From: Desulfurobacterium pacificum
GTDB lineage: Bacteria; Aquificota; Aquificia; Desulfurobacteriales; Desulfurobacteriaceae
Reading direction: 5' to 3'
NCBI RefSeq assembly: GCF_900182835.1
Contig: NZ_FXUB01000001.1
Coordinates: forward strand, 62,001 to 126,000
DNA: 64,000 nucleotides
Shown: positions 1-64,000 of the stretch, piece after piece
How positions within the stretch are numbered: position 1 is the first letter of the stretch
How the letters are laid out: each line of letters begins with the position of its first letter
Notes under the pieces: model-generated
Databases searched by the model: none
The model's input: only the letters and a program-made list of their open reading frames with translations
What the model was told of the DNA's origin: nothing
Position numbers and translations under genes: made by a program

Positions 1-11
1 TTTTGCCTTCA

Positions 12-554
12 CTACTCTCCGCTCTCCTTATTATAGAGGTTGATTATTGTGTTTGTTAAATCGTACTTAGGGTCGGCGGAAATTATTCCGGCAGTCCTTT
101 TGTCAACTATCATGGGTATTCCTTTCTCTTTGCGGTATTTCTGGATGAGTTTGACAACTTCTCCTAAAATCTCCTGGGTGTATTTGTTCTCAAGTTCTGC
201 AATTTGTTCTTGAGCGTTTTGCTGTTCCTGTTGGTAGGCGAGGATTTTTTGCTGTAGGAGATTTTCCTTTTTCATTCTTGCCTGTTTGCTGAGAACGGGG
301 CTTTTTAATTCCTGACGTAATTTTTTGATTTCGTCTCTGAGCTTTTGGAGTTTCTTGGAGAATTGCTGATATTTGGCGTTTATAACAGATTTTGCTTGTT
401 TACCTTTGTTGGATTTGACTAAAATTTCCTGAAGGTCAACGTAGTAAACTGCGAACTGCTTAACCTGTTTTGTTGCTGCAGAAGAAGGTGTGAACGCTGC
501 AGGAATACAGGTTATTAACGATGCTAACAGCGCTGTTGTAACAAGTTTTCTCAT
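12..554 (-). CDS. ompH: OmpH/Skp-family periplasmic chaperone
   Basis: This 180-residue protein should escort unfolded outer-membrane proteins through the periplasm to the BAM complex. Residues 1-27 form a signal peptide (positive start, hydrophobic core, end near SSAA). The mature part opens with a YVDLQEIL strand, equivalent to the VDMQKVL-type start of Skp. A long Lys/Glu/Gln-rich helical hairpin follows (about residues 55-130), typical of the tentacle arms of the family. The C-terminal DLTNTIINLYN matches the family end. The start ATG at 554 is preceded by GGAGGAG. It is the last gene of a minus-strand set directly downstream of bamA (21-base gap), the classical pairing. Identification rests on architecture and context. 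Confidence 0.88.
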   Translation of the reverse strand: MRKLVTTALLASLITCIPAAFTPSSAATKQVKQFAVYYVDLQEILVKSNKGKQAKSVINAKYQQFSKKLQKLRDEIKKLRQELKSPVLSKQARMKKENLLQQKILAYQQEQQNAQEQIAELENKYTQEILGEVVKLIQKYRKEKGIPMIVDKRTAGIISADPKYDLTNTIINLYNKESGE

Positions 555-575
555 AATTTACTCCTCCATCTATGT

Positions 576-2870
576 TTAGAAATAGCTACCCATTCCAAAG
601 TGCCATTCAGAAGAACTTTCTCCTGGACGTCTGTCAAGTTTCCATCCAAGGTCAAGTCTGATTGGACCCATAGGTGTTAGTACTCTTAGTCCAACACCTG
701 CAGATTTTCTCATGTCTCCTAATTCATATCTATCCCACCAGCCGCCGCCTACGTCAACGAAAGCTATAAGACGAAGCATTTTGGTTACATCGTAGCCAAC
801 CTGGAAGTTGAACACCAATTCTCTGTTCGCACCTTCAGGGTCACCGTTTGAATCTTTTGGTCCTGCTTCACCCCAGCGGAAACCTCTAACTGTGTTATCT
901 CCTCCAACGTAGAATCTGTAATCAAGAGGCAAGGAAGAGGTGCTACCGAAAGCGTCAGCGTATCCTATCTTGGCGTGGAAAGATGCTACAAAAGGTAGTT
1001 CAATGTCTATTGGTAAATCGTTAAGGTTGAAGTAGTAAGCGTAGTCTCCTACTAACTTGTAGAAATCTTCATCTCCACCGAACACGCTTGAAGCAAGCTG
1101 AGTTGTTAGCCTGTAGTATTCTCCTTTATGAGGAAGGAATCTGTTGTCTCTAACATCTTTAGAGATGAAGAATGTAGTCATACCTATTGTTCTACTTCCA
1201 TATTCTTCTTTTATCAGGTCAGATGCATCTTCTGCTATATCTGTTACTTTATCTCTTTCAATCAGGTATCCTAATCCAATGTGCCAGTCTTCCCAGATTC
1301 TTCTTGTTACCATTACTGAGAAACCTGTTTTCTTACTCGTGTATGTGAAATACTCGTTTCTTCTGTTGTAGAGGGCAAAAGATAGTGTTTGAGGTTTATC
1401 TAACCACCATCTGTGGCTGTAGTTAAGGTCAAAGTAGAAAACTTTTGAACCTGCTTGGAGAGATATAGCGCCGGAATCTCCTGTTCCGAAGATGTTTCCC
1501 TTGGAAACGCTAACCATTCCAACCAACTTTGAAACGGAACTGTATCCTGCACCGATGGAGAACATTCCTGTCAAGCGTTCTTTTAAGTTGACGTTTACAT
1601 CAACTTTGTCTTTGCCTACAACTTTTGGTTTAACATCAACATTTTCAAAGTATCCTGTGTTGAACAGTCTCCTTATAGACCTTTCAAGTCTTACTGTATT
1701 GAAAATACCTGTTTCGTAAAGGTCTAATTCTCTTCTTACTGTTCTATCTCTTGTTGCTACGTTTCCGTGAATGTTTATCCATCTGACGTATGCTCTGTTG
1801 CCTTCGTAAATATGGAAAATAACGTCTGCTGTGTGGGTTTTTGGATGAACTTTTATTTCTGGAACTACGTTGGCGAAGATAAAACCTAATTCTCCGTACT
1901 TTCTTATGATTTTTCTAACCAGTTTATCAACTAATTTTTGGTTGAACGTTCTGCCTGGACGAATCTTTTTTGATAATTTAAGGAGGTCTTTTGAAGAGAA
2001 GAGTTTGTTGCCTTCAAAGATGATTTTGCCAAACTTGTACTTTTCGCCTTCGTTAATTATTCTGTAAATGACTTTGTAGCAGTTTCCTTGTTCTTTTATT
2101 ACTTCTGGTTGGGCTACTTCTACGTCAAGGTAACCTTTTTCCTGATAGAGTTTTTTGATGTTTTCAACGTCTTGGGATAGGTTTTCTTCTGATAGGGGAG
2201 CGCTGAAGCGGAGGTGGAGGATGGATTTTTCTTTTGTAGCTAAGACGCTTTTTATATCTTTGGAGGAAACGTGTTTGTTGCCTTCAATCTCTATGTCGCA
2301 GACGTTGGCTTTTTGCCCTTCTTGAATTATGAAAGTTACAACAGCTTTGGTAGGAGAAATTCTATCTATTGTGTAAGCGACTCGTGTTCCTGGGTATCCT
2401 TTCTCTGCGTATATTTGTTGAATTTTAAGTTTTAGCTCATCTAAGAATTTGTAGTCTAAAGGTTTCTGGATTTTTTTACTTTCACCTTCCTCTTCTTCGC
2501 TTTTTGTTAGTCCTAATTCCTCTTTTAATCTTTGAGAAGATATGTGGCTGTTACCTTTGAATACTATGTCTGCAATTATTGGTTTCTCTTTGACGAAATA
2601 TCTCAGGATTAATCCTTTTTTCCCTTTTTCAACGTCAACGGAGATGTTCTCAAAATATCCTAACTTGAATAAAGTTTTTATGTCTTTAGCTACCAATTCT
2701 GGAGAATAAGGTTTACCTGGTTTTTCCGATATGTAATAAAGAATTGTGCTTTTAGGTACAGATTCGTTACCTATAACTTCAACTTTTTCTACTATGCCCT
2801 TATAGTTATCAGCAAGTGATAGGCTCGTGAAGGAAAAGAGAAGAGCTATTATCAGGAAAACCTTTTTCAC
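576..2870 (-). CDS. bamA: BamA outer-membrane protein assembly factor
   Basis: This is the central Omp85 protein that folds and inserts outer-membrane beta barrels. A signal peptide ends at SLA before DNYKG. About five POTRA repeats follow to roughly residue 410, recognisable by recurring G(N/H)xxxSSxxL and EKGYxxxxV segments. A 16-strand-type barrel then carries the diagnostic VRGFRWG loop-6 motif and ends in aromatic Phe (GMGSYF). I place the start at GTG 2870 because GGAGG lies six bases upstream. A longer in-frame ATG at 2909 lacks a good ribosome site and would put extra residues before the signal peptide. The result is 764 residues, normal for the family. It lies between the histidine kinase and ompH. 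Confidence 0.95.
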   Translation of the reverse strand: MKKVFLIIALLFSFTSLSLADNYKGIVEKVEVIGNESVPKSTILYYISEKPGKPYSPELVAKDIKTLFKLGYFENISVDVEKGKKGLILRYFVKEKPIIADIVFKGNSHISSQRLKEELGLTKSEEEEGESKKIQKPLDYKFLDELKLKIQQIYAEKGYPGTRVAYTIDRISPTKAVVTFIIQEGQKANVCDIEIEGNKHVSSKDIKSVLATKEKSILHLRFSAPLSEENLSQDVENIKKLYQEKGYLDVEVAQPEVIKEQGNCYKVIYRIINEGEKYKFGKIIFEGNKLFSSKDLLKLSKKIRPGRTFNQKLVDKLVRKIIRKYGELGFIFANVVPEIKVHPKTHTADVIFHIYEGNRAYVRWINIHGNVATRDRTVRRELDLYETGIFNTVRLERSIRRLFNTGYFENVDVKPKVVGKDKVDVNVNLKERLTGMFSIGAGYSSVSKLVGMVSVSKGNIFGTGDSGAISLQAGSKVFYFDLNYSHRWWLDKPQTLSFALYNRRNEYFTYTSKKTGFSVMVTRRIWEDWHIGLGYLIERDKVTDIAEDASDLIKEEYGSRTIGMTTFFISKDVRDNRFLPHKGEYYRLTTQLASSVFGGDEDFYKLVGDYAYYFNLNDLPIDIELPFVASFHAKIGYADAFGSTSSLPLDYRFYVGGDNTVRGFRWGEAGPKDSNGDPEGANRELVFNFQVGYDVTKMLRLIAFVDVGGGWWDRYELGDMRKSAGVGLRVLTPMGPIRLDLGWKLDRRPGESSSEWHFGMGSYF

Positions 2871-2911
2871 AGTCAGCCTCCGCATTGTTGTGTTTTGGAA
2901 TAATAGCATAA

Positions 2912-4060
2912 CTATTTAGGTAGGTATATTTTAAAGCACGTTCCTTTCCCTTCTTCACTTTCAACTTCCACTTTCCCGTTTAGCCTTTCGGTAGCTAACT
3001 TTACTATGGAGAGTCCGAGTCCTGTTCCACCTAACTTTCTGGAGCGTGAACGTTCTACTCGGTAGAACCTTTCAAATATGAATGGGATGTGAGATTTTGG
3101 AATTCCTATTCCTGTATCGCATACAGATATTTCTACTTCATTTTTTAGTTCTTTAAAAGTTACTGTAACTTTCCCTCCTTCTTTGTTGTACTTAATGGCG
3201 TTGTCTATGAGGTTTTTCATGATGGCATGAATCATCTTTTCATCTGTTTTAATTTTTACATTTTCTGGTATATCTACTTCTATCTTTACGTTTTTTGATT
3301 GTGCGATTTCGGAAAGGTCGGAGACTAACTTTTGAATAAACGCTTTAAATTGGATCTCTTTTAAGTTTACCTGGAACCCGACGCTTTCTAACATAGATAA
3401 CGTTATCAAGTCTTCAATTAGTTGTTCCATGTATTTAACTCTTTCCATAGCTTTGTTCACAAATTTTTGAGCTATCTCTCTGTCTTTACACTCTTCTTCT
3501 AAGGTTTCTAACGATAGCTTCATGGCAGCTAAAGGTGTTTTAAGTTCATGTGATACGTTAGCTATAAAATCTTTTTTCAAGTTTTCATACTTTTTCATTG
3601 TAGTTAGGTCTATTAGGAGAAGCACCTTTTCATCCATGTCTGAACCGAAGATTATCTGTACGTATCTGTCTCCAATTTTCTTCTCCTGCCAGGCACGGTA
3701 GTTTTCGTTAAAGCTTTCGTTAATCATTGTTATAACGTCAAAGTTTTTGATTGCTTGGTAGAAATATTTACCTTCATCTTTTGGTGATATACCTAAAAGT
3801 TCTCTGGCAAATCGGTTGGTGAAGATGATTCTTCCGTAAGGGTCCATAATTACTATGCCTTCTTTTATTAGACTCAAGGCTCTTGAAAGAAGTTTAATTT
3901 CATCGTGGCTGCTATTCGTTTTCCTTCTTTCTTTTCTGTGTTGTTCTCTCAGTGATTCAATAAGTTTTTCTCTTTTCTTTCTTTCAGAGGCTGCCACCCA
4001 TACAGATATAAAACAGGTGACAGCTAAGAGTATTATTATTGAAATAACTATCGGGTTCAT
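2912..4060 (-). CDS. PAS-domain sensor histidine kinase (PhoR-like)
   Basis: A membrane-anchored sensor kinase of 382 residues. One N-terminal transmembrane helix (about residues 4-24) is followed by a charged linker and a PAS-like domain (about 60-170, IVIMDPYGRIIFTN). The HisKA box is NVSHELKTPLAAMK (phospho-acceptor His). The ATPase domain shows the N box (LIDNAIKYN), G1 (DTGIGIP) and G2 (GTGLGLSIVK). The layout resembles PhoR-type kinases, but no response regulator is adjacent; downstream is bamA. The stop codon is 41 bases from the bamA start, so the two are probably cotranscribed. The start ATG has GGAG nine bases upstream. The signal sensed cannot be told from sequence. Confidence 0.88.
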   Translation of the reverse strand: MNPIVISIIILLAVTCFISVWVAASERKKREKLIESLREQHRKERRKTNSSHDEIKLLSRALSLIKEGIVIMDPYGRIIFTNRFARELLGISPKDEGKYFYQAIKNFDVITMINESFNENYRAWQEKKIGDRYVQIIFGSDMDEKVLLLIDLTTMKKYENLKKDFIANVSHELKTPLAAMKLSLETLEEECKDREIAQKFVNKAMERVKYMEQLIEDLITLSMLESVGFQVNLKEIQFKAFIQKLVSDLSEIAQSKNVKIEVDIPENVKIKTDEKMIHAIMKNLIDNAIKYNKEGGKVTVTFKELKNEVEISVCDTGIGIPKSHIPFIFERFYRVERSRSRKLGGTGLGLSIVKLATERLNGKVEVESEEGKGTCFKIYLPK

Positions 4061-4137
4061 CAGCTTTTTCTCCGATAAGGGCTAAATAAATTATAACTTG
4101 GTAAAATGGATAAAGTAACTATTTCAGGGGGAGTTTT

Positions 4138-5850
4138 ATGAAAAATAAAGAGCTTGCGGCGATTTTTGAAAAATGGGCTGATATTTTGGAGTTTATGGGA
4201 GACAACCCTTATCATATAAGGGCTTATAGGAATGCTGCTCGTTTGATAAACGACCTATCAGAAGATATTGAGGTTTTAGCTAAAGAAGGAAAACTTTCTA
4301 AACTTCCTGGTATAGGTCAAAGGCTTCAGGCGAAGATTTTAGAGTTTTTGAAAACAGGGAAGATTGAGGAGTTTGAGAAGTTAAAAGATAAAGTTCCAGA
4401 CACAATATTTACGCTTCTTGATATTCCAGGCGTTGGTCCTAAAACGGTTAAGCTTCTTTATGAAGAGTTAGGCATAAGGAGCGTTGAGGACTTAAAAAGG
4501 GCAATAGAGAAGGGAGGACTCTTAAAGTTGCCTGGATTTGGTCCAAAAAGGGTGGAGAAGATTAAAAAAGGGATAGAGCTTCTTGAGAAGTCTGGAGGAA
4601 GAATATTGTTAGGTGTTGCTGTGTTTATTGCAGATAGGATTATTGAGCAGCTGAAAAGCCACTCTGCTGTTGAGAGAATTTCTGTTTGCGGTTCTACGAG
4701 GAGAATGAAAGAAACTGTTGGAGATATAGATATTTTGGCTACGGGAAGAAACCTTGAGATAATAGAAGCTTTCGTTAGTTTACCGAACGTTAAAGAGGTA
4801 CTTTGGAAGGGGACGAAAAAGGCAACCATTATAGTTGAAGAGGGAGAACAGGTTGATTTAAGAGTAATAGAGCCAGATTCTTATGGTGCTGCTCTTCAGT
4901 ATTTTACAGGTTCTAAGGCTCACAATATACACTTGAGGACTATATGTGTGAAGAAAGGTTTGAAGCTTAACGAGTATGGCTTGTTTAGAGGGGAGGAGAG
5001 AATTGCTGGGAAAACAGAGGAGGAAATTTACGAAGCTTTGGGTATGGATACTCCACCACCTGAGATTAGGGAAGATACAGGCGAAATAGAGGCAGCACTT
5101 GAACATAGACTTCCTAAGCTTATAGGTTATGGTGAAGTGAGGGGGGATTTGCATATCCACTCTCGCTGGAGTGATGGAGCGTCTACGATTGAGGAGATAG
5201 CAAAAAGAGCTATTGAGATGGGATATGAGTATGTGGGAATAAGTGACCATTCAAAGTCTTTAAAGGTAGCTAACGGGCTTTCGGAAGAAGATGTGTTAAG
5301 GAGAAATTATGAGATAGATAAGTTGAACGAGAAGTTTGCAGGAAAAATAAGGATTCTTAAAGGTATGGAGGTGGATATTCTGCCGGATGGTTCTTTGGAT
5401 TACGATGATGAGCTTTTGAAGGAGCTTGATTTCGTTATAGCTGCTGTTCATTCAAGGTTTTCTCAGGATAATACCGAAAGGATAATTAAGGCAATGGAAA
5501 ATCCTTACGTGACGATAATAGCTCACCCAACAGGTAGGGTAATAGGGCAGAGGGAGGGTTATCCTGTTGATATAGAAAAAGTTATGGATAAAGCTGTTGA
5601 GACGGGAACAGCGTTAGAAGTTAATTCCTACTATAACAGGCTTGATTTAAATGCAGCGCACTGCAGAATGGCGGTTAGGAAGGGGGTTAAGTTGGCGATT
5701 AATACCGATTCTCACCACGTTGACCATATGTGGATGGTAAAGTTGGGGGTTGGAACGGCGAGGAGAGGTTGGGTTGAGAGGAAGGATGTTGTGAATGCTT
5801 GGGGGGTGGGGGATTTTCTTGCTTTTGTAAATAAGAAAAGAAGTGTATGA
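4138..5850 (+). CDS. polX: PolX-type DNA polymerase / PHP-domain exonuclease
   Basis: A bacterial family X polymerase of 570 residues, thought to fill gaps in base-excision repair. Residues 1-150 contain helix-hairpin-helix DNA-binding repeats (LPGIGQRLQAK, IPGVGPKTVK, LPGFGPKRVEK). The nucleotidyltransferase core follows with CGSTRRMKETVGDIDIL near residue 184, supplying the catalytic aspartates. From about residue 335 there is a PHP phosphoesterase domain (GDLHIHSRWSDG, then GISDHS, GMEVDI, AHPTG and NTDSHH) that should give metal-dependent 3'-5' exonuclease activity. Length and order match bacterial PolX. AGGGGGAG stands just upstream of ATG 4138. It is transcribed divergently from the kinase-bamA set. 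A GGGGATTTT element (5809-5817) lies near its 3' end. Confidence 0.93.
   Translation: MKNKELAAIFEKWADILEFMGDNPYHIRAYRNAARLINDLSEDIEVLAKEGKLSKLPGIGQRLQAKILEFLKTGKIEEFEKLKDKVPDTIFTLLDIPGVGPKTVKLLYEELGIRSVEDLKRAIEKGGLLKLPGFGPKRVEKIKKGIELLEKSGGRILLGVAVFIADRIIEQLKSHSAVERISVCGSTRRMKETVGDIDILATGRNLEIIEAFVSLPNVKEVLWKGTKKATIIVEEGEQVDLRVIEPDSYGAALQYFTGSKAHNIHLRTICVKKGLKLNEYGLFRGEERIAGKTEEEIYEALGMDTPPPEIREDTGEIEAALEHRLPKLIGYGEVRGDLHIHSRWSDGASTIEEIAKRAIEMGYEYVGISDHSKSLKVANGLSEEDVLRRNYEIDKLNEKFAGKIRILKGMEVDILPDGSLDYDDELLKELDFVIAAVHSRFSQDNTERIIKAMENPYVTIIAHPTGRVIGQREGYPVDIEKVMDKAVETGTALEVNSYYNRLDLNAAHCRMAVRKGVKLAINTDSHHVDHMWMVKLGVGTARRGWVERKDVVNAWGVGDFLAFVNKKRSV
5809..5817 (+). repeat. GGGGATTTT element in polX
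   Basis: One extra G lies on the 5' side. Codons read Gly-Asp-Phe in the sense strand (GVGDFLA). A near copy with ATTTG end lies at 5141-5150 in the same gene. Confidence 0.6.
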
Positions 5851-5913
5851 GAAAATTTCCTTGTTTTTGAATGTTGGAGGTATTAATATATGTTCAGAGT
5901 TTAGGAGGATTAA

Positions 5914-6294
5914 ATGCCAACTATACCTATTGAATTATATGAACTTTTTGAGAGAAAGCTTGGAAAAGAAGAAGCAAAAGAGGCAATAAAACTTATAGAA
6001 GAGGTATTTGAAGCAGTTGAAGAGAAGGCTAAAGAGCAGAAATCGGTAGTAAAGGCTGAATTAAGGGATGAACTTAGGAAAGAACTTGCGACTAAAGAAG
6101 ATATTTCTTTGGTTGGACGAGAGATTGAATTGGTTAGACAGGAACTTGAAACTACAAGACAGGAACTGAAAGATGAAATAAAGACTTTGGAAGAAAGAAT
6201 AAAAAGATGGTTAGTGATACTTGGTTTTTTGATAGTTATAACAAATCAGAATACCGTTTTATTTCTATTAAAACTTATTGGTGTTTTAAAATGA
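5914..6294 (+). CDS. Small coiled-coil protein with C-terminal membrane helix
   Basis: A 126-residue protein with no catalytic motif I can recognise. Residues 1-90 are strongly charged and helical with heptad spacing (ELVRQELETTRQELKDEIK), so a coiled coil is likely. Residues 97-120 form a single hydrophobic segment (LVILGFLIVI) that should anchor it in the membrane. This resembles DUF1640/CCDC90-like proteins common in Aquificota and proteobacteria, but the assignment is tentative. AGGAGG precedes ATG 5914. It lies 63 bases after polX on the same strand and ends five bases before the convergent tsaD stop. A second gene of mirrored design (helix first, coil around it) sits at the right window edge. 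Confidence 0.75.
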   Translation: MPTIPIELYELFERKLGKEEAKEAIKLIEEVFEAVEEKAKEQKSVVKAELRDELRKELATKEDISLVGREIELVRQELETTRQELKDEIKTLEERIKRWLVILGFLIVITNQNTVLFLLKLIGVLK

Positions 6295-6299
6295 AGTTT

Positions 6300-7289
6300 T
6301 TAGTTGCTATTTAATATAGAGCGAGCTGCTGCAGAGATTGTTAGAGGGTCTTCTCCTTCTAACAGGTATTTCATGTATCCTACAAATGCGACCATGGCAC
6401 CGTTGTCGGACGTGTATTTGATATCTGGAATAAAAACTTTTTTACCTTTTTCTTTTAATTTTAAGAGTTCTTCTCTCAAAAGGGAGTTTGCTGAGACTCC
6501 TCCAGATACTGCTATTGCCTCAGCCTTATAGTAATCAATGGCTTTCTTGAGTTTACCTAACAGGTATTCTATTGCCGTTTTCTGAAACGATGCTGCCAAC
6601 TGTTCTTTGGGATAACCTTTCTCTATAAGTCTTTTGACAGCAGATTTTAGCCCGCTGAAACTATAATTAAATCCTTCTACTTTGGGTTTCGGAAGTTGGA
6701 CGTATTCGCCGAAATAGTTTTTGTAAATGTTATCTATTACAGGTCCTCCGGGATATCCTAAATCTAACATTTGAGCTACTTTGTCGTAAGCTTCTCCTAC
6801 GGCATCGTCTAACGTTTTGCCTATAAGTGTGTATTTAAAAGGATGTTCTACTAAAAACATTAACGTGTGCCCTCCGCTTACGACGAGGGCGAGGAATTTA
6901 TCCGGTATTTCCTTTCTTTTTTCTATGAAAGGGGAGTAGATGTGTGCTTCTATGTGGTGAACTGCTTTAAAGGGAAGGGAAAGGCAGTAGGAAAGTCCCT
7001 TCCCGAAGGTTAGTCCAACTAAAAGGGCAGGTAGAAGTCCCGGTGTTCTTGTTACAGTGATAAGGTCTAAATCTTTTGTTTCTATACCTGCAATTTGTAG
7101 TGATTCCTGAAAAACTAAATCTATGTTCTCTGCGTGTTTTCTTGCAGCAATTTCTGGGACTATACCACCAAATGGTTGATGAAACTCGTGCTGAGAAGAA
7201 ACTACGTTTGAGAGTACTCTATCTTTCTCTCCGTCGTAGACGGCAATTGACGTATCGTCGCAGGATGTATCTATCCCTAAAACTTTCAT
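6300..7289 (-). CDS. tsaD: TsaD, tRNA N6-threonylcarbamoyladenosine synthase subunit
   Basis: Catalytic subunit that transfers threonylcarbamoyl to A37 of tRNAs reading ANN codons. The 329-residue protein opens with the ASKHA fold start GIDTSCDDTSIAV. It carries the metal-binding HHIEAHIYSP motif, the SGGHT nucleotide loop and the C-terminal YTSDNGAM segment. These are diagnostic for the Kae1/TsaD family and the length is standard. The start ATG (7289) overlaps the stop of the upstream transglutaminase-fold gene by four bases, so the two are translationally linked. TsaB, TsaC and TsaE are not in the window. Confidence 0.96.
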   Translation of the reverse strand: MKVLGIDTSCDDTSIAVYDGEKDRVLSNVVSSQHEFHQPFGGIVPEIAARKHAENIDLVFQESLQIAGIETKDLDLITVTRTPGLLPALLVGLTFGKGLSYCLSLPFKAVHHIEAHIYSPFIEKRKEIPDKFLALVVSGGHTLMFLVEHPFKYTLIGKTLDDAVGEAYDKVAQMLDLGYPGGPVIDNIYKNYFGEYVQLPKPKVEGFNYSFSGLKSAVKRLIEKGYPKEQLAASFQKTAIEYLLGKLKKAIDYYKAEAIAVSGGVSANSLLREELLKLKEKGKKVFIPDIKYTSDNGAMVAFVGYMKYLLEGEDPLTISAAARSILNSN

Positions 7290-9175
7290 TTTTGCTCCTT
7301 CTTCAGGATAATGACTTCGTTTCTAATAGTTTTTACAAACGTGTTGAAAAGGTCTCTTAAATCCATGTATTCTTCAGCGGGAATTACGTGCTTGTTGAGA
7401 ATTAGCTCTAAGTGCATGTTTAGGGTTTGCGGTTTGATTTTCCATTTCAAACTCATAAATCCTACTCTGTTTTTGAACGTGAAATCTTCAGGTTTTAGGT
7501 AAAGCTTGTATCCTGCTGGAATTTCAATGTTAGCTTCTATCTCTTTAGACATTTTGTAACCAACAACGTAGGGGTATTTTCTCTTCTTTTCTGCAACTAA
7601 GGATACTAAACGAGAAAATGAAGGAATGGGTAGTTTGGCAAGTAGAAAATGAGAGGTTAACGTTGCGTATTCGTTATCGTAACCTTTTATGGAAATTGTT
7701 ATATCGGGAATGTCAAGGTTTTTGAAATCGGAAAGATGATACTCCACTACATTAAATCCTGGAGAAATTGAGGAAGCCAAGTTTTCAACGTGCCTTTTTA
7801 TGTCCTGCTTTGTTGCTGTTATGAGTCTTGCTCTTTCAAACATACTGTAAACGCCTTTGTATATGAAAGAAAAGGTGCCTTCTAATTTCCCGGAGGAGTT
7901 TAAAGAGAAGTTTCCTTTAAAATGTTCTACGTTTACTGAAGGCGGTGCAACGGGGGTTTCTTCCAAATAACCTTTCTCTTTTTCAACGTCAATCATTAAA
8001 ACGTTTCTTCCCTGGTCTCCAGGAGGTAAATATCCGAACGGAACGAAATCGGAAGTGGTATCCATATAAACTATTTTTCCATTTAGTTTAACTGCCGCTA
8101 TTTCGTGGTCAAAAGCGGTGGGCATTGGTAGGTTTTTATCCATATTTGCCTTGTCTGACGTTGGTATTAATACGGGATAACCTTTAATTCCTGCTGCTTT
8201 AAGCATTGCAACTAAAAGTGTTGCGTGGTCTTTACAATCTCCGTATCTGTTCTTTAATATTTCGGAAGCTTTGTGTGGTTTATAGCCGTTGATTCCGAAT
8301 TCCATTCCTACGTATCTGATATTCTGGGAAACGAAGTCGTAGATAGCTTGTATCTTTTCTCTTTTCGTTTTCTTATCTGCTGTTAATTTTGCTACTAATT
8401 CTTTAATTGTTTTATCCGGTTTTATGGCATCTTTTGCAAGTTCTGAATACCACTTTGCAACTTGCTGCCAGCTTTTAAGAGATGTTATAGAAATCTTTTT
8501 GGCTATTTCTCCTATTGGTGGCATTGAGGGTTCAGTTTCTATTGGCGGAACGTTGGTAAGTTTCCAGGAAAGTACTTTGAAGTTCTTTTCTTCTTTTATT
8601 TGTGGTGTGGCTTCTTCTTTATTCATGTTGTAACACTTGTATTTGAAGTATTTTCCTTTTGGTATGTAGGCTGTAAATGTTGCTTCTTTAACGGGATATT
8701 CTCCCTGAAAGTAATTTGTAGTCCAGAATTCGTTTTTCATGTAAGGCTTGAAGGTTTCAACTTCGTAAGCGTATTTAATGATTGAACCGGGAGCAACTGC
8801 TGGCATTGAGATTGTTTGGTACTTTAAGTCTGAGTATATAGGAGCTTCAGATACGAACGGTGGATAGACTACGTTATAGGCTTTTTTACTTGGGTAGATT
8901 TTTCTGCCGTCTGGGGTTACGGTGTAGGCGTAGAGGATTTTTACTTTTTGGTGTTCTGTTGAAAAAGGAATTACTACTTCGCCAAAGTCTTTGATTCCTC
9001 TTTTTCCAGTAATTTTTACTGCCATTTCTTCTTTAAAAATTTTTCTGCCATCTTTGAAGAACTTTACTGATGAGTGGTCGTAAAGAATTACTGCGCCGTA
9101 GTTTTCGGCTAATGCCGATAAGGGAATTAAGAGAATTAGCAGGATAGCGGTTAGAAGCTGTTTTGTTTTTTTCAT
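7286..9175 (-). CDS. Secreted DUF3857/transglutaminase-like protein
   Basis: An exported protein of 629 residues with a signal peptide (residues 1-23, ending SALA). The N-terminal half resembles the DUF3857 beta-sandwich domain. A transglutaminase-like Cys-His-Asp core follows: NRYGDCKDHATLL supplies Cys, AFDHEIAAV supplies His and MDTTSDF supplies Asp. A C-terminal beta-rich DUF3858-like part completes it. Such proteins occur in many Gram-negative bacteria as periplasmic or outer-membrane-associated peptidase or transglutaminase relatives of unknown substrate. Its 3' end overlaps tsaD by four bases, which looks like operon economy rather than shared function. The start ATG has an AAAAGGAGGTGA ribosome site. 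Confidence 0.85.
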   Translation of the reverse strand: MKKTKQLLTAILLILLIPLSALAENYGAVILYDHSSVKFFKDGRKIFKEEMAVKITGKRGIKDFGEVVIPFSTEHQKVKILYAYTVTPDGRKIYPSKKAYNVVYPPFVSEAPIYSDLKYQTISMPAVAPGSIIKYAYEVETFKPYMKNEFWTTNYFQGEYPVKEATFTAYIPKGKYFKYKCYNMNKEEATPQIKEEKNFKVLSWKLTNVPPIETEPSMPPIGEIAKKISITSLKSWQQVAKWYSELAKDAIKPDKTIKELVAKLTADKKTKREKIQAIYDFVSQNIRYVGMEFGINGYKPHKASEILKNRYGDCKDHATLLVAMLKAAGIKGYPVLIPTSDKANMDKNLPMPTAFDHEIAAVKLNGKIVYMDTTSDFVPFGYLPPGDQGRNVLMIDVEKEKGYLEETPVAPPSVNVEHFKGNFSLNSSGKLEGTFSFIYKGVYSMFERARLITATKQDIKRHVENLASSISPGFNVVEYHLSDFKNLDIPDITISIKGYDNEYATLTSHFLLAKLPIPSFSRLVSLVAEKKRKYPYVVGYKMSKEIEANIEIPAGYKLYLKPEDFTFKNRVGFMSLKWKIKPQTLNMHLELILNKHVIPAEEYMDLRDLFNTFVKTIRNEVIILKKEQK

Positions 9176-9243
9176 TTTTCACCTCCTTTTGCGGTGTAGG
9201 AAAAGTTTATCAAAAGAGTTTGGTGGGAAAATGCTAAAGTAAA

Positions 9244-9271
9244 ATGCAAGTGCATAATGTAGATATATGCA
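9244..9271. promoter_or_regulatory. Three ATGCA/TGCAT half-sites upstream of the dsrE-like gene
   Basis: The 147-base gap between divergent genes holds ATGCA-AG-TGCAT (9244-9255). A further TATGCA at 9266-9271 pairs with TGCATA at 9251-9256 as an inverted repeat with a nine-base spacer. A run of ten A follows. The spacing suggests an operator for a dimeric regulator of the DsrE-like gene at 9323 or of the divergent gene. No strong sigma-70 promoter is evident here. Confidence 0.3.
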
Positions 9272-9322
9272 AAAAAAAAACATACAATAATACTTGCTAA
9301 TAACAAGAATGAGGGAGGAAAG

Positions 9323-9649
9323 ATGAAATTGGCAGTTGTTGTGGGAACTAATGAAGTAAAAAGAATGCGCAGCGCTCTTAAATTTGTTAATGCAGCTGTA
9401 ACTGATAGTGAGGTAAAACTATTTATTTTAGGGGAGTGTTTTAAGGATAAAATTCTTGATGTGGAGGAGCTTCACTTAAAGGAAGCGATAGAGAGTTTTC
9501 TGGAAAGAGGAGGAAAGATATATACCTGTGGTACGTGCATAGTTGTTAAAAAATTTATTAAAGACGGGGAGGAGGGAGTTTGTCCTCTTTCTACGATGGA
9601 AGATTTATACGAAATAATCAAATGGGCTGATAAGGTTATTTATTTTTAA
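9323..9649 (+). CDS. DsrE-family sulfur-relay-like protein
   Basis: A 108-residue cytosolic protein with the DsrE/DsrF-like alternating beta-alpha layout: VVVGTNEVKRM opening strand, VKLFILGE second strand, then EAIESFLERGGKIYTCGTC. The CGTC segment is where DsrE and TusD relatives carry the Cys that takes up persulfide. A further Cys pair position (GVCPLS) precedes the conserved end STMEDLYEIIKWADKVIYF. It could move sulfane sulfur for sulfur reduction or for tRNA thiolation. No DsrF, DsrH, TusA or sulfur reductase gene is adjacent, so the partner is unknown. GGGAGGAAAG precedes ATG 9323. Confidence 0.75.
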   Translation: MKLAVVVGTNEVKRMRSALKFVNAAVTDSEVKLFILGECFKDKILDVEELHLKEAIESFLERGGKIYTCGTCIVVKKFIKDGEEGVCPLSTMEDLYEIIKWADKVIYF

Positions 9650-9728
9650 GTTTGTTATTATTGCTGGAAAGTTTCCTTGAAGGCAATTATAATCCTTCTG
9701 TGTCAAATTTTTCCTTTGGAGAAGCTTT

Positions 9729-10418
9729 ATGGCTTTAATTAAACTTGAAAACGTTAGGAAGGTTTTTAAGCAGGGAGAGCTTGAAACAGAAGTGCTTAAA
9801 GGGATAACTCTTGAGATAGAAAGAGGTGAGTTTGTAGCTATAATGGGACCTTCGGGTTCTGGAAAGTCAACGCTGATGTATATTTTGGGTTGTCTTGATA
9901 AGCCTACTTCTGGAAAGTACTACCTTGATGGTAAGGATGTTCTCAGAATGACTGATGATGAACTTTCAAGGTTAAGAAGTAGGTACATAGGCTTTATTTT
10001 TCAGGCTTTTTATTTAATTCCTTATTTGAGCGTTATAGATAACGTTCTTCTTCCTACTGAATATCTTGATTCTAAAACTAAAAAGGAACTTTTTAGGGGA
10101 GTTTCGCCGAAAGAAAGAGCCATTCAGCTTCTTGAAAGACTCGGCATGAAAGAAAGAATGGATTACAAACCGGAGCAACTTTCAGGAGGTCAGAAGCAGA
10201 GAACTGCTATTGCAAGAGCTTTGATGAATTCTCCGGAAATTATTCTCGCTGATGAGCCTACGGGGCAGCTTGATAGTGCTTCAGGAAAGGCTGTTATGGA
10301 GACGTTTAAGGAGTTAAATGAGGAAGGAAAAACAGTGATAGTTGTTACTCATGACCCAAATGTGGCTTCTTACGCTAAAAGGGTTATAGAAATTGTTGAT
10401 GGAAAAGTGAAGGTATGA
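9729..10418 (+). CDS. MacB/LolD-type ABC transporter ATPase
   Basis: ATP-binding subunit (229 residues) of a type VII ABC system. Visible motifs are Walker A GPSGSGKST, the Q-loop FIFQAF, signature LSGGQKQRTAIARAL, Walker B IILADEPTGQLDS and the switch His in VVTHDP. The DEPTGQLDS form and the two downstream FtsX-like permeases place it in the MacB/LolD/YtrE group, which moves substrates on the periplasmic side by mechanotransmission instead of by classical transport. The next gene starts four bases before its stop. A TATAAT box lies at 9688-9693, but I see no convincing -35. Confidence 0.93.
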   Translation: MALIKLENVRKVFKQGELETEVLKGITLEIERGEFVAIMGPSGSGKSTLMYILGCLDKPTSGKYYLDGKDVLRMTDDELSRLRSRYIGFIFQAFYLIPYLSVIDNVLLPTEYLDSKTKKELFRGVSPKERAIQLLERLGMKERMDYKPEQLSGGQKQRTAIARALMNSPEIILADEPTGQLDSASGKAVMETFKELNEEGKTVIVVTHDPNVASYAKRVIEIVDGKVKV

Positions 10419-11605
10419 GCGGGATTTTTCTGAAAGACCTTTTAGCTTCTCTTATACACGGTAAATTGAGGACGGTTTTTGCTGTTTTAGGAATAGTATT
10501 TGGGGTTTCTTCGTTAGTTTTAATCGTTTCGGCGATTAAGGGAAGTACTCTTCAGGCGAGGAAGGTTATAGAGAGGCTTGGTCCCGATTCTGTTTTAATA
10601 GTTTCTGGGGCTATAGGGAAAGGTCCGAGAGGGAGAACGAGAAATCTTTCTCTTGATGATGTGAGAGATATTTCTAAGCTTGAAGGTATATATGCTTTGA
10701 CTTACGGCATTGTAAAGCCAATGATGATTTCCAATACTAAAACGTCTAAGTTTTCTGCTGTTTTTGGAGTAGGAAAAAATTGGCTGAAATCGTGGGATTA
10801 TAGGGTGGAGATGGGGAGGGGATTTTCTCCTGATGACTTTAAAAATATGAAGAAAGTTGCCGTTGTCGGTCACGATGTTAGTGATTTTCTCTATCCTAAC
10901 GAAAATCCTATAGGGAAAATAGTTCTTATAGGAAAAGTTCCTTTTAGAATTATAGGGGTTTACAAGAAGAAAGGAAAAACGCCGAACGGTCATAATTTAG
11001 ATAATAGAGTTTTTATATCCTATGACTTGTTTGACAGAGTGGTAGATAAAACCTACGGAAAGGTTTCTGTTATCAGGTTTAGAGTTGTTGATATTAACCG
11101 TTATCAGCAAATTCTTAAAGAGACTAAGCAGATACTTTTGAAGAGACATAGAAAGGATGAGTTTACGATAATTACGCCGGTTGTGGTTAAGAAATTTCTC
11201 TCTATGATGTCGGCTACTTTTGCCTTGTTTTTGGGGATAGCTTCTACAACAGCTTTGGTTGTTGGTGGATTCGTTCTTTCTTCAATCTTTTATATAAACG
11301 TTAAAGTTAGAGAGTGGGAAATAGGTTTGAGGAGGGCTTTGGGGGCTACTAAAAGGGCGGTTTTGTGGAGGATTTTGTCAGAAAGTATAGTGATTGCCAT
11401 TATTTCGGTGATTTTGGGTACTTTTGTGGGTTTTGCTTCTGTAAAGTATGTTTTGCCAGCCCTTAAAATTCCTGTTGTTTATCCTGTAGAGGCGTTTTTT
11501 ATTGCAGCTTTCTTTTCTCTTCTTGTATGTATGCTGGCAGCGTATTTTCCATCCAAGAAGGCAGCGGAGCTTGACCCTATAACTTCTTTGAGGAGAAAGG
11601 TTTAA
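10415..11605 (+). CDS. MacB/FtsX-like ABC permease, first copy
   Basis: A 396-residue permease with one N-terminal transmembrane helix, a large periplasmic MacB_PCD domain (about residues 45-260) and three C-terminal helices (about 270-385) of the FtsX fold. The REWEIGLRRALGATKRAVLWRIL segment and the terminal SKKAAELDPITSLRR coupling motif are typical. It overlaps the ATPase gene by four bases and the second permease by one base. The second permease is about the same size, so the exporter probably uses a heterodimer. A substrate cannot be inferred; lipids, peptides and macrolides are known for the family. Confidence 0.9.
   Translation: MSGIFLKDLLASLIHGKLRTVFAVLGIVFGVSSLVLIVSAIKGSTLQARKVIERLGPDSVLIVSGAIGKGPRGRTRNLSLDDVRDISKLEGIYALTYGIVKPMMISNTKTSKFSAVFGVGKNWLKSWDYRVEMGRGFSPDDFKNMKKVAVVGHDVSDFLYPNENPIGKIVLIGKVPFRIIGVYKKKGKTPNGHNLDNRVFISYDLFDRVVDKTYGKVSVIRFRVVDINRYQQILKETKQILLKRHRKDEFTIITPVVVKKFLSMMSATFALFLGIASTTALVVGGFVLSSIFYINVKVREWEIGLRRALGATKRAVLWRILSESIVIAIISVILGTFVGFASVKYVLPALKIPVVYPVEAFFIAAFFSLLVCMLAAYFPSKKAAELDPITSLRRKV
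10818..10826 (+). repeat. GGGGATTTT element in the first ABC permease
   Basis: Sense orientation, preceded by GGGGA. Codons are split as Arg-Gly-Phe-Ser (MGRGFSP), a different frame from the polX copy. Confidence 0.6.
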
Positions 11606-12798
11606 TGAACGTTAATGCCCTTTTCTCCTACTTTAGGGAGAACAAGAAAAGAATGGTTCTTTCCGTTATAGGAGTTGCTATTGGTGTTTTTGCCTTAACG
11701 CTGATGACCGGCATAACAGGAGCAATGAAGAGAAGTATATCTAAGGCGTTGGGGAGTATGGGGGCTAACCTGATAGTTGTTATACCAGGAGAGGTAAAAA
11801 ATTTTGGAGGTAGAACGTTACAGTTATCCTTTTATCCGACTCTTACGTTGAAAGATGCGAAAGCAATAAAAGAAAAATGTCCATCGGTCAGGGACGTTGC
11901 GCCGTATAAATTGGTTAATCCTAATGTTCATTATGGGGGAAAGTCTATCTCTTCTGATGTTGTAGGAACTACGCCGTCTTATGAGATAGTTACCGACTTT
12001 CATCCTTTTTGTGGAAGATTTATAACGCAAGATGATGTGGAAAATATTTCTCAGGTTGCAGTAATCGGTTATGAAGTTGCTAAAGAGCTTTATGGGGAAA
12101 CGTGTCCGGTAGGAAAGACGGTTTATCTCTACAATGCTCCTTATAAAATTGTAGGAGTGATGGAAAAGAGAGGAACGGACTTAAGCGGAGAAGACTTGGA
12201 TACGAGGATTTTTATTCCTATAACTTCTGCTGTTAAAAGGATTTCAAACGTTGACTATATTGATGGAATTTACGTTCTTTCTGTTTCTCCTTCTATGGTG
12301 AGAGAAACTATAAAAGAGGTTAAGACGCTTTTGCTAAAAAGGCACGGAAAGAAAGATTTTACAGTTGATAGATACGAGGATGTTGTTAATACAAAAAAAC
12401 AGGCATTGGCTATATTTTCTAAGCTTTCAATAATTGTAGCCACTATATCTTTTGGTGTTGGTGCTTTAGGAATATTGGCTGTAATGACGCTTTCTGTTTA
12501 CGAGAGGCTTATAGAAATAGGTGTAAGGAGGGCTTTTGGAGCTTCAAAGAAGCATATTCTTGTTCAATTTCTAATTGAGTCAATCATTCTCTCTTTTTCG
12601 GGTGCTATTCCTGGAATAGCTTTAGCTATTTTACTGGTTTTGCTGGTTTCTAAAGTAGCAGGTTGGGTTGCTTATATTCCTATTGATGGTGCAGTAATTT
12701 CTTTTTCGCTGTCGTTGGTTATCGGTTTAGTGGCTGGAGTTTATCCGGCTTTGAGAGCTACATCTTTTGACCCGAAGGAGATTTTGAAGGAAGAGTAG
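11605..12798 (+). CDS. MacB/FtsX-like ABC permease, second copy
   Basis: A 397-residue paralogue of the preceding permease with the same order: N-terminal helix, periplasmic MacB domain, three C-terminal helices. The cytosolic coupling helix reads YERLIEIGVRRAFGASKKHILVQFL and the end is ATSFDPKEILKEE. Tandem non-identical permeases suggest an asymmetric membrane domain. No MacA-like adaptor or TolC gene accompanies the trio, so the system may work as a lipoprotein or envelope-stress module and not as a tripartite drug pump. It ends one base before the convergent uvrC stop. Confidence 0.9.
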   Translation: MNVNALFSYFRENKKRMVLSVIGVAIGVFALTLMTGITGAMKRSISKALGSMGANLIVVIPGEVKNFGGRTLQLSFYPTLTLKDAKAIKEKCPSVRDVAPYKLVNPNVHYGGKSISSDVVGTTPSYEIVTDFHPFCGRFITQDDVENISQVAVIGYEVAKELYGETCPVGKTVYLYNAPYKIVGVMEKRGTDLSGEDLDTRIFIPITSAVKRISNVDYIDGIYVLSVSPSMVRETIKEVKTLLLKRHGKKDFTVDRYEDVVNTKKQALAIFSKLSIIVATISFGVGALGILAVMTLSVYERLIEIGVRRAFGASKKHILVQFLIESIILSFSGAIPGIALAILLVLLVSKVAGWVAYIPIDGAVISFSLSLVIGLVAGVYPALRATSFDPKEILKEE

Positions 12799-12799
12799 T

Positions 12800-14557
12800 T
12801 TAATCTAATAGTTTCTTTGCTCTCTCAATTACTTGTTCTGCAACATTTTTGGGTATTCCAATGCTTTTCAGTTCTTCTACTGTGGCGTTGGCTATTTCTT
12901 TGGGGTTAGGGTAGAACTTTTCAAGGATTTTCCTGCGTTTTACGCCTAATCCTTTGATATCGTCAAAAATGCTTGTGAGCATTAGTTTTTCTCTGACTTT
13001 TCTGTTGAAAGTTACAGCAAATCTGTGGGCTTCGTCGCGAAGATTCGTGAAAAATCTGTAAAGGTGGGGATATTTCTTAGTTTCTACAACTTCTCCGTCG
13101 TCTGTGTAAACGATTTCTTCTTTTTTGGCTATGGAAAAAACTCTGAAGTCAAGCCCTAGAGAATCTCTTACTTTCAATGCAACGTTGAGCTGTCCTATAC
13201 CACCATCGATGAGAGCTAAAGAAGGTTTTTTCACTTCTCCTTTTTTTATTCTTTTAAATCTACGGGTTAAAACTTCTTCTAATGAAGCGTAGTCGTTAAC
13301 GCCTTTTACTGTTTTTACTTTGTATCTGCGGTAGTCGTTTTTGACGAACTTTCCGTTTTCCCAAACTATGCAAGAGCCTACTGTTCCTGTGCCTTGAAGC
13401 GTGGATATGTCAAAAACTTCTACTCTTTCAGGAAAGGAGTCTAAAAAAACTTTTTCGTATTCCCGTTTTAGTTCGTTTAACTTGAAAGAGATTCTTGGAG
13501 TAGTGGCTTTGTTCTTTTTTATGAAAGATTCTATTCCCTCTGGGATTGGTTCTGTTTTAAGGTAAGGAAGTAGCGAGGAGAAGTTTGAGAGGACTGGATG
13601 GGAAGGCGGTTCCTCATATGTGTTTTTTAGCCAAATGCTTCCTACAACGTTACAGTTTAACTTTGCCTCTTTAAGAGCGAATAACTCTTTTAAGAGATTT
13701 TCATCCCATACATCAATGGGGTCAAAAGTAAAGGTTTCTTTTCCGTAAACTATGCCGTTTCTAACGGTTAACTTAATTCCTGTGAAGAGACCGTTTTTTT
13801 CTTCTAAGTAAAATACATCACAATTAGGATAATCGTTAAAAAATGCGCTTCCTCTTTCGTAGATGTCCTTTAATGAAAGCAACTGGTCGCGTAAAATGGC
13901 AGCCCTTTCAAACTCTAAATTTTCGGCTGCTTTTTCAATACTTTTGTACAGTTCATTTATGTAACTTTTAACGTTGCCAGAAAGAAAAGAGAGAGCACCT
14001 TTTACCTGAAGCGCGTAATCTTTAGCCGAAACGTATCCTGCACACGGAGCGGTACATCTGTCTATGTAGTACTGAAGGCAGGGTTTATCTCTTTTAACCA
14101 ATTCCTTGCACTTTCTAATCTTAAATACCTTGTGTATAACTTCCTTAACGTGCCTTGCGTTTTTTGCGGGGATAAAAGGTCCGAACCTTTTGCCAGAGGT
14201 TTCGTTTTTTTTCCTCACTATTTTAACTGTTGGATATTTTTCGTCCGTTATTAGAATATAAGGATAGCTTTTGTCGTCTTTTAAAAGGACGTTAAACTTG
14301 GGTAGATACTTTTTGATTAGTTCAGCCTCTAATATCAGTGCTTCTCTTTCACTTTTTACCACTATGTATTCAAAGTCTGCGGCAGTTTTTACGATTCTGT
14401 AACTTTTATCGTTAGGATTTGTGGCGTTAAAGTGATTGGTCAGGCGGTTTTTTAAAGACTTCGCTTTGCCTACATATATAACGTTTCCTTTGACGTCTTT
14501 AAACAGGTAAACGCCTGGAGCGTCGGGGACTAATTCAAGCTTATCTCTCATTTTCAT
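12800..14557 (-). CDS. uvrC: UvrC excinuclease subunit
   Basis: Nuclease subunit of UvrABC nucleotide excision repair, 585 residues. The N-terminal GIY-YIG domain (PGVYLFKDVKGNVIYVGKAK) makes the 3' incision. A cysteine-bearing stretch (CKELVKRDKPC...CTAPCAGY) may hold an iron-sulfur cluster, as recently recognised in UvrC. The UVR motif lies near EFERAAILRDQL. The RNase H-like 5' incision domain includes EVFDISTLQGTGTVGSC and SLALIDGGIGQL. The C-terminal helix-hairpin-helix tandem closes the protein (IKGLGVKRRKIL, LKSIGIPKNVAEQV). The start overlaps the queD stop by 17 bases. Confidence 0.96.
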   Translation of the reverse strand: MKMRDKLELVPDAPGVYLFKDVKGNVIYVGKAKSLKNRLTNHFNATNPNDKSYRIVKTAADFEYIVVKSEREALILEAELIKKYLPKFNVLLKDDKSYPYILITDEKYPTVKIVRKKNETSGKRFGPFIPAKNARHVKEVIHKVFKIRKCKELVKRDKPCLQYYIDRCTAPCAGYVSAKDYALQVKGALSFLSGNVKSYINELYKSIEKAAENLEFERAAILRDQLLSLKDIYERGSAFFNDYPNCDVFYLEEKNGLFTGIKLTVRNGIVYGKETFTFDPIDVWDENLLKELFALKEAKLNCNVVGSIWLKNTYEEPPSHPVLSNFSSLLPYLKTEPIPEGIESFIKKNKATTPRISFKLNELKREYEKVFLDSFPERVEVFDISTLQGTGTVGSCIVWENGKFVKNDYRRYKVKTVKGVNDYASLEEVLTRRFKRIKKGEVKKPSLALIDGGIGQLNVALKVRDSLGLDFRVFSIAKKEEIVYTDDGEVVETKKYPHLYRFFTNLRDEAHRFAVTFNRKVREKLMLTSIFDDIKGLGVKRRKILEKFYPNPKEIANATVEELKSIGIPKNVAEQVIERAKKLLD

Positions 14558-15206
14558 AAAAAACTGCGTTAGAAGTTGGAGTTTCCTGTATCGCTACTTT
14601 TTGGCACTTTACGTTTAAAGGTTTAACGTTTTCTCTAACGAAGAAGTAGAAAAACCTTGCTAAATTTTCGCTCGTTGGGGAGCAGTTTATAAAGGCTAGA
14701 CCTTCTAAAATTCTTGCGTAGAAATCTTCAATGATAGAGTTGTCTTTTGTTTTAACTGTGAAGAAAGTGAAGTAATTTAGTCTTTTTAGCTCTTTGAAGT
14801 TAACCTTTTTAAAGTCTTCAACGTTTAACTTGAAATTTTCGTCAACGAAAGCTACTTTAACTTCTGCTGATTTAATCTCTTCAGGTAGGGAAAGAGTGTC
14901 TTCCTTTAAAATGCCTAACTTGTTTAAGAACAGTTTAAGCGCTGGGTCGTCTGCTCCTAAAATAAGTTTGTGGTCAACGAAGTTATCTATAAACTCCTTC
15001 AGCCACCATAAGTGACCGAAGTCTGTAACCATCTGAGCGTTATCTAAATTTTCCGAACTTAAATAGACTGTTAGTTTGTAGTTGTGCCCGTGGCCGGGAA
15101 GTCTTCTACACTTGGGATATGTGTTTTTAGCCCACCTTTTATCTAACTTTTGAGAGTGAACAGAGTGAGCTGCGGAGAACTCAAAAGACTTTGAAATTTC
15201 ATACAT
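14541..15206 (-). CDS. queD: QueD-type 6-carboxy-tetrahydropterin synthase with large insertion
   Basis: Likely acts in queuosine/7-deazaguanine synthesis. The N-terminal motif has zinc-ligand His14 (FSAAH) with His39 and His41 (GHGHNY), and the catalytic Cys33 sits in KCRRLPGHGH. The DFGHLWW and DHKLIL segments and the C-terminal SPTSENLARFFY and QETPTSNAVF motifs are family hallmarks. At 221 residues it is nearly twice the usual 120-140, with about 80 extra residues between DHKLIL (about residue 80) and the conserved C-terminal part. It lies between rsmD and uvrC with short overlaps. A 6-pyruvoyl-tetrahydropterin synthase role is the alternative, less likely given the Cys context. Confidence 0.85.
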   Translation of the reverse strand: MYEISKSFEFSAAHSVHSQKLDKRWAKNTYPKCRRLPGHGHNYKLTVYLSSENLDNAQMVTDFGHLWWLKEFIDNFVDHKLILGADDPALKLFLNKLGILKEDTLSLPEEIKSAEVKVAFVDENFKLNVEDFKKVNFKELKRLNYFTFFTVKTKDNSIIEDFYARILEGLAFINCSPTSENLARFFYFFVRENVKPLNVKCQKVAIQETPTSNAVFYENER

Positions 15207-15783
15207 TTTCTTCCTCTTCTGGATGAAAGTTTACGAATGTTACGAGCGTAGTTCCGTAGCCCCGCCTTTCTACTATCCACTTTTCATCTTCTGGTAAAAA
15301 CGGGTGTTTTTTCGGTTCTTCTAAAATCAGCAGTCCGTCCCTATCAAGAAGTCCAAGGTTTTTAACCATATTTACTATGCGTGTGTAAAACCCCTTTTCG
15401 TAAGGTGGGTCTGCGTATATAAAATCAAATACCATTCCCCTTTTTGCCAGCTTTTTGAGAGCTTTAACGTAGTCATCACAGATTACTTCATATCTATCTT
15501 TTTCAATGCCTAACTTTTTAAGGTTTTCTTTTATCAGGTTGCAGAATCTTTTATCGTTTTCTACAAAAATTACTTTACCGGCACCTCTGCTGAGAGCTTC
15601 TATACCGACATTTCCGCTTCCTGCAAAAAGGTCTAAAAACGTTGTTCCTTCAAGGTAATTGTTCAGTATGGAAAATACAGATTCTTTAACTCTGTCAGTT
15701 GTTGGTCTTAAAAGTTTTGTGTCGTCTCTTTTTGGTAGCGTTTTTATCCTTTTACCTTTAAGTTTTCCACCTATAATTCTCAT
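15199..15783 (-). CDS. rsmD: RsmD-like 16S rRNA (guanine-N2) methyltransferase
   Basis: An S-adenosylmethionine-dependent methyltransferase expected to modify G966 of 16S rRNA. The start MRIIGGKLKGKRI and the LRPTTDRVKESVFSIL segment are typical of RsmD. The SAM-binding loop is FLDLFAGSGNVGIEALSRGA and the catalytic motif is YADPPYEKG. I use ATG 15783, preceded by AAAGGAAAG, and not an upstream in-frame codon at 15843 that would add 20 unrelated residues. That gives 194 residues, the usual size. The stop overlaps the queD start by eight bases. Confidence 0.93.
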   Translation of the reverse strand: MRIIGGKLKGKRIKTLPKRDDTKLLRPTTDRVKESVFSILNNYLEGTTFLDLFAGSGNVGIEALSRGAGKVIFVENDKRFCNLIKENLKKLGIEKDRYEVICDDYVKALKKLAKRGMVFDFIYADPPYEKGFYTRIVNMVKNLGLLDRDGLLILEEPKKHPFLPEDEKWIVERRGYGTTLVTFVNFHPEEEENV

Positions 15784-15855
15784 GCTCTTTCCTTTAAAGA
15801 GGATTAAATTTTGCTTGAGTTTAAAATATAGGAAATTAATCAATTAGAGGTAGTG

Positions 15856-16437
15856 ATGCTGAAAAAGTTTTTAGTGATTTTCTTTTTGCTGTTTTTTACT
15901 GTTCCTGCTCGTGCGAATTTTGAGGAGTTTGTTAAGTCTATTGAAAACATTAGGAGCGCTGTTGTTAAATTCAGGCAGATTACGAAAATTCCCGTTGCCG
16001 GCGACGAAGTATCTCTTTATGAAGGAGTTATTTATTACAAAAAGCCTTTAAAGTTTCGCTGGCAATATATTGAAGGGAGCGAAATCTACATTATTTCTAA
16101 CGGAAAATTTGTGGAAACTGTTTTTCCCGACGATGGCGATTGTCAGTTGTTTAGGTTGACGAAAGAAAGTGACCTATTTCCGCTTATATCTCTATTTGAG
16201 AACCCTGAAGTGTTTCGTAAATACTATAAAGTTATAGCTAAGGGAGATGTTGCAGTTGCAGAGCCAAAGTTTAAAGGTTCTTTTTTCAAAAGGATAGTTT
16301 TTTACTTTAACGGCAAAAAACTTTTGAAAATTAAAGTCGTGCAGGAGGACGGCACGGAGGAAACTTACCTAATTACGGCATTTAAGAAAAACATTCCTTT
16401 AAAGGACAACCTGTTTAAGTTAAAAAGGTGCAGTTGA
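15856..16437 (+). CDS. lolA: LolA-like outer-membrane lipoprotein carrier
   Basis: A secreted 193-residue protein with a signal peptide ending PARA (about residues 1-20). The mature part begins NFEEFVKSIENI and has the LolA pattern: a VVKFRQI strand, EGVIYYKKPLKFRWQY, then EIYIISNGKFVETVFPDD. This matches the half-barrel that carries lipoproteins across the periplasm. A GTG three bases earlier is possible, but AGAGG is better spaced for the ATG. It is divergent from rsmD. Two lipoprotein genes with Cys lipoboxes lie elsewhere in the window. LolB and LolCDE are not identifiable here unless the 9.7 kb ABC genes serve that role. Confidence 0.82.
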   Translation: MLKKFLVIFFLLFFTVPARANFEEFVKSIENIRSAVVKFRQITKIPVAGDEVSLYEGVIYYKKPLKFRWQYIEGSEIYIISNGKFVETVFPDDGDCQLFRLTKESDLFPLISLFENPEVFRKYYKVIAKGDVAVAEPKFKGSFFKRIVFYFNGKKLLKIKVVQEDGTEETYLITAFKKNIPLKDNLFKLKRCS

Positions 16438-16442
16438 TTTAA

Positions 16443-16501
16443 GGGAGAGGTCGGCAGAGCCGACCAGGGAGAGTACCATGGGAACTGGAAGAAGGTGTTA
16501 A
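16443..16501 (+). other. Perfect hairpin and seven-codon mini-ORF in the gap before the alcohol dehydrogenase
   Basis: This gap (16438-16633) is the longest without a large gene. It holds a perfect 7-bp stem, GGTCGGC-AGA-GCCGACC (16449-16465), flanked by two copies of GGGAGAG (16443-16449 and 16467-16473). The second copy is placed like a ribosome site before ATG 16478, which opens a frame of only seven codons (MGTGRRC, stop 16499-16501). There is no U-tract after the stem, so it is not an ordinary terminator. Function unknown. Confidence 0.35.
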
Positions 16502-16576
16502 AAGCTAATTTATTGCTTTTGTATTTAATGTCAAGTATTGCATTAAAAATTTTCCTTATTCAATTTTATCGAAGTT

Positions 16577-16604
16577 TTGTGAGAAATTTTTGTTAGGATA
16601 AAAT
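16577..16604 (+). promoter_or_regulatory. Possible promoter of the alcohol dehydrogenase gene
   Basis: TTGTGA (16577-16582) and TAAAAT (16599-16604) are separated by 16 bases, about 30 bases before the start codon. The -10 fits well, the -35 only in part. Confidence 0.35.
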
Positions 16605-16633
16605 TTTGTAAGTTAATTGTGGAGGAGGAATTT

Positions 16634-17764
16634 ATGATATTTAGGCACTTTATCCCTACAAAAATAGTTTTCGGCAGGAAGTCTCTTAATAAACTATCTC
16701 AAGAGGTGGAATCTCTTAAATTGGATACTTCAAAGACTGCAATTATCTGCGGTAGGTCTGCCGTAAGCCACGGCTACGCTGAAGCTATAAAGAAGCAGAT
16801 AAGCGGGAAAGTGGAAGTTTTTGACCTTGTAGAAGCTGACCCTTCTGTAGAAAATGCTTACGCCGTTTTGGAAGTTGTAAGAAAGTTTTCTCCCACTTTA
16901 ATAATTGCTGTTGGCGGCGGAAGTGCGATAGATGTGGCAAAAGTTGTTTCCATTATGCTTACTAATTCTGGTGCGATTGAAGAATACATAGGCGTTCCGG
17001 ATGCTTTTAAAAATCCTTCTGTTCCTCTTGTGGCTGTTCCTACTACTTCCGGTTCCGGTTCTGAAGTTACGCCTTACGCCGTTTTGACCGATAGAAAAAA
17101 GTACCGTAAAGCGCCTCTTATATCGCGGTTTCTCTTTCCCGTTTTGGCTGTTGATGACCCAGAGCTTACAGTTTCAAAGTCTCAAATTGTTACGGCGAAC
17201 ACCGGCGTTGACGCTCTCACTCACGCAGTAGAGTCTTTCCTTTCAAAGAGAGCTACGCCAATTTCGAGACTTTATTCTCTTGAAGCTATAAGTCTTATTT
17301 ATAAATATCTTCCGAGAGCTTTTGGAAATCCTGCTGACATTGAGGCAAGAGAGAAAACTATGTTGGGGAGTTTGTTTGGCGGTATGGCTATTGCTGACGC
17401 AGGAGCCGGTTTGGTTCACACTTTGGCGCACATTTTGGGCGTTCTCTATAAAGTTCCTCACGGTCTTGCGAATGGGGTGTTTTTGGTTCCCGTGCTTTCG
17501 TTCTACGGGTTGTCTGCTAAAAAGGAGATAGAAGAAATTGGAAAGGTTATGGGAGTTGAGGGTAATTATAAAGAAGTGCTTTCAGTTTTGAGGGAGTTCC
17601 TTTCTTTCTTGGGAATTCCATCAAGCTTAAAGGACCTTGGAGTGATGGAGTCTGACATCTCTCAGTTTGTAAGCCTTGCCATGGAGAAAAAGTTTTTAAT
17701 GGCTAACTTACCGAGAATCCCTTCTGAAAGAGACCTGCGGAGAATTCTAGAATCAGCGTTTTGA
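16634..17764 (+). CDS. Iron-dependent alcohol dehydrogenase (group III)
   Basis: A 376-residue NAD(P)-dependent dehydrogenase of the Fe-ADH superfamily. The nucleotide site is AVGGGSAIDVAK with VPTTSGSGSEVT downstream. Metal ligands are the Asp and His of NTGVDALTHAVES and the His residues of LVHTLAHILG and VPHGLANG. The set is complete, so it should be active, although substrate (alcohol, butanol or lactaldehyde type) cannot be told from sequence. The start is ATG 16634 with GGAGGAGG five bases upstream; a GTG five codons earlier lies inside that ribosome site. A bidirectional hairpin terminator follows the stop. The gene appears monocistronic. Confidence 0.92.
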   Translation: MIFRHFIPTKIVFGRKSLNKLSQEVESLKLDTSKTAIICGRSAVSHGYAEAIKKQISGKVEVFDLVEADPSVENAYAVLEVVRKFSPTLIIAVGGGSAIDVAKVVSIMLTNSGAIEEYIGVPDAFKNPSVPLVAVPTTSGSGSEVTPYAVLTDRKKYRKAPLISRFLFPVLAVDDPELTVSKSQIVTANTGVDALTHAVESFLSKRATPISRLYSLEAISLIYKYLPRAFGNPADIEAREKTMLGSLFGGMAIADAGAGLVHTLAHILGVLYKVPHGLANGVFLVPVLSFYGLSAKKEIEEIGKVMGVEGNYKEVLSVLREFLSFLGIPSSLKDLGVMESDISQFVSLAMEKKFLMANLPRIPSERDLRRILESAF

Positions 17765-17768
17765 TAAA

Positions 17769-17785
17769 GGGGGCGTAAAGCCCCC
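17769..17785. terminator. Hairpin terminator between convergent adh and hsp20
   Basis: GGGGGC-GTAAA-GCCCCC gives a 6-bp all-GC stem in the 27-base gap between two convergent stop codons. A short T-rich run follows on the plus side, so it may serve both directions. Confidence 0.75.
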
Positions 17786-17791
17786 AATCAG

Positions 17792-18292
17792 TTATTTCTC
17801 GTCTTTACCTTTATCTTCCTTCTTACCTTCTTCAGGTTCTTTAACGATAATCTTAACTTCTTTTCTTGCACTTTCTGCTTTTGGAAGTCTTATCTCTAAA
17901 ATTCCTTTATCGTAGGTGGCTTCTATACCGTCTTCTTTTACTTCGACCGGCAATGGGATTACCCTCTGGAACTCGCCGTAGAAGCTTTCGCTGAAGAATA
18001 CATTTTCTCTTTCATCTTTCTTTTCTTCTTTCTTAACGCCTCTGATTATGAGGTAGTTACCCCTTACGCGGATGTCTATGCTGTCTTTGTCAAGTCCTGG
18101 CATTTCTGCTCTTACTACTACTTCGTCTGGCGTTTCGTACATTTCTATTCTTGGTTCAAAGCCCATTTCAAAACCGCCTGCCGGGAAGCCTCTGAACATT
18201 TCAGACATCATTCTTTCCATTTCTTGAAACTGCCTGAAAATATCTTCAAAGGGGTCAAACCCTCTTCTTCTGCCGAAAAATCCTCCAAACAT
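17792..18292 (-). CDS. Hsp20/alpha-crystallin small heat-shock protein
   Basis: An ATP-independent holdase of 166 residues. The N-terminal arm is rich in Gly, Phe and Met (MFGGFFGRRRGFDPF). The alpha-crystallin domain (about residues 48-145) shows VVVRAEMPGLDKDSIDIRVRGNYLII, FYGEFQRVIPLP and the GILEIRLPK end, the usual A-x-x-x-G-V-L equivalent. The tail is charged (EEGKKEDKGKDEK), and an I-x-I-type anchor may be KIIV. AAGGAGGG precedes the start ATG. It is separated by 62 bases from the murB stop on the same strand, so it may have its own promoter. Confidence 0.94.
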   Translation of the reverse strand: MFGGFFGRRRGFDPFEDIFRQFQEMERMMSEMFRGFPAGGFEMGFEPRIEMYETPDEVVVRAEMPGLDKDSIDIRVRGNYLIIRGVKKEEKKDERENVFFSESFYGEFQRVIPLPVEVKEDGIEATYDKGILEIRLPKAESARKEVKIIVKEPEEGKKEDKGKDEK

Positions 18293-18354
18293 CGCTCCCT
18301 CCTTAAAAAAGTTTTTTAGAAATTTTCATTCCTGATTTTAAATTAGGCGGTTCT

Positions 18355-19197
18355 TTAAATTTTGCAAGGGACTTTGACTTCTAACTCTAATTCAACGCCG
18401 AATTTTTCTTTGACTCTTTTCCTGGCGGTTAGTATCAGCTCTTTGAACTCTTCGAACGTTGCACCACCATAGTTTACGGCGAAGTTTGCGTGTTTTTCTG
18501 AAAATCCCACCCTTCCCACTCTAAATCCTTTTAAGCCTGCCTGGTCAAGTAGTTTCCCTGCCGGCGGGAGGGGGTGGGGGGGATTTTTGAACGTGGAGCC
18601 TGCAGTTTTCAGGTAAAAGGGCGGTTGTGTTTCAAGGCGCTTTCTTACGAAATGGGCGATTTTTTCTTTTACTCTTGCATCTTTTTTTATTTTGAAGGTT
18701 GCTTCTACGATGATGCCGAGGGAGGGGAGGGGGGATTTTCTGTATCCGAAAGAATCAAAATCTTTGAGAACTTCAACTTCGCCGCTTTCAAAACTTAAGA
18801 ACTTAACTTCTATCAATCTTTCTTTTACTTCAAATCCGTAAGCTCCTGCGTTCTGGGCAATTAACCCTCCCACCGTTGCTCTTCTTATCCCTGCTAAATG
18901 TTCAAAAAGGGAAAATCCCCCCCTTATCTGCTCCTTTAAAATTTCCTTTAACGTTACACCTGCTCCTGCAGTTAAAGTTTCTTCAGAAAACGCAAAATTT
19001 CTAAAAAGCTTGAGAGATATAAGCCTTTTTTCTAAAACTTCAGGTATTACTACGTTTGACCCGCCCCCTAAAACGAAAAAATCCCCTCCCTCTACTAAAT
19101 TCTTCAACTCTTTAACGTTTTCAGGGTAAAAAATGTCGTGAATTCCGCCAATACCTATGGTGGTAATTTCTTCCGCCGAACGCTTTTCTACCTTCAA
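18355..19197 (-). CDS. murB: MurB, UDP-N-acetylenolpyruvoylglucosamine reductase
   Basis: FAD enzyme reducing UDP-GlcNAc-enolpyruvate to UDP-MurNAc in peptidoglycan synthesis. The 280-residue protein shows VLGGGSNVVIP for FAD binding, AGIRRATVGGLIAQNAGAYG, the active-site GSTFKNP segment and FSEKHANFAVNYG near the C-terminus. The shorter length and lack of an extra C-terminal loop point to type II MurB. It ends a minus-strand run after pyrG (9-base gap). Four GGGGATTTT elements fall within about 510 bases of the gene, the densest cluster of that element in the window. Confidence 0.94.
   Translation of the reverse strand: MKVEKRSAEEITTIGIGGIHDIFYPENVKELKNLVEGGDFFVLGGGSNVVIPEVLEKRLISLKLFRNFAFSEETLTAGAGVTLKEILKEQIRGGFSLFEHLAGIRRATVGGLIAQNAGAYGFEVKERLIEVKFLSFESGEVEVLKDFDSFGYRKSPLPSLGIIVEATFKIKKDARVKEKIAHFVRKRLETQPPFYLKTAGSTFKNPPHPLPPAGKLLDQAGLKGFRVGRVGFSEKHANFAVNYGGATFEEFKELILTARKRVKEKFGVELELEVKVPCKI
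18579..19086. repeat. Cluster of four GGGGATTTT elements in murB
   Basis: Sites are 18579-18587 and 18731-18739 (plus strand) and 18912-18920 and 19078-19086 (minus strand). The first three have six or seven G. In MurB they encode KNPPHP, KSPLP, RGGFS and GGDFF, so the DNA word is kept in different frames and both orientations. Confidence 0.65.
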
Positions 19198-19206
19198 TTC
19201 AGAGCC

Positions 19207-20814
19207 TTACGAAGAGATTTCCATTGCTGCCTTCACAAAATCAACAAATAGAGGGTGCGGTTCTCTCGGTCTTGACTTGAATTCAGGGTGATACTGAACG
19301 GCGACAAACCACGGATGGTCTTTAACTTCAACAACCTCAACTAACTTTCCATCCGGCGACGTTCCCGCTATTACCAGACCTGCCTTTTCAAGAACCTCTT
19401 TAAACTTATTGTTAAATTCGTATCTATGCCTGTGCCTTTCAGATATCTCTTTCTTTCCGTATGCTTTAAAGCTGAAGGTTCCTTCTTTCAAAACGCACGG
19501 ATAAGCGCCCAACCTCATCGTTCCGCCTTTTTCGCTTACCTTTTTCTGCTCTTCCATCAGGTCAATAACCGGATATTTTGTGGAAGAGTCAAACTCTGCG
19601 CTGTGAGCACCTTCTAACCCTGCAACGTTTCTTGCAAACTCTATTACCGCGCACTGCATTCCAAGACATATGCCGAAAAACGGAATCTTATTTTCTCTTG
19701 CAAACTGAACTGCCTTTATCTTTCCTTCAACGCCCCTTTCGCCAAATCCTCCCGGCACTAAAACGCCACAAACGTCAGACAGGAATTCTTCCGGCTCTTT
19801 TTCGTCAAGCTCTTCTGCGCTTACCCACTTGATTTCAACTTTCACGTCGTTTGCCGCTCCTGCGTGGACGAACGATTCTATAATGCTTTTGTAGGCATCC
19901 GGCAGCTCAACGTATTTACCTACAACTGCTATCCTTACAGTTCCCTTTGAAGGTTTCTTTATCCTGTGAACAATCTCTTTCCATTTAGAAAGGTCTGAGT
20001 CTTTTGTAGCAGGTAGCTGGAGCTTTTCAACTATAAGCTCGTCAATTCCTTCTTTCTTCAAAACTAAAGGAACTTCGTAAATCGTAGAAAGGTCTTTTGC
20101 TGTGATAACTTCCCTCTCTTTTAGATTTGCAAACAGGGCTATTTTTTTCTTTACTGAAGCTGGGATACTTCTTTCTGCCCTACAGACTATTATGTCAGGC
20201 TGGATACCTATCGCCCTTAATTCTTTAACCGAGTGCTGAGTTGGTTTGGTTTTTAGCTCACCAGCGGCTTTAACGTAAGGCACATAAGTTACATGAACGT
20301 AAATGGCGTTTGCCCTTCCAACTTCTGTTCCAAGCTGCCTTATAGCCTCTAAAAACGGCAAACCTTCTATATCTCCAACGGTTCCACCAACTTCAACGAT
20401 TACCACATCAACATCTGAAGACATCAGTTGCCTTATTTTTTCTTTAATTAAGTTGGTGACGTGGGGAATAACCTGAACTGTTCCTCCTAAAAACTCACCC
20501 TTTCTCTCTTTTTGAATAATCTCCTGGTATATCTGACCGGAAGTAACGTTGTTAATTCTCTTCATTGTAGCGTGGGTGAAGCGCTCGTAGTGTCCTAAGT
20601 CAAGGTCTGTTTCCGCGCCGTCGTCGGTAACGTAAACCTCTCCGTGCTGGTATGGATTCATCGTTCCGGCATCAACGTTCAAATACGGGTCAAGCTTCTG
20701 TATAGTAACTTTAAATCCCCTGCTTTCTAAAAGCGTGCCTATTGAAGAAGCAGTTATACCTTTACCGATAGAGGAGAGAACGCCTCCGGTTACAAAGATT
20801 AGTTTAGAAGCCAT
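19207..20814 (-). CDS. pyrG: CTP synthase
   Basis: Makes CTP from UTP with glutamine or ammonia. The 535-residue, two-domain protein begins with the synthetase P-loop [14 protein letters not shown] and has the [20 protein letters not shown] segment that binds UTP. The C-terminal class I glutamine amidotransferase has the nucleophile in FFGICLGMQ and His-Glu in [11 protein letters not shown]. It overlaps the kdsB stop by 11 bases. Confidence 0.97.
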
Positions 20815-21544
20815 TTTTCATCTCCTTTTCAAGTATCTTTTCAGCTTTTTTAAGGTCTTCTGCCGTGTCTATTCCGAAAGGTGCTGACGGGGCGTCGGCA
20901 ACGTAAATTTTCTCGCCGTTTTCTAAAATCCTTAACTGCTCTAACTTTTCTATCTCTTCAAGCTTTCCTCTGTTCCAGGAAACAAACCTTTCAAGCGCTT
21001 CCTTCGTGTATCCGTATATCCCAACGTGCTTTAAAAATATTGAAACGTCGAGCTTTTCATCTCTCGGGAAAGGAATTAAACTCCTTGAAAAGTAGAGTGC
21101 ATATTTGTTTTTATCTCTAACTACTTTTACGTTGTGAGGTGATTGGACGTCTTCAAGCGACGAGAACGGAACAGCAACCGTCGCGAATTCTGCTTTTCCT
21201 TCAAACAGCGCTTTCGCAACTGGCAAAACGTGTTCTTTCTTTACGAACGGCTCGTCACCCTGGACGTTGATTATGTATTTAACGTTTTTATCCTTCACTG
21301 CCTCAAATACTCTGTCCGTTCCGCTCGGCAGTTCAGAAGGCGTCATAACAACTTCAACGTCAACGCCTTTTAGAGCTTTTGCAACTTCTCTGCCGTCGGT
21401 GGCAACTATCACTTTTTCTGTTATTTTTAAACAGCTTTCAGCCGTTCTGACTATTAAGGGTTTTCCTTTGAGCTGCTGGAGGGGTTTTCGGGGAAGCCTT
21501 GTGGAACCAAGCCTTGCAGGAATTACTATGACAAATTCTTCCAC
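20804..21544 (-). CDS. kdsB: KdsB, CMP-KDO synthetase
   Basis: Activates KDO with CTP for lipopolysaccharide inner core synthesis, a sign of an LPS-bearing outer membrane. The 246-residue nucleotidyltransferase begins [15 protein letters not shown] and contains [11 protein letters not shown] and the [13 protein letters not shown] segment. All are diagnostic of KdsB. Its neighbour pyrG makes the CTP it consumes, and their genes overlap, which may be functional or simply compact. It starts nine bases after the purQ stop. Confidence 0.95.
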
Positions 21545-21553
21545 GCTTCCCCC

Positions 21554-22246
21554 TTAAGAGGTGAGTGTTTCAACTATTGAGGCAAACATCCTGTATCCGT
21601 CTGTTGAACCTAATATGGCTTCTGAAGCTCTTTCGGGGTGTGGCATTAAGCCAAACACGTTGCCCCTTTTGTTGCAAATGCCGGCTATGTTGTTTAAAGA
21701 ACCATTAGGGTTGAACTCTTCGCTTACTTCACCCTCAGGTGAACAGTATCTTACGACTACCTGTCCGTTTTCTTCTAATTCTTTTAAAACTTCAGGTGGA
21801 CAGGTGTAGTTTCCTTCAGCGTGGGCTATCGGTATCCTGATTACTTCTCCTTTATCGTAAAGCTTCGTAAAAGGTGTTTCATTGTTCTCAACTTTCAGGT
21901 GAACGAATTCACATATGAAGGTAAGCGTTTTGTTTGGAAGCATTGCACCAGGCAAAAGGCCTGCTTCTAAAAGTATTTGAAATCCGTTGCATATTCCCAT
22001 AACGAGTCCGCCTTTTTCCGCAAATTCGCATATACTTTCTGTAACCGGAGAAATCTTCGCCATCGCGCCAGCTCTTAAGTAGTCACCGTAAGAAAATCCC
22101 CCCGGCACCACCACGCAGTCAATTCCGGAAAGATCGGTTTCCCTGTGCCATAAGTATTTAACTTCATGCCCTAAAACTTTTTCTATAACCCAGCCAACGT
22201 CTCTATCGCAGTTACTACCGGGATAAACGGGAATGCCGAACTTCAT
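21554..22246 (-). CDS. purQ: PurQ, FGAM synthase glutaminase subunit
   Basis: Glutaminase component of the three-part phosphoribosylformylglycinamidine synthase (PurLQS) in purine synthesis. The 230-residue class I amidotransferase has the [15 protein letters not shown] motif, nucleophilic Cys in MGICNGFQ and His-Glu in MPHPERASE. It overlaps the purS stop by one base. The large subunit PurL is not in the window. The GGFS codons include a GGGGATTTT element (22093-22101). Confidence 0.96.
22093..22101 (-). repeat. GGGGATTTT element in purQ
   Basis: Six G in sense orientation, encoding the conserved GGFS of PurQ, so here the protein motif could also explain the bases. Confidence 0.55.
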
Positions 22247-22503
22247 TACTTCACCTCTTCAATTTCGTATGAATACTCTTCAATTACCGGATTTACTAAA
22301 AACCTTTTAGCCATTTCTTCAATCTCTTTCTTCACTTCTTCTTCCGATTCTGCCTCAACGTTCATCGTTATGAACTTACCAACTCTTACGTTGCTCACCT
22401 TTTCAAACCCCAAGCTGTGAGCAGCCTTTTCAACGGCAACGCCCTGCGGGTCTAAAATTCCTTCCCTGTAACTTATGTAAACTTTTACCCTGTAAAGCGC
22501 CAT
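22246..22503 (-). CDS. purS: PurS, FGAM synthase small subunit
   Basis: An 85-residue protein that bridges PurL and PurQ. The [29 protein letters not shown] start and [15 protein letters not shown] middle are typical of PurS. I use ATG 22503, with AGAGG five bases before it; an in-frame GTG two codons earlier lies within the ribosome site. It is the first gene of the purS-purQ-kdsB-pyrG-murB run and is divergent from the radical SAM gene at 22580. Confidence 0.93.
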
Positions 22504-22579
22504 TTCCACCTCTTTCCCGTTTGTTGGGAAAATTCTAACATTTGTCGGGTATTATTTTTATTACGGCAGGTAAGGGAAG

Positions 22580-23845
22580 ATGAGAGACCTTCGCCTCGTA
22601 TTCTTTGAAAATAAATTGAATAGATACAGCATTAACGCCCTTTTAGGGGCTATTGAAACTTACGAAGAGCTTGAGCGCCTTCCCATATACTTTGTTCAAA
22701 ATTCTGAAGAAGCTGTTTCTCTTATAAACTCTTTTCCGAAAACTGCACTAACCGTTTTGAACTTTTCCTTCTTTACACCGCAGTTGTGGGACGTTAGAGA
22801 GTCTGTTAAGAAGATAAGAAGGGAAGTTAAGCGCGAGCTTATTCTTACCGCAGGAGGTCCTCACCCTTCAGGTGACCCTATCGGAACGCTGAAGATGGGA
22901 TTTGACCGCGTTTTTGTAGGAGAAGGTGAGGTTTCTTTTCCCGCTTTTCTTAAGAGTTTGATGGAAAATAAAGAATATCAGGCTTCTTCAAGCCTTTGCG
23001 TAAACCTTAACGCCTTTCTGCCATTTTCTATCAGGTTCAGAAGGTTTAACCCGATAGAGATTACCCGCGGTTGCCCCTTTGGTTGTGCGTTTTGCCAAAC
23101 GCCGAGGATTTTCGGCAGAAAGGTTAGGCACAGGAGTATAGATGTAGTCGTTTCGCACGTTGAGACAATGATAAAACACGGTTTAAAAGATATCAGGTTT
23201 ATAACCCCCAACGCTCTGTCTTACGGTTCTGAAGATGGAATAAAGCTTAACCTGAAAGCCGTTGAGGAGTTGCTTTCTTCTGTAAAAAAGATTAAGGGCG
23301 TAAGGAGAGTATTTTTCGGTTCTTTCCCTTCGGAAGTAAGACCTGAACACGTTACAGAAGAATCAGTAGAGCTTATCAAGCGATATGCCGATAACGACAA
23401 CCTGGTAATAGGCGCCCAATCTGGAAGCGACAGAATTCTAAAGCTTTGCGGAAGGAAACACACCGTTGAAGATGTTTACAGAGCGGTGAAAATAGCCGTA
23501 AAGAACGGCTTTAAAGCAAAGGTTGACTTCATCTTCGGCTTTCCCGACGAAACGGAAGACGACATAAAACAGACAATAAACTTTATGGAGGAGTTAACTA
23601 AATTGGGTGCATCAATCCACGCTCACTTTTTCATGCCACTTCCCAAAACTCCTTTTGCTGCAAAAAAGCCAAAACCTGTAGATTTGAAGCTTTTAAGAGT
23701 TATAAATAAGCTTACGGGTAAGGGGCTACTTTTTGGAAACTGGAAACAGCAGGAGCAGTTGGCGTTTAAAATTTACGACTACCTGCACGGGCAATTTGAT
23801 AACATTTCTACCACCTTAAAGGAGAAGGCTTTTGACGCGGTGTAG
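22580..23845 (+). CDS. B12-binding-like/radical SAM protein
   Basis: A 421-residue radical SAM enzyme. The cluster motif is TRGCPFGCAFCQTP (CxxxCxxC) near residue 160. The preceding 150 residues form a Rossmann-like domain with GGPHPSGDPIGTLKMGFDRVFVGEGE, as in cobalamin-binding/radical SAM proteins, though the DxHxxG cobalamin motif is not evident. Later motifs (AQSGSDRILKLCGRKHTVEDVY, KVDFIFGFPDETEDD) match the Elp3/MiaB-like core. It resembles proteins of the MJ_1487-type B12/radical SAM family. The substrate is unknown. It leads a plus-strand run into a CPBP protease, lspA, dnaG and rpoD and overlaps the next gene by 14 bases. Confidence 0.8.
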   Translation: MRDLRLVFFENKLNRYSINALLGAIETYEELERLPIYFVQNSEEAVSLINSFPKTALTVLNFSFFTPQLWDVRESVKKIRREVKRELILTAGGPHPSGDPIGTLKMGFDRVFVGEGEVSFPAFLKSLMENKEYQASSSLCVNLNAFLPFSIRFRRFNPIEITRGCPFGCAFCQTPRIFGRKVRHRSIDVVVSHVETMIKHGLKDIRFITPNALSYGSEDGIKLNLKAVEELLSSVKKIKGVRRVFFGSFPSEVRPEHVTEESVELIKRYADNDNLVIGAQSGSDRILKLCGRKHTVEDVYRAVKIAVKNGFKAKVDFIFGFPDETEDDIKQTINFMEELTKLGASIHAHFFMPLPKTPFAAKKPKPVDLKLLRVINKLTGKGLLFGNWKQQEQLAFKIYDYLHGQFDNISTTLKEKAFDAV

Positions 23846-24413
23846 AAACTGTGGGTTTATTAAGTGGTATTTTCTTGTAATAGTGGTGGCTGCGTTTACG
23901 CTGCGGTTTTACCCTCAGTATTCAGCTTTTATCAACAGTTTTTTCCTTATAGGCATTCCGCTACTTTCAAAGAAAACGCCGGAGCAATTAGGTTTTAAAA
24001 ACTTTAAAAGCGGTATTTTGTGGGGGCTTGCAGCTTCAGTTACCGTTCTTCCTGTTTACGCTTTAGTTTTAACTATCTTAGGGGCAAAATTTTTGCTTCC
24101 TAATACTGATAAACTGCTGAATCTGCTTTCTTTCTATTTTGTCGTTGCCCTATCAGAGGAAACTTTCTTCAGGGGATACTTCTACTCTGAAATGGAAAAT
24201 GAGCCTTTCTTTCTTTTTATATCAAAAAACAACTTTGTTTCAAGCTTTCTCTTTGCTACTGCGCATGCATTTATATACTACAACCCTATAATGTTTAAAG
24301 TTTTCTTTCCCTCTCTGATTATGGGATGGCTTTACGAAAAGAGTGGCTCTATATTTGCACCAGTAATCTTTCACTGGCTTTCAGACGTTATTTACGCTTT
24401 GATTAAGTTTTAG
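23832..24413 (+). CDS. CPBP-family intramembrane metalloprotease
   Basis: A 193-residue membrane protein with about five or six hydrophobic segments. The three CPBP/Rce1-like motifs are present: EETFFRGYF (Glu-Glu-x3-Arg), FATAHAF (His) and HWLSDVIY (His). These form the presumed zinc active site of intramembrane proteases that process prenylated or peptide substrates and bacteriocin immunity proteins. An N-terminal CRNC pair precedes the first helix, an unusual addition that could bind metal. The TTG start follows AAAGGAG and overlaps the radical SAM gene. The adjacent lspA also cleaves within membranes, but that may be chance. Confidence 0.8.
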   Translation: MTRCRNCGFIKWYFLVIVVAAFTLRFYPQYSAFINSFFLIGIPLLSKKTPEQLGFKNFKSGILWGLAASVTVLPVYALVLTILGAKFLLPNTDKLLNLLSFYFVVALSEETFFRGYFYSEMENEPFFLFISKNNFVSSFLFATAHAFIYYNPIMFKVFFPSLIMGWLYEKSGSIFAPVIFHWLSDVIYALIKF

Positions 24414-24424
24414 CGGAGAGTTAG

Positions 24425-24880
24425 ATGAAGAAGTTGTTTTTTTTAATAGCTTTTTTAGTGTTTGTTTTAGATAGAATTACAAAACTTTTAGCTGTGAAAT
24501 TCCTTGTTAAGTCTGTGTCTATAATTCCCGGATTTTTCAGCCTCACTTTAGCTGAAAACAGGGGAGCTGCCTTCAGCATTTTCTCTTCTGGGAATCAAAT
24601 AGTTAGGTTTTTCTTTCTAATAATTTTGCCGGTTGCCGTAATTGGCTGGATAGTTTTTTACGTTTTAAAACGAGAGAACCTGTCTTTACTTGAAGTTGTT
24701 TCCTTATCTCTCATTACCGGCGGTGCTTTAGGAAATTTGTTTGACAGGGTTTTAAACGGAAGAGTGGTTGACTTTATAGACTTTCACATTGGCGTTTATC
24801 ACTATCCCACGTTTAACGTAGCCGATGTAGCAGTTTTTCTTGGTTGCCTGCTTCTTCTCTATAAGTATATGAAAAGTTGA
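24425..24880 (+). CDS. lspA: LspA, lipoprotein signal peptidase II
   Basis: Aspartic protease of the inner membrane that removes signal peptides from prolipoproteins. The 151-residue protein has four transmembrane helices and the family boxes DRITKLL, AENRGAAFSIF, GGALGNLFDRVLNGRVVDFI (catalytic Asp) and FNVADVAVFLG (second Asp). Its substrates in this window would include the two lipoproteins at 51.7-53.7 kb. It lies 11 bases after the CPBP gene. Confidence 0.96.
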   Translation: MKKLFFLIAFLVFVLDRITKLLAVKFLVKSVSIIPGFFSLTLAENRGAAFSIFSSGNQIVRFFFLIILPVAVIGWIVFYVLKRENLSLLEVVSLSLITGGALGNLFDRVLNGRVVDFIDFHIGVYHYPTFNVADVAVFLGCLLLLYKYMKS

Positions 24881-24945
24881 CTTTAGTGTTAGGCTGAATA
24901 ATTTTTAACTTAGCATCGTGACTACTTGACAAAGAGGTGATATAA

Positions 24946-26586
24946 TTGGGGAACTATAAATTCCCCCCATCTTTTATCCAGGAGTTGCTCTCAAGGGTTG
25001 ACATAGTTGACATAGTATCCCACTACCTTACCCTCAAGCAGGTAGGAAGAAACTTCACAGCTCTCTGTCCCTTCCATCCAGAAAAAACTCCTTCTTTCGT
25101 TGTAAGCCCTGAAAAGCAGATATTTAAGTGTTTTGGATGCGGCGTAGGTGGAAACGCCATAACTTTTGTTGAAAAGTATGAGAATCTGTCTTTCCCAGAA
25201 GCAGTTAAAAGGGTTGCTGAACTTTCCGGGATAGAACTTCCAACGGAATTCAAGGAAGACGATGCGCTATCAAAGATAGAAGAAGAAGGTTACAAAGTAG
25301 CCGAGTATTTTCACTCTAAAATTTCTCAACTTAAAGATTACCTGCAGAATAGGGGAATTGAAGAATCAACCGCTTCGCGCTTTTTGTTGGGATACGCTCC
25401 AAGGGGATATTCAAGAGAACTAAAGGTCAGCAGAGAAACTGCCAGAGAATTAGGTATTATTTCTGAGTCTGGTAAAGAGTTCTTTGCAGAACGCCTCATT
25501 ATTCCCATATTCAGCCACGGCGGTAAGGTTGTTGCTTTTGCCGGCAGAGTTCTTTCTAATGATTCTAAACTGCCTAAATACATAAACAGTCCAGAAAGCT
25601 CCGTTTTTAAGAAAAACTCAACCCTTTACGGCTTTTACCAGTCAAAAGAGGAAATTTTAAAAACCAGAACAGCAGTTGTTGTTGAAGGATACTTTGACGT
25701 TATCTCTCTTCATCAGATAGGTGTAAGAAATGCAGTAGCTCCTATGGGAACCTCTATAACGGAAAATCACGTTAGAATTTTGTCCCGCTACGTTGAAAAG
25801 CCTGTTCTTGCGTTTGACGGAGACAGTGCCGGTAAAAAGGCGACTTTAAGAGCGGCAGGGTTGTTTTTAGTAAAAGGTAAAGAGCCGTTTGTCGCTCCTA
25901 TGCCAGAAGGCGAAGACCCTGATTCACTTTCTCACTCTTTACCAGAAAAGCTGAAAGAGATTGTTAATTCACCTCTTCCCTTTATAGACTGGGTTATAGA
26001 TTCGGCAGTAAAGTTTCCAGACCTTGAAAAGTCTCACTTCTTGCGCGAATTTGCAAACGCGATAGCGCCTTTAAGGTTAGCCAATCCTTTCCTTTACAAG
26101 ATTTATGTGAGTAAAGTTTCTGCTCAGTTTGACGTTGACCCTGCCTGGTTTAAGGTTAACGCTCCAAACTTTAGAAAAAAAGAAGATTCAGAAGAATCCG
26201 TTCCTGTTCCTCCGGTAGAAAAGGCATTTATTAAGGGATTGGTGGAAAGAAAGATTGAGTTTCCGTTGGAGGTTTCGCCTAACGTTTTCCTTTCTCCTTT
26301 AACGGCAAAAATTTACACGCTTTTAAAGAATGCTGGATTTTCCCACCTTACCGTTCAGTCAGAATTTCCCGAGCTAGCTTCAGTTCTTTCAGAAATACTC
26401 TTTTCAGACTTTACTGATGATGAGATAAGAAGTGCTTTCTGCCGAATAGCCGTTAAGGAGTTAAAGAGAAGACTTCGCAAAATAGAGGATGTTGACGAAA
26501 AGAGGTATTTGAGGCAGCTCATAGTAGAGCTTGAAAAGAAAAACTTGGACGTTTTGAGGGAGCTTTGCGATAAAACACTTATTTGA
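24946..26586 (+). CDS. dnaG: DnaG DNA primase
   Basis: Synthesises RNA primers at the replication fork. The 546-residue protein begins with a CHC2 zinc finger ([11 protein letters not shown]...CFGCGVGGN). The RNA polymerase core contains the Toprim motifs [10 protein letters not shown] and [11 protein letters not shown]. The C-terminal helicase-binding part is shorter than in E. coli (581 residues). The start appears to be TTG 24946 with AGAGGTGA upstream; this gives the usual [15 protein letters not shown] opening. It overlaps the region before rpoD, reproducing the conserved dnaG-rpoD pairing. Confidence 0.95.
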
Positions 26587-26597
26587 AGGAGGTAGCC

Positions 26598-28289
26598 TTG
26601 GAAAGGCTAAACTTTGATGAAATTATCGCCATAGGGCGTGACAAGGGCTACATCACTTTTGACGAACTTATGGAGCATTTAGACGAAGAAATGCTCACTC
26701 CTGAAGTAATTGAAGAGCTTATCACCCAGCTTGATGAGTTTGACATCCACATTATACCAAAGGAAGGTGAAGAGCACGTTGACCTTTCAAAGCTCCAGAT
26801 TACCATTGCTCCAGATACTATGCCCCGTTCTGATGACCCGATAAGGCTTTATTTAAGAGAGATGAGCAAGATTTCTCTCCTCAAGCGCCACGAAGAGATA
26901 TCCCTTGCCAAGAGAGTGGAATTAGGCAGAAAGGCGCTTCTCAGGTATCTTTTAAAAACGAGAGCTGTTCTCAACTATGTTTTGGACGTTGAGGAAAAAA
27001 TCAGGAACGGTGAAGTTAAAGTAAGGGACATCATGCGTTCTCCTGATGAGTTTGCAGAAGGGGGAGAAGCGCAAAGGCGCAAGAAGTTTTTTGCAATAGT
27101 AGAAGAGATAAGGCAGCTCCTCCCCGAATGGGAAAAGCTACAAAAGCAGTACAGCAGAAGTAAAAGAAACAAGCAGCTTAAAAAAGAATACCTCAAAGTA
27201 TGGGCAAAAATCAACAATCTTCTCAGAAAATTACCGCTTTCCTATTCCATTTACGAGTGTATAGCAGAGGACATTTACAGAAAGTATAAGATACTCAAAA
27301 AGAGCGAGAAGAGTTTACAGAAACTCAGTGGAAAGCTTTCTTTCCTTGGTGTTCCTATCGAAGAGATATGCTACAGATTGGATGATGAGGAAATAAGGGA
27401 GAAAATTGACGCTTCCCGCTACACGACGAGAGAAATTAAAAAGATGGTTAAAAAGTATCTTGATACGAGAGAAACGTATAAAAACGTTCTTGATTCTTTG
27501 GATATGCCGCGCAATACTTTTTACAAGTTAGCTGAAAAAATCTACTTCTACAAGAAAGATTCTCAAGAAGCCAAGCAAATTCTTGTTCGTTCAAACCTGA
27601 GGCTTGTCGTTAGTATTGCGAAGAAGTACATAAACAGAGGTCTTCAGTTCCTTGACCTGATTCAGGAAGGTAACATCGGTCTTATGAAGGCGGTTGATAA
27701 GTTTGAATATAGAAGGGGATACAAGTTTTCTACTTATGCTACCTGGTGGATAAGGCAGGCAATAACCAGAGCGATAGCAGACCAGGCAAGAACTATAAGG
27801 ATTCCCGTTCACATGATAGAGACCATAAACAAAGTGATTAAAACTTCAAGACAGATGTTCCTTGAAATGGGCAGAGAGCCAAAGCCTGAAGAGATAGCTG
27901 AAAGGCTGAAGATGCCTGCTTCTAAAGTGCGCTCTATCCTGCAGCTTGCTCAAGAACCTGTTTCTCTTGAAACGCCAATTGGAGATGACGAGGACAGCAC
28001 TTTGGGAAGTTTGATAGAGGATTCCAAGAGCCCTATTCCTGAACATGAAGTTATTAAAAGGGATTTAAAAGAGAAGGTTGCACAGCTACTTTCTGAACTT
28101 AACGAAAGGGAAGCTTTGGTTTTAAAGTTAAGGTTTGGACTTGATGGATATCCGGAGCATACTCTTGAGCAGGTTGGTAGAGAGTTAAAAGTAACGAGAG
28201 AGAGAATTAGGCAGATAGAATCAAAGGCTTTGAGGAAGCTGAGAAATTCTGGTCTTAATATTGATTTGAGCATCTTCCTTGAAAGGTAA
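26598..28289 (+). CDS. rpoD: RpoD, primary sigma factor
   Basis: The housekeeping sigma-70 factor, 563 residues. Region 1.2 lies near [16 protein letters not shown]. The core region 2 is at about residues 334-394 ([35 protein letters not shown]), which contacts the -10 element. Region 3 is [12 protein letters not shown]. The region 4 helix-turn-helix is at about 521-550 ([20 protein letters not shown]), which reads the -35. A long basic, helical insert sits between 1.2 and 2. I prefer TTG 26598, five bases after GGAGG; another TTG at 26583 overlaps the dnaG stop and has no ribosome site. The TTGACT/TATAAC promoter of the hydrogenase operon fits recognition by this factor. Confidence 0.96.
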
Positions 28290-28295
28290 CTTTTT

Positions 28296-28317
28296 GCCCC
28301 TTCTGGGGCTTTCTTTT
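28296..28317 (+). terminator. Rho-independent terminator after rpoD
   Basis: GCCCC-TTCT-GGGGC (28296-28309) followed by TTTCTTTT. It lies directly after the rpoD stop and before the convergent pseudouridine synthase stop. Confidence 0.85.
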
Positions 28318-29164
28318 ACACTTCTACTTCTTCAATTTCTATCTGGTTGGTTTTAATCTTTTCAATAAATTGGGATATGTCCGGAGGTAGGGGGGATTTT
28401 GCGTTAACTTCCCTTTTAGTTATTGGGTTTACAAACGATAGGCTGTAAGCATGAAGCATTATTCTTGGGGCAAAGCAAAGAGGTTCTTTCCAGTCCTTCC
28501 AGTATAAAAATTCCCCTACAACGGGGTGTCCTATACGGCTGAAGTGAACTCTAATCTGATGTTTTCTTCCTGTTGGAATTTCTACCTTTACTAAGGTTGA
28601 TAGGTTTTTTATTTTTTCTTCTACTTCGTAAATGGTAAGGGCGGGTTTGCCCGATACAGGAAAGTTTACTTTTCCTTTCTCTCTTTTTAGCGTTTCCAGG
28701 ATAAGAGCCTTGTAAACTTTCTTAACCTGTTTTTGACGAAAGACTTCCTTGAATTTTTCAAAAATTCTTCTGTCTTTTGCAACTATCAAAACGCCTGACG
28801 TTTGTTTGTCAAGGCGGTGAACTACGAAAAGGTTCTGGGACTTTAACTGTTTCCTTAAAATTTCTTCTACGTTTGGTTTGTCTAAGTTTGAGTTTAGAAA
28901 GGGCGGTTTGTTAACAACTATCACACTTTCATCTTCGTAAAGAACATCTATCTGCGCCTTTTTAAAAAGGTAAATTGAATTCGGGATGCATACTATACTT
29001 TTGGGGCGGATGAGGGTGCGGTAGGTGGGGATTTTGCGATAGTTTACGCATACCAAGCCTTCATCTATAATCTTTTTAGCTCTTTTCTTTGAGCCTGTAA
29101 CCGTTGAAACTACATCAATCAATTTTTTCCCTTCTGTTTTTACCCTTACCTTCCAGCCTAACAC
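28316..29164 (-). CDS. RluA-family pseudouridine synthase
   Basis: Converts uridine to pseudouridine in rRNA or tRNA. The 282-residue protein has an N-terminal S4 RNA-binding domain (KRAKKIIDEGLVCVNYRKI) and the catalytic motif HRLDKQTSGVLIVAKD with the essential Asp. The PTGRKHQIRVHFSRIGHPVVG segment is typical of the RluA/RluC/RluD group. Which position it modifies cannot be told. Two GGGGATTTT elements lie on its antisense strand (28392-28400 and 29027-29035). It is divergent from the selenocysteine peroxiredoxin. Confidence 0.92.
   Translation of the reverse strand: MLGWKVRVKTEGKKLIDVVSTVTGSKKRAKKIIDEGLVCVNYRKIPTYRTLIRPKSIVCIPNSIYLFKKAQIDVLYEDESVIVVNKPPFLNSNLDKPNVEEILRKQLKSQNLFVVHRLDKQTSGVLIVAKDRRIFEKFKEVFRQKQVKKVYKALILETLKREKGKVNFPVSGKPALTIYEVEEKIKNLSTLVKVEIPTGRKHQIRVHFSRIGHPVVGEFLYWKDWKEPLCFAPRIMLHAYSLSFVNPITKREVNAKSPLPPDISQFIEKIKTNQIEIEEVEV
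28392..29035 (+). repeat. Two GGGGATTTT elements in the pseudouridine synthase gene
   Basis: Sites 28392-28400 (six G) and 29027-29035, both antisense to the gene. They encode AKSPLP and RKIPTY. Both are followed by GCG. Confidence 0.6.
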
Positions 29165-29220
29165 ATTGCCTCCAGAGTTTCGGAATTATATAAAATAGAC
29201 TGAAGCTATTAAAAAGATAG

Positions 29221-29248
29221 TTGATTTAAGGGCGAGCTATGTTAAATT
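29221..29248 (+). promoter_or_regulatory. Probable promoter of the peroxiredoxin gene
   Basis: TTGATT (29221-29226) and TAAATT (29243-29248) are separated by 16 bases. They lie just before the palindrome at 29255 and about 40 bases before the start codon. Confidence 0.5.
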
Positions 29249-29254
29249 TATAAC

Positions 29255-29269
29255 TGAAAATAATTTTCA
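29255..29269. promoter_or_regulatory. Perfect 7-1-7 palindrome, candidate PerR/Fur-type operator
   Basis: TGAAAAT-A-ATTTTCA is an exact inverted repeat with a single central base, the geometry of PerR and Fur boxes. It sits between the likely -10 and the ribosome site (GAGGAGGTG) of the peroxiredoxin gene, where a bound repressor would block transcription. The regulator itself is not in the window. Confidence 0.45.
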
Positions 29270-29285
29270 ATTAGAGGAGGTGCAC

Positions 29286-29900
29286 ATGGCTCTCGTAGGA
29301 CAAAAAGCTCCTGAATTTGAGCTCCAGGCATACGACCCGGTAAAAGACGCTTACACAACAGTAAAGCTTTCTGATTACGTTCCAAACAGCGAAGGTAAGT
29401 TTCTAATTCTTTGCTTCTATCCAGCAGACTTTACCTTTGTCTGACCAACGGAACTGGCTGCGGTCGCAGCTAAACACGAAGAAATTAAGAAAAGAGGTGC
29501 AGAAGTTCTTGCAATCTCCACAGACACCGTTTTCAGCCACCAGATTTTCTGTAAGGTAGAACCTTTGATGAAGGACGTTAAGTTCCTCTTGGCAGCAGAC
29601 CCAACAGGTGAAGTGTCTAAGAAATACGGTGTTTACATTGAAGGAGCTGGAATTGCAAGAAGAGGAAGATTCATCATCAACCCTGACGGTGAGATTGTTG
29701 CTGAAGAAGTTCTTAATCCTCCAGTTGGAAGAAACGTAAACGAACTTTTAAGACAGCTTGATGCATGGAAATACGTTTACGAACATCCAGATGAAGCCTG
29801 CCCTGCAAACTGGAGACCTGGCAAGAAAACTCTCAAGCCTGGTCCTGACATTGCAGGTAGAGTTGGTGAAGTTGTTACTATTGAAGATATTCTCTCTTAA
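29286..29900 (+). CDS. Selenocysteine-containing peroxiredoxin (TGA codon 53 read as Sec)
   Basis: Reduces hydrogen peroxide and organic peroxides in the cytosol. Read through the in-frame TGA at 29442-29444, the frame gives a 204-residue AhpC/Prx-type protein. The active-site stretch reads DFTFV-U53-PTE, where relatives have DFTFVCPTE, so Sec replaces the peroxidatic Cys exactly. The resolving Cys of the C-terminal DEACPANW motif is kept, as are the ADPTGEVSKKYGV and RRGRFIINPDG segments. The frame is intact on both sides, codon use is even and a hairpin follows the TGA. This argues against a pseudogene. Start ATG 29286 follows GAGGAGGTG. A caller that stops at TGA would report only a C-terminal fragment from 29565. 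Confidence 0.92.
29455..29472 (+). promoter_or_regulatory. Bacterial SECIS-like hairpin in the peroxiredoxin gene
   Basis: A 7-bp stem (TGGCTGC with GCAGCTA, one G-U pair) closes a GGTC loop at 29462-29465. The loop begins 18 bases after the TGA. As I recall it, the E. coli fdhF SECIS also presents GGUC in its loop at nearly the same distance. It should recruit SelB. Confidence 0.82.
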
Positions 29901-29913
29901 GACCTTTAATTGT

Positions 29914-29929
29914 GGGGGCTTTTGCCCCC
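29914..29929. terminator. Terminator between peroxiredoxin and barrel-protein genes
   Basis: GGGGGC-TTTT-GCCCCC forms a 6-bp all-GC stem, 13 bases after the peroxiredoxin stop and just before the convergent stop at 29933. Confidence 0.75.
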
Positions 29930-29932
29930 TTA

Positions 29933-31987
29933 CTACCATTTAACCTGAAAGTTTAAACCGTTGCAAAAAGAGTGGTTCGTTCCTACTGTTCCAATTAAAG
30001 AGAGTTTACAGAACTTTCCAGGTTTTAAAGAAAGAATTATTCCAGTTTCCTCCCCAACATAACTTCCAGAAAACCTTGTAAGCCTGTCGTAAATGAACCC
30101 TATTTCTGGTTTTAATCTGTCTATCTTTTTCCTTCCAAGCTCTAAATTTTTCTTTACTAAAAGTTTTAAAAATCTGATATTGCTTTCTCCAGGTCTATAA
30201 ATGTAGCTGACGTTTCTGAAAAATTCTTTCATTCCAAAAGTTTCAAAGTTTGTTGAATATACCTCATATAGTGCATTTACTTTTAAGTTTTTGATTGCGC
30301 CTTCAAATTTCAAAAATCCCCCCCACTCCCTACTACTCAAACTCCCATTCCTGTTCCATTCTCTCAAAAATCCACCCCTCAACCCTTTAATGCTAACGTG
30401 CAGTCCCGCTACAGCGTCTTTTTCGCTTTCTTTTTTCCTGAGCAACCCGCTTACACCAAAGTTTTTAAAAAGCGTTTGAGCAAATAGATACTTTACCGTA
30501 TGTCCACCTTCCCTTTCAGCAAAAGCCCCGCCGCTTAGCGCTCTAAATGAGTATCTTAATCCACTTAAATTTGCATCTATAAATCCCGGTATTTTTACGT
30601 TCTGTAATCCAGCCTTTAACTGCCTGATAGAGATATAGGCTTCTTCAAAGTGCCAGAGCTTGCCGGCGTTTTTCTGATACAAGAAATTGTCCGCCGTATT
30701 ACCCCATATCACGTAATCCGTTTTGCTGTTTCTTCCGGTTGAAACTTTAACCGTAAATCTGTCGCTGTACATTGTCAGTTTGTAGGTTGAGTGCCAGTAT
30801 CCTACGTGTTTTGCCGTGTTCCACCCTTCGTATCCGCTCTGAACGTTGTAGAAGTGCTGTGGAAAATTTGCATATTCGCCTGCGATGTCAAAGTAGTTTT
30901 TGAGCTTGAAAGAAGGAATCTGAAATCTTTTAAAAGGAAACTGCGGTATTCCTTTCCAGCTATAACCTGTAAAAAATCCCCATCTGTCCCCATCCCCCAT
31001 TGCAGCAGTTAGAAACAGGTTGCTCTTTTCACTTCCCACGAGTAACTTACTTCCACCTTCTATTCTGCTCTTGTTGTAAACGGCAACGTAGGGAAAAAGT
31101 CTGAATTCACCGTAGGTTTTCTTTAACGCTACTCTTAAAGCTTTCAGGTCAGAAACGGCAGGATGGTAGATAACCCCGAAATCCGGAACCCCTTCCCTGT
31201 ATCCGTAAGATGTGAAACCTTTTTCAAAAGCGCATCCTTCCAACTTCAAAAGGTTGTTTTCCCACTTCCCGTAAAATCCCCACTTCCCGTTCTGCACCGC
31301 AGCGTCAAACGCTTCATTTTCACTTTTAACTCTCAGTATCAGGTTGTTCTTATTTATTCCTTTTTCATTTCCTCTGGCGTCGGAAATCCTTATAGCTGCA
31401 GCAGATAAAACGTATTTCCCCTTTTTCCACACAATTTCCGGACCAAAAATATCAACGTCATCTTCGCTTTCGCCGTTTAAAAGCAGATATTTCCCTTCAT
31501 AACCTGCTATCTGATAGTAGTTGAACCACAGGTTATCTTTTAATCTATAGGAAAACTTTCCGCCCCACAGGTAATCGTTGAAAACAGGGGAAAAGTTAAA
31601 CCTGCTTTTTCCTGCTGTCAGCGTCAGGTTTTCAAGTATGAAGTGCCTTTTCCTCAGATAAAGCTCTCTTATATCAAAAGTTCTGCTCTGGTAAGGAAAA
31701 AGCCTGTCTTCAATAGGCGTGAAGGCGTTAACGAAAGGAAGTTTTGTCGTTCCCGATACAATTGATACCTTAAAAACACTTCCCTTCTTTATTTTGAACT
31801 TTTTACCAATAAACAGGTTGTAGAAAAATCCCCTCTTCTTTCCATTCCACAAATCGTAACCGGTTCTGTAAGACTTTTGATTTTTCAACTTTACGTAGTA
31901 AAATCCTCCCTCTCCTCCAATTTCTGCGCTCTTTGCTTCTGCACAAAGAAGGAGGAACAGCGTTGCAGCGAAAAGAGACAGTTTCAT
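29933..31987 (-). CDS. Predicted outer-membrane beta-barrel protein
   Basis: A 684-residue exported protein with a signal peptide (residues 1-20, ending KSAE region). The rest is dominated by alternating aromatic/hydrophobic and polar residues with many Tyr, Trp, Phe and Gly (LRYSFRALSGGAFAE, GYSWKGIPQFPFKRF). It ends LNFQVKW with a C-terminal aromatic residue, as expected for a BAM substrate. Cys is almost absent from the mature part. It looks like a large porin or alginate-export-like channel, but I cannot name the family or ligand. It has its own transcription unit between the peroxiredoxin and the TIM-barrel gene. Four GGGGATTTT elements lie on its coding strand. Confidence 0.7.
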   Translation of the reverse strand: MKLSLFAATLFLLLCAEAKSAEIGGEGGFYYVKLKNQKSYRTGYDLWNGKKRGFFYNLFIGKKFKIKKGSVFKVSIVSGTTKLPFVNAFTPIEDRLFPYQSRTFDIRELYLRKRHFILENLTLTAGKSRFNFSPVFNDYLWGGKFSYRLKDNLWFNYYQIAGYEGKYLLLNGESEDDVDIFGPEIVWKKGKYVLSAAAIRISDARGNEKGINKNNLILRVKSENEAFDAAVQNGKWGFYGKWENNLLKLEGCAFEKGFTSYGYREGVPDFGVIYHPAVSDLKALRVALKKTYGEFRLFPYVAVYNKSRIEGGSKLLVGSEKSNLFLTAAMGDGDRWGFFTGYSWKGIPQFPFKRFQIPSFKLKNYFDIAGEYANFPQHFYNVQSGYEGWNTAKHVGYWHSTYKLTMYSDRFTVKVSTGRNSKTDYVIWGNTADNFLYQKNAGKLWHFEEAYISIRQLKAGLQNVKIPGFIDANLSGLRYSFRALSGGAFAEREGGHTVKYLFAQTLFKNFGVSGLLRKKESEKDAVAGLHVSIKGLRGGFLREWNRNGSLSSREWGGFLKFEGAIKNLKVNALYEVYSTNFETFGMKEFFRNVSYIYRPGESNIRFLKLLVKKNLELGRKKIDRLKPEIGFIYDRLTRFSGSYVGEETGIILSLKPGKFCKLSLIGTVGTNHSFCNGLNFQVKW
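30313..31833 (-). repeat. Four GGGGATTTT elements in the barrel-protein gene
   Basis: Sites 30313-30321 (seven G), 30973-30981, 31273-31281 and 31825-31833, all in sense orientation. They encode WGGFL, WGFF, WGFY and RGFF. Near copies with one mismatch lie at about 30365 and 31898. Confidence 0.6.
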
Positions 31988-32041
31988 ATCACCCCCAGCG
32001 TGTAAATAATTTGAATTTTACAATAAGAGAAGAGGTTAAAA

Positions 32042-32803
32042 ATGAAAATTGTCGGTCACGTTTCAGCGAAAAGGATTCTTTCCACCCCTGAAACTGTCAG
32101 AGAGATTACTTCTTTAGGCATAGGCGTTGAAGTTCAACTTTCTTCAGATATCCTTGATACTTTCACGCTGAAAGATTTCGGTAACCTCAAGTCCTTAATA
32201 GGCGACGCTTTAACGACAGTTCACGCACCCTTCTTAGACCTTAACCCCGGTGCTGCCGATAGTTACGTTCTAAAAGCTACCAGAAAGCGCTTTCAGGAAA
32301 CTCTGATAGCAGCTAAGGTTCTTGAAGCTGAGGTAATCGTTTTTCACACCGGTTATCACCCGGCTAAAATTGACCCAATATTTGACGAATGGTTTGAGCG
32401 CGCCATTGAAACCTTTAAACTGGTTGCAGCAGAAACTGATGCGTTAATAGCTCTTGAAAACGTTTTTGATACAGAACCTTCAGTTCTCAAAAAGTTTGTT
32501 GACAACCTGCCGAAAAACGTGGGCGTCTGCATAGATGTTGGACATTTAAACCTTTTCAGCAAACAGCCTGTTTCTGACTGGATAAGCGCCTTTAAAGACA
32601 GAATCTATGAGTTTCACGTTCACGATAACAGCGGCGTTAAAGATGAGCATTCTTTTTTAGGTTCGGGAACCGTTCCTTTAAAAGAGTTTTTCAAAGAAGT
32701 AGAAAAGGTTGAAACCGACTATATATTTAACCTTGAAAATAAGACGGTGGATGATATTAAAAAAAGTTTAAAGTTTTTGGAAGAAGGAGGATTTTTATGG
32801 TAA
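32042..32803 (+). CDS. Xylose-isomerase/endonuclease IV-like TIM-barrel protein
   Basis: A 253-residue protein of the AP endonuclease family 2/sugar-phosphate isomerase fold. Likely metal-site segments are TVHAPFLDL, VIVFHTGYH, ALENVFD, CIDVGHLNLF, FHVHDNSG and the Glu of FNLENKT, in the order expected of this superfamily. Whether it repairs DNA or isomerises a sugar cannot be decided. At 253 residues it lacks part of the endonuclease IV zinc set, so I lean to the epimerase/isomerase side. Its stop overlaps the def start by seven bases. Confidence 0.75.
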   Translation: MKIVGHVSAKRILSTPETVREITSLGIGVEVQLSSDILDTFTLKDFGNLKSLIGDALTTVHAPFLDLNPGAADSYVLKATRKRFQETLIAAKVLEAEVIVFHTGYHPAKIDPIFDEWFERAIETFKLVAAETDALIALENVFDTEPSVLKKFVDNLPKNVGVCIDVGHLNLFSKQPVSDWISAFKDRIYEFHVHDNSGVKDEHSFLGSGTVPLKEFFKEVEKVETDYIFNLENKTVDDIKKSLKFLEEGGFLW

Positions 32804-33330
32804 GAGAGATAAAAATTTACCCAGATGAGGTTTTGAAGCAAAAAGCACAGCCTATAGAAGAAGTTAACGATGAAGTGAGAGCTTTGGTTGATGATATGTT
32901 TGAAACTATGTATAAAAAAGGTGGTGTTGGTCTTGCAGCCAACCAGATTGGCGTTCTCAAAAGGGTAGTTATAATAGACTTAGGTTCTGGCAAAGAGAAT
33001 CAGGGGAAAGACAAAATCGTTCTGATTAATCCTGAAATCGTTGCTATGGAAGGTGAGCAGGTGGGAGAGGAAGGATGCCTTTCCCTTCCAGGACTTTACA
33101 AAAAAGTAAAGAGGGCTAAATACGTTAAGGTAAAAGCCCTTAACTACGACGGTGAAGAGTTTGAAATAGAAGGTGAAGATTTGCTCGCGAGGGCACTTCA
33201 GCACGAGATAGACCACCTTAACGGTGTCGTTTTTATTGACAGGCTCTCACCGCTTCAAAGGCGTCTGGCGCTTGAAAAGTATAAAAAGCTAAAGAGGAAG
33301 TATGAGAAGAAAATGGCTTCTCAAAGGTAG
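32797..33330 (+). CDS. def: Peptide deformylase
   Basis: Removes the formyl group from nascent protein N-termini. All three motifs are present in 177 residues: GVGLAANQIG, EEGCLSLPG (metal-ligand Cys) and QHEIDHLNG (two His ligands and catalytic Glu). GGAGG lies before ATG 32797, inside the end of the upstream gene. The stop is nine bases before the nnrD start. Confidence 0.97.
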   Translation: MVREIKIYPDEVLKQKAQPIEEVNDEVRALVDDMFETMYKKGGVGLAANQIGVLKRVVIIDLGSGKENQGKDKIVLINPEIVAMEGEQVGEEGCLSLPGLYKKVKRAKYVKVKALNYDGEEFEIEGEDLLARALQHEIDHLNGVVFIDRLSPLQRRLALEKYKKLKRKYEKKMASQR

Positions 33331-33339
33331 GAGGCAGCC

Positions 33340-34947
33340 ATGAGGCTTTTAACCTCTTCAGAAATGGCAGCAGTTGACAGAGAAACGATACAGAATCTTG
33401 GCATTCCCGGAACGGTTTTAATGGAGAACGCTGCAAGGGGTGTTGCTACCGTTATCTATAAATACGTTGAAGGAAATTCCGTTTTAGTCGTTTGCGGCGG
33501 CGGAAACAACGGTGGAGATGGTCTTGCAGCGGCGAGAAATCTCTACAATATGGGCTACGACGTTGAAGTTGTGATGCTTACTCAGCCGGAAAAGCTTAAA
33601 GGTGATGCAAAGCTTAACTACTCTATTCTCTCAAAACTTCCTGTCCCCATTTACATTTTAAAAGAAACCGAACTCTTTGAATTCGGCTTAAAATTGAGAG
33701 ATTTTGACATAGTTGTTGACGCCATTTTCGGAACGGGGCTTTCAAGACCGGTTGAAGGTATTTACAAGCAAGTGATTGACTTAATTAACAGGTATGCCCA
33801 AAAAGTTGTTGCAGTTGATATACCTTCAGGACTTTCCGGAAGCACCGGTGAAATTTTAGGAACGTGCGTAATTGCCGACTATACCGTGACTTTTGCCTAT
33901 CCAAAGATTGTTCACGTTATGCCTCCTGCCTGTGAATACGTTGGCGAAGTTTTTATCGTTGATATTTCTATTCCTGAAGAAGCTACTTCCGTTTTGGATA
34001 CAGACAGGTTTATTCTCACTTTTGAAGAGGTTGCCTTTTTACTGCCACCAAGAGAAATTATGAGCCACAAGTACACGTTTGGACACCTTGCCGTTATTGG
34101 CGGTTCTAAAGGAAAGACCGGTGCGCCTTCTATGGTTGCAGAGGCTTCTTTAAGAACGGGGACAGGTCTTTCTACAGTAATAGTGCCTTCTTCGCTTAAC
34201 GAAATCTTTGAAATAAAGCTTACTGAAGCGATGTCAATTCCTGTTGAAGATGAAAATAAAGGGTGCTTTACAGCTTCTTCCGTTCAAACTGTTTTAGACG
34301 TGGTTGAAAGTGGAAAGTTTTCAGCCGTTGCAATAGGTCCAGGTCTTGGTAACGACCCGGAAACTTTTGAGTTTGCAAGAGAGTTTATAAGGCAATGCAG
34401 TAAACCTATGGTTATAGATGCGGACGGTTTAAACGCTCTTGCTGAAAATCCTGAAATTTTAAAGTCAAAAGAAAACGTAATCGTTACACCTCACATAGGC
34501 GAGTTTTCAAGGCTTACGAAACTTTCAAAAGAAGAGATTCTTTCAGACCTTTTCGGTTGTGCGCAAGATTTTGCAGTTGAATACGGCGTTACGGTTGTCC
34601 TGAAGAGCGGAAGGACAGTTATAGCAACGCCGGACGGAAAACTTTACCTCAACGTAATTGGAAATCCCGGTATGGCTACGGCAGGAACGGGAGACGTTTT
34701 AGCCGGCGTTATCGGTGGGCTACTTGCAATGGGACTTGAAGCTGAAGACGCTGCTAAGTTAGGCGTATTCCTGCATTCATTATCGGGTGATTTAGCAGCT
34801 CAAAAACTTACTCAGGAATCCTTAATTGCTACCGATTTAATTAAATACCTGCCTGAAGCTATAAAATTTTTAAAGCAGAAGGAAAGCTCACCTGCAAAAA
34901 ACGAACTGCCTTTTGTAACCTCATTGAGAGAGTGCGTGGGTGTTTAA
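33340..34947 (+). CDS. nnrD: Bifunctional NAD(P)HX epimerase/dehydratase
   Basis: Repairs hydrated NADH and NADPH, damage expected to be faster at high temperature. The N-terminal YjeF/NnrE epimerase domain (about residues 1-215) has MENAARGVATVI and CGGGNNGGDGLAAARNL. The C-terminal NnrD ADP-dependent dehydratase (about 230-515) has GGSKGKTGAPSMVA, IGPGLGND and NPGMATAGTGDVLAG. At 535 residues it is a full-length fusion of the standard type. The end overlaps the next kinase gene by eight bases. Confidence 0.95.
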   Translation: MRLLTSSEMAAVDRETIQNLGIPGTVLMENAARGVATVIYKYVEGNSVLVVCGGGNNGGDGLAAARNLYNMGYDVEVVMLTQPEKLKGDAKLNYSILSKLPVPIYILKETELFEFGLKLRDFDIVVDAIFGTGLSRPVEGIYKQVIDLINRYAQKVVAVDIPSGLSGSTGEILGTCVIADYTVTFAYPKIVHVMPPACEYVGEVFIVDISIPEEATSVLDTDRFILTFEEVAFLLPPREIMSHKYTFGHLAVIGGSKGKTGAPSMVAEASLRTGTGLSTVIVPSSLNEIFEIKLTEAMSIPVEDENKGCFTASSVQTVLDVVESGKFSAVAIGPGLGNDPETFEFAREFIRQCSKPMVIDADGLNALAENPEILKSKENVIVTPHIGEFSRLTKLSKEEILSDLFGCAQDFAVEYGVTVVLKSGRTVIATPDGKLYLNVIGNPGMATAGTGDVLAGVIGGLLAMGLEAEDAAKLGVFLHSLSGDLAAQKLTQESLIATDLIKYLPEAIKFLKQKESSPAKNELPFVTSLRECVGV

Positions 34948-36898
34948 AAACAGGGCTTTTGTAGCTCTCTTTATTTTCTTTCTCATTTTACTTATCGGAT
35001 ACTTTGGAACGTCGGCTGTATCAAGTTTTACCGGGGAGTTTTACCTTAACAATCCGCTTTTTCACGTTCTCTTTGCATTTATTCTGATTCTTATAACGGT
35101 TCTCTTTGCTTTCTTTATAAGAAACTTGGTACTTTTCTTCTTCCCTCACTTTAAAACGAACCTGCGAATGAAGATATTCACAGCTTTTCTCTTGCTTATT
35201 TTAGGACCGGCTCTATTTACGATTTTTATCTCAAGTAGCGTTGTAAATAAAGGGCTTGACAGGTTACTGAGAATTCAGGTAAAGCGCATTGTAAATCTAT
35301 CTGAAGATACCACAAACGAATTTCAGAATTTTATAGCCGACGATATAAAGAGAAAGATAGCTCAGTTAAGATGGAAAAAGAAAATATATCCATACACTCT
35401 TAAAGTTTACGGCATAGATGGATTTTTAAGGAAAAAGGGAGACAAGATAGAAAGGATAGGCGATATTCCGCTCAAGGTTCTTGATTTAAAGAATATCTCT
35501 CACCTTAAAGAGTTTTCCTACTTAGATACTTCAACGGGCTACTTTATCGTTTGTGAAAACAAGAAAGGTTTACTGGTTTGTATTTCCAAAAAATTTCCGC
35601 CTGAGTTGGTTGAAAACATAAAGAAGATTAAAGACCTATACTCAAACTACGAATCTTTAGTTGCCTACAAGTCGCCTATAAAGGCGTTGTATACGTTTAC
35701 CTTCGCTCTTATGGGGCTTGCCGTTCTGTTTGGCGCTCTGTGGTTTGCGAGATACTTTGAAAAGAGGATAACCATACCGATAGAAGCTCTCTACAGGGCA
35801 ACTCAGAAACTCTCAAAAGGGGAACTTGACGTTAAGGTAGAAGAGCAGGCTTCTGATGAGCTCAAACACGTTATAGATGCTTTCAACTACATGGTTGAGC
35901 AGCTTAGAGCGTTGAGAATCTCTCTTGAAGAGAGTAGAAAGTACGTTGAGCAGATTCTCAATTCCATATCGCCTGCAATCGTTACGTTTGATATTGATGG
36001 CAAGGTGATTTCCTGTAACGAGAGCGCGAGGAGGCTGTTTGGATTTTCTGAAGAAAATAAAGGTGAGAACGTATGGAAATTGCTGGAATCCTACCCTCAG
36101 CTAAAGAAAGCAGTTAAGGAACTTATTCTGACGGGTAACAGAAAAACGGAAGTGAGAGAAGAGATAAATGGGAAGGAAAAGTTTTTCTCTGTTGAGATAA
36201 TCGTTCCTGCTGGCGTTTCAGATAGAATACTTATCGTTGAGGACGTTACCGATTTGGTTAAGGCGCAGAAAGCTCAAACCTGGAAAGAGATAGCTCAGAG
36301 AATAGCTCACGAGATTAAGAACCCTCTTACCCCCATAACCCTCAACGCAGAGCGGATAAGAAGGCAGTTTAAGAAGAAAAATCCTGAAATAGAAAAAGTG
36401 ATAGAAAAGGCAGTTTCTTCTATTTTAGCAGAGGTTGAAGTTATAGAGCGCTTGATAGATGAGTTCAGAAAGTTTGCAAGGCTACCCCTTCCCGAAAAAG
36501 AGCTAACAGACTTAAACGCTCTCATAAAAAGCGTTGCCGACGGATACAAAGAAAAGTTAGAAGTAGAGTTAAGCTTTGAGGATATCCCTCAGCTTTCCCT
36601 TGATAGAGTTCTTATGAGAGAGGTTTTTGCCAACCTGTTCAGGAACAGTATGGAAGCAGGCGCAAAAAGAATATCCGTTACCACTACGGAAAAAGACGGT
36701 AAAGTTTACGTCGTAATAAGAGACGATGGACCTGGAATTCCAGAAGAGCTTATGGATAAGCTATTTTCACCTTACGTTTCAACAAAAGAGAAGGGCTGGG
36801 GCTTGGGGCTTTCAATAGTTAAAAAGATAATAGAAGACCACGGCGGAAAAATCTACACGATAGATAAAAACACTTTTGTTATAGAGCTACCTGTTTAA
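34940..36898 (+). CDS. NtrY-like transmembrane sensor histidine kinase
   Basis: A 652-residue sensor kinase with three or four N-terminal transmembrane segments (two in residues 1-65, one near 75-95, one near 245-265). Between the last two is a periplasmic domain. A HAMP linker (ITIPIEALYRATQKLSKGELDV), PAS domain (ILNSISPAIVTFDIDGKVISCNESA), HisKA box (RIAHEIKNPLTPITL) and HATPase domain (NLFRNSMEAGA, DDGPGIPEEL, GLGLSIVKKI) follow. The EIKNPLTPITL box is the NtrY/NtrB type, which usually pairs with sigma-54 activators, but no regulator gene is adjacent. Start GTG 34940. Its 3' end overlaps the convergent coaD by 12 bases. Confidence 0.88.
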   Translation: MFKNRAFVALFIFFLILLIGYFGTSAVSSFTGEFYLNNPLFHVLFAFILILITVLFAFFIRNLVLFFFPHFKTNLRMKIFTAFLLLILGPALFTIFISSSVVNKGLDRLLRIQVKRIVNLSEDTTNEFQNFIADDIKRKIAQLRWKKKIYPYTLKVYGIDGFLRKKGDKIERIGDIPLKVLDLKNISHLKEFSYLDTSTGYFIVCENKKGLLVCISKKFPPELVENIKKIKDLYSNYESLVAYKSPIKALYTFTFALMGLAVLFGALWFARYFEKRITIPIEALYRATQKLSKGELDVKVEEQASDELKHVIDAFNYMVEQLRALRISLEESRKYVEQILNSISPAIVTFDIDGKVISCNESARRLFGFSEENKGENVWKLLESYPQLKKAVKELILTGNRKTEVREEINGKEKFFSVEIIVPAGVSDRILIVEDVTDLVKAQKAQTWKEIAQRIAHEIKNPLTPITLNAERIRRQFKKKNPEIEKVIEKAVSSILAEVEVIERLIDEFRKFARLPLPEKELTDLNALIKSVADGYKEKLEVELSFEDIPQLSLDRVLMREVFANLFRNSMEAGAKRISVTTTEKDGKVYVVIRDDGPGIPEELMDKLFSPYVSTKEKGWGLGLSIVKKIIEDHGGKIYTIDKNTFVIELPV

Positions 36899-37381
36899 GA
36901 ACTTCTCTTTTAATTTCTTCTCAACGAATTTAGTGACAAACTGCGAAACGTCGCCGCCGTAAAAAGCTATCTCTCTCACTGCTGAAGAGGAAAGGTAGGC
37001 GTATTCATCGGATGGCATCAAAAACACCGTTTCTATCTCTGGAAATAGCTTTCTGTTTAAAGATGCCATCGTAAACTCGTGGTCCATATCTGAAACTATT
37101 CGTATACCTCTCAAAATCGCCACGGCGCCTTCTTTCTTTGCAAACTCTACTAAGAGAGAGTTAAACGTTTTTACCTTTACTTTGCCGTTTAATCCAACCT
37201 CTTTCAAGCTTTCAACGAACATCTCTTTTCTTTCTTCGATAGTGAATAGGGGTTTTTTCTTGGGATTTTCTGCTATTCCCACAATCAATTCTGGAAACAG
37301 CTCTATCCCGCGTTTCACTATATCTAAATGCCCCAGCGTGACTGGGTCAAACGTTCCTGGATATATTGCCTTCTTTATCAT
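36887..37381 (-). CDS. coaD: Phosphopantetheine adenylyltransferase
   Basis: Penultimate step of coenzyme A synthesis. The 164-residue nucleotidyltransferase has YPGTFDPVTLGHLDIVKRG (the T/HxGH site), LRGIRIVSDMDHEF and the SSSAVREIA end. The start is ATG 37381, preceded by AGAGG; a TTG four codons earlier lies in that ribosome site. Its 3' end overlaps the convergent kinase gene. Confidence 0.95.
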   Translation of the reverse strand: MIKKAIYPGTFDPVTLGHLDIVKRGIELFPELIVGIAENPKKKPLFTIEERKEMFVESLKEVGLNGKVKVKTFNSLLVEFAKKEGAVAILRGIRIVSDMDHEFTMASLNRKLFPEIETVFLMPSDEYAYLSSSAVREIAFYGGDVSQFVTKFVEKKLKEKFLNR

Positions 37382-37478
37382 TTTTCCTCTCAATTTAGGT
37401 GAGTTTTTGTTATTATAAACAATAGGGTTTTGAACGTATGGGCTTATTTGTTTGGTAGAATAGTAGTAGATTGTAAAC

Positions 37479-37507
37479 TTGACTTCATAGGATTTTTTTA
37501 ATATAAC
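37479..37507 (+). promoter_or_regulatory. Sigma-70-type promoter of the [NiFeSe] hydrogenase operon
   Basis: TTGACT (37479-37484) and TATAAC (37502-37507) are separated by exactly 17 bases, close to consensus. The predicted start is about 24 bases before hydB, leaving a short leader with GGAGG at 37524-37528. This is the best promoter match I see in the window. Confidence 0.75.
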
Positions 37508-37537
37508 TAACTAAACATCATAGGGAGGACGAGAAAG

Positions 37538-38608
37538 TTGGAGTTCCACATTGACAAAGCAAAAGTGCTTCCAAAAGAGAATCTACGTAGCTTTTTGGAA
37601 GGGTTGAAAGAATTAGGGAAACTCATTGCCCCTCTTAAAAAGCAGGAGAAGTTTTACTTTGACGTTGTGGATGACGTTTCAAAGGTAGAACTCTCTTACA
37701 CGAGAACGATTCTACCGCCTAAGAAGTTTCTGGTCCCTTACAGAAGAGAAAGATACACTTATGACACTGTAAACCTTAATTTTATTGCTTCGTTCAAAGC
37801 TGAACCGCAGATAATTTTTGGTATCCACTCGTGTGACCTGCACGGCATTTCCATTTTAGATTCTGTTTACCTGAAGGAAAATCCCGACCCCCGCTACCTT
37901 GAGATTCGCAAAAAAACTGTCCTCATCGGTATTTCCTGTAAGCCTGACGAGTATTGTTTCTGCATGTCAACAGGAACTGCGTTTCCAGATGGTGCTAACT
38001 GGGATTTGTTCATGACAGACATTGGCGATGATTACTTCGTCAGCATAGGAAGTCCAAAAGGTGATGAAGTTATACTTAAGATGAAAGAACTTTTCAGAGA
38101 GATTACAAAAGAAGATTTAGACCTTTATAAGAAAAGCACTTCTTTTAAGAAGAGTCTGTTTGACTTTAAGACCCTTCCAGATTTAGGCAGAATTTCTCAG
38201 GTTATTGAACTTGAATACGATTCGCCTGTCTGGGAAGAGGAAGCAGAAAGGTGTCTTGGGTGTGGAACCTGCACGAACGTCTGCCCTACGTGCTTCTGCT
38301 ATACGGAAGTTGATATTCCATCTCTTGACGGCAAAACGGTTAGCAGAATTGAGTTTACAACTTCCTGCCAGTATCCTTACTACTCTTTAGTTGCCGGTGG
38401 GCATTACTTCAAACCTTCAAGAGCAAGCAGGTTCAAGCACCGCTACTACCACAAATTTGTAGGTTATCCTTACCAGATTGAAAAGCTTGGATGTGTTGGC
38501 TGCGGACGCTGCAGCGCTGAATGTCCGGCAAAAATCAGTATGGTTGAAACAATAAAGAAGTTGAGAGGGACTGCCGATGAAGAAGAGCTTAGAAAAGTTG
38601 CTGAATAA
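37538..38608 (+). CDS. hydB: Group 3b hydrogenase beta subunit (iron-sulfur)
   Basis: Electron-transfer subunit of a cytosolic, NAD(P)-linked hydrogenase (sulfhydrogenase type, as in Pyrococcus). The 356-residue protein has an N-terminal domain typical of the family and two [4Fe-4S] clusters near the end. These are RCLGCGTCTNVCPTC at about residues 238-252 and CVGCGRCSAECP at about 318-329. It links the FAD subunit to the small subunit. The gene order beta-gamma-delta-alpha matches hydBGDA of Thermococcales. TTG 37538 has GGAGG nine bases upstream. It overlaps the gamma gene by 32 bases. Confidence 0.92.
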   Translation: MEFHIDKAKVLPKENLRSFLEGLKELGKLIAPLKKQEKFYFDVVDDVSKVELSYTRTILPPKKFLVPYRRERYTYDTVNLNFIASFKAEPQIIFGIHSCDLHGISILDSVYLKENPDPRYLEIRKKTVLIGISCKPDEYCFCMSTGTAFPDGANWDLFMTDIGDDYFVSIGSPKGDEVILKMKELFREITKEDLDLYKKSTSFKKSLFDFKTLPDLGRISQVIELEYDSPVWEEEAERCLGCGTCTNVCPTCFCYTEVDIPSLDGKTVSRIEFTTSCQYPYYSLVAGGHYFKPSRASRFKHRYYHKFVGYPYQIEKLGCVGCGRCSAECPAKISMVETIKKLRGTADEEELRKVAE

Positions 38609-39455
38609 GCCCCTACCGGGCGACCCCCTTTTACCTCACAAGGCGCTGATTACCGATATTGAAGAATTAGCGCCAGACCACAAAAGATTTTCCTTCTCTT
38701 TCCTTGATGAGAAACTGAACGAAACGTGGGAACACATACCGGGTCAGTTCGTAATGATTACCGTTCCGAAAGCCGGTGAAATTCCTATTTCTATCTGTTC
38801 TTCACCTACAAGGAAGGGAACGATAGAGTTAACCGTTCGTAAAGTTGGTAGGAAAACTGAAGTTCTGCATCAGATGAAGCCCGGTGACGTCGTAGCAATA
38901 AGAGGACCTTACGGTAACGGATTTCCTGTTGAAATTATGGAAGGACACAACGTTCTGATTATCGCCGGTGGTCTCGGTATAGCGCCTCTCCGCTCTCTAA
39001 TCTGGTACGTTTTAGACAAACGCCATCTCTACAAAGAGGTTTACATCCTCTATGGAACGAGAAACTATGAGAGCGTTCTCTACAAGGAAGAGATGAGACG
39101 TTTAAAAGAAAGACCTGACGTTAAGTGTCTTTACATCCTTGACAGGATTGAGAACGATGAAGACAGAGCCTGGACGGATAGGGAAGGGCTTTTAACGGAG
39201 CTGATTCCGGAAGTGGACTTAGACCCTGCAGATACTTACGTTGCAGTTTGTGGACCGCCGGTTGCCTACAAGTTTATAGGTAGAGAGCTGTTAAAGAACG
39301 GTTATCCTGAGAGTCAGGTGTTCGTTTCTCTTGAAAGAAAAATGGAGTGCGGTATCGGTAAATGCGGTCACTGTCAGATTGGATACAAATTTGCTTGTAT
39401 TGATGGACCAATATTCCCACTTTGGGATACAAAGAACCTACCGGAGATGCTGTGA
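38577..39455 (+). CDS. hydG: Group 3b hydrogenase gamma subunit (FAD, [2Fe-2S])
   Basis: Diaphorase subunit of 292 residues that exchanges electrons with NAD(P)H. The N-terminal ferredoxin-reductase fold has GQFVMITVPKAGEIPISI for flavin binding. The nucleotide domain has LIIAGGLGIAPLRSLI and AVCGPPVAYKF. A C-terminal Cys cluster (CGIGKCGHCQIG, then FACIDGP) holds a [2Fe-2S] centre as in dihydroorotate dehydrogenase subunit K. Together with hydB it would pass electrons between NAD(P)H and the catalytic pair. Its stop TGA shares one base with the ATG of the delta gene. Confidence 0.92.
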   Translation: MKKSLEKLLNKPLPGDPLLPHKALITDIEELAPDHKRFSFSFLDEKLNETWEHIPGQFVMITVPKAGEIPISICSSPTRKGTIELTVRKVGRKTEVLHQMKPGDVVAIRGPYGNGFPVEIMEGHNVLIIAGGLGIAPLRSLIWYVLDKRHLYKEVYILYGTRNYESVLYKEEMRRLKERPDVKCLYILDRIENDEDRAWTDREGLLTELIPEVDLDPADTYVAVCGPPVAYKFIGRELLKNGYPESQVFVSLERKMECGIGKCGHCQIGYKFACIDGPIFPLWDTKNLPEML

Positions 39456-40234
39456 TGGTGAAGATAGGAATAATGGGATTAACAGGGTGTTCTGGGTGTC
39501 AGTGTGAAATTCTTAACTGTCAGGACGCTTTAATGAAACTTCTTGGAATGGTGGAGATTTCTTACTTTCCTCTGGCGCAGGATAACAACACGTTTGAAGA
39601 ATTTGACGTTATGTTTGTTGAGGGTTCGGTAACTACGGAAGAAGATGAAGCGAAAGTTTTGAAGGCGAGAGAAAAGTCAAAAATTTTAGTGGCAATCGGT
39701 TCCTGCGCCTGTTACGGGGGAGTTCAGGCACAGAAGAACGATGAGGCATCTTTGGAAGAGATGCTAAAAACCGTTTACGGAAGAACTGAGCTGTTTTTAA
39801 AGGTTACGAAGCCCCGTGCCGTTTCAGAGGTAGTGGACGTTGACTACGAGCTACCGGGATGTCCTCTTGATAAGAGGCAGTTCGTTTACGCTGTTTCCTT
39901 CCTGCTTAACGGCGTTAAACCTTTCTTCCCGAAGATTCCTGTATGTCACGAGTGTAAACTTTCTGAAACTGAGTGTTTAACTCTTAAAGGTATTCCCTGT
40001 CAGGGACCTGTTACCTATGCCGGTTGTGGGGCGCCCTGCACCTCTCAGGGAGTTGGATGTCAGGGATGCCGCGGTAACTGTGACTTCCCCAACTTTGATG
40101 AGATGCTGAAGATTCTCAATCAGAATGGTCTTTCTGAGAAGGATGCTGTTGCTTTCCTGAAGGTGTTTAGAGGATATCAGGGGAAAGAGATTAAAGTAAA
40201 TGGTGAGGAGCGCAGAAATGAGAAAGGAGCTTAA
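39455..40234 (+). CDS. hydD: Group 3b hydrogenase delta (small) subunit
   Basis: Small catalytic-core subunit of 259 residues that carries electrons to and from the nickel site. The proximal cluster ligands are in LTGCSGCQCEIL (residues 9-20), with further ligands in GSCACYGG and ELPGCP. The C-terminal third is Cys-rich (CHECKLSETEC, CGAPCTSQGVGCQGCRGNC) and should bind two more [4Fe-4S] clusters, as usual in group 3. I start at ATG 39455, in a TGATG overlap with hydG. Its 3' end overlaps the alpha gene by 17 bases. Confidence 0.93.
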   Translation: MVKIGIMGLTGCSGCQCEILNCQDALMKLLGMVEISYFPLAQDNNTFEEFDVMFVEGSVTTEEDEAKVLKAREKSKILVAIGSCACYGGVQAQKNDEASLEEMLKTVYGRTELFLKVTKPRAVSEVVDVDYELPGCPLDKRQFVYAVSFLLNGVKPFFPKIPVCHECKLSETECLTLKGIPCQGPVTYAGCGAPCTSQGVGCQGCRGNCDFPNFDEMLKILNQNGLSEKDAVAFLKVFRGYQGKEIKVNGEERRNEKGA

Positions 40235-41519
40235 CGTAGACCACTTGACTCGTGTTGAAGGGCACGGTGCTGTTAATATAGTTTTTGAGAACGAGAGGCT
40301 GAAGGAAATCAGGCTTCGTTTTACTGAAGGTCCAAGGTTCTTTGAGTTTATTACAAGAGATAGACTCTGGACAGAAATTCCGAAGATTGTTTCAAGAATC
40401 TGTGGAATCTGTTACGTTTCTCACAGACTTGCTTCGTGTGCTGCAGTTGAGGATGCATTAGGAGTGGAAATTACGCCGGAAATAAAGGCTTTGAGGAAGC
40501 TATTGGCAGTTGGGGAGTATCTGGAGAGTCACGCGCTTCACCTTTACTTCTTGGCGCTTCCTGACTATATGGGGTATCCATCTGCCATTGCGATGGCGAA
40601 GGATTATCCTAATGTGGTGAAGAGGGGATTTTTCATCAAGGATATTGGCAATAAGATAATGAAGCTTATCGGTGGAAAGACAATTCACGGTGAGAACATT
40701 TTACCCGGTGGTTTTGAGTCTGTTCCTTCGGTTGATGATTTGAAGAGAGTGAAGGAGGATTTATACAGGGTTATTCCCGAAATCAGGGCTACCATATCTC
40801 TGTTTGAATCTTTAGAGTATCCGGAGTTTAACAACCCTCATGAGATAGAGATGTGTATAGAGGCGGAGGATTTTCTCTCTCTCGCTGATAAGGTTCACAT
40901 CTCTGATGGAACAGTCTTTACAAAGCATGAGTATGAACTTTTTGTGGAAGAAACGGTTTCGGATTACTCTACGGCTAAAAAGTCAAAGGTTAAGGGTAAG
41001 CCATTTCTCATAGGTCCTCTTGCAAGGGTTAACCATTACATAGAGAGATTTTCCATTAAATCTGACGTGGAAAATCTGAAAATTAAGTTTCCGTCTGCTA
41101 ATACGCTCCACGCTAACGTGGCTCGTGCGCTGGAAATGCTTGAAGCTGCTTTCATAGGCTTAAAAGCTGTTGATGAACTTATCTCTTCTTCACCTTTTAA
41201 TGGAAGAGTTAAAGTTACACCTAAGAAGGGAACCGGTTGTGGAGTTAAGGAAGCACCAAGGGGAACGCTCTTCCACAAGTATACTTTTGACGATACAGGT
41301 AGATGTGTTGCCGCCAACATTATTACTCCTACTGCTCAGCTTCAATCTGTTATAGAGAAAGACTTGAGAGACTTAGTAGAGAGAAGTTATGACGTTGAGG
41401 ATGAGAAGTTAAAGAAACGAGCAGAGATGTTGGTTCGTGCTTACGACCCATGAATTGCCTGTGCTGTCCACCAGTTTGGTGGAAATGAAGAAAATTTCCT
41501 GAACATAGTTAGACTCTAA
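40218..41519 (+). CDS. hydA: [NiFeSe] hydrogenase alpha (large) subunit, TGA codon 412 read as Sec
   Basis: Catalytic subunit that splits or forms H2. The N-terminal nickel motif is SRICGICYVSH (Cys62, Cys65). The second nickel motif should be DPCxxCxxH near the C-terminus. The frame reaches RAYDP, meets TGA (41451-41453), then continues as I-A-C-A-V-H-Q-F-G-G, ending at TAA 41517-41519. Reading TGA as Sec gives DP-U412-IAC415-AVH418 plus a 15-residue tail, the normal site for maturation cleavage after His. Stopping at TGA would delete both C-terminal nickel ligands. A hairpin follows at SECIS distance. Start ATG 40218 has GAGGAG seven bases upstream. Total 433 residues. Sec at this ligand is known in NiFeSe enzymes of Desulfovibrio and methanogens. 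Confidence 0.93.
40624..40632 (+). repeat. GGGGATTTT element in hydA
   Basis: Sense orientation, within KRGFF codons. It is the only copy in the soluble hydrogenase operon. Confidence 0.6.
41467..41483 (+). promoter_or_regulatory. Bacterial SECIS-like hairpin in the hydrogenase alpha gene
   Basis: CCACC (41468-41472) pairs perfectly with GGTGG (41478-41482), extended by a T-A pair. The AGTTT loop has a G in its first two positions and starts 19 bases after the TGA. The position relative to TGA nearly matches the hairpin in the peroxiredoxin gene. Confidence 0.8.
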
Positions 41520-41538
41520 CTATAAGAAATTCTTATAT

Positions 41539-41575
41539 AAAAAGCCCGGGATTTTTATCCGCCCGGGCTTTTTTA
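41539..41575 (+). terminator. Strong rho-independent terminator after the [NiFeSe] operon
   Basis: AAAAAGCCCGGG (41539-41550) pairs with CCCGGGCTTTTT (41562-41573) around an 11-base loop and is followed by a T-rich run. It separates the soluble hydrogenase operon from the membrane hydrogenase operon, and confirms that transcription passes the TGA and the added 22 codons. Confidence 0.92.
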
Positions 41576-41641
41576 TTTTGTTAAATTTTTGTAAAATCCC
41601 ACTTTGTATTTGTAGTTTTGTAGATACTTGTAAACTTATTT

Positions 41642-41671
41642 TTGAATTTTTGTTGAATACTTTGATAAAAT
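41642..41671 (+). promoter_or_regulatory. Possible promoter of the Ech-type operon
   Basis: TTGAAT (41642-41647) and TAAAAT (41666-41671) are 18 bases apart. A second pair, TTGAAT 41653 and TATATT 41678, is 19 apart. Either would place the start 20-30 bases before ATG 41702, which follows GGAGGTAGGG. Confidence 0.45.
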
Positions 41672-41701
41672 TAAGTTTATATTCTGCCTGGAGGTAGGGA
41701 A

Positions 41702-43570
41702 ATGGGCTTACTTGAATCTGTTTTAGGGCTTATCGTTCTTCCCTGGATACTGGCACTGTTAGTTTTTCTTTCACCTTCTCATCGCTTGAGACAGGTTTTA
41801 ACTTTTCTTTCTTTGCCAGCTTTGACTTACATGGCTTTTGTAGTTTGGAACTCAAACGTATTACCTGTTTTTATTGAAACTCCTCACTGGCTTGAATATG
41901 CAGTAACTGTTTTTGACTACTTACTGTTGGCTTACTTCTTGTATCAGGGAATTAAATTCAGAAGTTTGTTGGTTTCTGCATTAGCTGTAGCTCAGATTTT
42001 TCTACTGACATGGGCTTTAAGTATCCTTCCACCTACCTCCACCCCTCCAATTTACGTTGACCGTTTAACGGCTTTTATGTACCTGATAGTTGCTACTGTT
42101 GGTTCAATTATCTGTATTTACGCTACCAAGTACATGGAACAGGAAGATGTGAATAGAGAAAATCGTTTTGTTGCTATACTTCTATGGTTTTTAGGTGTTA
42201 TGAGTTTTGCTGTTTCTGTTAATAATATTGAATGGTTTTTCGCTCTATTTGAAACGACAACGCTCGCTTCTTATATCCTTATCAGGTTCCGCTGGGATGA
42301 GGTTTCTATAAAAAATGCTATTCAAGCTCTCTGGATGAACCAGGTGGGTGGTATAGCTATTCTTTTAGGAATTCTTTTTGCCGTTAAAGAATACGGAGTA
42401 TATACGTTTACTGACATAATCAAACTTCATCCTACCGCTGTTTCTATGATTCCTTTAGGCTTTCTGGCTATTTCTGCTCTTGTTAAAGGTGCTCAGATGC
42501 CTTTCCATAGATGGTTGTTAGGTGCTATGGTAGCGCCTACGCCTGTTAGTGCCATACTTCATTCGGCTACAATGGTAAAAATAGCTCCCTACCTTATTTT
42601 AAGACTTTCTCCGGTAATTAAAGGAACTCTGCTTGCAAAGCTTCTTATAGTTACTACCGGTTTCGTTTTCGTTGCTGCAGGTTTGCTGGCTCTTACCCAG
42701 AACAACTTTAAGAGAATTCTCGCCTACTCCACTATTTCACTTTTAGGACTTATGATGCTAACTGCAAGTATGGGAAGTTCTATAGCTGTTTTAGCTTCTC
42801 TACTCTTAATACTTTTCCACGCTGTAGTTAAGGCTCTCCTCTTCCTTGAAGCTGGAATTATGGAAAAGCTCTTTAAAGCTAAGTACATAGAAGAGATGAG
42901 GAGACTGGTAGAGAAAGCTCCGATAACTGTTGTTTACATTTCCATCGGATTTATGAGTATGACCTTGGTTCCTTACGGTATATTTGTAGCTAAATGGTTA
43001 ACTTTGGAAGAAGCTTCAAACTTCCTTTCACACGGTGCATTTATTGCTTCAATAATCTTCATTACGATTGGTGGCGTCATACTAACGCTTCTTTACTTTA
43101 AGGTTATTGGCGTTTTAACGAGAAAACGTGGAGAGTTCTTAAGATTTCAGCTTGAAAAGTTACCTTTCCTCTATATGTTTACTACGTCGCTCTACGTTAT
43201 CTTTACAGTAGTTGCTTCTATTTTCGTTGCCAAGCTTTCTGCAAACTTTATTAACTACGCTGTAAGAGATATTACCGGTACTTTGGCAAAAATCCACGCC
43301 TCCGGTCTCACCCTTTACACTCCACTTTCCGAAATTTACGGCTGGCAGATAGTAGGTGCGTTTATTCTTCTATTGCTTGTTCCAATAATCGCTTACTTCG
43401 TTCACTTTAAGGGGACAGATAGAGTTTACGAGTATACCTGCGGTGAAAATATTGAACTGACGCTTGGAACTTACAGCTTCTTCTGTATTTCCAACCTTGA
43501 ACCTTTCATTGAAACTGCTGCTGTAGCCCTCTTTATTATGACTCTGGTATTGGGCGGAGGTCTGGTATGA
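41702..43570 (+). CDS. echA: Ech-type hydrogenase antiporter-like membrane subunit (NuoL/MrpD family)
   Basis: A 622-residue polytopic protein of the Complex I/Mrp antiporter family, expected to move H+ or Na+ when the hydrogenase turns over. The core shows the conserved FALFETTTLASYILI, then KGAQMPFHRWLLGAMVAPTPVSAILHSATMVKIAPYL with the functional Lys and His residues. About 15 hydrophobic segments are visible, plus a long final helix region. First gene of a six-gene operon. It overlaps the next gene by four bases. Confidence 0.93.
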   Translation: MGLLESVLGLIVLPWILALLVFLSPSHRLRQVLTFLSLPALTYMAFVVWNSNVLPVFIETPHWLEYAVTVFDYLLLAYFLYQGIKFRSLLVSALAVAQIFLLTWALSILPPTSTPPIYVDRLTAFMYLIVATVGSIICIYATKYMEQEDVNRENRFVAILLWFLGVMSFAVSVNNIEWFFALFETTTLASYILIRFRWDEVSIKNAIQALWMNQVGGIAILLGILFAVKEYGVYTFTDIIKLHPTAVSMIPLGFLAISALVKGAQMPFHRWLLGAMVAPTPVSAILHSATMVKIAPYLILRLSPVIKGTLLAKLLIVTTGFVFVAAGLLALTQNNFKRILAYSTISLLGLMMLTASMGSSIAVLASLLLILFHAVVKALLFLEAGIMEKLFKAKYIEEMRRLVEKAPITVVYISIGFMSMTLVPYGIFVAKWLTLEEASNFLSHGAFIASIIFITIGGVILTLLYFKVIGVLTRKRGEFLRFQLEKLPFLYMFTTSLYVIFTVVASIFVAKLSANFINYAVRDITGTLAKIHASGLTLYTPLSEIYGWQIVGAFILLLLVPIIAYFVHFKGTDRVYEYTCGENIELTLGTYSFFCISNLEPFIETAAVALFIMTLVLGGGLV

Positions 43571-44406
43571 ATTGGGAAGCCTTTATCGCTACGTTACTTG
43601 CTCCAATTGCGGGAGGTTTAATCTACGGCTTTGAGAGAATCGTAAGGGCAAGAATGCAAAACAGATTGGGACCGCCGTTACTTCAGCCTTTCTACGATTT
43701 CTTAAAGCTTATGGATAAGCGTTCTATTATCATTCATTCCTTTCACGCCTTTATGGGAATTATGTACCTGTTTGGAACGTGGTTTTCTCTGTACGTTCTC
43801 CTTTCAGGCGGCGATTTACTTATAGCAATATTTTTCCACGTTCTTTCCCTTGCGTTTTTGGTTGTTGGAGGGTTCAGCGTTCGTTCACCCTATTCAGTTG
43901 TAGGTGCTATGAGAGAACTTATCCATATGTTAGCTTATGAGCCGGTTTTCGTCATGGCAGCTGCAGGTCTTTATCTTGTCACAGGAACGTTCCAGATTTC
44001 GGAGATTCTTCACTCAAACGTTACACCCATAGTTTACCTTCCTTTAGTTTTTGTAGCTTACCTTTTAGTTTTACCTACGATTCTGAAGAAATCTCCTTTT
44101 GACATAGCTGAAGCGCATCAAGAGGTAATTGGTGGACCAGAGATAGAGTATTCTGGAAAGTTTTACGAAGCTGTTTATACGGCAAAGTGGATAGAATACA
44201 TTTACGCTTTCTTCTTCGTATTTCTCTTTACCGGTAAAAATTACCTCTTAGGTTTAATTCTTGCGGTTTTCGCTTTCTTCTTCGTGAACCTTATAGATAA
44301 CGTTACTGCGAGAACGAACTTCCGTCAGATGGTAAGGTTTCACTGGTACGTTCTTATACCTTTGGTAGTTATTAATCTCATGCTACTTGCTCTATGGAGG
44401 GTTTAA
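43567..44406 (+). CDS. echB: Ech-type hydrogenase NuoH-like membrane subunit
   Basis: Membrane anchor of 279 residues, homologous to NuoH/HyfC. The loop RARMQNRLGPPLLQPFYDFLKL and the SPFDIAEAHQEVIGGPEIEYSGKFY segment are diagnostic of this family. They form the contact between the hydrophilic arm and the ion path. About eight hydrophobic helices. It overlaps echA by four bases and ends two bases before the small-subunit start. Confidence 0.93.
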   Translation: MNWEAFIATLLAPIAGGLIYGFERIVRARMQNRLGPPLLQPFYDFLKLMDKRSIIIHSFHAFMGIMYLFGTWFSLYVLLSGGDLLIAIFFHVLSLAFLVVGGFSVRSPYSVVGAMRELIHMLAYEPVFVMAAAGLYLVTGTFQISEILHSNVTPIVYLPLVFVAYLLVLPTILKKSPFDIAEAHQEVIGGPEIEYSGKFYEAVYTAKWIEYIYAFFFVFLFTGKNYLLGLILAVFAFFFVNLIDNVTARTNFRQMVRFHWYVLIPLVVINLMLLALWRV

Positions 44407-44407
44407 A

Positions 44408-44926
44408 ATGTTGAACGTATACAGGAAAAAATCCCCCTGGATACTTCACTACAACACAGGAAGCTGTAACGGTTGTGATGTTGAGATACTTGCCTGCCTT
44501 GCACCTAAGTACGACCTTGAACGTTTTGGGATTCTTAACAGAGGAAACCCGAAGCAGTCTGATATTCTTTTAGTTACTGGTCCTGTGACAAAGAGAGCAA
44601 GAGACAGACTTATAAGACTTTACATGGAGATGCCGGAGCCGAAAGTTGTTGTTGCAGTAGGTGCGTGTGCTTGTACCGGCGGAGTGTTTAGAGGTATGTA
44701 CAACGTAGGTAACGGTGTTGATAACTTTATACCTGTTGATGTTTACGTTCCAGGTTGTGCTGCGAGACCTGAAGCAATCATAGATGGAGTGGTTAAAGCG
44801 CTGGAAATCTTAGAGAAGAAAAAGAAGAATATGGAACTTCCGGTTATCTGTAAAGACCTTGAACCTGATACAAACAGAAGAAAGTTACTTGCCGAGTGCT
44901 GCAGGAGGTGCCATGAAAATAGATGA
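44408..44926 (+). CDS. echC: Ech-type hydrogenase small subunit (NuoB-like)
   Basis: Carries the proximal [4Fe-4S] cluster next to the nickel site. The 172-residue protein shows TGSCNGCDVEILACL, VGACACTGG and YVPGCAARPEAIIDGV, the usual four Cys ligands of group 4 hydrogenases and Complex I. The start is ATG 44408 with GGAGG eight bases upstream, not an upstream codon inside echB. A GGGGATTTT element on its antisense strand (44428-44436) encodes KKSPW. The end overlaps the next gene by 14 bases. Confidence 0.93.
   Translation: MLNVYRKKSPWILHYNTGSCNGCDVEILACLAPKYDLERFGILNRGNPKQSDILLVTGPVTKRARDRLIRLYMEMPEPKVVVAVGACACTGGVFRGMYNVGNGVDNFIPVDVYVPGCAARPEAIIDGVVKALEILEKKKKNMELPVICKDLEPDTNRRKLLAECCRRCHENR
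44428..44436 (-). repeat. GGGGATTTT element in echC
   Basis: Antisense to the gene, with five G, encoding KKSPW near the small-subunit N-terminus. Confidence 0.6.
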
Positions 44927-45257
44927 AGTTAAAGTTCCTCTGAGAGATGTAAGAAGGGCAATAAAGGATTTTTACGACCCAAACGAATGGCACTTTATAA
45001 CTGTTAATGGAACTGATTTGGGCGGTAAAGTAGAGTTAAAGTGGTTCTTTGCTAAGTACGGAGAAAAAGAGGTTTTTAAAGTTTTTACTGCAGAAGCCAA
45101 CTACGATGATGAAATTCCTACAATTACTTACATAATTCCATCAGCTTGGATATCTGAGTGGGAACTTGCAGACCTTTTAGGACTTAACGTGGAAGGCGCT
45201 AAAAAGGGTCTTTTCCTTGACCCTGATAGTCCACAAGCACCTTTAAGGAGAGGTTAG
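44913..45257 (+). CDS. echD: Ech-type hydrogenase NuoC-like subunit
   Basis: A 114-residue hydrophilic subunit equivalent to NuoC or EchD. It contains EWHFITVNGTDLGGKVELKWFFAKYGE and a TYIIPSAWISEWELADLLGLNVEGAKKGLFLDPD end, matching the NuoC 30-kDa fold including its conserved terminal GLFLDPD. ATG 44913 follows GGAGG. It probably stabilises the large-small subunit pair. Two bases separate it from the large-subunit gene. Confidence 0.88.
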   Translation: MKIDEVKVPLRDVRRAIKDFYDPNEWHFITVNGTDLGGKVELKWFFAKYGEKEVFKVFTAEANYDDEIPTITYIIPSAWISEWELADLLGLNVEGAKKGLFLDPDSPQAPLRRG

Positions 45258-45259
45258 AG

Positions 45260-46345
45260 ATGGGAAATAGGATAACTATACCTTTTGGTAGTCAGCACGT
45301 AGCTTTACCAGAACCGGTAAGGTTTGTTTTCCAGACCGAAAATGAAAGAATTATTGACGTTGATGTTGACGTAGGTTACGTCCATAGAGGAATTGAAAAA
45401 GCCTGTATGACGAAATTTAAATATCTTCAAGTAGGTTACGTGGTAGCTCGCGTTTGCGGTTTATGTGCTATTTCTCACACATTAGGTTACGTTACAGCTA
45501 TTGAAAGAATGATGGGAATAGAAGTTCCCCGTAAAGCGCTCTATTTAAGGCTTTTGGTTAGCGAACTTGATAGGGTTCATTCTCACCTTTTGGCTATGGG
45601 GCATACGGCAGAAGTAGCAGGTTATGAGAACCTGTTTATGCAGACGTTTAAGCACAGAGAACTTGTCATGGAACTTCAGGAACTTGTAACGGGGAACAGG
45701 ATACAGTTTGATTACGTTACTGTAGGTGGGGTGAACAGGGAGTTAACTGCTGAAGAAGAAAAAGTTTTAAGAGAGAAGTTAAAGTTACTTGAGGAGAAAT
45801 GTAGGTGGTTAAAGGACGTTTTTGAGAATGACTATACGGTAAAGTTTCGCTGGAAAGGAACGGGAGTAATTACGCCTGAAATGGCTAAAGAGTTGAACGT
45901 AGTTGGTCCTCCTGCAAGAGCTTCAAACCTTCCGACAGATGCAAGAGCTGAATACGATTACCTTCCATTTGAAGAAGTTGGTTACAGAATGGTAGTAAGG
46001 ACTGAAGGTGATATCTATGCCAGAACTCTTGTAAGAGCTGAAGAAACTCTTAACTCTATAGAGATGCTGTGGAACATTTTAGATGGTATGCCTGAGGGTG
46101 ATATTAAGGTTGACGTTAAAGGACTACCTGAAGGAGAAAGTATTGCAAGGATAGAAGCGCCAAGAGGAGAACTTTTCTACTACGTAAAAGCGAGTAAGAA
46201 GATAATTTTAGATAGATTGAGAATTAGAGTTCCGACCTTTGCCAATATTCCGGTTATGAAAGAGTTATTTATAGGTATGGATTATGCAGATGTTCCTGCA
46301 ACTGTTATAAGTTTTGACCCTTGTCTTTCCTGTACTGCAAGGTAA
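45260..46345 (+). CDS. echE: Ech-type [NiFe] hydrogenase large subunit, no C-terminal extension
   Basis: Catalytic subunit of a group 4 membrane hydrogenase, 361 residues. Both nickel motifs are present: RVCGLCAISH near residue 65 and SFDPCLSCTAR at the C-terminus. Because both pairs of Cys are intact, it is a real hydrogenase and not a NuoD of Complex I. The protein ends two residues after the last Cys, so there is no tail for an endopeptidase to remove. The same is reported for EchE and CooH. All four ligands here are ordinary Cys codons (TGT or TGC), unlike the Sec in the neighbouring hydA. Confidence 0.94.
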   Translation: MGNRITIPFGSQHVALPEPVRFVFQTENERIIDVDVDVGYVHRGIEKACMTKFKYLQVGYVVARVCGLCAISHTLGYVTAIERMMGIEVPRKALYLRLLVSELDRVHSHLLAMGHTAEVAGYENLFMQTFKHRELVMELQELVTGNRIQFDYVTVGGVNRELTAEEEKVLREKLKLLEEKCRWLKDVFENDYTVKFRWKGTGVITPEMAKELNVVGPPARASNLPTDARAEYDYLPFEEVGYRMVVRTEGDIYARTLVRAEETLNSIEMLWNILDGMPEGDIKVDVKGLPEGESIARIEAPRGELFYYVKASKKIILDRLRIRVPTFANIPVMKELFIGMDYADVPATVISFDPCLSCTAR

Positions 46346-46357
46346 GGAGGTGAAACC

Positions 46358-46762
46358 GTGAAAGATATGATTATTGAAACGATAAAGAACCTTTTTTCTA
46401 AGCCGGCTACCGTTAAATATCCTTTTGAACCCTCTCCTACGCCTCCTAACTATAGAGGGTTGATAGTTTATAAAGAGGAGCTGTGTATTTTCTGTACCAA
46501 GTGTGAATTAGTTTGTCCTCCGGGTGCTATAAGATTTACTTATGAGGAGGACGGTTCTAAAAAGTACCACTACAACCCTTATCTGTGTATATACTGCGGT
46601 GAGTGTGTAAGGGCTTGTCCGAAGCCAGGATGCCTTACCCAGGTTGAAGACGTTGCACCGCCAGCCACCAAGGAGACAAAGCCGAATTGGGACGCGGTTG
46701 AAGTGGAGGCAGAGGAAAGCAAGAAGAGATGGTTAGCTGCAAGGAAGAAGAAAAAGTCCTAA
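46358..46762 (+). CDS. echF: Ech-type hydrogenase ferredoxin-like subunit (NuoI family)
   Basis: A 134-residue polyferredoxin with two [4Fe-4S] motifs, CIFCTKCELVCP and CIYCGECVRACPKPGC. It should pass electrons between soluble ferredoxin and echC. The C-terminal 35 residues are charged (EESKKRWLAARKKKKS). GTG 46358 is preceded by GGAGGTGA. Last gene of the operon; its 3' end overlaps a convergent small gene by 30 bases. Confidence 0.92.
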   Translation: MKDMIIETIKNLFSKPATVKYPFEPSPTPPNYRGLIVYKEELCIFCTKCELVCPPGAIRFTYEEDGSKKYHYNPYLCIYCGECVRACPKPGCLTQVEDVAPPATKETKPNWDAVEVEAEESKKRWLAARKKKKS

Positions 46763-47041
46763 CAGGGCGCTTTTAGGGAAGAAGTTTTTTAAGAGTAGAG
46801 AGTTATCGTTTAAAAGGCGTCTAATTTCGGTTAGTAGTTCAAGTATTTGTGTGTTTGTGGGAGAGAGAGGGGGGATTTTTCTTATCTCTTCTAATAGAAA
46901 CCTTTTTTGACTTTGTATGTTCTTAAACTCCCTTATATCAACAGGAGAAAGTTTTTCTTTCCTATTTTTGCTTTTAATGAAGCTTTTGATAATCTTTTGT
47001 TCAGATATTAGCAATGCTTTTAAATTTTCTAATAGTTTCAT
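46733..47041 (-). CDS. Small helical protein, FlgN-like in size and pattern
   Basis: A 102-residue protein with no sure family. It is predicted to be almost all helical (LLENLKALLISEQKIIKSFIKS, then LLEEIRKIPPLSP, then ILELLTEIRRLLNDNSLLL). That pattern and length resemble FlgN-type flagellar chaperones, but no flagellar gene is near and the match is loose. ATG 47041 has GGAGAAAAA before it, better than an in-frame start at 47080. The 3' end runs 30 bases into the convergent echF gene. A GGGGATTTT element lies at 46871-46879. Confidence 0.5.
   Translation of the reverse strand: MKLLENLKALLISEQKIIKSFIKSKNRKEKLSPVDIREFKNIQSQKRFLLEEIRKIPPLSPTNTQILELLTEIRRLLNDNSLLLKNFFPKSALLGLFLLPCS
46871..46879 (+). 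repeat. GGGGATTTT element in the small helical gene
   Basis: Six G, antisense to the gene, encoding RKIPPL. The flank GAGAGAG is purine-rich, as at several other copies. Confidence 0.6.
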
Positions 47042-47218
47042 TAGTTTTTCTCCTTTCACAATCTCCCCCCAGATTTCCATCTACTATTTAATATAGGAAA
47101 AATTTTTTATTCTGCATGAAACTCGTAATCTGGTTTTAATAATTTTAAAAAGCATCTTAAATTCATGTTAAAATTAACACCGTTTTCTTTTCGTAAAATA
47201 TTTTAGAGGAGGTAAGAG

Positions 47219-48160
47219 TTGGATAGAAAAAAAATAACAATTGTAGGTGCGGGTAATATAGGAGCAACGTTAGCTTTACTTTTGGCAAGAAGAGAAACTG
47301 CAGACATTACTCTTATAGACATTAACGAAGGGGTTGCTAAAGGAAAAGCTCTTGATATCATGGAAGCTTCTCCTATTCTTGGCTTTAACGCAAGAGTTAC
47401 AGGAACAGGTGATTATGCAGATACGGCAAATTCTGATGTCGTTGTTATTACTGCGGGCTTTCCAAGAAAGCCAGGAATGAGCAGAGATGACCTTCTGTTT
47501 AAGAACTTTGAAGTTGTTAAAGAAGTATCTGAACAGATAAAAAGATATTCACCTGATGCCTTCGTTATAGTTGTTACAAATCCGCTTGATGCTATGACTT
47601 ATACAGCTTTGAAAGTTACAGGTTTCCCCAAAGAGAAAGTTATAGGTATGGCAGGAGTTTTAGATTCAGCGAGGTTTGCTTACTTTATTTCTGAAAAAAC
47701 AGGAATATCTGTTGAAAATATAAAAGCTTTTGTAATAGGCGGTCACGGCGACGATATGGTTCCTCTTAAAAAGTACACAACGATAAGTGGTATTCCTGTT
47801 ACGAAGTTTCTTTCGGAAGAAGAACTTAACAAGTTAATAGAGAGAACACGTTTTGGTGGTGGAGAAATTGTTCAGCTTCTTAAAACGGGTAGTGCATTTT
47901 ATGCACCAGCAGCTTCCATTTTAGAAATGGTTATAGCTATTCTCTGGAATAAAAGAAAAATCCTCTCCGCCAGCGTCTACCTTGATGGAGAAGTAGGAGA
48001 GTACTATAAAGCTTCGGGACTTTGTGTTGGCGTTCCTATCGTTTTAGGTAAAAATGGAGTTGAGAAAGTTATAAAACTTGAACTTGACGATGAAGAGTGG
48101 AAACAGTGGGAAAAATCGGTAGCTTCTGTTAAGAAGTTGGTAGAAAAACTTCCCGTTTAA
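47219..48160 (+). CDS. mdh: Malate dehydrogenase (LDH-like type)
   Basis: Interconverts malate and oxaloacetate; in an autotroph it would run in the reductive TCA direction. The 313-residue protein has VGAGNIGATLALLLA, the NAD-specific Asp in ITLIDINEG, then the catalytic loop SRDDLLFKN, VTNPLDAMTY, and active-site His in IGGHGDDMVPL. The Arg in GFPRKPGMSRDDL specifies malate over lactate. TTG 47219 follows GAGGAGG. The fumarase subunit gene is 15 bases downstream. Confidence 0.95.
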   Translation: MDRKKITIVGAGNIGATLALLLARRETADITLIDINEGVAKGKALDIMEASPILGFNARVTGTGDYADTANSDVVVITAGFPRKPGMSRDDLLFKNFEVVKEVSEQIKRYSPDAFVIVVTNPLDAMTYTALKVTGFPKEKVIGMAGVLDSARFAYFISEKTGISVENIKAFVIGGHGDDMVPLKKYTTISGIPVTKFLSEEELNKLIERTRFGGGEIVQLLKTGSAFYAPAASILEMVIAILWNKRKILSASVYLDGEVGEYYKASGLCVGVPIVLGKNGVEKVIKLELDDEEWKQWEKSVASVKKLVEKLPV

Positions 48161-48175
48161 TAAGGAGTTGATGTG

Positions 48176-49021
48176 ATGAGAGAGATTCATGTAGATGAAA
48201 TAAGAAAAGCCGTTAAAAAGCTATGTATGGATGCAAACTACTACCTACCCGAAGACGTTTTGTCAGCGTTTGAAGAAGGTAAAAGAAAAGAGGAATCAGA
48301 AACGGGAAAAAACGTTTTTGATATTTTAAAGGAAAATGCATCTATTGCTGCCACAGAGCAGATACCTTACTGTCAGGATACCGGTTTTGCCGTTCTATTC
48401 GTTGAAATAGGTCAAGATGTCAGATTTGTTGGTGGCAGTCTTGAGGATGCAATCAATCAAGGAGTGGCGGAAGGCTACACTGAAGGTTATCTGAGAAAAT
48501 CCATCGTTTCTGACCCACTGTTTGACAGAAAAAATACTGGAAATAACACACCTGCTGTGGTTCATTATTCAATCGTTCCGGGAGATAAAGTAAGAATAAC
48601 CATGGCTGCTAAAGGCGGCGGAAGTGAAAATATGAGCAGGCTTGCCATGCTCAAACCAGCTGATGGAGTTGAAGGAGTTAAAAAATTTGTTCTTGAAACG
48701 GTTAGCAAAGCAGGACCAAACCCATGTCCGCCTATTATTGTAGGAGTAGGTATCGGTGGAACTTTTGAAAAGGTGGCTTTTTTAGCCAAAAAGGCTCTGT
48801 TGAGACCTATAGGTGATAGAAACAAAGACCCAAGGTACGCCGAGCTTGAACTTGAACTGCTTGATGAAATTAACAAATTAGGAATAGGTCCTGCCGGATT
48901 TGGCGGTAGAGTTACGGCTTTAGACGTAAAAATTGAGTGGTATCCGTGTCATATAGCTTCTCTGCCTGTTGCAGTTAATATTCAGTGTCACGCTTCAAGG
49001 CACAAAGAGATAGAAATTTAG
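48176..49021 (+). CDS. Class I fumarate hydratase, alpha subunit
   Basis: A 281-residue iron-sulfur hydro-lyase subunit converting fumarate and malate. It contains EQIPYCQDTGFAVLFVEIGQ, KGGGSENMSRLAMLKPADG, GPNPCPPIIVGVGIGG and GPAGFGGRVTALDVKIEWYPCHIASLPVAVN. The Cys residues in CQDTG, NPCPP and YPCH are the cluster ligands. It pairs with mdh for adjacent steps of the TCA path. The beta subunit is not next to it or elsewhere in the window, which is unusual. ATG 48176 follows AGGAG. A tartrate dehydratase role is possible but less likely next to mdh. Confidence 0.92.
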   Translation: MREIHVDEIRKAVKKLCMDANYYLPEDVLSAFEEGKRKEESETGKNVFDILKENASIAATEQIPYCQDTGFAVLFVEIGQDVRFVGGSLEDAINQGVAEGYTEGYLRKSIVSDPLFDRKNTGNNTPAVVHYSIVPGDKVRITMAAKGGGSENMSRLAMLKPADGVEGVKKFVLETVSKAGPNPCPPIIVGVGIGGTFEKVAFLAKKALLRPIGDRNKDPRYAELELELLDEINKLGIGPAGFGGRVTALDVKIEWYPCHIASLPVAVNIQCHASRHKEIEI

Positions 49022-49032
49022 GGGGCGTGTTA

Positions 49033-49965
49033 ATGAAGGTTGCTTTCATTTTTCCAGGACAGGGTTCTCAATATCCCGGTATGGGAAAGGAGCTTTACGA
49101 CGCTTTCCCTGTGGCTAAAGAAGTTTTTGAGGAAGCTTCCGAAGGTGTAGGTATTGATATTGCAAAACTATGCTTTGAAGCTTCTGAAAGTGAACTTACG
49201 CTGACCTATAACGCTCAGCCTGCAATTTTTACTGTCAGCATGGCTGCTTTAAAGGTATTGCAATCAGAAGGTTTAAGCGTTCAACCTGTTGTTGTTGCAG
49301 GGCATTCTTTGGGAGAGTTTTCTGCTGCTGGCTCGGCGGGAGTTTTTAGCGTTAAAGATGGTGCTTTTCTGGTAAGGAAGAGAGGAGAATTTATGCAAGA
49401 GGCTGTTCCAGCTGGTGTTGGCGGGATGACAGCGGTTATTGGACTTCCTGCTGAAGAGGTGGAGAGAATTCTTAAAAATGTAAAAAGTGGGTTTGTACAG
49501 GTGGCAAACTATAACAGCCCCGAACAAACGGTTATTTCAGGTGAATTGAAAGCTCTTGAAGAGGCAGAAGCTCTTTTAAAAGAGGCAGGTGCTAAAAGAG
49601 TAGTGAGACTTCCTGTTTCTGCACCGTTTCATTCTGAACTTATGAAACCTGCTGCTGAAAGGTTGAAAGAATTGATGGATAGTATGTCGTTTTCTGAAGC
49701 AAAAGTTCCTGTTCTTAACAATGTGGATGTTGCGCTGATAACGGAACCTGAAGAAATTAAAGATTCTTTCTACAGGCAGGTGTTTTCTTCTGTCAGATGG
49801 GTTGAAGACGTGCAAAAGATGAAGGAAATGGGCGTTGAGTTGCTTTTAGAGATAGGACCTAAAAACGTTTTAAAAGGACTTGTCAGGAGAATAGATAAAA
49901 GTTTAAAAGTTTTGAACGTTGAAAAACCGTCAGATGTAGAGAAGGTTTTGAAGGAACTTCAATGA
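49033..49965 (+). CDS. fabD: Malonyl-CoA:ACP transacylase
   Basis: Loads malonyl groups onto acyl carrier protein for fatty acid synthesis. The 310-residue protein starts FIFPGQGSQYPGMGKEL and has the active-site GHSLGEFSA, a substrate Arg in VRKRGEFMQEA and catalytic His in PVSAPFHSELM. I use ATG 49033, which avoids 16 unrelated upstream residues overlapping the fumarase gene. The end overlaps nrdJ by four bases. Confidence 0.95.
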   Translation: MKVAFIFPGQGSQYPGMGKELYDAFPVAKEVFEEASEGVGIDIAKLCFEASESELTLTYNAQPAIFTVSMAALKVLQSEGLSVQPVVVAGHSLGEFSAAGSAGVFSVKDGAFLVRKRGEFMQEAVPAGVGGMTAVIGLPAEEVERILKNVKSGFVQVANYNSPEQTVISGELKALEEAEALLKEAGAKRVVRLPVSAPFHSELMKPAAERLKELMDSMSFSEAKVPVLNNVDVALITEPEEIKDSFYRQVFSSVRWVEDVQKMKEMGVELLLEIGPKNVLKGLVRRIDKSLKVLNVEKPSDVEKVLKELQ

Positions 49966-51647
49966 ACCTTAGTAGCTCGGCTCTTGAGATTTTGAAGGCT
50001 CGCTATCTGAGACCTAACGAAACGCCAGAGGATATGTTTCGCCGGGTTGCTAAGGCTGTTTCTTTAGCTGAACTATATTACAGTTCTCCTTCTATTGCTG
50101 AAGAGTGGGAAGAAAAGTTTTACAAAGTAATGGTTAACCTTGAGTTTCTTCCCAACTCTCCTACTCTTATGAACGCTGGAACGGAGTTGGGCCAGTTAGC
50201 TGCTTGTTTCGTTCTTCCTGTTGAAGACTCAATAGAGGGGATTTTTGATACCGTTTCTTTGATGGCTAAAATTCAGAAAACTGGTGGTGGAACGGGTTTC
50301 TCTTTTTCCAATTTAAGACCTAAAGGGGATAAAGTTAAAAGCACTAACGGTGTTGCTTCTGGTCCTGTTTCTTTTATGAGAGTGTTTGATTGCGTTACCG
50401 ATTCAATTAAACAGGGTGGTAAACGGCGCGGTGCAAACATGGGGGTTCTTTCTGTTTACCATCCCGATATTGAAGAGTTTATAACCTGTAAGAGAGATAA
50501 GAGGAGTTTTTTAAACTTCAATATCTCTGTAGCCTGTTCAGATGAATTTTTTGAAAAAGTGGAAAGAGATGAAAATTTAGACTTGATTAACCCGCGCGAC
50601 GGGAAAGTATGGAGAAAGGTAAAGGCTAAAGATTTGTTAAGGTTAATTGCGGAAAGTGCCTGGGATTGCGGCGACCCTGGTATTCTCTACATTGATGAAA
50701 TCAACAGGCATAACCCTACCCCTTCTTTGGGGAGGATAGAGGCGACAAACCCCTGTGGTGAAGTTCCGTTGCTTCCTTACGAGGAATGCAACTTGGGTTC
50801 TATAAATTTAAGCAGAGTAATTAAAGATGGTAAGGTTGATTGGGAAAAGCTTTCATACCTTGTAGAAGTTGGGATAAGGTTTTTGGATAACGTTATAGAT
50901 GTGAACGTCTATCCTGACTGGCGCATTGAGAAAATGGCAAAAGGTAACAGGAAAATCGGGCTTGGCATTATGGGGTGGGCTGAATTTTTAATCAGATTGG
51001 GAATTCCTTACGATTCTGAAAGAGCTCTTTTAATGGCAGAAAAGGTAATGTCTTTTATAAATAAGAAAGCGTTTGAGACTTCCGTTAAACTTGCCCGTGA
51101 GAGGGGAAGTTTTCCGAACGTGGATAAAAGTATTTACAGGGGGAAGCCGATAAGAAATGCTACGAGGACGAGTATAGCTCCAACCGGAACTATAAGCATG
51201 ATTGCTGGAACTACTCCGAGTATAGAGCCTCTCTTTGCTGTTGCTTACGAGAAGAAAGTTCTGGACAACAAAAAGGTTGTTTACGTAGAACCACTCTTTA
51301 TGGAGTATGCTAAAAATTTATCTGAAGCTGAAATTGAGAAGATTTTAGAAGAGGGAACGGTTAAAAATATAGATAATTTGCCGGAAGAGGTCAGAAGGAT
51401 TTTCGTTACAGCCTTAGAAATACCTCCTGAATGGCATATTAAGATGCAGGCTGCTTTTCAGAAATATGTGGACAACGCCGTTTCCAAAACGATAAATTTG
51501 CCAGAGGATATAACGGTGGAAGAGATAGAAAAGATATTTATTATGGGTTTTAAGGAGAAGTTAAAAGGGATAACCGTTTTTAGACAGGGTTCTAAGCAGG
51601 GAGTTATAGAGTTTGGTGTAAAGAAAAAAGTCAAATGTTACTGCTGA
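49962..51647 (+). CDS. nrdJ: Class II (cobalamin-dependent) ribonucleotide reductase
   Basis: Makes deoxyribonucleotides without oxygen, fitting an anaerobe. The 561-residue protein has PNSPTLMNAGTELGQLAACFVLPVEDS, the GGTGFSFSNLRPKGD loop, the radical-site NPCGEVPLLPYEECNLGSINLSR and PTGTISMIAGTTPSIEP. The family resembles NrdJ_Z proteins. The C-terminus is short: the protein ends VKCYC, where many relatives have a longer Cys-rich zinc-ribbon tail. The CxC could still serve as the redox-shuttle pair. The start overlaps fabD; the stop sits in the ribosome site of the next gene. Confidence 0.93.
   Translation: MNLSSSALEILKARYLRPNETPEDMFRRVAKAVSLAELYYSSPSIAEEWEEKFYKVMVNLEFLPNSPTLMNAGTELGQLAACFVLPVEDSIEGIFDTVSLMAKIQKTGGGTGFSFSNLRPKGDKVKSTNGVASGPVSFMRVFDCVTDSIKQGGKRRGANMGVLSVYHPDIEEFITCKRDKRSFLNFNISVACSDEFFEKVERDENLDLINPRDGKVWRKVKAKDLLRLIAESAWDCGDPGILYIDEINRHNPTPSLGRIEATNPCGEVPLLPYEECNLGSINLSRVIKDGKVDWEKLSYLVEVGIRFLDNVIDVNVYPDWRIEKMAKGNRKIGLGIMGWAEFLIRLGIPYDSERALLMAEKVMSFINKKAFETSVKLARERGSFPNVDKSIYRGKPIRNATRTSIAPTGTISMIAGTTPSIEPLFAVAYEKKVLDNKKVVYVEPLFMEYAKNLSEAEIEKILEEGTVKNIDNLPEEVRRIFVTALEIPPEWHIKMQAAFQKYVDNAVSKTINLPEDITVEEIEKIFIMGFKEKLKGITVFRQGSKQGVIEFGVKKKVKCYC
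50237..50245 (+). repeat. GGGGATTTT element in nrdJ
   Basis: Sense orientation in EGIFD codons, the third of the three possible reading frames. Confidence 0.6.
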
Positions 51648-51657
51648 GGAGGTAGTT

Positions 51658-53304
51658 TTGAAGAGATTTTTCTTCCTGCTATCTGTTCTGGTATCTTTTC
51701 TTTTTGTTTCTTGTGGCGGTGGTGGAAACAGTTCTTACGTTTATTCCGGAAGTTTTTTAGCCAGTTACGTTAAAGGTTTGAAGGTATGCGTTGAAGGAGG
51801 AGGATGCACATATACAGATAGTTCTGGTTATTTCGTTTTGGACGTACCTTTTAGTGGAGCACGTGTGAGTTTTTATAAAGATAATGTTCTTATAGGGACT
51901 TATATACCTAAAACTTCATCTTTTGTTGTGACGCCGTTTTTATTAACTTCAAATTCAACTGTTGGTAGTGCTCTGGCAAAAATAATTCACGGTATGGTAG
52001 GTGACGTGAATGGGACTTCGCAAATTGTTGATTTGTCTAAAGTGAGGATAGTTAATTCTACATCTACAAATTTAGTGAAAACTTTAGAGGAAAATAAAAC
52101 TGTTGTTCTTGATGTGGATTTTAATGGAACTTTAATGTCTATTAATGCTACTTCCGATAATGTTACTCTGTGTGTTAGTGGTAACTGTTCTGAAGTTAAT
52201 TATAGAGATTGGCTGGTTCTGATTTATATGGATGGAGACAATAGTTTAAGTAGTGAAACTGGTGCAGATTTAACCGAACTGGCGGACGTGGTTTATTCTC
52301 CGCAGGTGAAAGTTGTTGTTCTTAAAGACACTTATGGTGTGACGGGTGGAACGATTTATGATTATAACTATACGACAGCTTCTTTTGATGAAATTCCTGT
52401 ATCTGAACCTGATATGGGAAATTCCTCTACGCTTGTTAATTTTGTAGAGAGTTATGCAGTTAAATATCCGGCTTCTAATATCGCTTTAATCATGTGGGAC
52501 CATGGAGATGGATGGAGGAGTATTAATTATGATGCCAATTATAGGGTAGCAGCTATAGATGAGACAAGTAATGACTATCTATTTATGCACGAATTAAGGG
52601 AAGCTTTACAGAAGCTGGAAAGTGATGGTATAAAGGTTAACCTGATAGGATTTGACGAATGTTTGATGGGGAGCTTAGAAGTTTTTTATGACATTAAGGA
52701 TTATACTGATGTTATTGTAGCTTCGGAGGTTACGGAACCTTTTGATGGCTGGAATTATTCTTACGTTATGGAGGCTATAAATAATAATCCTTCTTTAGAT
52801 GCTTATGGTTTTGGAAAAGCAATTGTTGATGCTTATAAAAAAGCTTACTCTTCAGGAACAGATACTTACACTATGATTGCTGTTAAAAGTTCTGATGTAG
52901 ATGCTTTAGTAAAGGACATTAATGAGTTTGTAGATTTATTGAATAACACTACTTATGACTGTTTTTATAGTGCGCGTCAAAGCCAGACAACAATATCTGA
53001 TAGTTTGGGAGCTATAGATTTAGGTAATTTTGCATACGAACTTGGTAAATGTTTGTCCAATACTTATGTTTCCGATATTATCAATAGAATTAACTCTTTC
53101 TATAAGTACGTTTCAGATTCCAGTGTATCTGGTATTTCAATATTTTTCCCTAATTCGGATGAGGTTGCCGAATATGACTATTACTTTGCGAATGTTACTA
53201 ATCCTGTAGAGATTGCTGTTGGTGATGCGGTAGATGCAAATTACTATAACCCGTTTACAGAAACTACGTGGGATGACTTTTTGAAAAAATATTTTGGTTA
53301 TTAA
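51658..53304 (+). CDS. Clostripain-like (C11) cysteine peptidase lipoprotein
   Basis: A 548-residue predicted lipoprotein with lipobox LFVSC (Cys about residue 19) followed by GGGGNSS. Residues 40-170 form a Ser/Thr-rich linker or carboxypeptidase-like domain (GGGCTYTDSSGYFVLDV). The C11 peptidase domain follows: WLVLIYMDGDNSLS, then the His in IALIMWDHGDGWRS and the catalytic Cys in LIGFDECLMGSLEV. Secreted clostripain relatives cleave after Arg or Lys. Its target and purpose in an autotroph are unclear. TTG 51658 follows GGAGG. The next gene is also a lipoprotein, 11 bases away. Confidence 0.88.
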   Translation: MKRFFFLLSVLVSFLFVSCGGGGNSSYVYSGSFLASYVKGLKVCVEGGGCTYTDSSGYFVLDVPFSGARVSFYKDNVLIGTYIPKTSSFVVTPFLLTSNSTVGSALAKIIHGMVGDVNGTSQIVDLSKVRIVNSTSTNLVKTLEENKTVVLDVDFNGTLMSINATSDNVTLCVSGNCSEVNYRDWLVLIYMDGDNSLSSETGADLTELADVVYSPQVKVVVLKDTYGVTGGTIYDYNYTTASFDEIPVSEPDMGNSSTLVNFVESYAVKYPASNIALIMWDHGDGWRSINYDANYRVAAIDETSNDYLFMHELREALQKLESDGIKVNLIGFDECLMGSLEVFYDIKDYTDVIVASEVTEPFDGWNYSYVMEAINNNPSLDAYGFGKAIVDAYKKAYSSGTDTYTMIAVKSSDVDALVKDINEFVDLLNNTTYDCFYSARQSQTTISDSLGAIDLGNFAYELGKCLSNTYVSDIINRINSFYKYVSDSSVSGISIFFPNSDEVAEYDYYFANVTNPVEIAVGDAVDANYYNPFTETTWDDFLKKYFGY

Positions 53305-53315
53305 GGAGTATTAGG

Positions 53316-53693
53316 GTGAAAAGATTTCTATCTCTTTCATTTTTAGCGATTTTTTCTTTTTCCTGTGCTGCTCCTACTGTTAATGGAGGAATAAACCTTA
53401 GATATGAACAGGTTGGGGAAATTTTAAAGCACTGCGACGATTTAGAAGGTAAAAAAGTTTCCGTTAGAGCTGTTTACGAAGGCTGGCATTGTATAGAGGA
53501 GTGTGTTCATCCTGGTTTAACAAGGTCAGATACTTGCGTTATGGATTCTTCAGGTTGTATTTATTTGAAGGGTACGGGAGGACTTGACCCTATTATGGAT
53601 AGGGGAAAGGAAGTTTTTTTTCGTGCTGTTGTAAGGAAAACGCCTAAAGGGATTTGTTATCTGGAGGTTCAGTCTATAGATGAAATTAGATGA
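53316..53693 (+). CDS. Cys-rich lipoprotein with OB-like fold
   Basis: A 125-residue predicted lipoprotein (lipobox FSFSC, Cys about residue 17). The mature part looks like a small five-stranded barrel: KVSVRAVYEGWHC, CIYLKGTGG, EVFFRAVVRKTPKGICYLEVQSI. It carries seven Cys besides the lipid Cys, with a CIEEC pair and CVMDSSGC close together, so disulfides or metal binding are likely. I do not recognise the family. It lies between the C11 lipoprotein and thiL, overlapping thiL by 14 bases. GTG 53316 with AAGGAG seven bases upstream. Confidence 0.75.
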   Translation: MKRFLSLSFLAIFSFSCAAPTVNGGINLRYEQVGEILKHCDDLEGKKVSVRAVYEGWHCIEECVHPGLTRSDTCVMDSSGCIYLKGTGGLDPIMDRGKEVFFRAVVRKTPKGICYLEVQSIDEIR

Positions 53694-54636
53694 ATTTTCT
53701 CTTATTTCATTCCTTTCTCGTAAACTGTCCATTTTTCAACCTGAAGTGTTGATTGGTATTGGTGATGATACTGCTGTAGTGAAGAATGGTAATAAATACT
53801 CTTTTTATACCACCGATGTTTTAGTTGAAAACGTTCATTTTTTGGACAATTGGAAAAGCAACGTTCCTGACTTTTATTACTTTTTAGGAAGAAAACTGAT
53901 AACCATCTCTGCAAGCGATGTAGCTTCTATGGGTGGAATGCCCGTTTATGGATTAATTAACCTTTTAATTCCAGAAGTATATGATTTAAAAGAGTTGGAA
54001 GAGTTTTATGAAGGAGTTTCCGAGTTATGTAATGAGCTAAGGATTTCTGTTATTGGAGGTGATACTTCAAAGAGTTCTGCTAAAACTTTTTCTTTTTTCT
54101 TAATAGGAGAAGGAAAAAAGTTTATGCTACGTTCTAACGCTAAGCCTGGAGATTTGGTTGCTGTTACGGGAACTTTGGGTGATAGTGCTGCTGGTTTGGA
54201 ACAATTGTTGAAAAAGGAAATAAAGGTTTTTCCGTTAGTTGAAAGGTTTTTAAACCCAACTTCAAGAGTTAGAGAAGGTGTAGAGGTTTCAAATTTGGGT
54301 GTTATAACGTGTACTGATGTTAGTGATAGTCTTGTTTTTAATTTATACACGATAGCTGAATCTTCAGGGATTGCTATCAAGGTGGATAGTAAGAACATTC
54401 CCCTCTCTCCCCACCTCCTTACATACACTACCGGTAGCCGTGAAAAAGCTTTAAGGTATGCCCTTTACGGTGGGGAAGATTATGAATTAATAGTTACTTT
54501 TGAAGAATCACTTCTTAGTGGTGTGGAATCTTTGGGTTTTACGGTGATTGGTGAAGTTGTTGAGGGAGAAGGCGTTTTTGTTGACAATAAAAAGGTTGAA
54601 AAGAAAGGGTACAACCACTTTGGAGGTGAACGTTGA
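53680..54636 (+). CDS. thiL: Thiamine-monophosphate kinase
   Basis: Phosphorylates thiamine monophosphate to the active cofactor. The 318-residue PurM-like protein has LIGIGDDTAVV, YTTDVLVENVHFL, VIGGDTSKSS, GDLVAVTGTLGDSAAGL and GGEDYELIVTF. The family also contains selenophosphate synthetase, but the conserved N-terminal Cys/Sec and Gly-rich loop of SelD are missing, so it is ThiL. The end overlaps uppP by four bases. Confidence 0.94.
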   Translation: MKLDEFSLISFLSRKLSIFQPEVLIGIGDDTAVVKNGNKYSFYTTDVLVENVHFLDNWKSNVPDFYYFLGRKLITISASDVASMGGMPVYGLINLLIPEVYDLKELEEFYEGVSELCNELRISVIGGDTSKSSAKTFSFFLIGEGKKFMLRSNAKPGDLVAVTGTLGDSAAGLEQLLKKEIKVFPLVERFLNPTSRVREGVEVSNLGVITCTDVSDSLVFNLYTIAESSGIAIKVDSKNIPLSPHLLTYTTGSREKALRYALYGGEDYELIVTFEESLLSGVESLGFTVIGEVVEGEGVFVDNKKVEKKGYNHFGGER

Positions 54637-55412
54637 ACCTGTTTGATGCAGTCGTTTTGGGGATAGTGGAAGGTGTAACGGAGTTTTTACCCATATCTTC
54701 TACAGGTCATATGATTTTAGTTTCTTCTCTTTTGGGGATTAAGCAAAACACTTTTGAAAAAACTTTTGAAATAGTCATTCAACTTGGAGCGATTTTGGCT
54801 GTTCTATGGATATACAAAGACAGACTTTCAAAGGATATAGCTCTCTGGAAAAAACTTATTGTAGCTTTTATTCCGACGGGGATTTTAGGACTGCTGTTTC
54901 ACAAGTACTTTGAAGCGCTTTTTAGCGATAAAGTTGTGGCAACGATGCTTATCGTATGGGGCGTTATCTTCATTGTGGTAGAGCTGTTTTACAATAAACT
55001 TTCTCATTCAATAAAAGATGTTGATAAGCTGCCTTACTGGAAGGCGGTGATGGTGGGGATTTTTCAATCTTTAGCTATGGTTCCAGGAACTTCCCGTTCC
55101 GGCTCAACAATAATTGGCGGGATGCTCTTAGGAATGGATAGAAAAACGGCGACGGAATTTTCTTTTCTACTTGCTATTCCTACGATGTTTGCTGCATCAG
55201 GTTTTGAATTAGTAAAAAATGCTTCCTCTTTTACTTTGGATGGAATTGGAATTTTAGCTGTTGGGTTCATTACCGCTTTTACATTTGCTTTCCTTTCCGT
55301 TAAGTGGCTTCTCTCATTTATTAAGACACACTCTTTTATTCCTTTTGGTATCTATAGAATAGCTCTTGGAATCTTAGTTTTTTTATTGCTGTCAGTTTTT
55401 AATTTACAGTAG
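54633..55412 (+). CDS. uppP: Undecaprenyl-diphosphatase (BacA type)
   Basis: Recycles the undecaprenyl lipid carrier for cell-wall synthesis. The 259-residue membrane protein has both catalytic motifs, EGVTEFLPISSTGHMIL and PGTSRSGSTIIGGMLLG, and about seven helices. TTG 54633 follows GGAGGTGA and overlaps the thiL stop. Two GGGGATTTT elements lie in sense orientation in the gene. Confidence 0.95.
   Translation: MNLFDAVVLGIVEGVTEFLPISSTGHMILVSSLLGIKQNTFEKTFEIVIQLGAILAVLWIYKDRLSKDIALWKKLIVAFIPTGILGLLFHKYFEALFSDKVVATMLIVWGVIFIVVELFYNKLSHSIKDVDKLPYWKAVMVGIFQSLAMVPGTSRSGSTIIGGMLLGMDRKTATEFSFLLAIPTMFAASGFELVKNASSFTLDGIGILAVGFITAFTFAFLSVKWLLSFIKTHSFIPFGIYRIALGILVFLLLSVFNLQ
54888..55063 (+). repeat. 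Two GGGGATTTT elements in uppP
   Basis: Sites 54888-54896 and 55055-55063, both sense, encoding TGILG and VGIFQ. A weaker form (GGGGATTAA) occurs near 54740. Confidence 0.6.
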
Positions 55413-55455
55413 TTTTAGTATGCTATACTTAAGTAAGTAATAATAAGGAGAAAAA

Positions 55456-56538
55456 ATGGCAAGAGGGATAGTTGACCTTCTTAAGGAAGTTGTTGATAGA
55501 AAAGCTTCAGACCTTCACATTGCTCCTGGAAGTCCTCCTCGTTTAAGGATTAACGGCGACCTTGTTCCTCTTACCGAGTATGGCGTTCTTTCTGCATCTG
55601 ATACTAAGAATTTGATATACAGCGTTCTTACTGATATGCAAAAGAAAAAATTAGAAGAAGAGTTAGAACTTGACTTTTCTTTTGGAATAAAGGGTGTAGC
55701 TCGCTTTAGAGGCAATGCCTACTATCAAAGGTCTTCTTTAGCAGCAGCTTTCAGGTTAATTCCTTTTAGCATTCCTCCTTTTTCAGAATTAGGGTTACCT
55801 TCAGTAATAGAAACTTTTGCCCATAAAGACAAAGGACTTGTCTTGGTTACTGGTCCTACCGGTTCTGGTAAATCAACTACCTTGGCTTCACTTCTTGATA
55901 TAGTGAACGAGACTTATCCTTATCATATCATTACTATTGAAGACCCTATTGAGTTCGTTTACGAACATAAAAAATCTCTGGTGACTCAAAGGGAGTTAGG
56001 TAGTGATACCAAGTCTTTTGCCAGAGCTTTGAGAGCAGCTCTCCGTGAAGACCCAGACGTTATATTGGTAGGTGAAATGAGAGACCCAGAAACTATTGAA
56101 GCTGCCCTGACTGCAGCTGAAACAGGTCATTTAGTATTTTCCACTTTGCACACGAATTCAACTATTGAAACGATTAACCGTATTGTTGACGTTTTCCCTG
56201 CAGAGAAACAGTCTCAGGTCAGAACGCAACTTTCTTTTGTCTTGATTGGGGCTATTGCACAAAAGTTATTAAAGCGAAAAGATGGAAGAGGGAGAGTAGT
56301 AGCAGCGGAAGTGTTCATTCCTACTCCTGCTATTAGAAATCTCATAAGAGAAAATAAGTTGCATCAGATTTATTCTTTAATGCAAACAGGTCAAGCAGCT
56401 ACAGGAATGATTACCATGAATCAATCTTTAGCTAAGCTCTACCTTGACGGCTTAATAGATTTGGAAGAAGCTAAAAGGGTGTCTCCAGACCCTAAAGAAC
56501 TTGAATCCTTAATTAGAGCTTATTCTAAAGGAATATAA
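55456..56538 (+). CDS. pilT: PilT, type IV pilus retraction ATPase
   Basis: Hexameric motor of 360 residues for pilus retraction, which drives twitching and DNA uptake in competent bacteria. Motifs are Walker A GPTGSGKST, the Asp box IITIEDPIEF, Walker B VILVGEMRDPETIEAAL, the His box HLVFSTLHTNS, and the N-terminal KASDLHIAPGSPPRLRING. The C-terminal AIRNLIRENKLHQI is the PilT retraction motif. It lies two bases before pilC. PilB and pilins are outside the window. Confidence 0.95.
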   Translation: MARGIVDLLKEVVDRKASDLHIAPGSPPRLRINGDLVPLTEYGVLSASDTKNLIYSVLTDMQKKKLEEELELDFSFGIKGVARFRGNAYYQRSSLAAAFRLIPFSIPPFSELGLPSVIETFAHKDKGLVLVTGPTGSGKSTTLASLLDIVNETYPYHIITIEDPIEFVYEHKKSLVTQRELGSDTKSFARALRAALREDPDVILVGEMRDPETIEAALTAAETGHLVFSTLHTNSTIETINRIVDVFPAEKQSQVRTQLSFVLIGAIAQKLLKRKDGRGRVVAAEVFIPTPAIRNLIRENKLHQIYSLMQTGQAATGMITMNQSLAKLYLDGLIDLEEAKRVSPDPKELESLIRAYSKGI

Positions 56539-56540
56539 AG

Positions 56541-57755
56541 ATGCCAGTTTATAAGTACGTTGGAAGAGATGTTTTTAACAGACTAAGAAGAGGAAGGGTT
56601 GAAGCCGATAATCCTGAAGTTGCAAAAAACCTTATCCTCGCACGTGGTGTAGTAGCTATTGAAAAACTAAAAGAGGATAAGGGTTTTTTAAGTAAGGAGA
56701 TAAGCCTTTCTCTTTTGGATAGAGTTTCTCTTAAAGATATTGTTCTGTTTACTCGTCAGCTTTATGCGATGGTTCATGCAGGAATTCCTATAGTTAATGC
56801 TTTGAAAATTTTGAAAGAACAGATTCCTAACAGAAGGTTAAAAGCAATTTCAGAAGATATGGCTACTTTTATAGAGGAAGGGGGAAGGTTTTCTACTGCT
56901 CTTTCTAAATATAGAAATATTTTCGGAGACTTGTATATAAGTATGGTAAGGGCAGCAGAAGAAGCAGGAACCCTTGAGGAAACTTTAAAAAGATTGGCAG
57001 AACATTTAGAAAAGATAGAGAAACTCAGAGGTAAAGTTAAAAGTGCAATGTTTTATCCTGTTTTCGTTACGATTGTTGCAACGGTTATCATAGTTGGTAT
57101 ATTGGTTTTCGTTATTCCTACATTTCAGAAGCTTTATGAGAGCCTTGGAGGAAAACTACCTGCATTAACGCAGTTTGTCATTAATTTAAGTAATTGGTTG
57201 AGGGATTATATAGGTTGGTTTGTATTTGGTTTGGTTATTTTGGTAGTTCTTCTAATTCAGTTGAGGAAAATAAGAAAAGTTAGGTATGTAATGGACGCTT
57301 TCCTTCTTAAATTACCTATATTTGGGGAGTTAGTGCTTAAAAGTAGTATTGCTAATTTTTCAAGAACTTTAGCGTCTATGCTTGCAAGCGGTTTGAACGT
57401 TTTGGACGCTCTTGATATTGCGGGGGACACTTCTAACAACGAAGTAATTAAAAAAGCTATTTTAGGTGTGAGGGAACAGGTAGAGAGAGGTGTTTCTATA
57501 GGAACGGCTTTAGCCAGATACCGGGTTTTTCCTCCCATGCTTGTTAATATGGTTTCTATAGGTGAAGAAGCTGGAACTGTTGACCAGATGCTTGAGAAAG
57601 TAGCCGAGTTCTACGAAGAGGAAGTTGATAGAACAGTAGATGCATTAACGTCTCTTATAGAACCTTTGATGATAGTTTTTATAGGTGGAGCTATAGGTTT
57701 CATTATAGTGGCTATGTACTTACCGATATTCAAGATAGGTGAATTGATTAAGTAA
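56541..57755 (+). CDS. pilC: PilC/GspF-family inner-membrane pilus platform protein
   Basis: Inner-membrane platform (404 residues) for type IV pilus or type II secretion. It has an N-terminal cytosolic domain and two T2SF repeats. FTRQLYAMVHAGIPIVNALKIL marks the first and SIANFSRTLASMLASGLNVLDALDIA the second. Three transmembrane helices are near residues 170-195, 215-240 and the end (IEPLMIVFIGGAIGFIIVAMYLPIF). Its neighbour pilT supports a pilus role. The stop overlaps the convergent aminotransferase gene by eight bases. Confidence 0.93.
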   Translation: MPVYKYVGRDVFNRLRRGRVEADNPEVAKNLILARGVVAIEKLKEDKGFLSKEISLSLLDRVSLKDIVLFTRQLYAMVHAGIPIVNALKILKEQIPNRRLKAISEDMATFIEEGGRFSTALSKYRNIFGDLYISMVRAAEEAGTLEETLKRLAEHLEKIEKLRGKVKSAMFYPVFVTIVATVIIVGILVFVIPTFQKLYESLGGKLPALTQFVINLSNWLRDYIGWFVFGLVILVVLLIQLRKIRKVRYVMDAFLLKLPIFGELVLKSSIANFSRTLASMLASGLNVLDALDIAGDTSNNEVIKKAILGVREQVERGVSIGTALARYRVFPPMLVNMVSIGEEAGTVDQMLEKVAEFYEEEVDRTVDALTSLIEPLMIVFIGGAIGFIIVAMYLPIFKIGELIK

Positions 57756-58461
57756 ACTTAGTGGTAATAACGTTTTTTATTCGTTCGCTCCAGCTAATTC
57801 CTGTTGTTTCTTGTGTTTTTCTATTTCCTATCTTCTTTACTTTTACTATATCTTCTCTTGCCGATGTTATAAATATTTCATCGGCATTTAAAAGGTCTTT
57901 TAAGTAGAAAAATCCCTCTACCACTTCAATTCCAAACTCTTTTAATATCTCTATGACTACTCTTCTTCGTGTTCCCGGTAAGCAGCCGGTTTTAAGAGAA
58001 GGAGTGTAAAAGATGCCGTTTTTGACGAAGAAAATATTGGCGAAAGCTGTTTCTGAAACGAAGTTTTGGTGGGAAAAAAGAAGCGCCTCATTAAAGCCTT
58101 TTGACTTAGCCGTTTCAAGTGCAAATAAGCTTTTGGCTATATCTGTTGTCTTGTATTTAGAAAGTTTATCGTAGGTTCTTTTGGGAAAAGGTAAAGGTAG
58201 AAGTGAAACTTCGTTTCTTTGGATACACTCTCTTACTTTAAGTGAAAATTTTTCGTTAAAGCTGAGCGTAAATCTGACTAAAACGGGTTTTTCTGAAGAA
58301 GCACACTCTTCTAACAATAATTTTTCAAATTTTTCTTCACTTAGGTAGAACGGTATTCCTAACTCTTTGGCGCTTTCTTTTAACCTCTTATAGTGGTAGT
58401 TAATAAGTATAGCCTTACCTTTTTCAACTCTTATCGTTTCAAAAATCCCCACCCCTTCCAT
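57748..58461 (-). CDS. Class IV PLP aminotransferase (PabC/IlvE-like)
   Basis: A 237-residue PLP enzyme. It opens GIFETIRVEKGKAILINYHYKRL, has Lys in the YKTTD segment (presumed Schiff base), then FNEALLFSHQNFVSETAFANIFFVKNG and CLPGTRRRVVIE. The short length favours 4-amino-4-deoxychorismate lyase (PabC) over branched-chain or D-amino-acid transaminases, but the sequence does not settle this. It is last in the minus-strand set with the SQR-like flavoprotein and protoglobin (12-base gap). A GGGGATTTT element is inside its first ten codons (GVGIFE). Confidence 0.83.
   Translation of the reverse strand: MEGVGIFETIRVEKGKAILINYHYKRLKESAKELGIPFYLSEEKFEKLLLEECASSEKPVLVRFTLSFNEKFSLKVRECIQRNEVSLLPLPFPKRTYDKLSKYKTTDIAKSLFALETAKSKGFNEALLFSHQNFVSETAFANIFFVKNGIFYTPSLKTGCLPGTRRRVVIEILKEFGIEVVEGFFYLKDLLNADEIFITSAREDIVKVKKIGNRKTQETTGISWSERIKNVITTKFT
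58442..58450 (-). repeat. GGGGATTTT element in the aminotransferase gene
   Basis: Sense orientation, in the fifth to seventh codons (GVGIFE), close to the start codon. Confidence 0.6.
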
Positions 58462-58473
58462 CCATCTTTCCTC

Positions 58474-59664
58474 TTACGGCGCATCAAACCCTGGTATTCT
58501 CGGGACTTTCTTTAACTTACTTGCTTTGTAATACCAGCCCCACAGTTTTTTTAAGGAGTGACCTATAAACGGTAGTGGTATCATTCTTGAGTGTTTATCG
58601 TTTCTTGATACCAATGCTCCACTCATCCAGCAAGGTCCCATATCCATAAGGCATAGTATATGCAAATGTGGTAGATAGCTTTCTCTTTTTTCTATACCTT
58701 TTATTTTGTTTTCAAGGTTTCTTGCAACGATTCTTCCCATTACTTCTGCCAAGTGTCCTTGTTTAGCTTTCCACTTGGGTCCTTCTAAAGCTGCACTATC
58801 TCCTACTGCCCATACTGTTTCGTTTGTTCCAGGAACAGCGCAAGAAGGTTCTATTTTTACGAAACCTGCCTCGTTGAGGGGCAAGTCTGAATTTTTCAGT
58901 ACCGGATGTCCATCTGTTGCAGGTATAAACATGGTTAAATCTGTTTTTAAGAAGGAATCATCTTCAAAGACTATTCCATCTTTTCTAAATTCCTTAATCT
59001 TTTTGCCAAAATGCCTTTTAATATTCAGCTTATCAAGCATCTGATAAGCTTTTTCTGCATTTTTTTCACCTAACCTTATACCAGGCTTTTCCATGGGAGC
59101 GAAGAAGTGAAGTTCAAACTTATCTCTTATGCCTTTTTTCTTCAGGTAGCAATCAAGGTTGAAGATGAATTCAAATGCTGGTCCTCCTCTTACGCCGGAA
59201 GGGTCTTTAGGATTTCCGCCGAAACCTGAGGCTATTATTCCACCCCCTTTTTCTATTAATTTTTTTAATCTATCTCTGATTTTGAGGGATTGCTCAGGTT
59301 CTGAGCAGATAGAGAGTGTGTTCTCTATTCCTTTGTGTTTTACTTTACTTCCACCTAAAGCTATTACTAAGTATTCGTATTCTTTAACGGTTCCGTCTGC
59401 TAAGAATACCTTTTTCTCTTTAGTTGAGATGCCTGTTACTTCTCCTATTGTTAGCTTGAAACCGTTTCTACCAGCTATTTCTTTCAAAGGTATCGTTACA
59501 TCTTCCCATCTATACTCTTCTGTGGGTATCCAGATAGAGATTGGATAGACATACAGGTAATCGCGGTTTGAAATTAACTCAACGTCAAAACATTTATGGC
59601 ATAGCGCAAAAGCTGTTTCTACTCCGCCTATTCCACCGCCTAAAACTAAAACTTTTGCAGACAT
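58474..59664 (-). CDS. SQR-like FAD pyridine-nucleotide-disulfide oxidoreductase
   Basis: A 396-residue flavoprotein of the sulfide:quinone reductase/type II NADH dehydrogenase group. FAD motifs are VLGGGIGGVETAFAL and VWAVGDSAAL. Two Cys that resemble the SQR redox pair are present: TLSICSEPEQ near residue 130 and the LHILCLMDMG segment near 340. The latter also resembles the C(Y)ADLG of SQR. The C-terminus (GHSLKKLWGWYYKASKLKKVP) is basic and amphipathic, consistent with membrane binding. The likely role is sulfide or NADH oxidation to quinone. ATG 59664 follows AGAGGG. It is cotranscribed with the protoglobin (10-base gap). Confidence 0.82.
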   Translation of the reverse strand: MSAKVLVLGGGIGGVETAFALCHKCFDVELISNRDYLYVYPISIWIPTEEYRWEDVTIPLKEIAGRNGFKLTIGEVTGISTKEKKVFLADGTVKEYEYLVIALGGSKVKHKGIENTLSICSEPEQSLKIRDRLKKLIEKGGGIIASGFGGNPKDPSGVRGGPAFEFIFNLDCYLKKKGIRDKFELHFFAPMEKPGIRLGEKNAEKAYQMLDKLNIKRHFGKKIKEFRKDGIVFEDDSFLKTDLTMFIPATDGHPVLKNSDLPLNEAGFVKIEPSCAVPGTNETVWAVGDSAALEGPKWKAKQGHLAEVMGRIVARNLENKIKGIEKRESYLPHLHILCLMDMGPCWMSGALVSRNDKHSRMIPLPFIGHSLKKLWGWYYKASKLKKVPRIPGFDAP

Positions 59665-59674
59665 TTTACCCTCT

Positions 59675-60226
59675 CTATTCGCTTTTCTTTTGAGCAATTT
59701 CTTGAGCACCTAACTGAGCAAGCGTATTAACTAAGTTTTTGTCCATACCGGAAAGGCTTGTAAAAGCTTCTATGTATCCTTCAACAACCAGGGATATGAT
59801 GATGTTTGTTATCATGTTAAATGCGTTAATGAGTTCTTTGGCTTTGTCTGCGGAGTAAGTTTCAAGGGTTTTGTTTGTAAAAATTTCTCTTATAGTGTTC
59901 ATCATTGCTATGAAGTAGACGTTAGAAACTCTTGCAGCTATATGGATTAACCCTACGTTCCACTGTTTTTCCCAGAACTTCTCGTCAATTTCACCACTTA
60001 CAATTGCAAGGTACCATTCTCTTAGTGTTTTTTCTAAAGCGTCTCTACTTTTATCTTTAACCAGTTCGTACGTTTCTTCGTATCCGTAAACGATATCGTA
60101 GAACGTTTTTACTATTTCGTCTGCCCATTGGGATAAAGTTTCTTTTTCTTCTTTTAAAACGTTGACTTTTTGAGAGTCAAATCCTCTCAAGTTCCTGTAA
60201 ACTTCTATTACCTTTTTTACGTCCAC
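59675..60226 (-). CDS. Protoglobin-domain protein
   Basis: A single-domain globin of 183 residues of the protoglobin/globin-coupled-sensor lineage. The F-helix segment is KQWNVGLIHIAARVSNVYFIAM with proximal His95, typical of this lineage. A long pre-globin helix (residues 3-30) and terminal helices with KELINAFNMITNIIISLVVEGYIEAF complete the fold. There is no signalling domain. It could bind NO, CO, O2 or sulfide. Start GTG 60226 has GGAGG seven bases upstream, avoiding 28 residues of a longer frame. It is first in a set with the SQR-like flavoprotein, which suggests a redox or gas-handling role. Confidence 0.85.
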   Translation of the reverse strand: MDVKKVIEVYRNLRGFDSQKVNVLKEEKETLSQWADEIVKTFYDIVYGYEETYELVKDKSRDALEKTLREWYLAIVSGEIDEKFWEKQWNVGLIHIAARVSNVYFIAMMNTIREIFTNKTLETYSADKAKELINAFNMITNIIISLVVEGYIEAFTSLSGMDKNLVNTLAQLGAQEIAQKKSE

Positions 60227-60306
60227 GCCCTTTCCTCCTTTTATTGGTATTTTACCATTAAATGAAATATTCTTAATGGGTAAATTTAAATATTCTTTTT
60301 TCAGTG

Positions 60307-63015
60307 TCAACTTATGGGAATTTCTATTGTTCTGTTTTGGTCTATGAAGAAGATAATTCCCCTTTTCACTTCATATCCCATAAGCTTTACAGCTTTAGCG
60401 TAGAGTTCTATTTGTTTTTTGTAGATTTGTACTTTTTCTTTGCTGTAATTTCCTGTTTTGAAATCCCATACCTCTGCTTCGTTTCTATTTATCGGTAAAA
60501 TCAAGTCAATTTGTCCTTTGACAATGGTATTTCCTTCTCTGAAAATAAAAGGAATTTCACTTTTTCCTTTTTTCAAAAATGGATAGTTTTCTTCAAGGAG
60601 CTTATAGATTTCTTTTAGCCTTTCTTCTAACTCTTTTGGTGGGAACGTTAAAGAACTCAGTGCGAATTTAATTGCTTTTTCTAAACTTGCTCCTTTGACG
60701 AAGGCTTGACATAAAGCGTGAACGATTGTTCCGTAGATTTCTGGTGCTATCCGATTTTTTCTATCTGAAGGTTTTTCCTGTTTGATTTCCACTTCTTCTA
60801 AGGAAGAAGGGGTAACTCTCTCAAATTTTTTCATTTTTAGGTTATCGGGGTCAAAGATTATTGGTTCTTCTCTGTCTTCATCTATCGGTTTTATTACTTG
60901 GACTTTAGGTCTCTGAATATATTTGGTGAAGTCTTTTCTCTCAAAAACAAAACCACCGATTTTGAAAGCGTTATTTTGTTTACCTTCTGGAAATGCTCCT
61001 AAAATGAGCTGCTTTTTGGCTCTTGTGATTCCTACATATAAAAGGTTTTTTTCCTCTAATTCGTTGAGAAACCTGTTAACTGTTTTAAGCATGAAGTGGT
61101 ATGGGCTGGTGTTGGGGTTGTCCCTTTCTTGAGAGAAGAGCTTAACCGTTGCTCCTACGTTGCTAAATATAAATCTACCAAATCTGTTGTTGGGTCTCCA
61201 AGGAACTAATATTACTGAGTCAAATTCAAGTCCTTTTGCGCTGTGAATTGTTGTCAGGATAAACCCTTTTTCAGGTACGTTTTTGCCTGTACTTCCGCTG
61301 CTGTTGCTGTTTATCAAGCTTTCTATGTACTCTGTAAGTTCTTCAAATGCTACTGGTTCTGACGATTCAAAGAAGAAGGTTTCTGAAATCAATTCAAGTA
61401 TTGCAATGTAGGAGTCTGGGTCTGTAAGGTGGAGGGCATCTAATATTTTTAGTTTGTTTATCAAGTGAACGATAAGAGCAGAATGGAGTTCTTTGTTTTT
61501 CATGGATAGAGCGTTTTCTATCGTTTTTAGCGTTTCCTGTAAAAGTTCTGGTATTTCTTTTTTTATTATCGCTTTGAGACTTTGTTCATGAGAGAGACCT
61601 ATAAACCTTGAAGATAGGAAGAAAAATAAGGATTTCTTGTCTTCTGGATTACTTAACCATTTCAGGAGGTGTAGAAGCTCTTTTAAACCTTCTGCTTTGA
61701 AAGGTGAGGATGAGAGGTAGGTGAAATCTATACCGTTCTCTTTCAGTTTCTTTTCAAAAATTTTGAGAGATTTCCAAGTTCTTGCTACTACTCCTACAGT
61801 TCCTTTTTCTGCAAATGGAAGTGCTTTTGAAATTGCTGTTTCTGCGAAGAGTTCCCTTTCTTTCCTTTCTCTGAAAACGATAATTTCAACGCTACCTTTG
61901 GGTTCTGTCTTTTCTGTTTTTGTAAACGGCTTGAATAGAACTTCTGCTTTAAATCCGTGATATTTTTTGTTGAAGAGGTGGTCAAAGAAAAGGTTGAAAA
62001 AAGATAGAAGGTTTTCTGCAGAGCGGTAGTTTTCTGTTTTTTCGGTTACTTCTGTGCTTATTGATTTCGCTTCGTTCCAGACAAAGATATCTGCAGAACG
62101 AAATCTGTATATAGATTGTTTCGGGTCGCCTACTAAGTAGATGAGGAGGTTGGGATTTTCTCTGTGAAGTTCTTTAACTATTTTCCACTGGACTGGGTCG
62201 GTATCTTGAAATTCATCAATTATGAGAACTTTTATCTGATTGAGTATTTCGCTTTTCGGGTTATCTAAATGTAGCAACTCCAACGTTCTTTCGAGTATTT
62301 CATCGTAGTCTACTGCATTTTCTTCCTTTAGTAGTTTTTTGTAGTTATTAATTGCTTTAAAAGTTAGCTCATAAAGTATTTTTGAGACCTCTAACTCTTT
62401 TTGAAAATTCTCTTTCGTTTCTGCTTTTGAAAGGTCAAACTCAACGTCTGTATTCGGGATTGCGCTTAAAGGTAGTTCTTTAAACATGTTTTCTACGTTC
62501 TTTACTATTTCTTCTATACTGCTTTTGTAGCCTATAAATCGCGTTCTTTCGCTTATTGCATGTTTTAGGTTTTTCATAAGGTCTTTAAGTGCTGAAACTC
62601 CGTCAAAGTCTATTTTGGAAAGTAGTTGGTGGAGTTTTTGGGAATTTTTTGATTGAAACTGGAGTAGAGTTTCAGTTACGGCTTTATCTAAAAGTTTTTC
62701 TTTTTTTAGTTCGTTGATTATTTCTGTGTCTAAAGAGATAAATCCAAGTTTGTGTCCATATTTTCTGAGTAGTTCTAAGCAGAATGAGTGAATGGTACCT
62801 ATCGGAGCTGAGGGTAGGAGCAAGAGGTATTTTTGAAACTGAGGTATCGCTTTAAGCTTTTGACGAATGCGGGTTTTAATTTCAGCAGCGGCAGCTTCTG
62901 TAAAAGTTATGAACGCTATATTGTCTGGGTGATATTTTTCTAAAAGTTTTATGTATACGTTGATGAGAGTTGTTGTTTTTCCTGCGCCAGCGTTTGCTTC
63001 AATGAGTTTAATCAT
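60307..63015 (-). CDS. AddA/RecB-like UvrD helicase-nuclease
   Basis: A 902-residue SF1A helicase with a C-terminal nuclease. Helicase motifs are I (EANAGAGKTTTLI), II (LIIDEFQDTDPVQW), III (YLVGDPKQSIYRFR), IV region (ENYRS), V (TTIHSAKGLEFDSVIL) and VI (LLYVGITRAKKQLIL). The last 130 residues form a PD-(D/E)XK nuclease (VKGQIDLILP, EVWDFKTGNY, QIELYAKAV), as in AddA or RecB. It should process double-strand breaks for recombination. AddB is not adjacent. The start overlaps the recO stop by four bases, so the two repair genes are coupled. Confidence 0.88.
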   Translation of the reverse strand: MIKLIEANAGAGKTTTLINVYIKLLEKYHPDNIAFITFTEAAAAEIKTRIRQKLKAIPQFQKYLLLLPSAPIGTIHSFCLELLRKYGHKLGFISLDTEIINELKKEKLLDKAVTETLLQFQSKNSQKLHQLLSKIDFDGVSALKDLMKNLKHAISERTRFIGYKSSIEEIVKNVENMFKELPLSAIPNTDVEFDLSKAETKENFQKELEVSKILYELTFKAINNYKKLLKEENAVDYDEILERTLELLHLDNPKSEILNQIKVLIIDEFQDTDPVQWKIVKELHRENPNLLIYLVGDPKQSIYRFRSADIFVWNEAKSISTEVTEKTENYRSAENLLSFFNLFFDHLFNKKYHGFKAEVLFKPFTKTEKTEPKGSVEIIVFRERKERELFAETAISKALPFAEKGTVGVVARTWKSLKIFEKKLKENGIDFTYLSSSPFKAEGLKELLHLLKWLSNPEDKKSLFFFLSSRFIGLSHEQSLKAIIKKEIPELLQETLKTIENALSMKNKELHSALIVHLINKLKILDALHLTDPDSYIAILELISETFFFESSEPVAFEELTEYIESLINSNSSGSTGKNVPEKGFILTTIHSAKGLEFDSVILVPWRPNNRFGRFIFSNVGATVKLFSQERDNPNTSPYHFMLKTVNRFLNELEEKNLLYVGITRAKKQLILGAFPEGKQNNAFKIGGFVFERKDFTKYIQRPKVQVIKPIDEDREEPIIFDPDNLKMKKFERVTPSSLEEVEIKQEKPSDRKNRIAPEIYGTIVHALCQAFVKGASLEKAIKFALSSLTFPPKELEERLKEIYKLLEENYPFLKKGKSEIPFIFREGNTIVKGQIDLILPINRNEAEVWDFKTGNYSKEKVQIYKKQIELYAKAVKLMGYEVKRGIIFFIDQNRTIEIPIS

Positions 63016-63677
63016 TGCAGACGTTCCACTACGTATTTTTCAAAGGTTGACCTTATTCTACCAAGTTGAGCGTTTGCAAGTTTTTGTGTTTTGGCTTTGT
63101 GAAACGATTCCTTTGCTAATTTTATTGTTAACTTAGAGTCTTTTAGATTCCACTTTAGAGCGTGATTGTCTTTACAGTTAAAGCAGACAATACCGCTGTG
63201 TTTGATGGAAAATCCCCCCACTTCTTCGTCTTTTCCAATTGTTTTCTTACATACGGCACATCTGTTCAGAATGGGAAAAATCCCCTCCACGAACGCAAAC
63301 TTTACTAAAAACATGGTATAGGCAAGGTTAAACTTTTCCGTTATTTTCAGATACCTTTCAACCATTTGGAAAAGTTTTTCGTTTTTGGCAAGAGGGAATT
63401 GGGAGAGCAGTTTTGCTATTTTTGACATGTAAACAAAATGCCTGAAGGATTTAGGGAAATTGTGCTCAATCAACTTAACCTGCTTAACTTCAAATCTTTC
63501 TCCTATCTGCACTAACTCAAATTGAGAGAGAGAAAAAAGGTCAACAGAAAGGGGGAAGGGGATTTTGTTCGTCTTTACTATTAGATTGAGCATTCCCAAT
63601 TTATCTGAGAAAACAACTATCTGACGGAGATTTTCCCCTAAGTTTTTGCTTTTTAGGATGAATCCTTTTACTTTCAT
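63012..63677 (-). CDS. recO: RecO recombination mediator
   Basis: Helps load RecA on gapped DNA (RecFOR path). The 221-residue protein has the N-terminal OB fold (KVKGFILKSKNLGENLRQIVVFSDKLGMLNLIVKT), a helical body and a zinc motif CAVC...CFNC near residues 138-166. All fit RecO. Three GGGGATTTT elements lie in about 360 bases. It is coupled to the AddA-like gene downstream and shares one base with the stop of the upstream coiled-coil gene. Confidence 0.9.
   Translation of the reverse strand: MKVKGFILKSKNLGENLRQIVVFSDKLGMLNLIVKTNKIPFPLSVDLFSLSQFELVQIGERFEVKQVKLIEHNFPKSFRHFVYMSKIAKLLSQFPLAKNEKLFQMVERYLKITEKFNLAYTMFLVKFAFVEGIFPILNRCAVCKKTIGKDEEVGGFSIKHSGIVCFNCKDNHALKWNLKDSKLTIKLAKESFHKAKTQKLANAQLGRIRSTFEKYVVERLQ
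63209..63566. repeat. Three GGGGATTTT elements in recO
   Basis: Sites 63209-63217 (six G) and 63277-63285 in sense, 63558-63566 antisense. They encode VGGFS, EGIFP and NKIPFP, again in three different codon settings. Confidence 0.6.
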
Positions 63678-64000
63678 TACAGCAGGTTAAACTTTTTAAG
63701 GACTTCTGCCACTTGCGCATCTTTTTTGGCAAGCTCTCTTAAGCTGCTTACCAGTTTATCTATTCTTTCTGGTTTCCACTTGCGTTCAATCTCTTCTAAG
63801 GTTTCCTCTTTTGATTTCCTTATTATTGTTCTTCTGTCCCAGTAAGCGAATCCTATGACGCCAAGAGTGAGCGTTGTAAATATTGCTGTAATCATCCATA
63901 GGAAATTTATAAGTTCGTTGAACCTTTTGTTCATATCTTCTCTTAATTCTTCAAATCGTTTGCTAACGTCGTCAAAGCGTCTGTTGGTTTCTTCCCTGAA
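63677..64000 (-). CDS. Coiled-coil membrane protein, cut by window edge
   Basis: The frame is open to the right edge, so the N-terminus is missing; at least 107 codons are present. The first visible part has a heptad pattern (RRFDDVSKRFEELREDMNK) continuing into FNEL. A transmembrane helix (LWMITAIFTTLTLGVIGFAYW) and a basic-acidic helix follow, ending EVLKKFNLL. An internal ATG at 63934 could start a shorter form, but the heptads continue upstream of it. It resembles the small coiled-coil/helix proteins common in Aquificota, and the gene at 5914 in overall style. Function unknown. Confidence 0.6.
   Translation of the reverse strand, partial: FREETNRRFDDVSKRFEELREDMNKRFNELINFLWMITAIFTTLTLGVIGFAYWDRRTIIRKSKEETLEEIERKWKPERIDKLVSSLRELAKKDAQVAEVLKKFNLL

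Follow-up and report, generated by a model that had tools for sequence, protein, structure and literature searches.

A probable selenocysteine-containing 2-Cys peroxiredoxin of the Desulfurobacteriaceae and the RNA signal within its gene

Desulfurobacterium pacificum has a peroxiredoxin gene with an in-frame TGA codon at the peroxidatic position. On comparative sequence evidence, we are highly confident that the product of this gene is an active, selenium-containing peroxiredoxin of the typical 2-Cys kind, whose selenocysteine (Sec) would be inserted by way of SelB and a SECIS element, which would use Sec53-Cys172 chemistry, and which would have arisen inside the Desulfurobacteriaceae. The gene lies at 29286-29900 of the window (the whole stretch of DNA that we analyzed, 64,000 nucleotides) and is best understood as a functional selenoprotein gene rather than a pseudogene. 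Three marks of a bacterial selenoprotein coincide here: a conserved in-frame TGA at the redox site, a complete Sec machinery in the genome, and a SECIS under constraint. The features, all on the forward strand, are:

29275..29280, +: likely ribosome-binding site AGGAGG, 5 bases 5' of the ATG (read directly from the sequence)
29286..29900, +: putative Sec-containing typical 2-Cys peroxiredoxin (AhpC/Prx1-type), 204 amino acids with TGA53 read as Sec; stop codon TAA at 29898-29900
29442..29444, +: in-frame TGA, the presumed Sec codon 53, at the peroxidatic position
29455..29472, +: bacterial SECIS hairpin (comparative prediction), with a 7-bp stem (29455-29461 / 29466-29472) and the loop GGUC (29462-29465)
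29466..29468, +: codon 61, GCA (Ala), at the start of the hairpin's 3' arm; the Cys copies and the Sec copies of Campylobacterota have Asn here
29799..29801, +: codon of the resolving Cys, Cys172 (CPANW)

The reading frame, the protein, and the Sec machinery

The frame runs from ATG 29286 to TAA 29898-29900, and its sole interruption is the TGA at 29442-29444 (codon 53), within PADFTFV-U-PTE. An earlier note on this DNA had described such a frame with an intact resolving Cys and an intact remainder; the sequence bears this out, with Cys172 present in CPANW. Without recoding, plain ORF calling yields a 54-amino-acid frame (29280-29444) and a 111-amino-acid fragment from TTG 29565, the latter as the note had foreseen. 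A promoter and terminator scan gave matches at chance level only.

The read-through protein matches PF00578 (AhpC-TSA; 124.3 bits, E = 3.5e-36), PF08534 (Redoxin; 54.7 bits), and PF10417 (1-cysPrx_C; 34.9 bits), all above their cut-offs, which identifies it by domain content as a typical 2-Cys (AhpC/Prx1) peroxiredoxin. It also has the motif PxxxT(S)xxC/U, as P46-ADF-T50-FV-U53, and Cys172 is kept in all 18 distinct Sec proteins of the family. Among solved structures, the best match in sequence is 5zte_A, the chain of a 2-Cys peroxiredoxin, which aligns over residues 1-190. In a second solved relative, 1we0_A, the TGA codon aligns with the Cys of FVCPTE, Cys172 with the Cys of CPAKW, and Arg126 with the Arg in ADRGTF, which we take to be the active-site Arg of AhpC. 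The note's expectation of Cys at the TGA position in relatives was thus right: the solved relatives align there, and the other homologues that were read have TGC or TGT.

The genome that contains the window is in 11 contigs and is 99.92% complete. Four of its proteins, including this one, score above the cut-off for PF00578, and a homologue search found no second AhpC-type copy. A gene that seems broken, and that standard ORF calling splits in two, encodes the one AhpC-type peroxidase that we found in the genome.

The earlier note had staked its reading on the presence of SelB and tRNA-Sec. Both are in the genome, along with SelA and SelD. The tRNA-Sec scores 79.7 bits, over the cut-off, has the anticodon tca (according to ARAGORN), and lies on another contig; a tRNA scan of the window itself found none. 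SelB scores 432.5 bits (the SelB search covered 25 genomes, with G016-G021 left out), SelA scores 618.4 bits, and SelD scores 369.2 bits. SelD, which lies outside the window (G000:C4:68693-69616, minus strand; L018), has one in-frame TGA of its own, in the context VRASG-U-GAK, followed by a hairpin with a GGUC loop. It is apparently a Sec-containing selenophosphate synthetase, and it is a second example of the GGUC-hairpin signal inside the same genome. Within the window, we also noticed a weak match to the SelD family (54.3 bits, below the cut-off) at 53740-54429 (+), in a 318-amino-acid open frame; this is probably a related protein of the SelD superfamily and not SelD.

The TGA-frame hairpin scan of the window gave three candidates, the peroxiredoxin gene among them. 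Other TGA-interrupted frames in the window, at 16435 (+) and 56129 (-), were rejected: they continue for just 52 and 46 codons after the TGA and have no apparent active site. In a partial survey for selenoproteins, we asked whether formate dehydrogenase is another user of Sec in this genome, and none of the 8 matches has an internal stop. With no Cys copy found and no TGA in the formate dehydrogenase matches, the Sec peroxiredoxin may be the chief reason for keeping the machinery.

Conservation of the TGA codon and of the hairpin

We searched the read-through protein against 61 genomes, 22 of which belong to the Desulfurobacteriaceae (Desulfurobacterium and Thermovibrio). A TGA copy is present in 19 of the 22, including the window's own genome, and the other 18 copies are 85-96% identical to the window's copy. 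Conservation on this scale makes chance or sequencing error untenable. Both the Sec form and a Cys form are present in 11 genomes, the Sec form alone in 8 (including the window's genome), and the Cys form alone in 3 (G009, G014, and G021), although these absences are provisional because several of the genomes are incomplete MAGs (G014 is 91% complete and G021 is 83% complete). The Cys relatives are close, at 79-85% identity to the read-through protein, and Cys codons at the peroxidatic position are confined, within the family, to a separate clade of paralogues. The 11 of 22 genomes with both paralogues offer a natural comparison for the question of why Sec repays its cost in a peroxidase. In one of the family genomes, G004, the Sec and Cys genes are adjacent, 166 bases apart by the matches (L037:1501-2878).

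All 22 family genomes have a match to SelA, above the cut-off in 21, and the three genomes with only the Cys form are included; the Sec machinery in those three would therefore serve other proteins. In the two genomes of the sister family (f2), we found the Cys form alone and no match to SelA. The weak relatives found in G031 and G033 ('1 TGA') and in G034 ('1 TAA') were rejected as selenoproteins, as the codon behind each of these flags is the terminal stop.

The 29 TGA rows from the family reduce to 19 distinct genes. One of these (L027) was shortened by the local alignment and was excluded from both the codon count and dN/dS (n = 18), but its hairpin was kept among the 19. After the TGA, dN is 0.014-0.094 and dS is 0.78-2.5 (17 comparisons with the window's copy), which argues strongly for purifying selection downstream of the TGA. 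Gene order is kept in part: rpoD and a pseudouridine-synthase-like gene (both named from ORFs) are neighbors in four of eight relatives (L120, L056, L060, and L072), L093 has the pseudouridine-synthase-like neighbor only, and L053, L029, and L058 have neither within the stretches examined, some of which are short. The close Cys relatives and the two fragments from standard ORF calling are what would be expected if an ordinary Cys peroxiredoxin gene had a recent nonsense TGA or a Cys codon that was miscalled, but the same TGA in 19 of 22 genomes, the strong purifying selection beyond it, and the complete Sec machinery make a pseudogene or a sequencing error scarcely credible.

The hairpin that the earlier note had placed 18 bases past the TGA was found at 29455-29472. 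Its sequence is UGGCUGC-GGUC-GCAGCUA, and the loop starts at the 18th base after the TGA; the SECIS of fdhF from E. coli also has GGUC in its apical loop. Folded alone, the window's hairpin has only a modest energy advantage over shuffled sequences (z = -0.98, with 29 of 200 shuffles as stable or more so), so a single sequence is no proof of a hairpin, and the comparison among genes decides. Rfam at the gathering threshold gave no matches in the window, which is uninformative for this hairpin.

Across the 19 hairpins, 132 of 133 pair cells are paired; the exception is pair 15-30 in one sequence (L035). Five of the seven stem pairs never vary, and two-sided changes occur at the other two (columns 15-30 and 18-27), in three cells in all. 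The covariation score is 0.130 versus 0.051 for shuffled alignments (none of 500 shuffles scored as high), and slid versions of the stem pair in at most 73%. The loop is AGUU instead of GGUC in one sequence (L039). Folding energies of the 19 Sec genes range from -10.5 to -15.1 kcal/mol; the hairpin is absent from the order's Cys genes (13 distinct ones), which fold at -2.9 to -9.8 kcal/mol.

Codon usage also points to constraint on the RNA. In 18 Sec genes, there are 84 fourfold or sixfold codons with a fixed residue, and the mean frequency of the major codon is 0.61. Just 5 of the 84 (codons 58, 59, 60, 61, and 158) reach a frequency of 0.94, and four of these five are consecutive codons within the hairpin, which has a chance of about 2.6e-6 if frozen codons fall at random (uncorrected for relatedness). 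Judged by this comparative evidence, 29455-29472 forms a bacterial SECIS hairpin, constrained at the RNA level.

Given the protein families involved, we expect SelB-dependent insertion and standard peroxiredoxin chemistry. SelB and Sec-tRNA(UCA) would bind the GGUC-loop hairpin just 3' of UGA53, and the ribosome would insert Sec. Sec53 would then attack H2O2 or an organic hydroperoxide and become a selenenic acid, which Cys172 of the partner subunit would resolve to a selenenylsulfide. The selenenylsulfide would most likely be reduced by the thioredoxin system: AhpF has no match over the cut-off in the window's genome, and the best match (G000:C3:44262-45173) covers positions 209-512 of the 515 in the profile, which is the region expected of a thioredoxin reductase, so we infer thioredoxin as the reductant. 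Since the residue inserted at UGA53 is assigned from sequence, decoding as another residue, or near-cognate readthrough, might be imagined. However, the position is that of the catalytic Cys, the bases after the TGA are constrained as RNA, and tRNA-Sec(tca) and SelB are both present, and we consider an inserted residue other than Sec to be very improbable.

Residue 61 and the origin of the Sec form

Codon 61, with which the 3' arm of the hairpin begins, encodes Ala in all 18 distinct Sec proteins of the family. The same residue is Asn in all 46 of the others, which comprise 12 Cys proteins of the order, 7 Sec proteins from Campylobacterota, and 27 other Cys relatives (rows at 45-61% identity, from L073 on; Cys proteins from other families of Aquificota, L047-L052, are outside this count). 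The simplest reading is that Asn61 was given up for the sake of the hairpin. If so, residue 61 would plainly illustrate how a recoding signal can alter a protein sequence. At residue 57, every Sec protein of the two groups has Leu (18 of 18 in the family and 7 of 7 in Campylobacterota), and Ile is found in all 12 Cys proteins of the order and in 24 of the 27 other Cys relatives; Leu57 could be an effect of the hairpin or of the Sec active site. Separately, a three-residue insertion, VPN, at residues 32-34 (window 29379-29387) is present in all 18 distinct Sec proteins of the family and in none of the 46 others aligned.

The Sec peroxiredoxins of Campylobacterota (L096, L097, L099, and L104-L107) resemble those of Desulfurobacteriaceae in having TGA at the same codon and a later hairpin with the 5' arm GGCUGC. 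They differ in being just 50-54% identical, in their position in the tree, and in the predicted loop, which is CGUGAAU (seven bases) instead of GGUC. We scanned the surroundings of two of these genes (L096:3001-6263 and L097:3001-5986) and found neighbors related to selenium or sulfur. Both L096 and L097 have an aminotransferase class-V protein nearby. The one at L096 passes the cut-off for a cysteine desulfurase family, and its score for SclA (selenocysteine lyase), 316.3 bits, is below the cut-off of 525. Also nearby are a YedE-type putative selenium transporter at L096 (486.9 bits versus a cut-off of 200) and an FdhD-like protein at L097.

A maximum-likelihood tree of 71 distinct proteins (25 Sec and 46 Cys, after dropping rows with under 38% identity or under 180 residues) needs three changes between the Sec and Cys labels, at least two of which are forced by well-supported branches. 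Sec enzymes from Campylobacterota group in a single supported clade (100/100), beside a Cys protein from Nitratiruptor (89/96), and the Cys proteins of Desulfurobacteriaceae and f2 form another (98/100). The Sec proteins of Desulfurobacteriaceae sit on open forks rather than on a single branch. Placing all Sec rows in one clade is rejected (p-AU = 4.8e-5, for groups that were named after the sequences had been seen). By parting the two groups of Sec enzymes, the tree suggests separate gains. Because the forks among the Sec proteins are open, the direction of change is taken not from the tree but from Asn61 and Ile57, which the Cys forms share with outsiders. Most likely, the gene arose within Desulfurobacteriaceae from a duplicated Cys peroxiredoxin, by a change of Cys to Sec and the gain of the hairpin.

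Instead of two gains, Desulfurobacteriaceae and Campylobacterota might have had one ancient Sec-peroxiredoxin ancestor, with later reversions to Cys. Parsimony counts (three changes) cannot separate gain from loss, and Leu57 and the 5' arm GGCUGC are common to both groups. However, the rejection of an all-Sec clade, the different loops, and the retention of Asn61 by one group but not by the other all run against a single origin, which we consider unlikely.

Separate gains are also part of a broader proposal, which we offer tentatively. The catalytic Cys of an AhpC-type peroxiredoxin might have become Sec on two or more occasions, with Desulfurobacteriaceae and Campylobacterota as separate cases, and the SECIS might have been carved from the same coding stretch by different routes: a change of codon 61 from AAC to GCA together with a 4-base loop in the former, versus an AAT kept inside a 7-base loop in the latter. 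In one lineage, the RNA signal would have imposed a substitution on a residue that is otherwise invariant. This proposal also includes the idea that the Sec peroxiredoxin is perhaps the main reason for the Sec machinery in the window's genome.

Relation to known Sec peroxiredoxins

PrxU of Eubacterium acidaminophilum was reportedly described as a selenocysteine peroxiredoxin by Sohling in 2001. The best NCBIfam match of the window's protein is NF040737, which, judging by its name, is presumably the PrxU family. Like PrxU, the window's protein would be a Sec peroxiredoxin. It scores 231.8 bits and does not reach the curated cut-off of 270, so by NCBI's rule it is not an equivalog of PrxU. Furthermore, a Cys paralogue (L037:2279-2878) scores higher than the window's Sec protein, at 243.1 bits, so NF040737 does not mark Sec. 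The AhpC equivalog family, TIGR03137, gives 183.8 bits against a curated cut-off of 272, which is not reached either. The protein shares with AhpC/Prx1-type enzymes the domain family, the PxxxTxxC/U active site, and a resolving Cys in the C-terminal segment; it differs in the predicted Sec in place of the peroxidatic Cys and in coming from a genome without AhpF over the cut-off.

The earlier note's remark that Sec peroxiredoxins are known in a few anaerobes was right in kind. In its accessible text, a 2006 survey counted 12 Sec-Prx and, by its Table 1, apparently five Cys-to-Sec events in Prx (PMC1794560). For Aquificae, the same text gives two selenoprotein families and two selenoproteins, which the passage does not name (PMC1794560). 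Reviews, in the portions available, describe a TxxU motif for Sec-peroxiredoxins (PMC9312934, PMC13188914), and T50-F-V-U53 of the window's protein fits this motif; however, the available portions of the survey and the reviews do not name a peroxiredoxin from Desulfurobacteriaceae (PMC1794560, PMC9312934, PMC13188914). The tRNA-Sec of T. ammonificans and D. thermolithotrophum is already in print, according to the accessible parts of two papers (PMC4227106, PMC5441870), and the main text of the T. ammonificans genome paper, as available, has no occurrence of 'peroxiredoxin' or 'AhpC'. Our literature search was limited and included few subscription papers. Within the papers searched, nothing joins selenocysteine, peroxiredoxin, and Desulfurobacterium, or Desulfurobacteriaceae and selenoprotein, and we found no report of a Sec peroxiredoxin for Desulfurobacteriaceae, although a prior report may exist. 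Sec peroxiredoxins as such were already known; what is new is a member from Desulfurobacteriaceae with an unusually clean record of how its signal was made.

Follow-up and report, generated by a model that had tools for sequence, protein, structure and literature searches.

HysA, a respiratory enzyme, is a periplasmic [NiFeSe] hydrogenase of group 1 in which selenocysteine (Sec) is expected at the first cysteine of the DPCxxCxxH motif, and a bacterial SECIS element lies behind its UGA codon. During maturation of [NiFe] large subunits the precursor is cleaved after the histidine of this motif. Sec is also present in cytoplasmic enzymes of group 3 that carry UxxC, namely the methanogen enzymes of groups 3a (FruA/FrhA) and 3c (VhuU/VhuA) and the Sec-containing FrhA of Deltaproteobacteria (PMC1794560). 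The SECIS elements of methanogens are of the archaeal type and are located in untranslated regions, and VhuU is a separate small subunit. In HydDB, [NiFeSe] variants are noted for groups 1a, 3a and 3c; for group 3b no such variant is listed. A 2026 review of selenoproteomes, which names FrhA, MvhA/VhuU and related subunits, places [NiFeSe] enzymes exclusively in sulfate reducers and methanogens.

Hydrogenases of group 3b are encoded by four-subunit operons, such as HydBGDA/ShyBCDA of Pyrococcus and hydABCD of Desulfurobacteriaceae (PMC5441870). A study of the T. ammonificans genome published in eLife termed its cluster group 3b and described hydA without Sec; selenocysteine was mentioned there only within the tRNA count. 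In the open-licence literature we found no report connecting Sec with group 3b, sulfhydrogenase, Desulfurobacterium, Thermovibrio or Aquificales.

Here we describe a locus in a stretch of 64,000 nucleotides from Desulfurobacterium pacificum (the window). Judging from sequence comparisons, we consider it very probable that UGA412 of its hydA is decoded as selenocysteine, and that the gene product is the catalytic subunit of a cytoplasmic group 3b hydrogenase linked to NAD(P).

The hyd operon encodes a group 3b hydrogenase

The following features were assigned to the operon:

37538..38608, + strand: hydB-type beta subunit, 4Fe-4S, sulfhydrogenase/AsrA-like, operon gene 1 (NCBIfam)
38577..39455, + strand: hydG-type gamma subunit, FAD/NAD(P)-binding, with 2Fe-2S motif (NCBIfam, Pfam)
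39422..40234, + strand: hydD-type delta (small) subunit (NCBIfam sulfhyd_HydD 198 bits, ShyD 187 bits; Pfam Oxidored_q6)
40218..41519, + strand: hydA, group 3b [NiFe] large subunit, 433 aa, residue 412 encoded by TGA
41539..41573, + strand: intrinsic terminator of the hyd operon, a 12-bp hairpin followed by a T-run, about 20 bases past the TAA

The gene order hydB-hydG-hydD-hydA, including the FAD/NAD(P) subunit (window 37538-41519), was the same in L109, a locus of a relative, and in L112. The top families for the hydB-type subunit were sulfhyd_HydB (325 bits) and ShyB (314 bits), both below the equivalog cut-offs. The hydG-type subunit matched PRK08345 (330 bits), ShyC (273 bits) and HydG (261 bits) and contained the Pfam domains FAD_binding_6, NAD_binding_1 and DHODB_Fe-S_bind. 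At the end of the operon, a region of 71 nt with the terminator folds at -22.9 kcal/mol (z -4.9); a generic terminator scan missed it, because the loop exceeds the length which the scan allows.

HydA itself reached 345 bits with ShyA and 315 bits with HydA of NCBIfam, compared with 166 bits for VhuA, 154 bits for NiFeSe_hydrog and 139 bits for FrhA; the 3a and 3c families scored at most about half as high as the 3b families. Since the equivalog cut-offs, which define two named enzymes and not the whole of group 3b, were not reached (345 against 700 bits for ShyA, 315 against 880 bits for HydA), we did not give the protein either label (Pyrococcus HydA or ShyA). Its best matches in PDB were the alpha subunits of sulfhydrogenase 1 and of the cytosolic NiFe-hydrogenase from Pyrococcus/Thermococcus (E approximately 1e-82). 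Through these matches to solved 3b structures the fold of HydA can be regarded as settled. The C-terminus corresponds to RAYDPxIxCxVH, as in the 3b operons named above. By phmmer, HydA aligned to HysA only in its N-terminal part, and the 3a and 3c [NiFeSe] enzymes are F420- or heterodisulfide-linked, unlike HydA of the window. The profile scores, the closest solved structures and the hydBGDA operon together confirmed the group 3b enzyme proposed in the original prediction, and the neighbouring subunits agreed with it.

An in-frame TGA replaces the codon of a nickel-binding cysteine

The hydA gene starts at ATG 40218, overlapping the 3' end of hydD. The frame reads RAYDP-TGA(41451-41453)-IACAVHQFGGNEENFLNIVRL-TAA(41517-41519), so the original prediction had correctly described a frame which stops at TGA after RAYDP and then resumes to TAA. 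Three features lie in this region:

41451..41453, + strand: TGA predicted to be read as Sec412, the expected terminal nickel ligand (alignment with relatives and structures; conservation in 14 genomes)
41467..41483, + strand: candidate SECIS apical stem-loop (fits the bacterial SECIS model; codons frozen across 14 Sec genes)
41472..41516, + strand: QFGGNEENFLNIVRL codons of the C-terminal tail after His418, whose removal by a maturation endopeptidase is expected

The N-terminal ligand motif RICGICYVSH, beginning at residue 60, was present in all 18 family members examined. In the alignment with group 3b relatives and solved structures, the TGA was the codon of the first cysteine in DPCxxCxxH; in sulfhydrogenase-type alpha subunits of Pyrococcus/Thermococcus this residue is the first cysteine of DPCISCSVH. 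The window hydA differs from these solved subunits, and from the other Aquificota homologues in which the codon was read (cysteine), in having TGA and a putative SECIS element.

We searched 136 Aquificota genomes and found HydA with one in-frame TGA in 14 genomes of Desulfurobacteriaceae, that of the window included. The TGA was at the motif codon in every one of these 14 genes. The 13 further proteins were 58-76% identical to HydA of the window, and mutual identity among all 14 was 58-98%. The Desulfurobacterium MAG with locus L009 also had TGA; its sequence at the site equals that of G013, and the two may be one genome. Four genomes of the genus g7 (G007, G012, G016, G019), which belongs to Desulfurobacteriaceae, had TGT or TGC at the motif codon, and TGC was found in two genomes of family f5. 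The more distant Aquificota homologues in which we read the codon had cysteine. In plasmid collections all hydrogenase matches were less than 36% identical.

Taken by itself, an opening of 21 codons behind a TGA would carry little weight. What exceeds chance is that the TGA falls exactly on an invariant cysteine, and does so in 14 genomes.

We observed that the residues beside Sec are I-A-C-A-V-H, while g7 and f5 have I-S-C-S-V-H. These two Ser-to-Ala differences go with Sec, and the hairpin gives no explanation for them (window 41454-41471 compared with the Cys genes of g7).

A candidate SECIS hairpin follows the TGA

Behind the TGA, UCCACC (41467-41472) can pair with GGUGGA (41478-41483) around the loop AGUUU (41473-41477). 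The original prediction had reported a 5-bp stem with an AGTTT loop. The hairpin and its loop are real; the stem is larger and comprises 6 bp, or 7 bp if A and U of the loop pair. The hairpin begins 13 nt 3' of the UGA, and a folding energy of -10.3 kcal/mol (z -2.2) was calculated for the 45 bases that start with the TGA.

We compared the bases after the TGA with the bacterial SECIS model, as had been suggested originally. The model has a loop of 3-9 nt with G in its first two positions, an upper stem of 4-16 bp, a spacing of 16-37 nt and an MFE of at most -7.5 kcal/mol (PMC13188914). All 14 Sec hydA genes agreed with it, having stems of 5-7 bp, a spacing of 19-20 nt and MFE of -10.3 to -15.7 kcal/mol. 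Their loops were AGUUU or, in five genes, AGUUC, where the optional A-U pair is lost; the hairpin of G009 has lost the outermost pair of the stem. We did not find a comparable hairpin in any of the four Cys hydA genes of g7 (MFE -2.4 to -6.1). When the two strands of the window were scanned with strict bacterial SECIS rules, only 3 of 2,097 TGA triplets passed, that of hydA being one of them. Rfam gave no match in the window and at the hydA site returned chance matches only, a result neutral on the hairpin. The apical stem was practically invariant across the 14 genes and no compensatory base change was seen. Because the stem hardly varies, the case for an RNA structure rests on the model fit and on frozen synonymous sites.

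Codons around the hairpin are frozen

Among the 14 Sec hydA genes there were 170 columns with a conserved residue and a choice of codons, and a single codon was used in 7 of them. Such columns made up 5 of the 10 located just after the TGA and 2 of the 160 elsewhere; these counts take related sequences as separate and are meant as a contrast within the gene, with no formal probability attached. The frozen columns after the TGA were Cys415, Val417, His418, Gln419 and Gly421, of which the last four have codons within the stem or adjoining it. The wobble position of Phe420, which faces the loop, varied among the Sec genes. In the Cys hydA genes both His codons were used at 418, and residues 419 and 422 were Met and Ala. 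As the codons are frozen in Sec genes and varied in Cys genes, selection appears to act on the RNA here, beyond the protein alone. The 5' arm of the hairpin reaches into the tail codons with its final base, and the loop and the 3' arm lie within them. Loop and 3' arm encode residues 419-422, which are expected to be cut off, and therefore such an RNA constraint would be cheap for the mature enzyme.

These data bear on the reading in which translation really ends at the TGA and HydA either functions as a protein of 411 aa or is a decayed gene. Standard annotation would indeed terminate the protein at the TGA, and the description of hydA in the T. ammonificans study has no mention of Sec. Against this, the truncated HydA would keep only two of its four cysteine ligands and would have no maturation site, the 21 downstream codons, right motif included, are conserved across the 14 genomes, and the hairpin codons are frozen. 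We regard a true stop as very improbable, and a pseudogene is excluded.

Selenocysteine machinery and other selenoproteins

The genome encodes tRNA-Sec (anticodon UCA), SelA, SelB and SelD; all four genes which the original prediction had proposed to look for (selA, selB, selC for tRNA-Sec, selD) were thus found. SelD of this genome itself has an in-frame TGA, followed by the hairpin GCCC-GGUC-GGGC. In the family, tRNA-Sec was detected in 20 of 22 genomes and Sec-type SelD in 21 of 22. We did not find tRNA-Sec in the drafts G017 and G020, although hydA has TGA there. FdhA of the D. pacificum genome is the Cys form (RICHAP). Among the family genomes searched, Sec-FdhA was present only in G001 and G003, with the Cys form in nearly all others; no FdhA above threshold was found in the g7 genomes. 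Among the selenoprotein families checked, Sec was thus confined to HydA and SelD in most of these genomes.

The inserted residue cannot be told from the sequence alone; a different amino acid might be placed at the UGA, or near-cognate readthrough might occur, and the enzyme would then be free of selenium. We find this highly unlikely in view of the tRNA-Sec (UCA), a hairpin which fits the SECIS model, the use of TGA with a GGUC-loop hairpin in SelD of the same genome and likewise in FdhA of two relatives, and the presence in relatives of cysteine, the residue that Sec replaces. A sequencing or assembly error of TGT or TGC at 41451-41453, for which one base would be enough and which the original prediction had itself raised, can be dismissed, because the TGA recurs in 14 genomes that were assembled separately, of which two comprise only one or two contigs.

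Decoding of UGA412 as Sec, which the original prediction had put forward, is therefore the reading we prefer; its position, the conservation in 14 genomes, the putative SECIS and the Sec machinery all support it. SelB bound to the hairpin would deliver Sec-tRNA, and a precursor of 433 aa would be made. Sec412 would then serve as the terminal nickel ligand alongside Cys62, Cys65 and Cys415, and a maturation endopeptidase would cut off the tail behind His418. Since a stop at UGA would leave a product of 411 aa that has only two metal-binding residues instead of four and lacks the cleavage site, the active enzyme should need selenium. Together with the FAD/NAD(P) and Fe-S subunits, the enzyme is predicted to interconvert H2 and NAD(P)H, and its role is probably the supply of NADPH for autotrophy.

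Origin and distribution of the [NiFeSe] variant

HydDB lists no [NiFeSe] variant for 3b and the review cited above limits [NiFeSe] to sulfate reducers and methanogens; therefore HydA of Desulfurobacteriaceae would be a new [NiFeSe] variant, and the original remark that Sec in a hydBGDA-type enzyme would be notable holds. The range of [NiFeSe] hydrogenases would be widened by one enzyme group (3b) and one lineage (thermophilic Aquificota). Genes of hydA with TGA are likely to be shortened by standard annotation, with loss of metal ligands. The Cys homologues of g7, 56-58% identical and from the same family, offer a ready comparison of Sec and Cys in one enzyme.

In the HydA tree, from which the motif columns had been excluded, the 14 Sec genes were on one side of a branch. 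Its support of 93/89 does not reach the threshold set by the tool itself and is not decisive; g7 and f5 had cysteine. The tree favours one gain of Sec from Cys. In the SelB tree g7 was not placed at the base of the family, and loss of Sec or gene replacement could also account for this genus. We propose tentatively, and with some doubt, that most Desulfurobacteriaceae keep Sec decoding only for the 3b hydrogenase and SelD, and that a thermostable NADP-coupled [NiFeSe] enzyme may have arisen within the family from a Cys ancestor.

All four g7 genomes have kept tRNA-Sec and Sec-type SelD despite their Cys HydA. The two SelB sequences sampled from them (loci L127 and L128) are on a very long branch (1.3, compared with 0.1-0.35 in relatives). 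Either another selenoprotein remains in this genus, or the machinery now serves little beyond SelD.

Other hydrogenases of the genome

The original prediction had also raised a separate functional large subunit; we saw no further large subunit of the 3b type in the D. pacificum genome. The other [NiFe] large subunits found there are of group 1, Frh-like, group 3-like (489 aa) and Ech-like. All of them have plain cysteine and none has an internal stop.

An Ech-like group 4 hydrogenase/complex I-related cluster lies 3' of the hyd operon (window 41702-46762), and in L109 the four hyd genes are likewise near Ech genes. The Ech-like large subunit (45260-46345) ends in FDPCLSCTAR with no removable tail, and by NCBIfam it is closer to FpoD/NuoD than to other hydrogenase groups. 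The cytoplasmic Frh-like subunit (L003) ends at the motif histidine, also without a tail. The cytoplasmic subunit of 489 aa (L004) has the motif DLCLACATH, with DLC instead of DPC.
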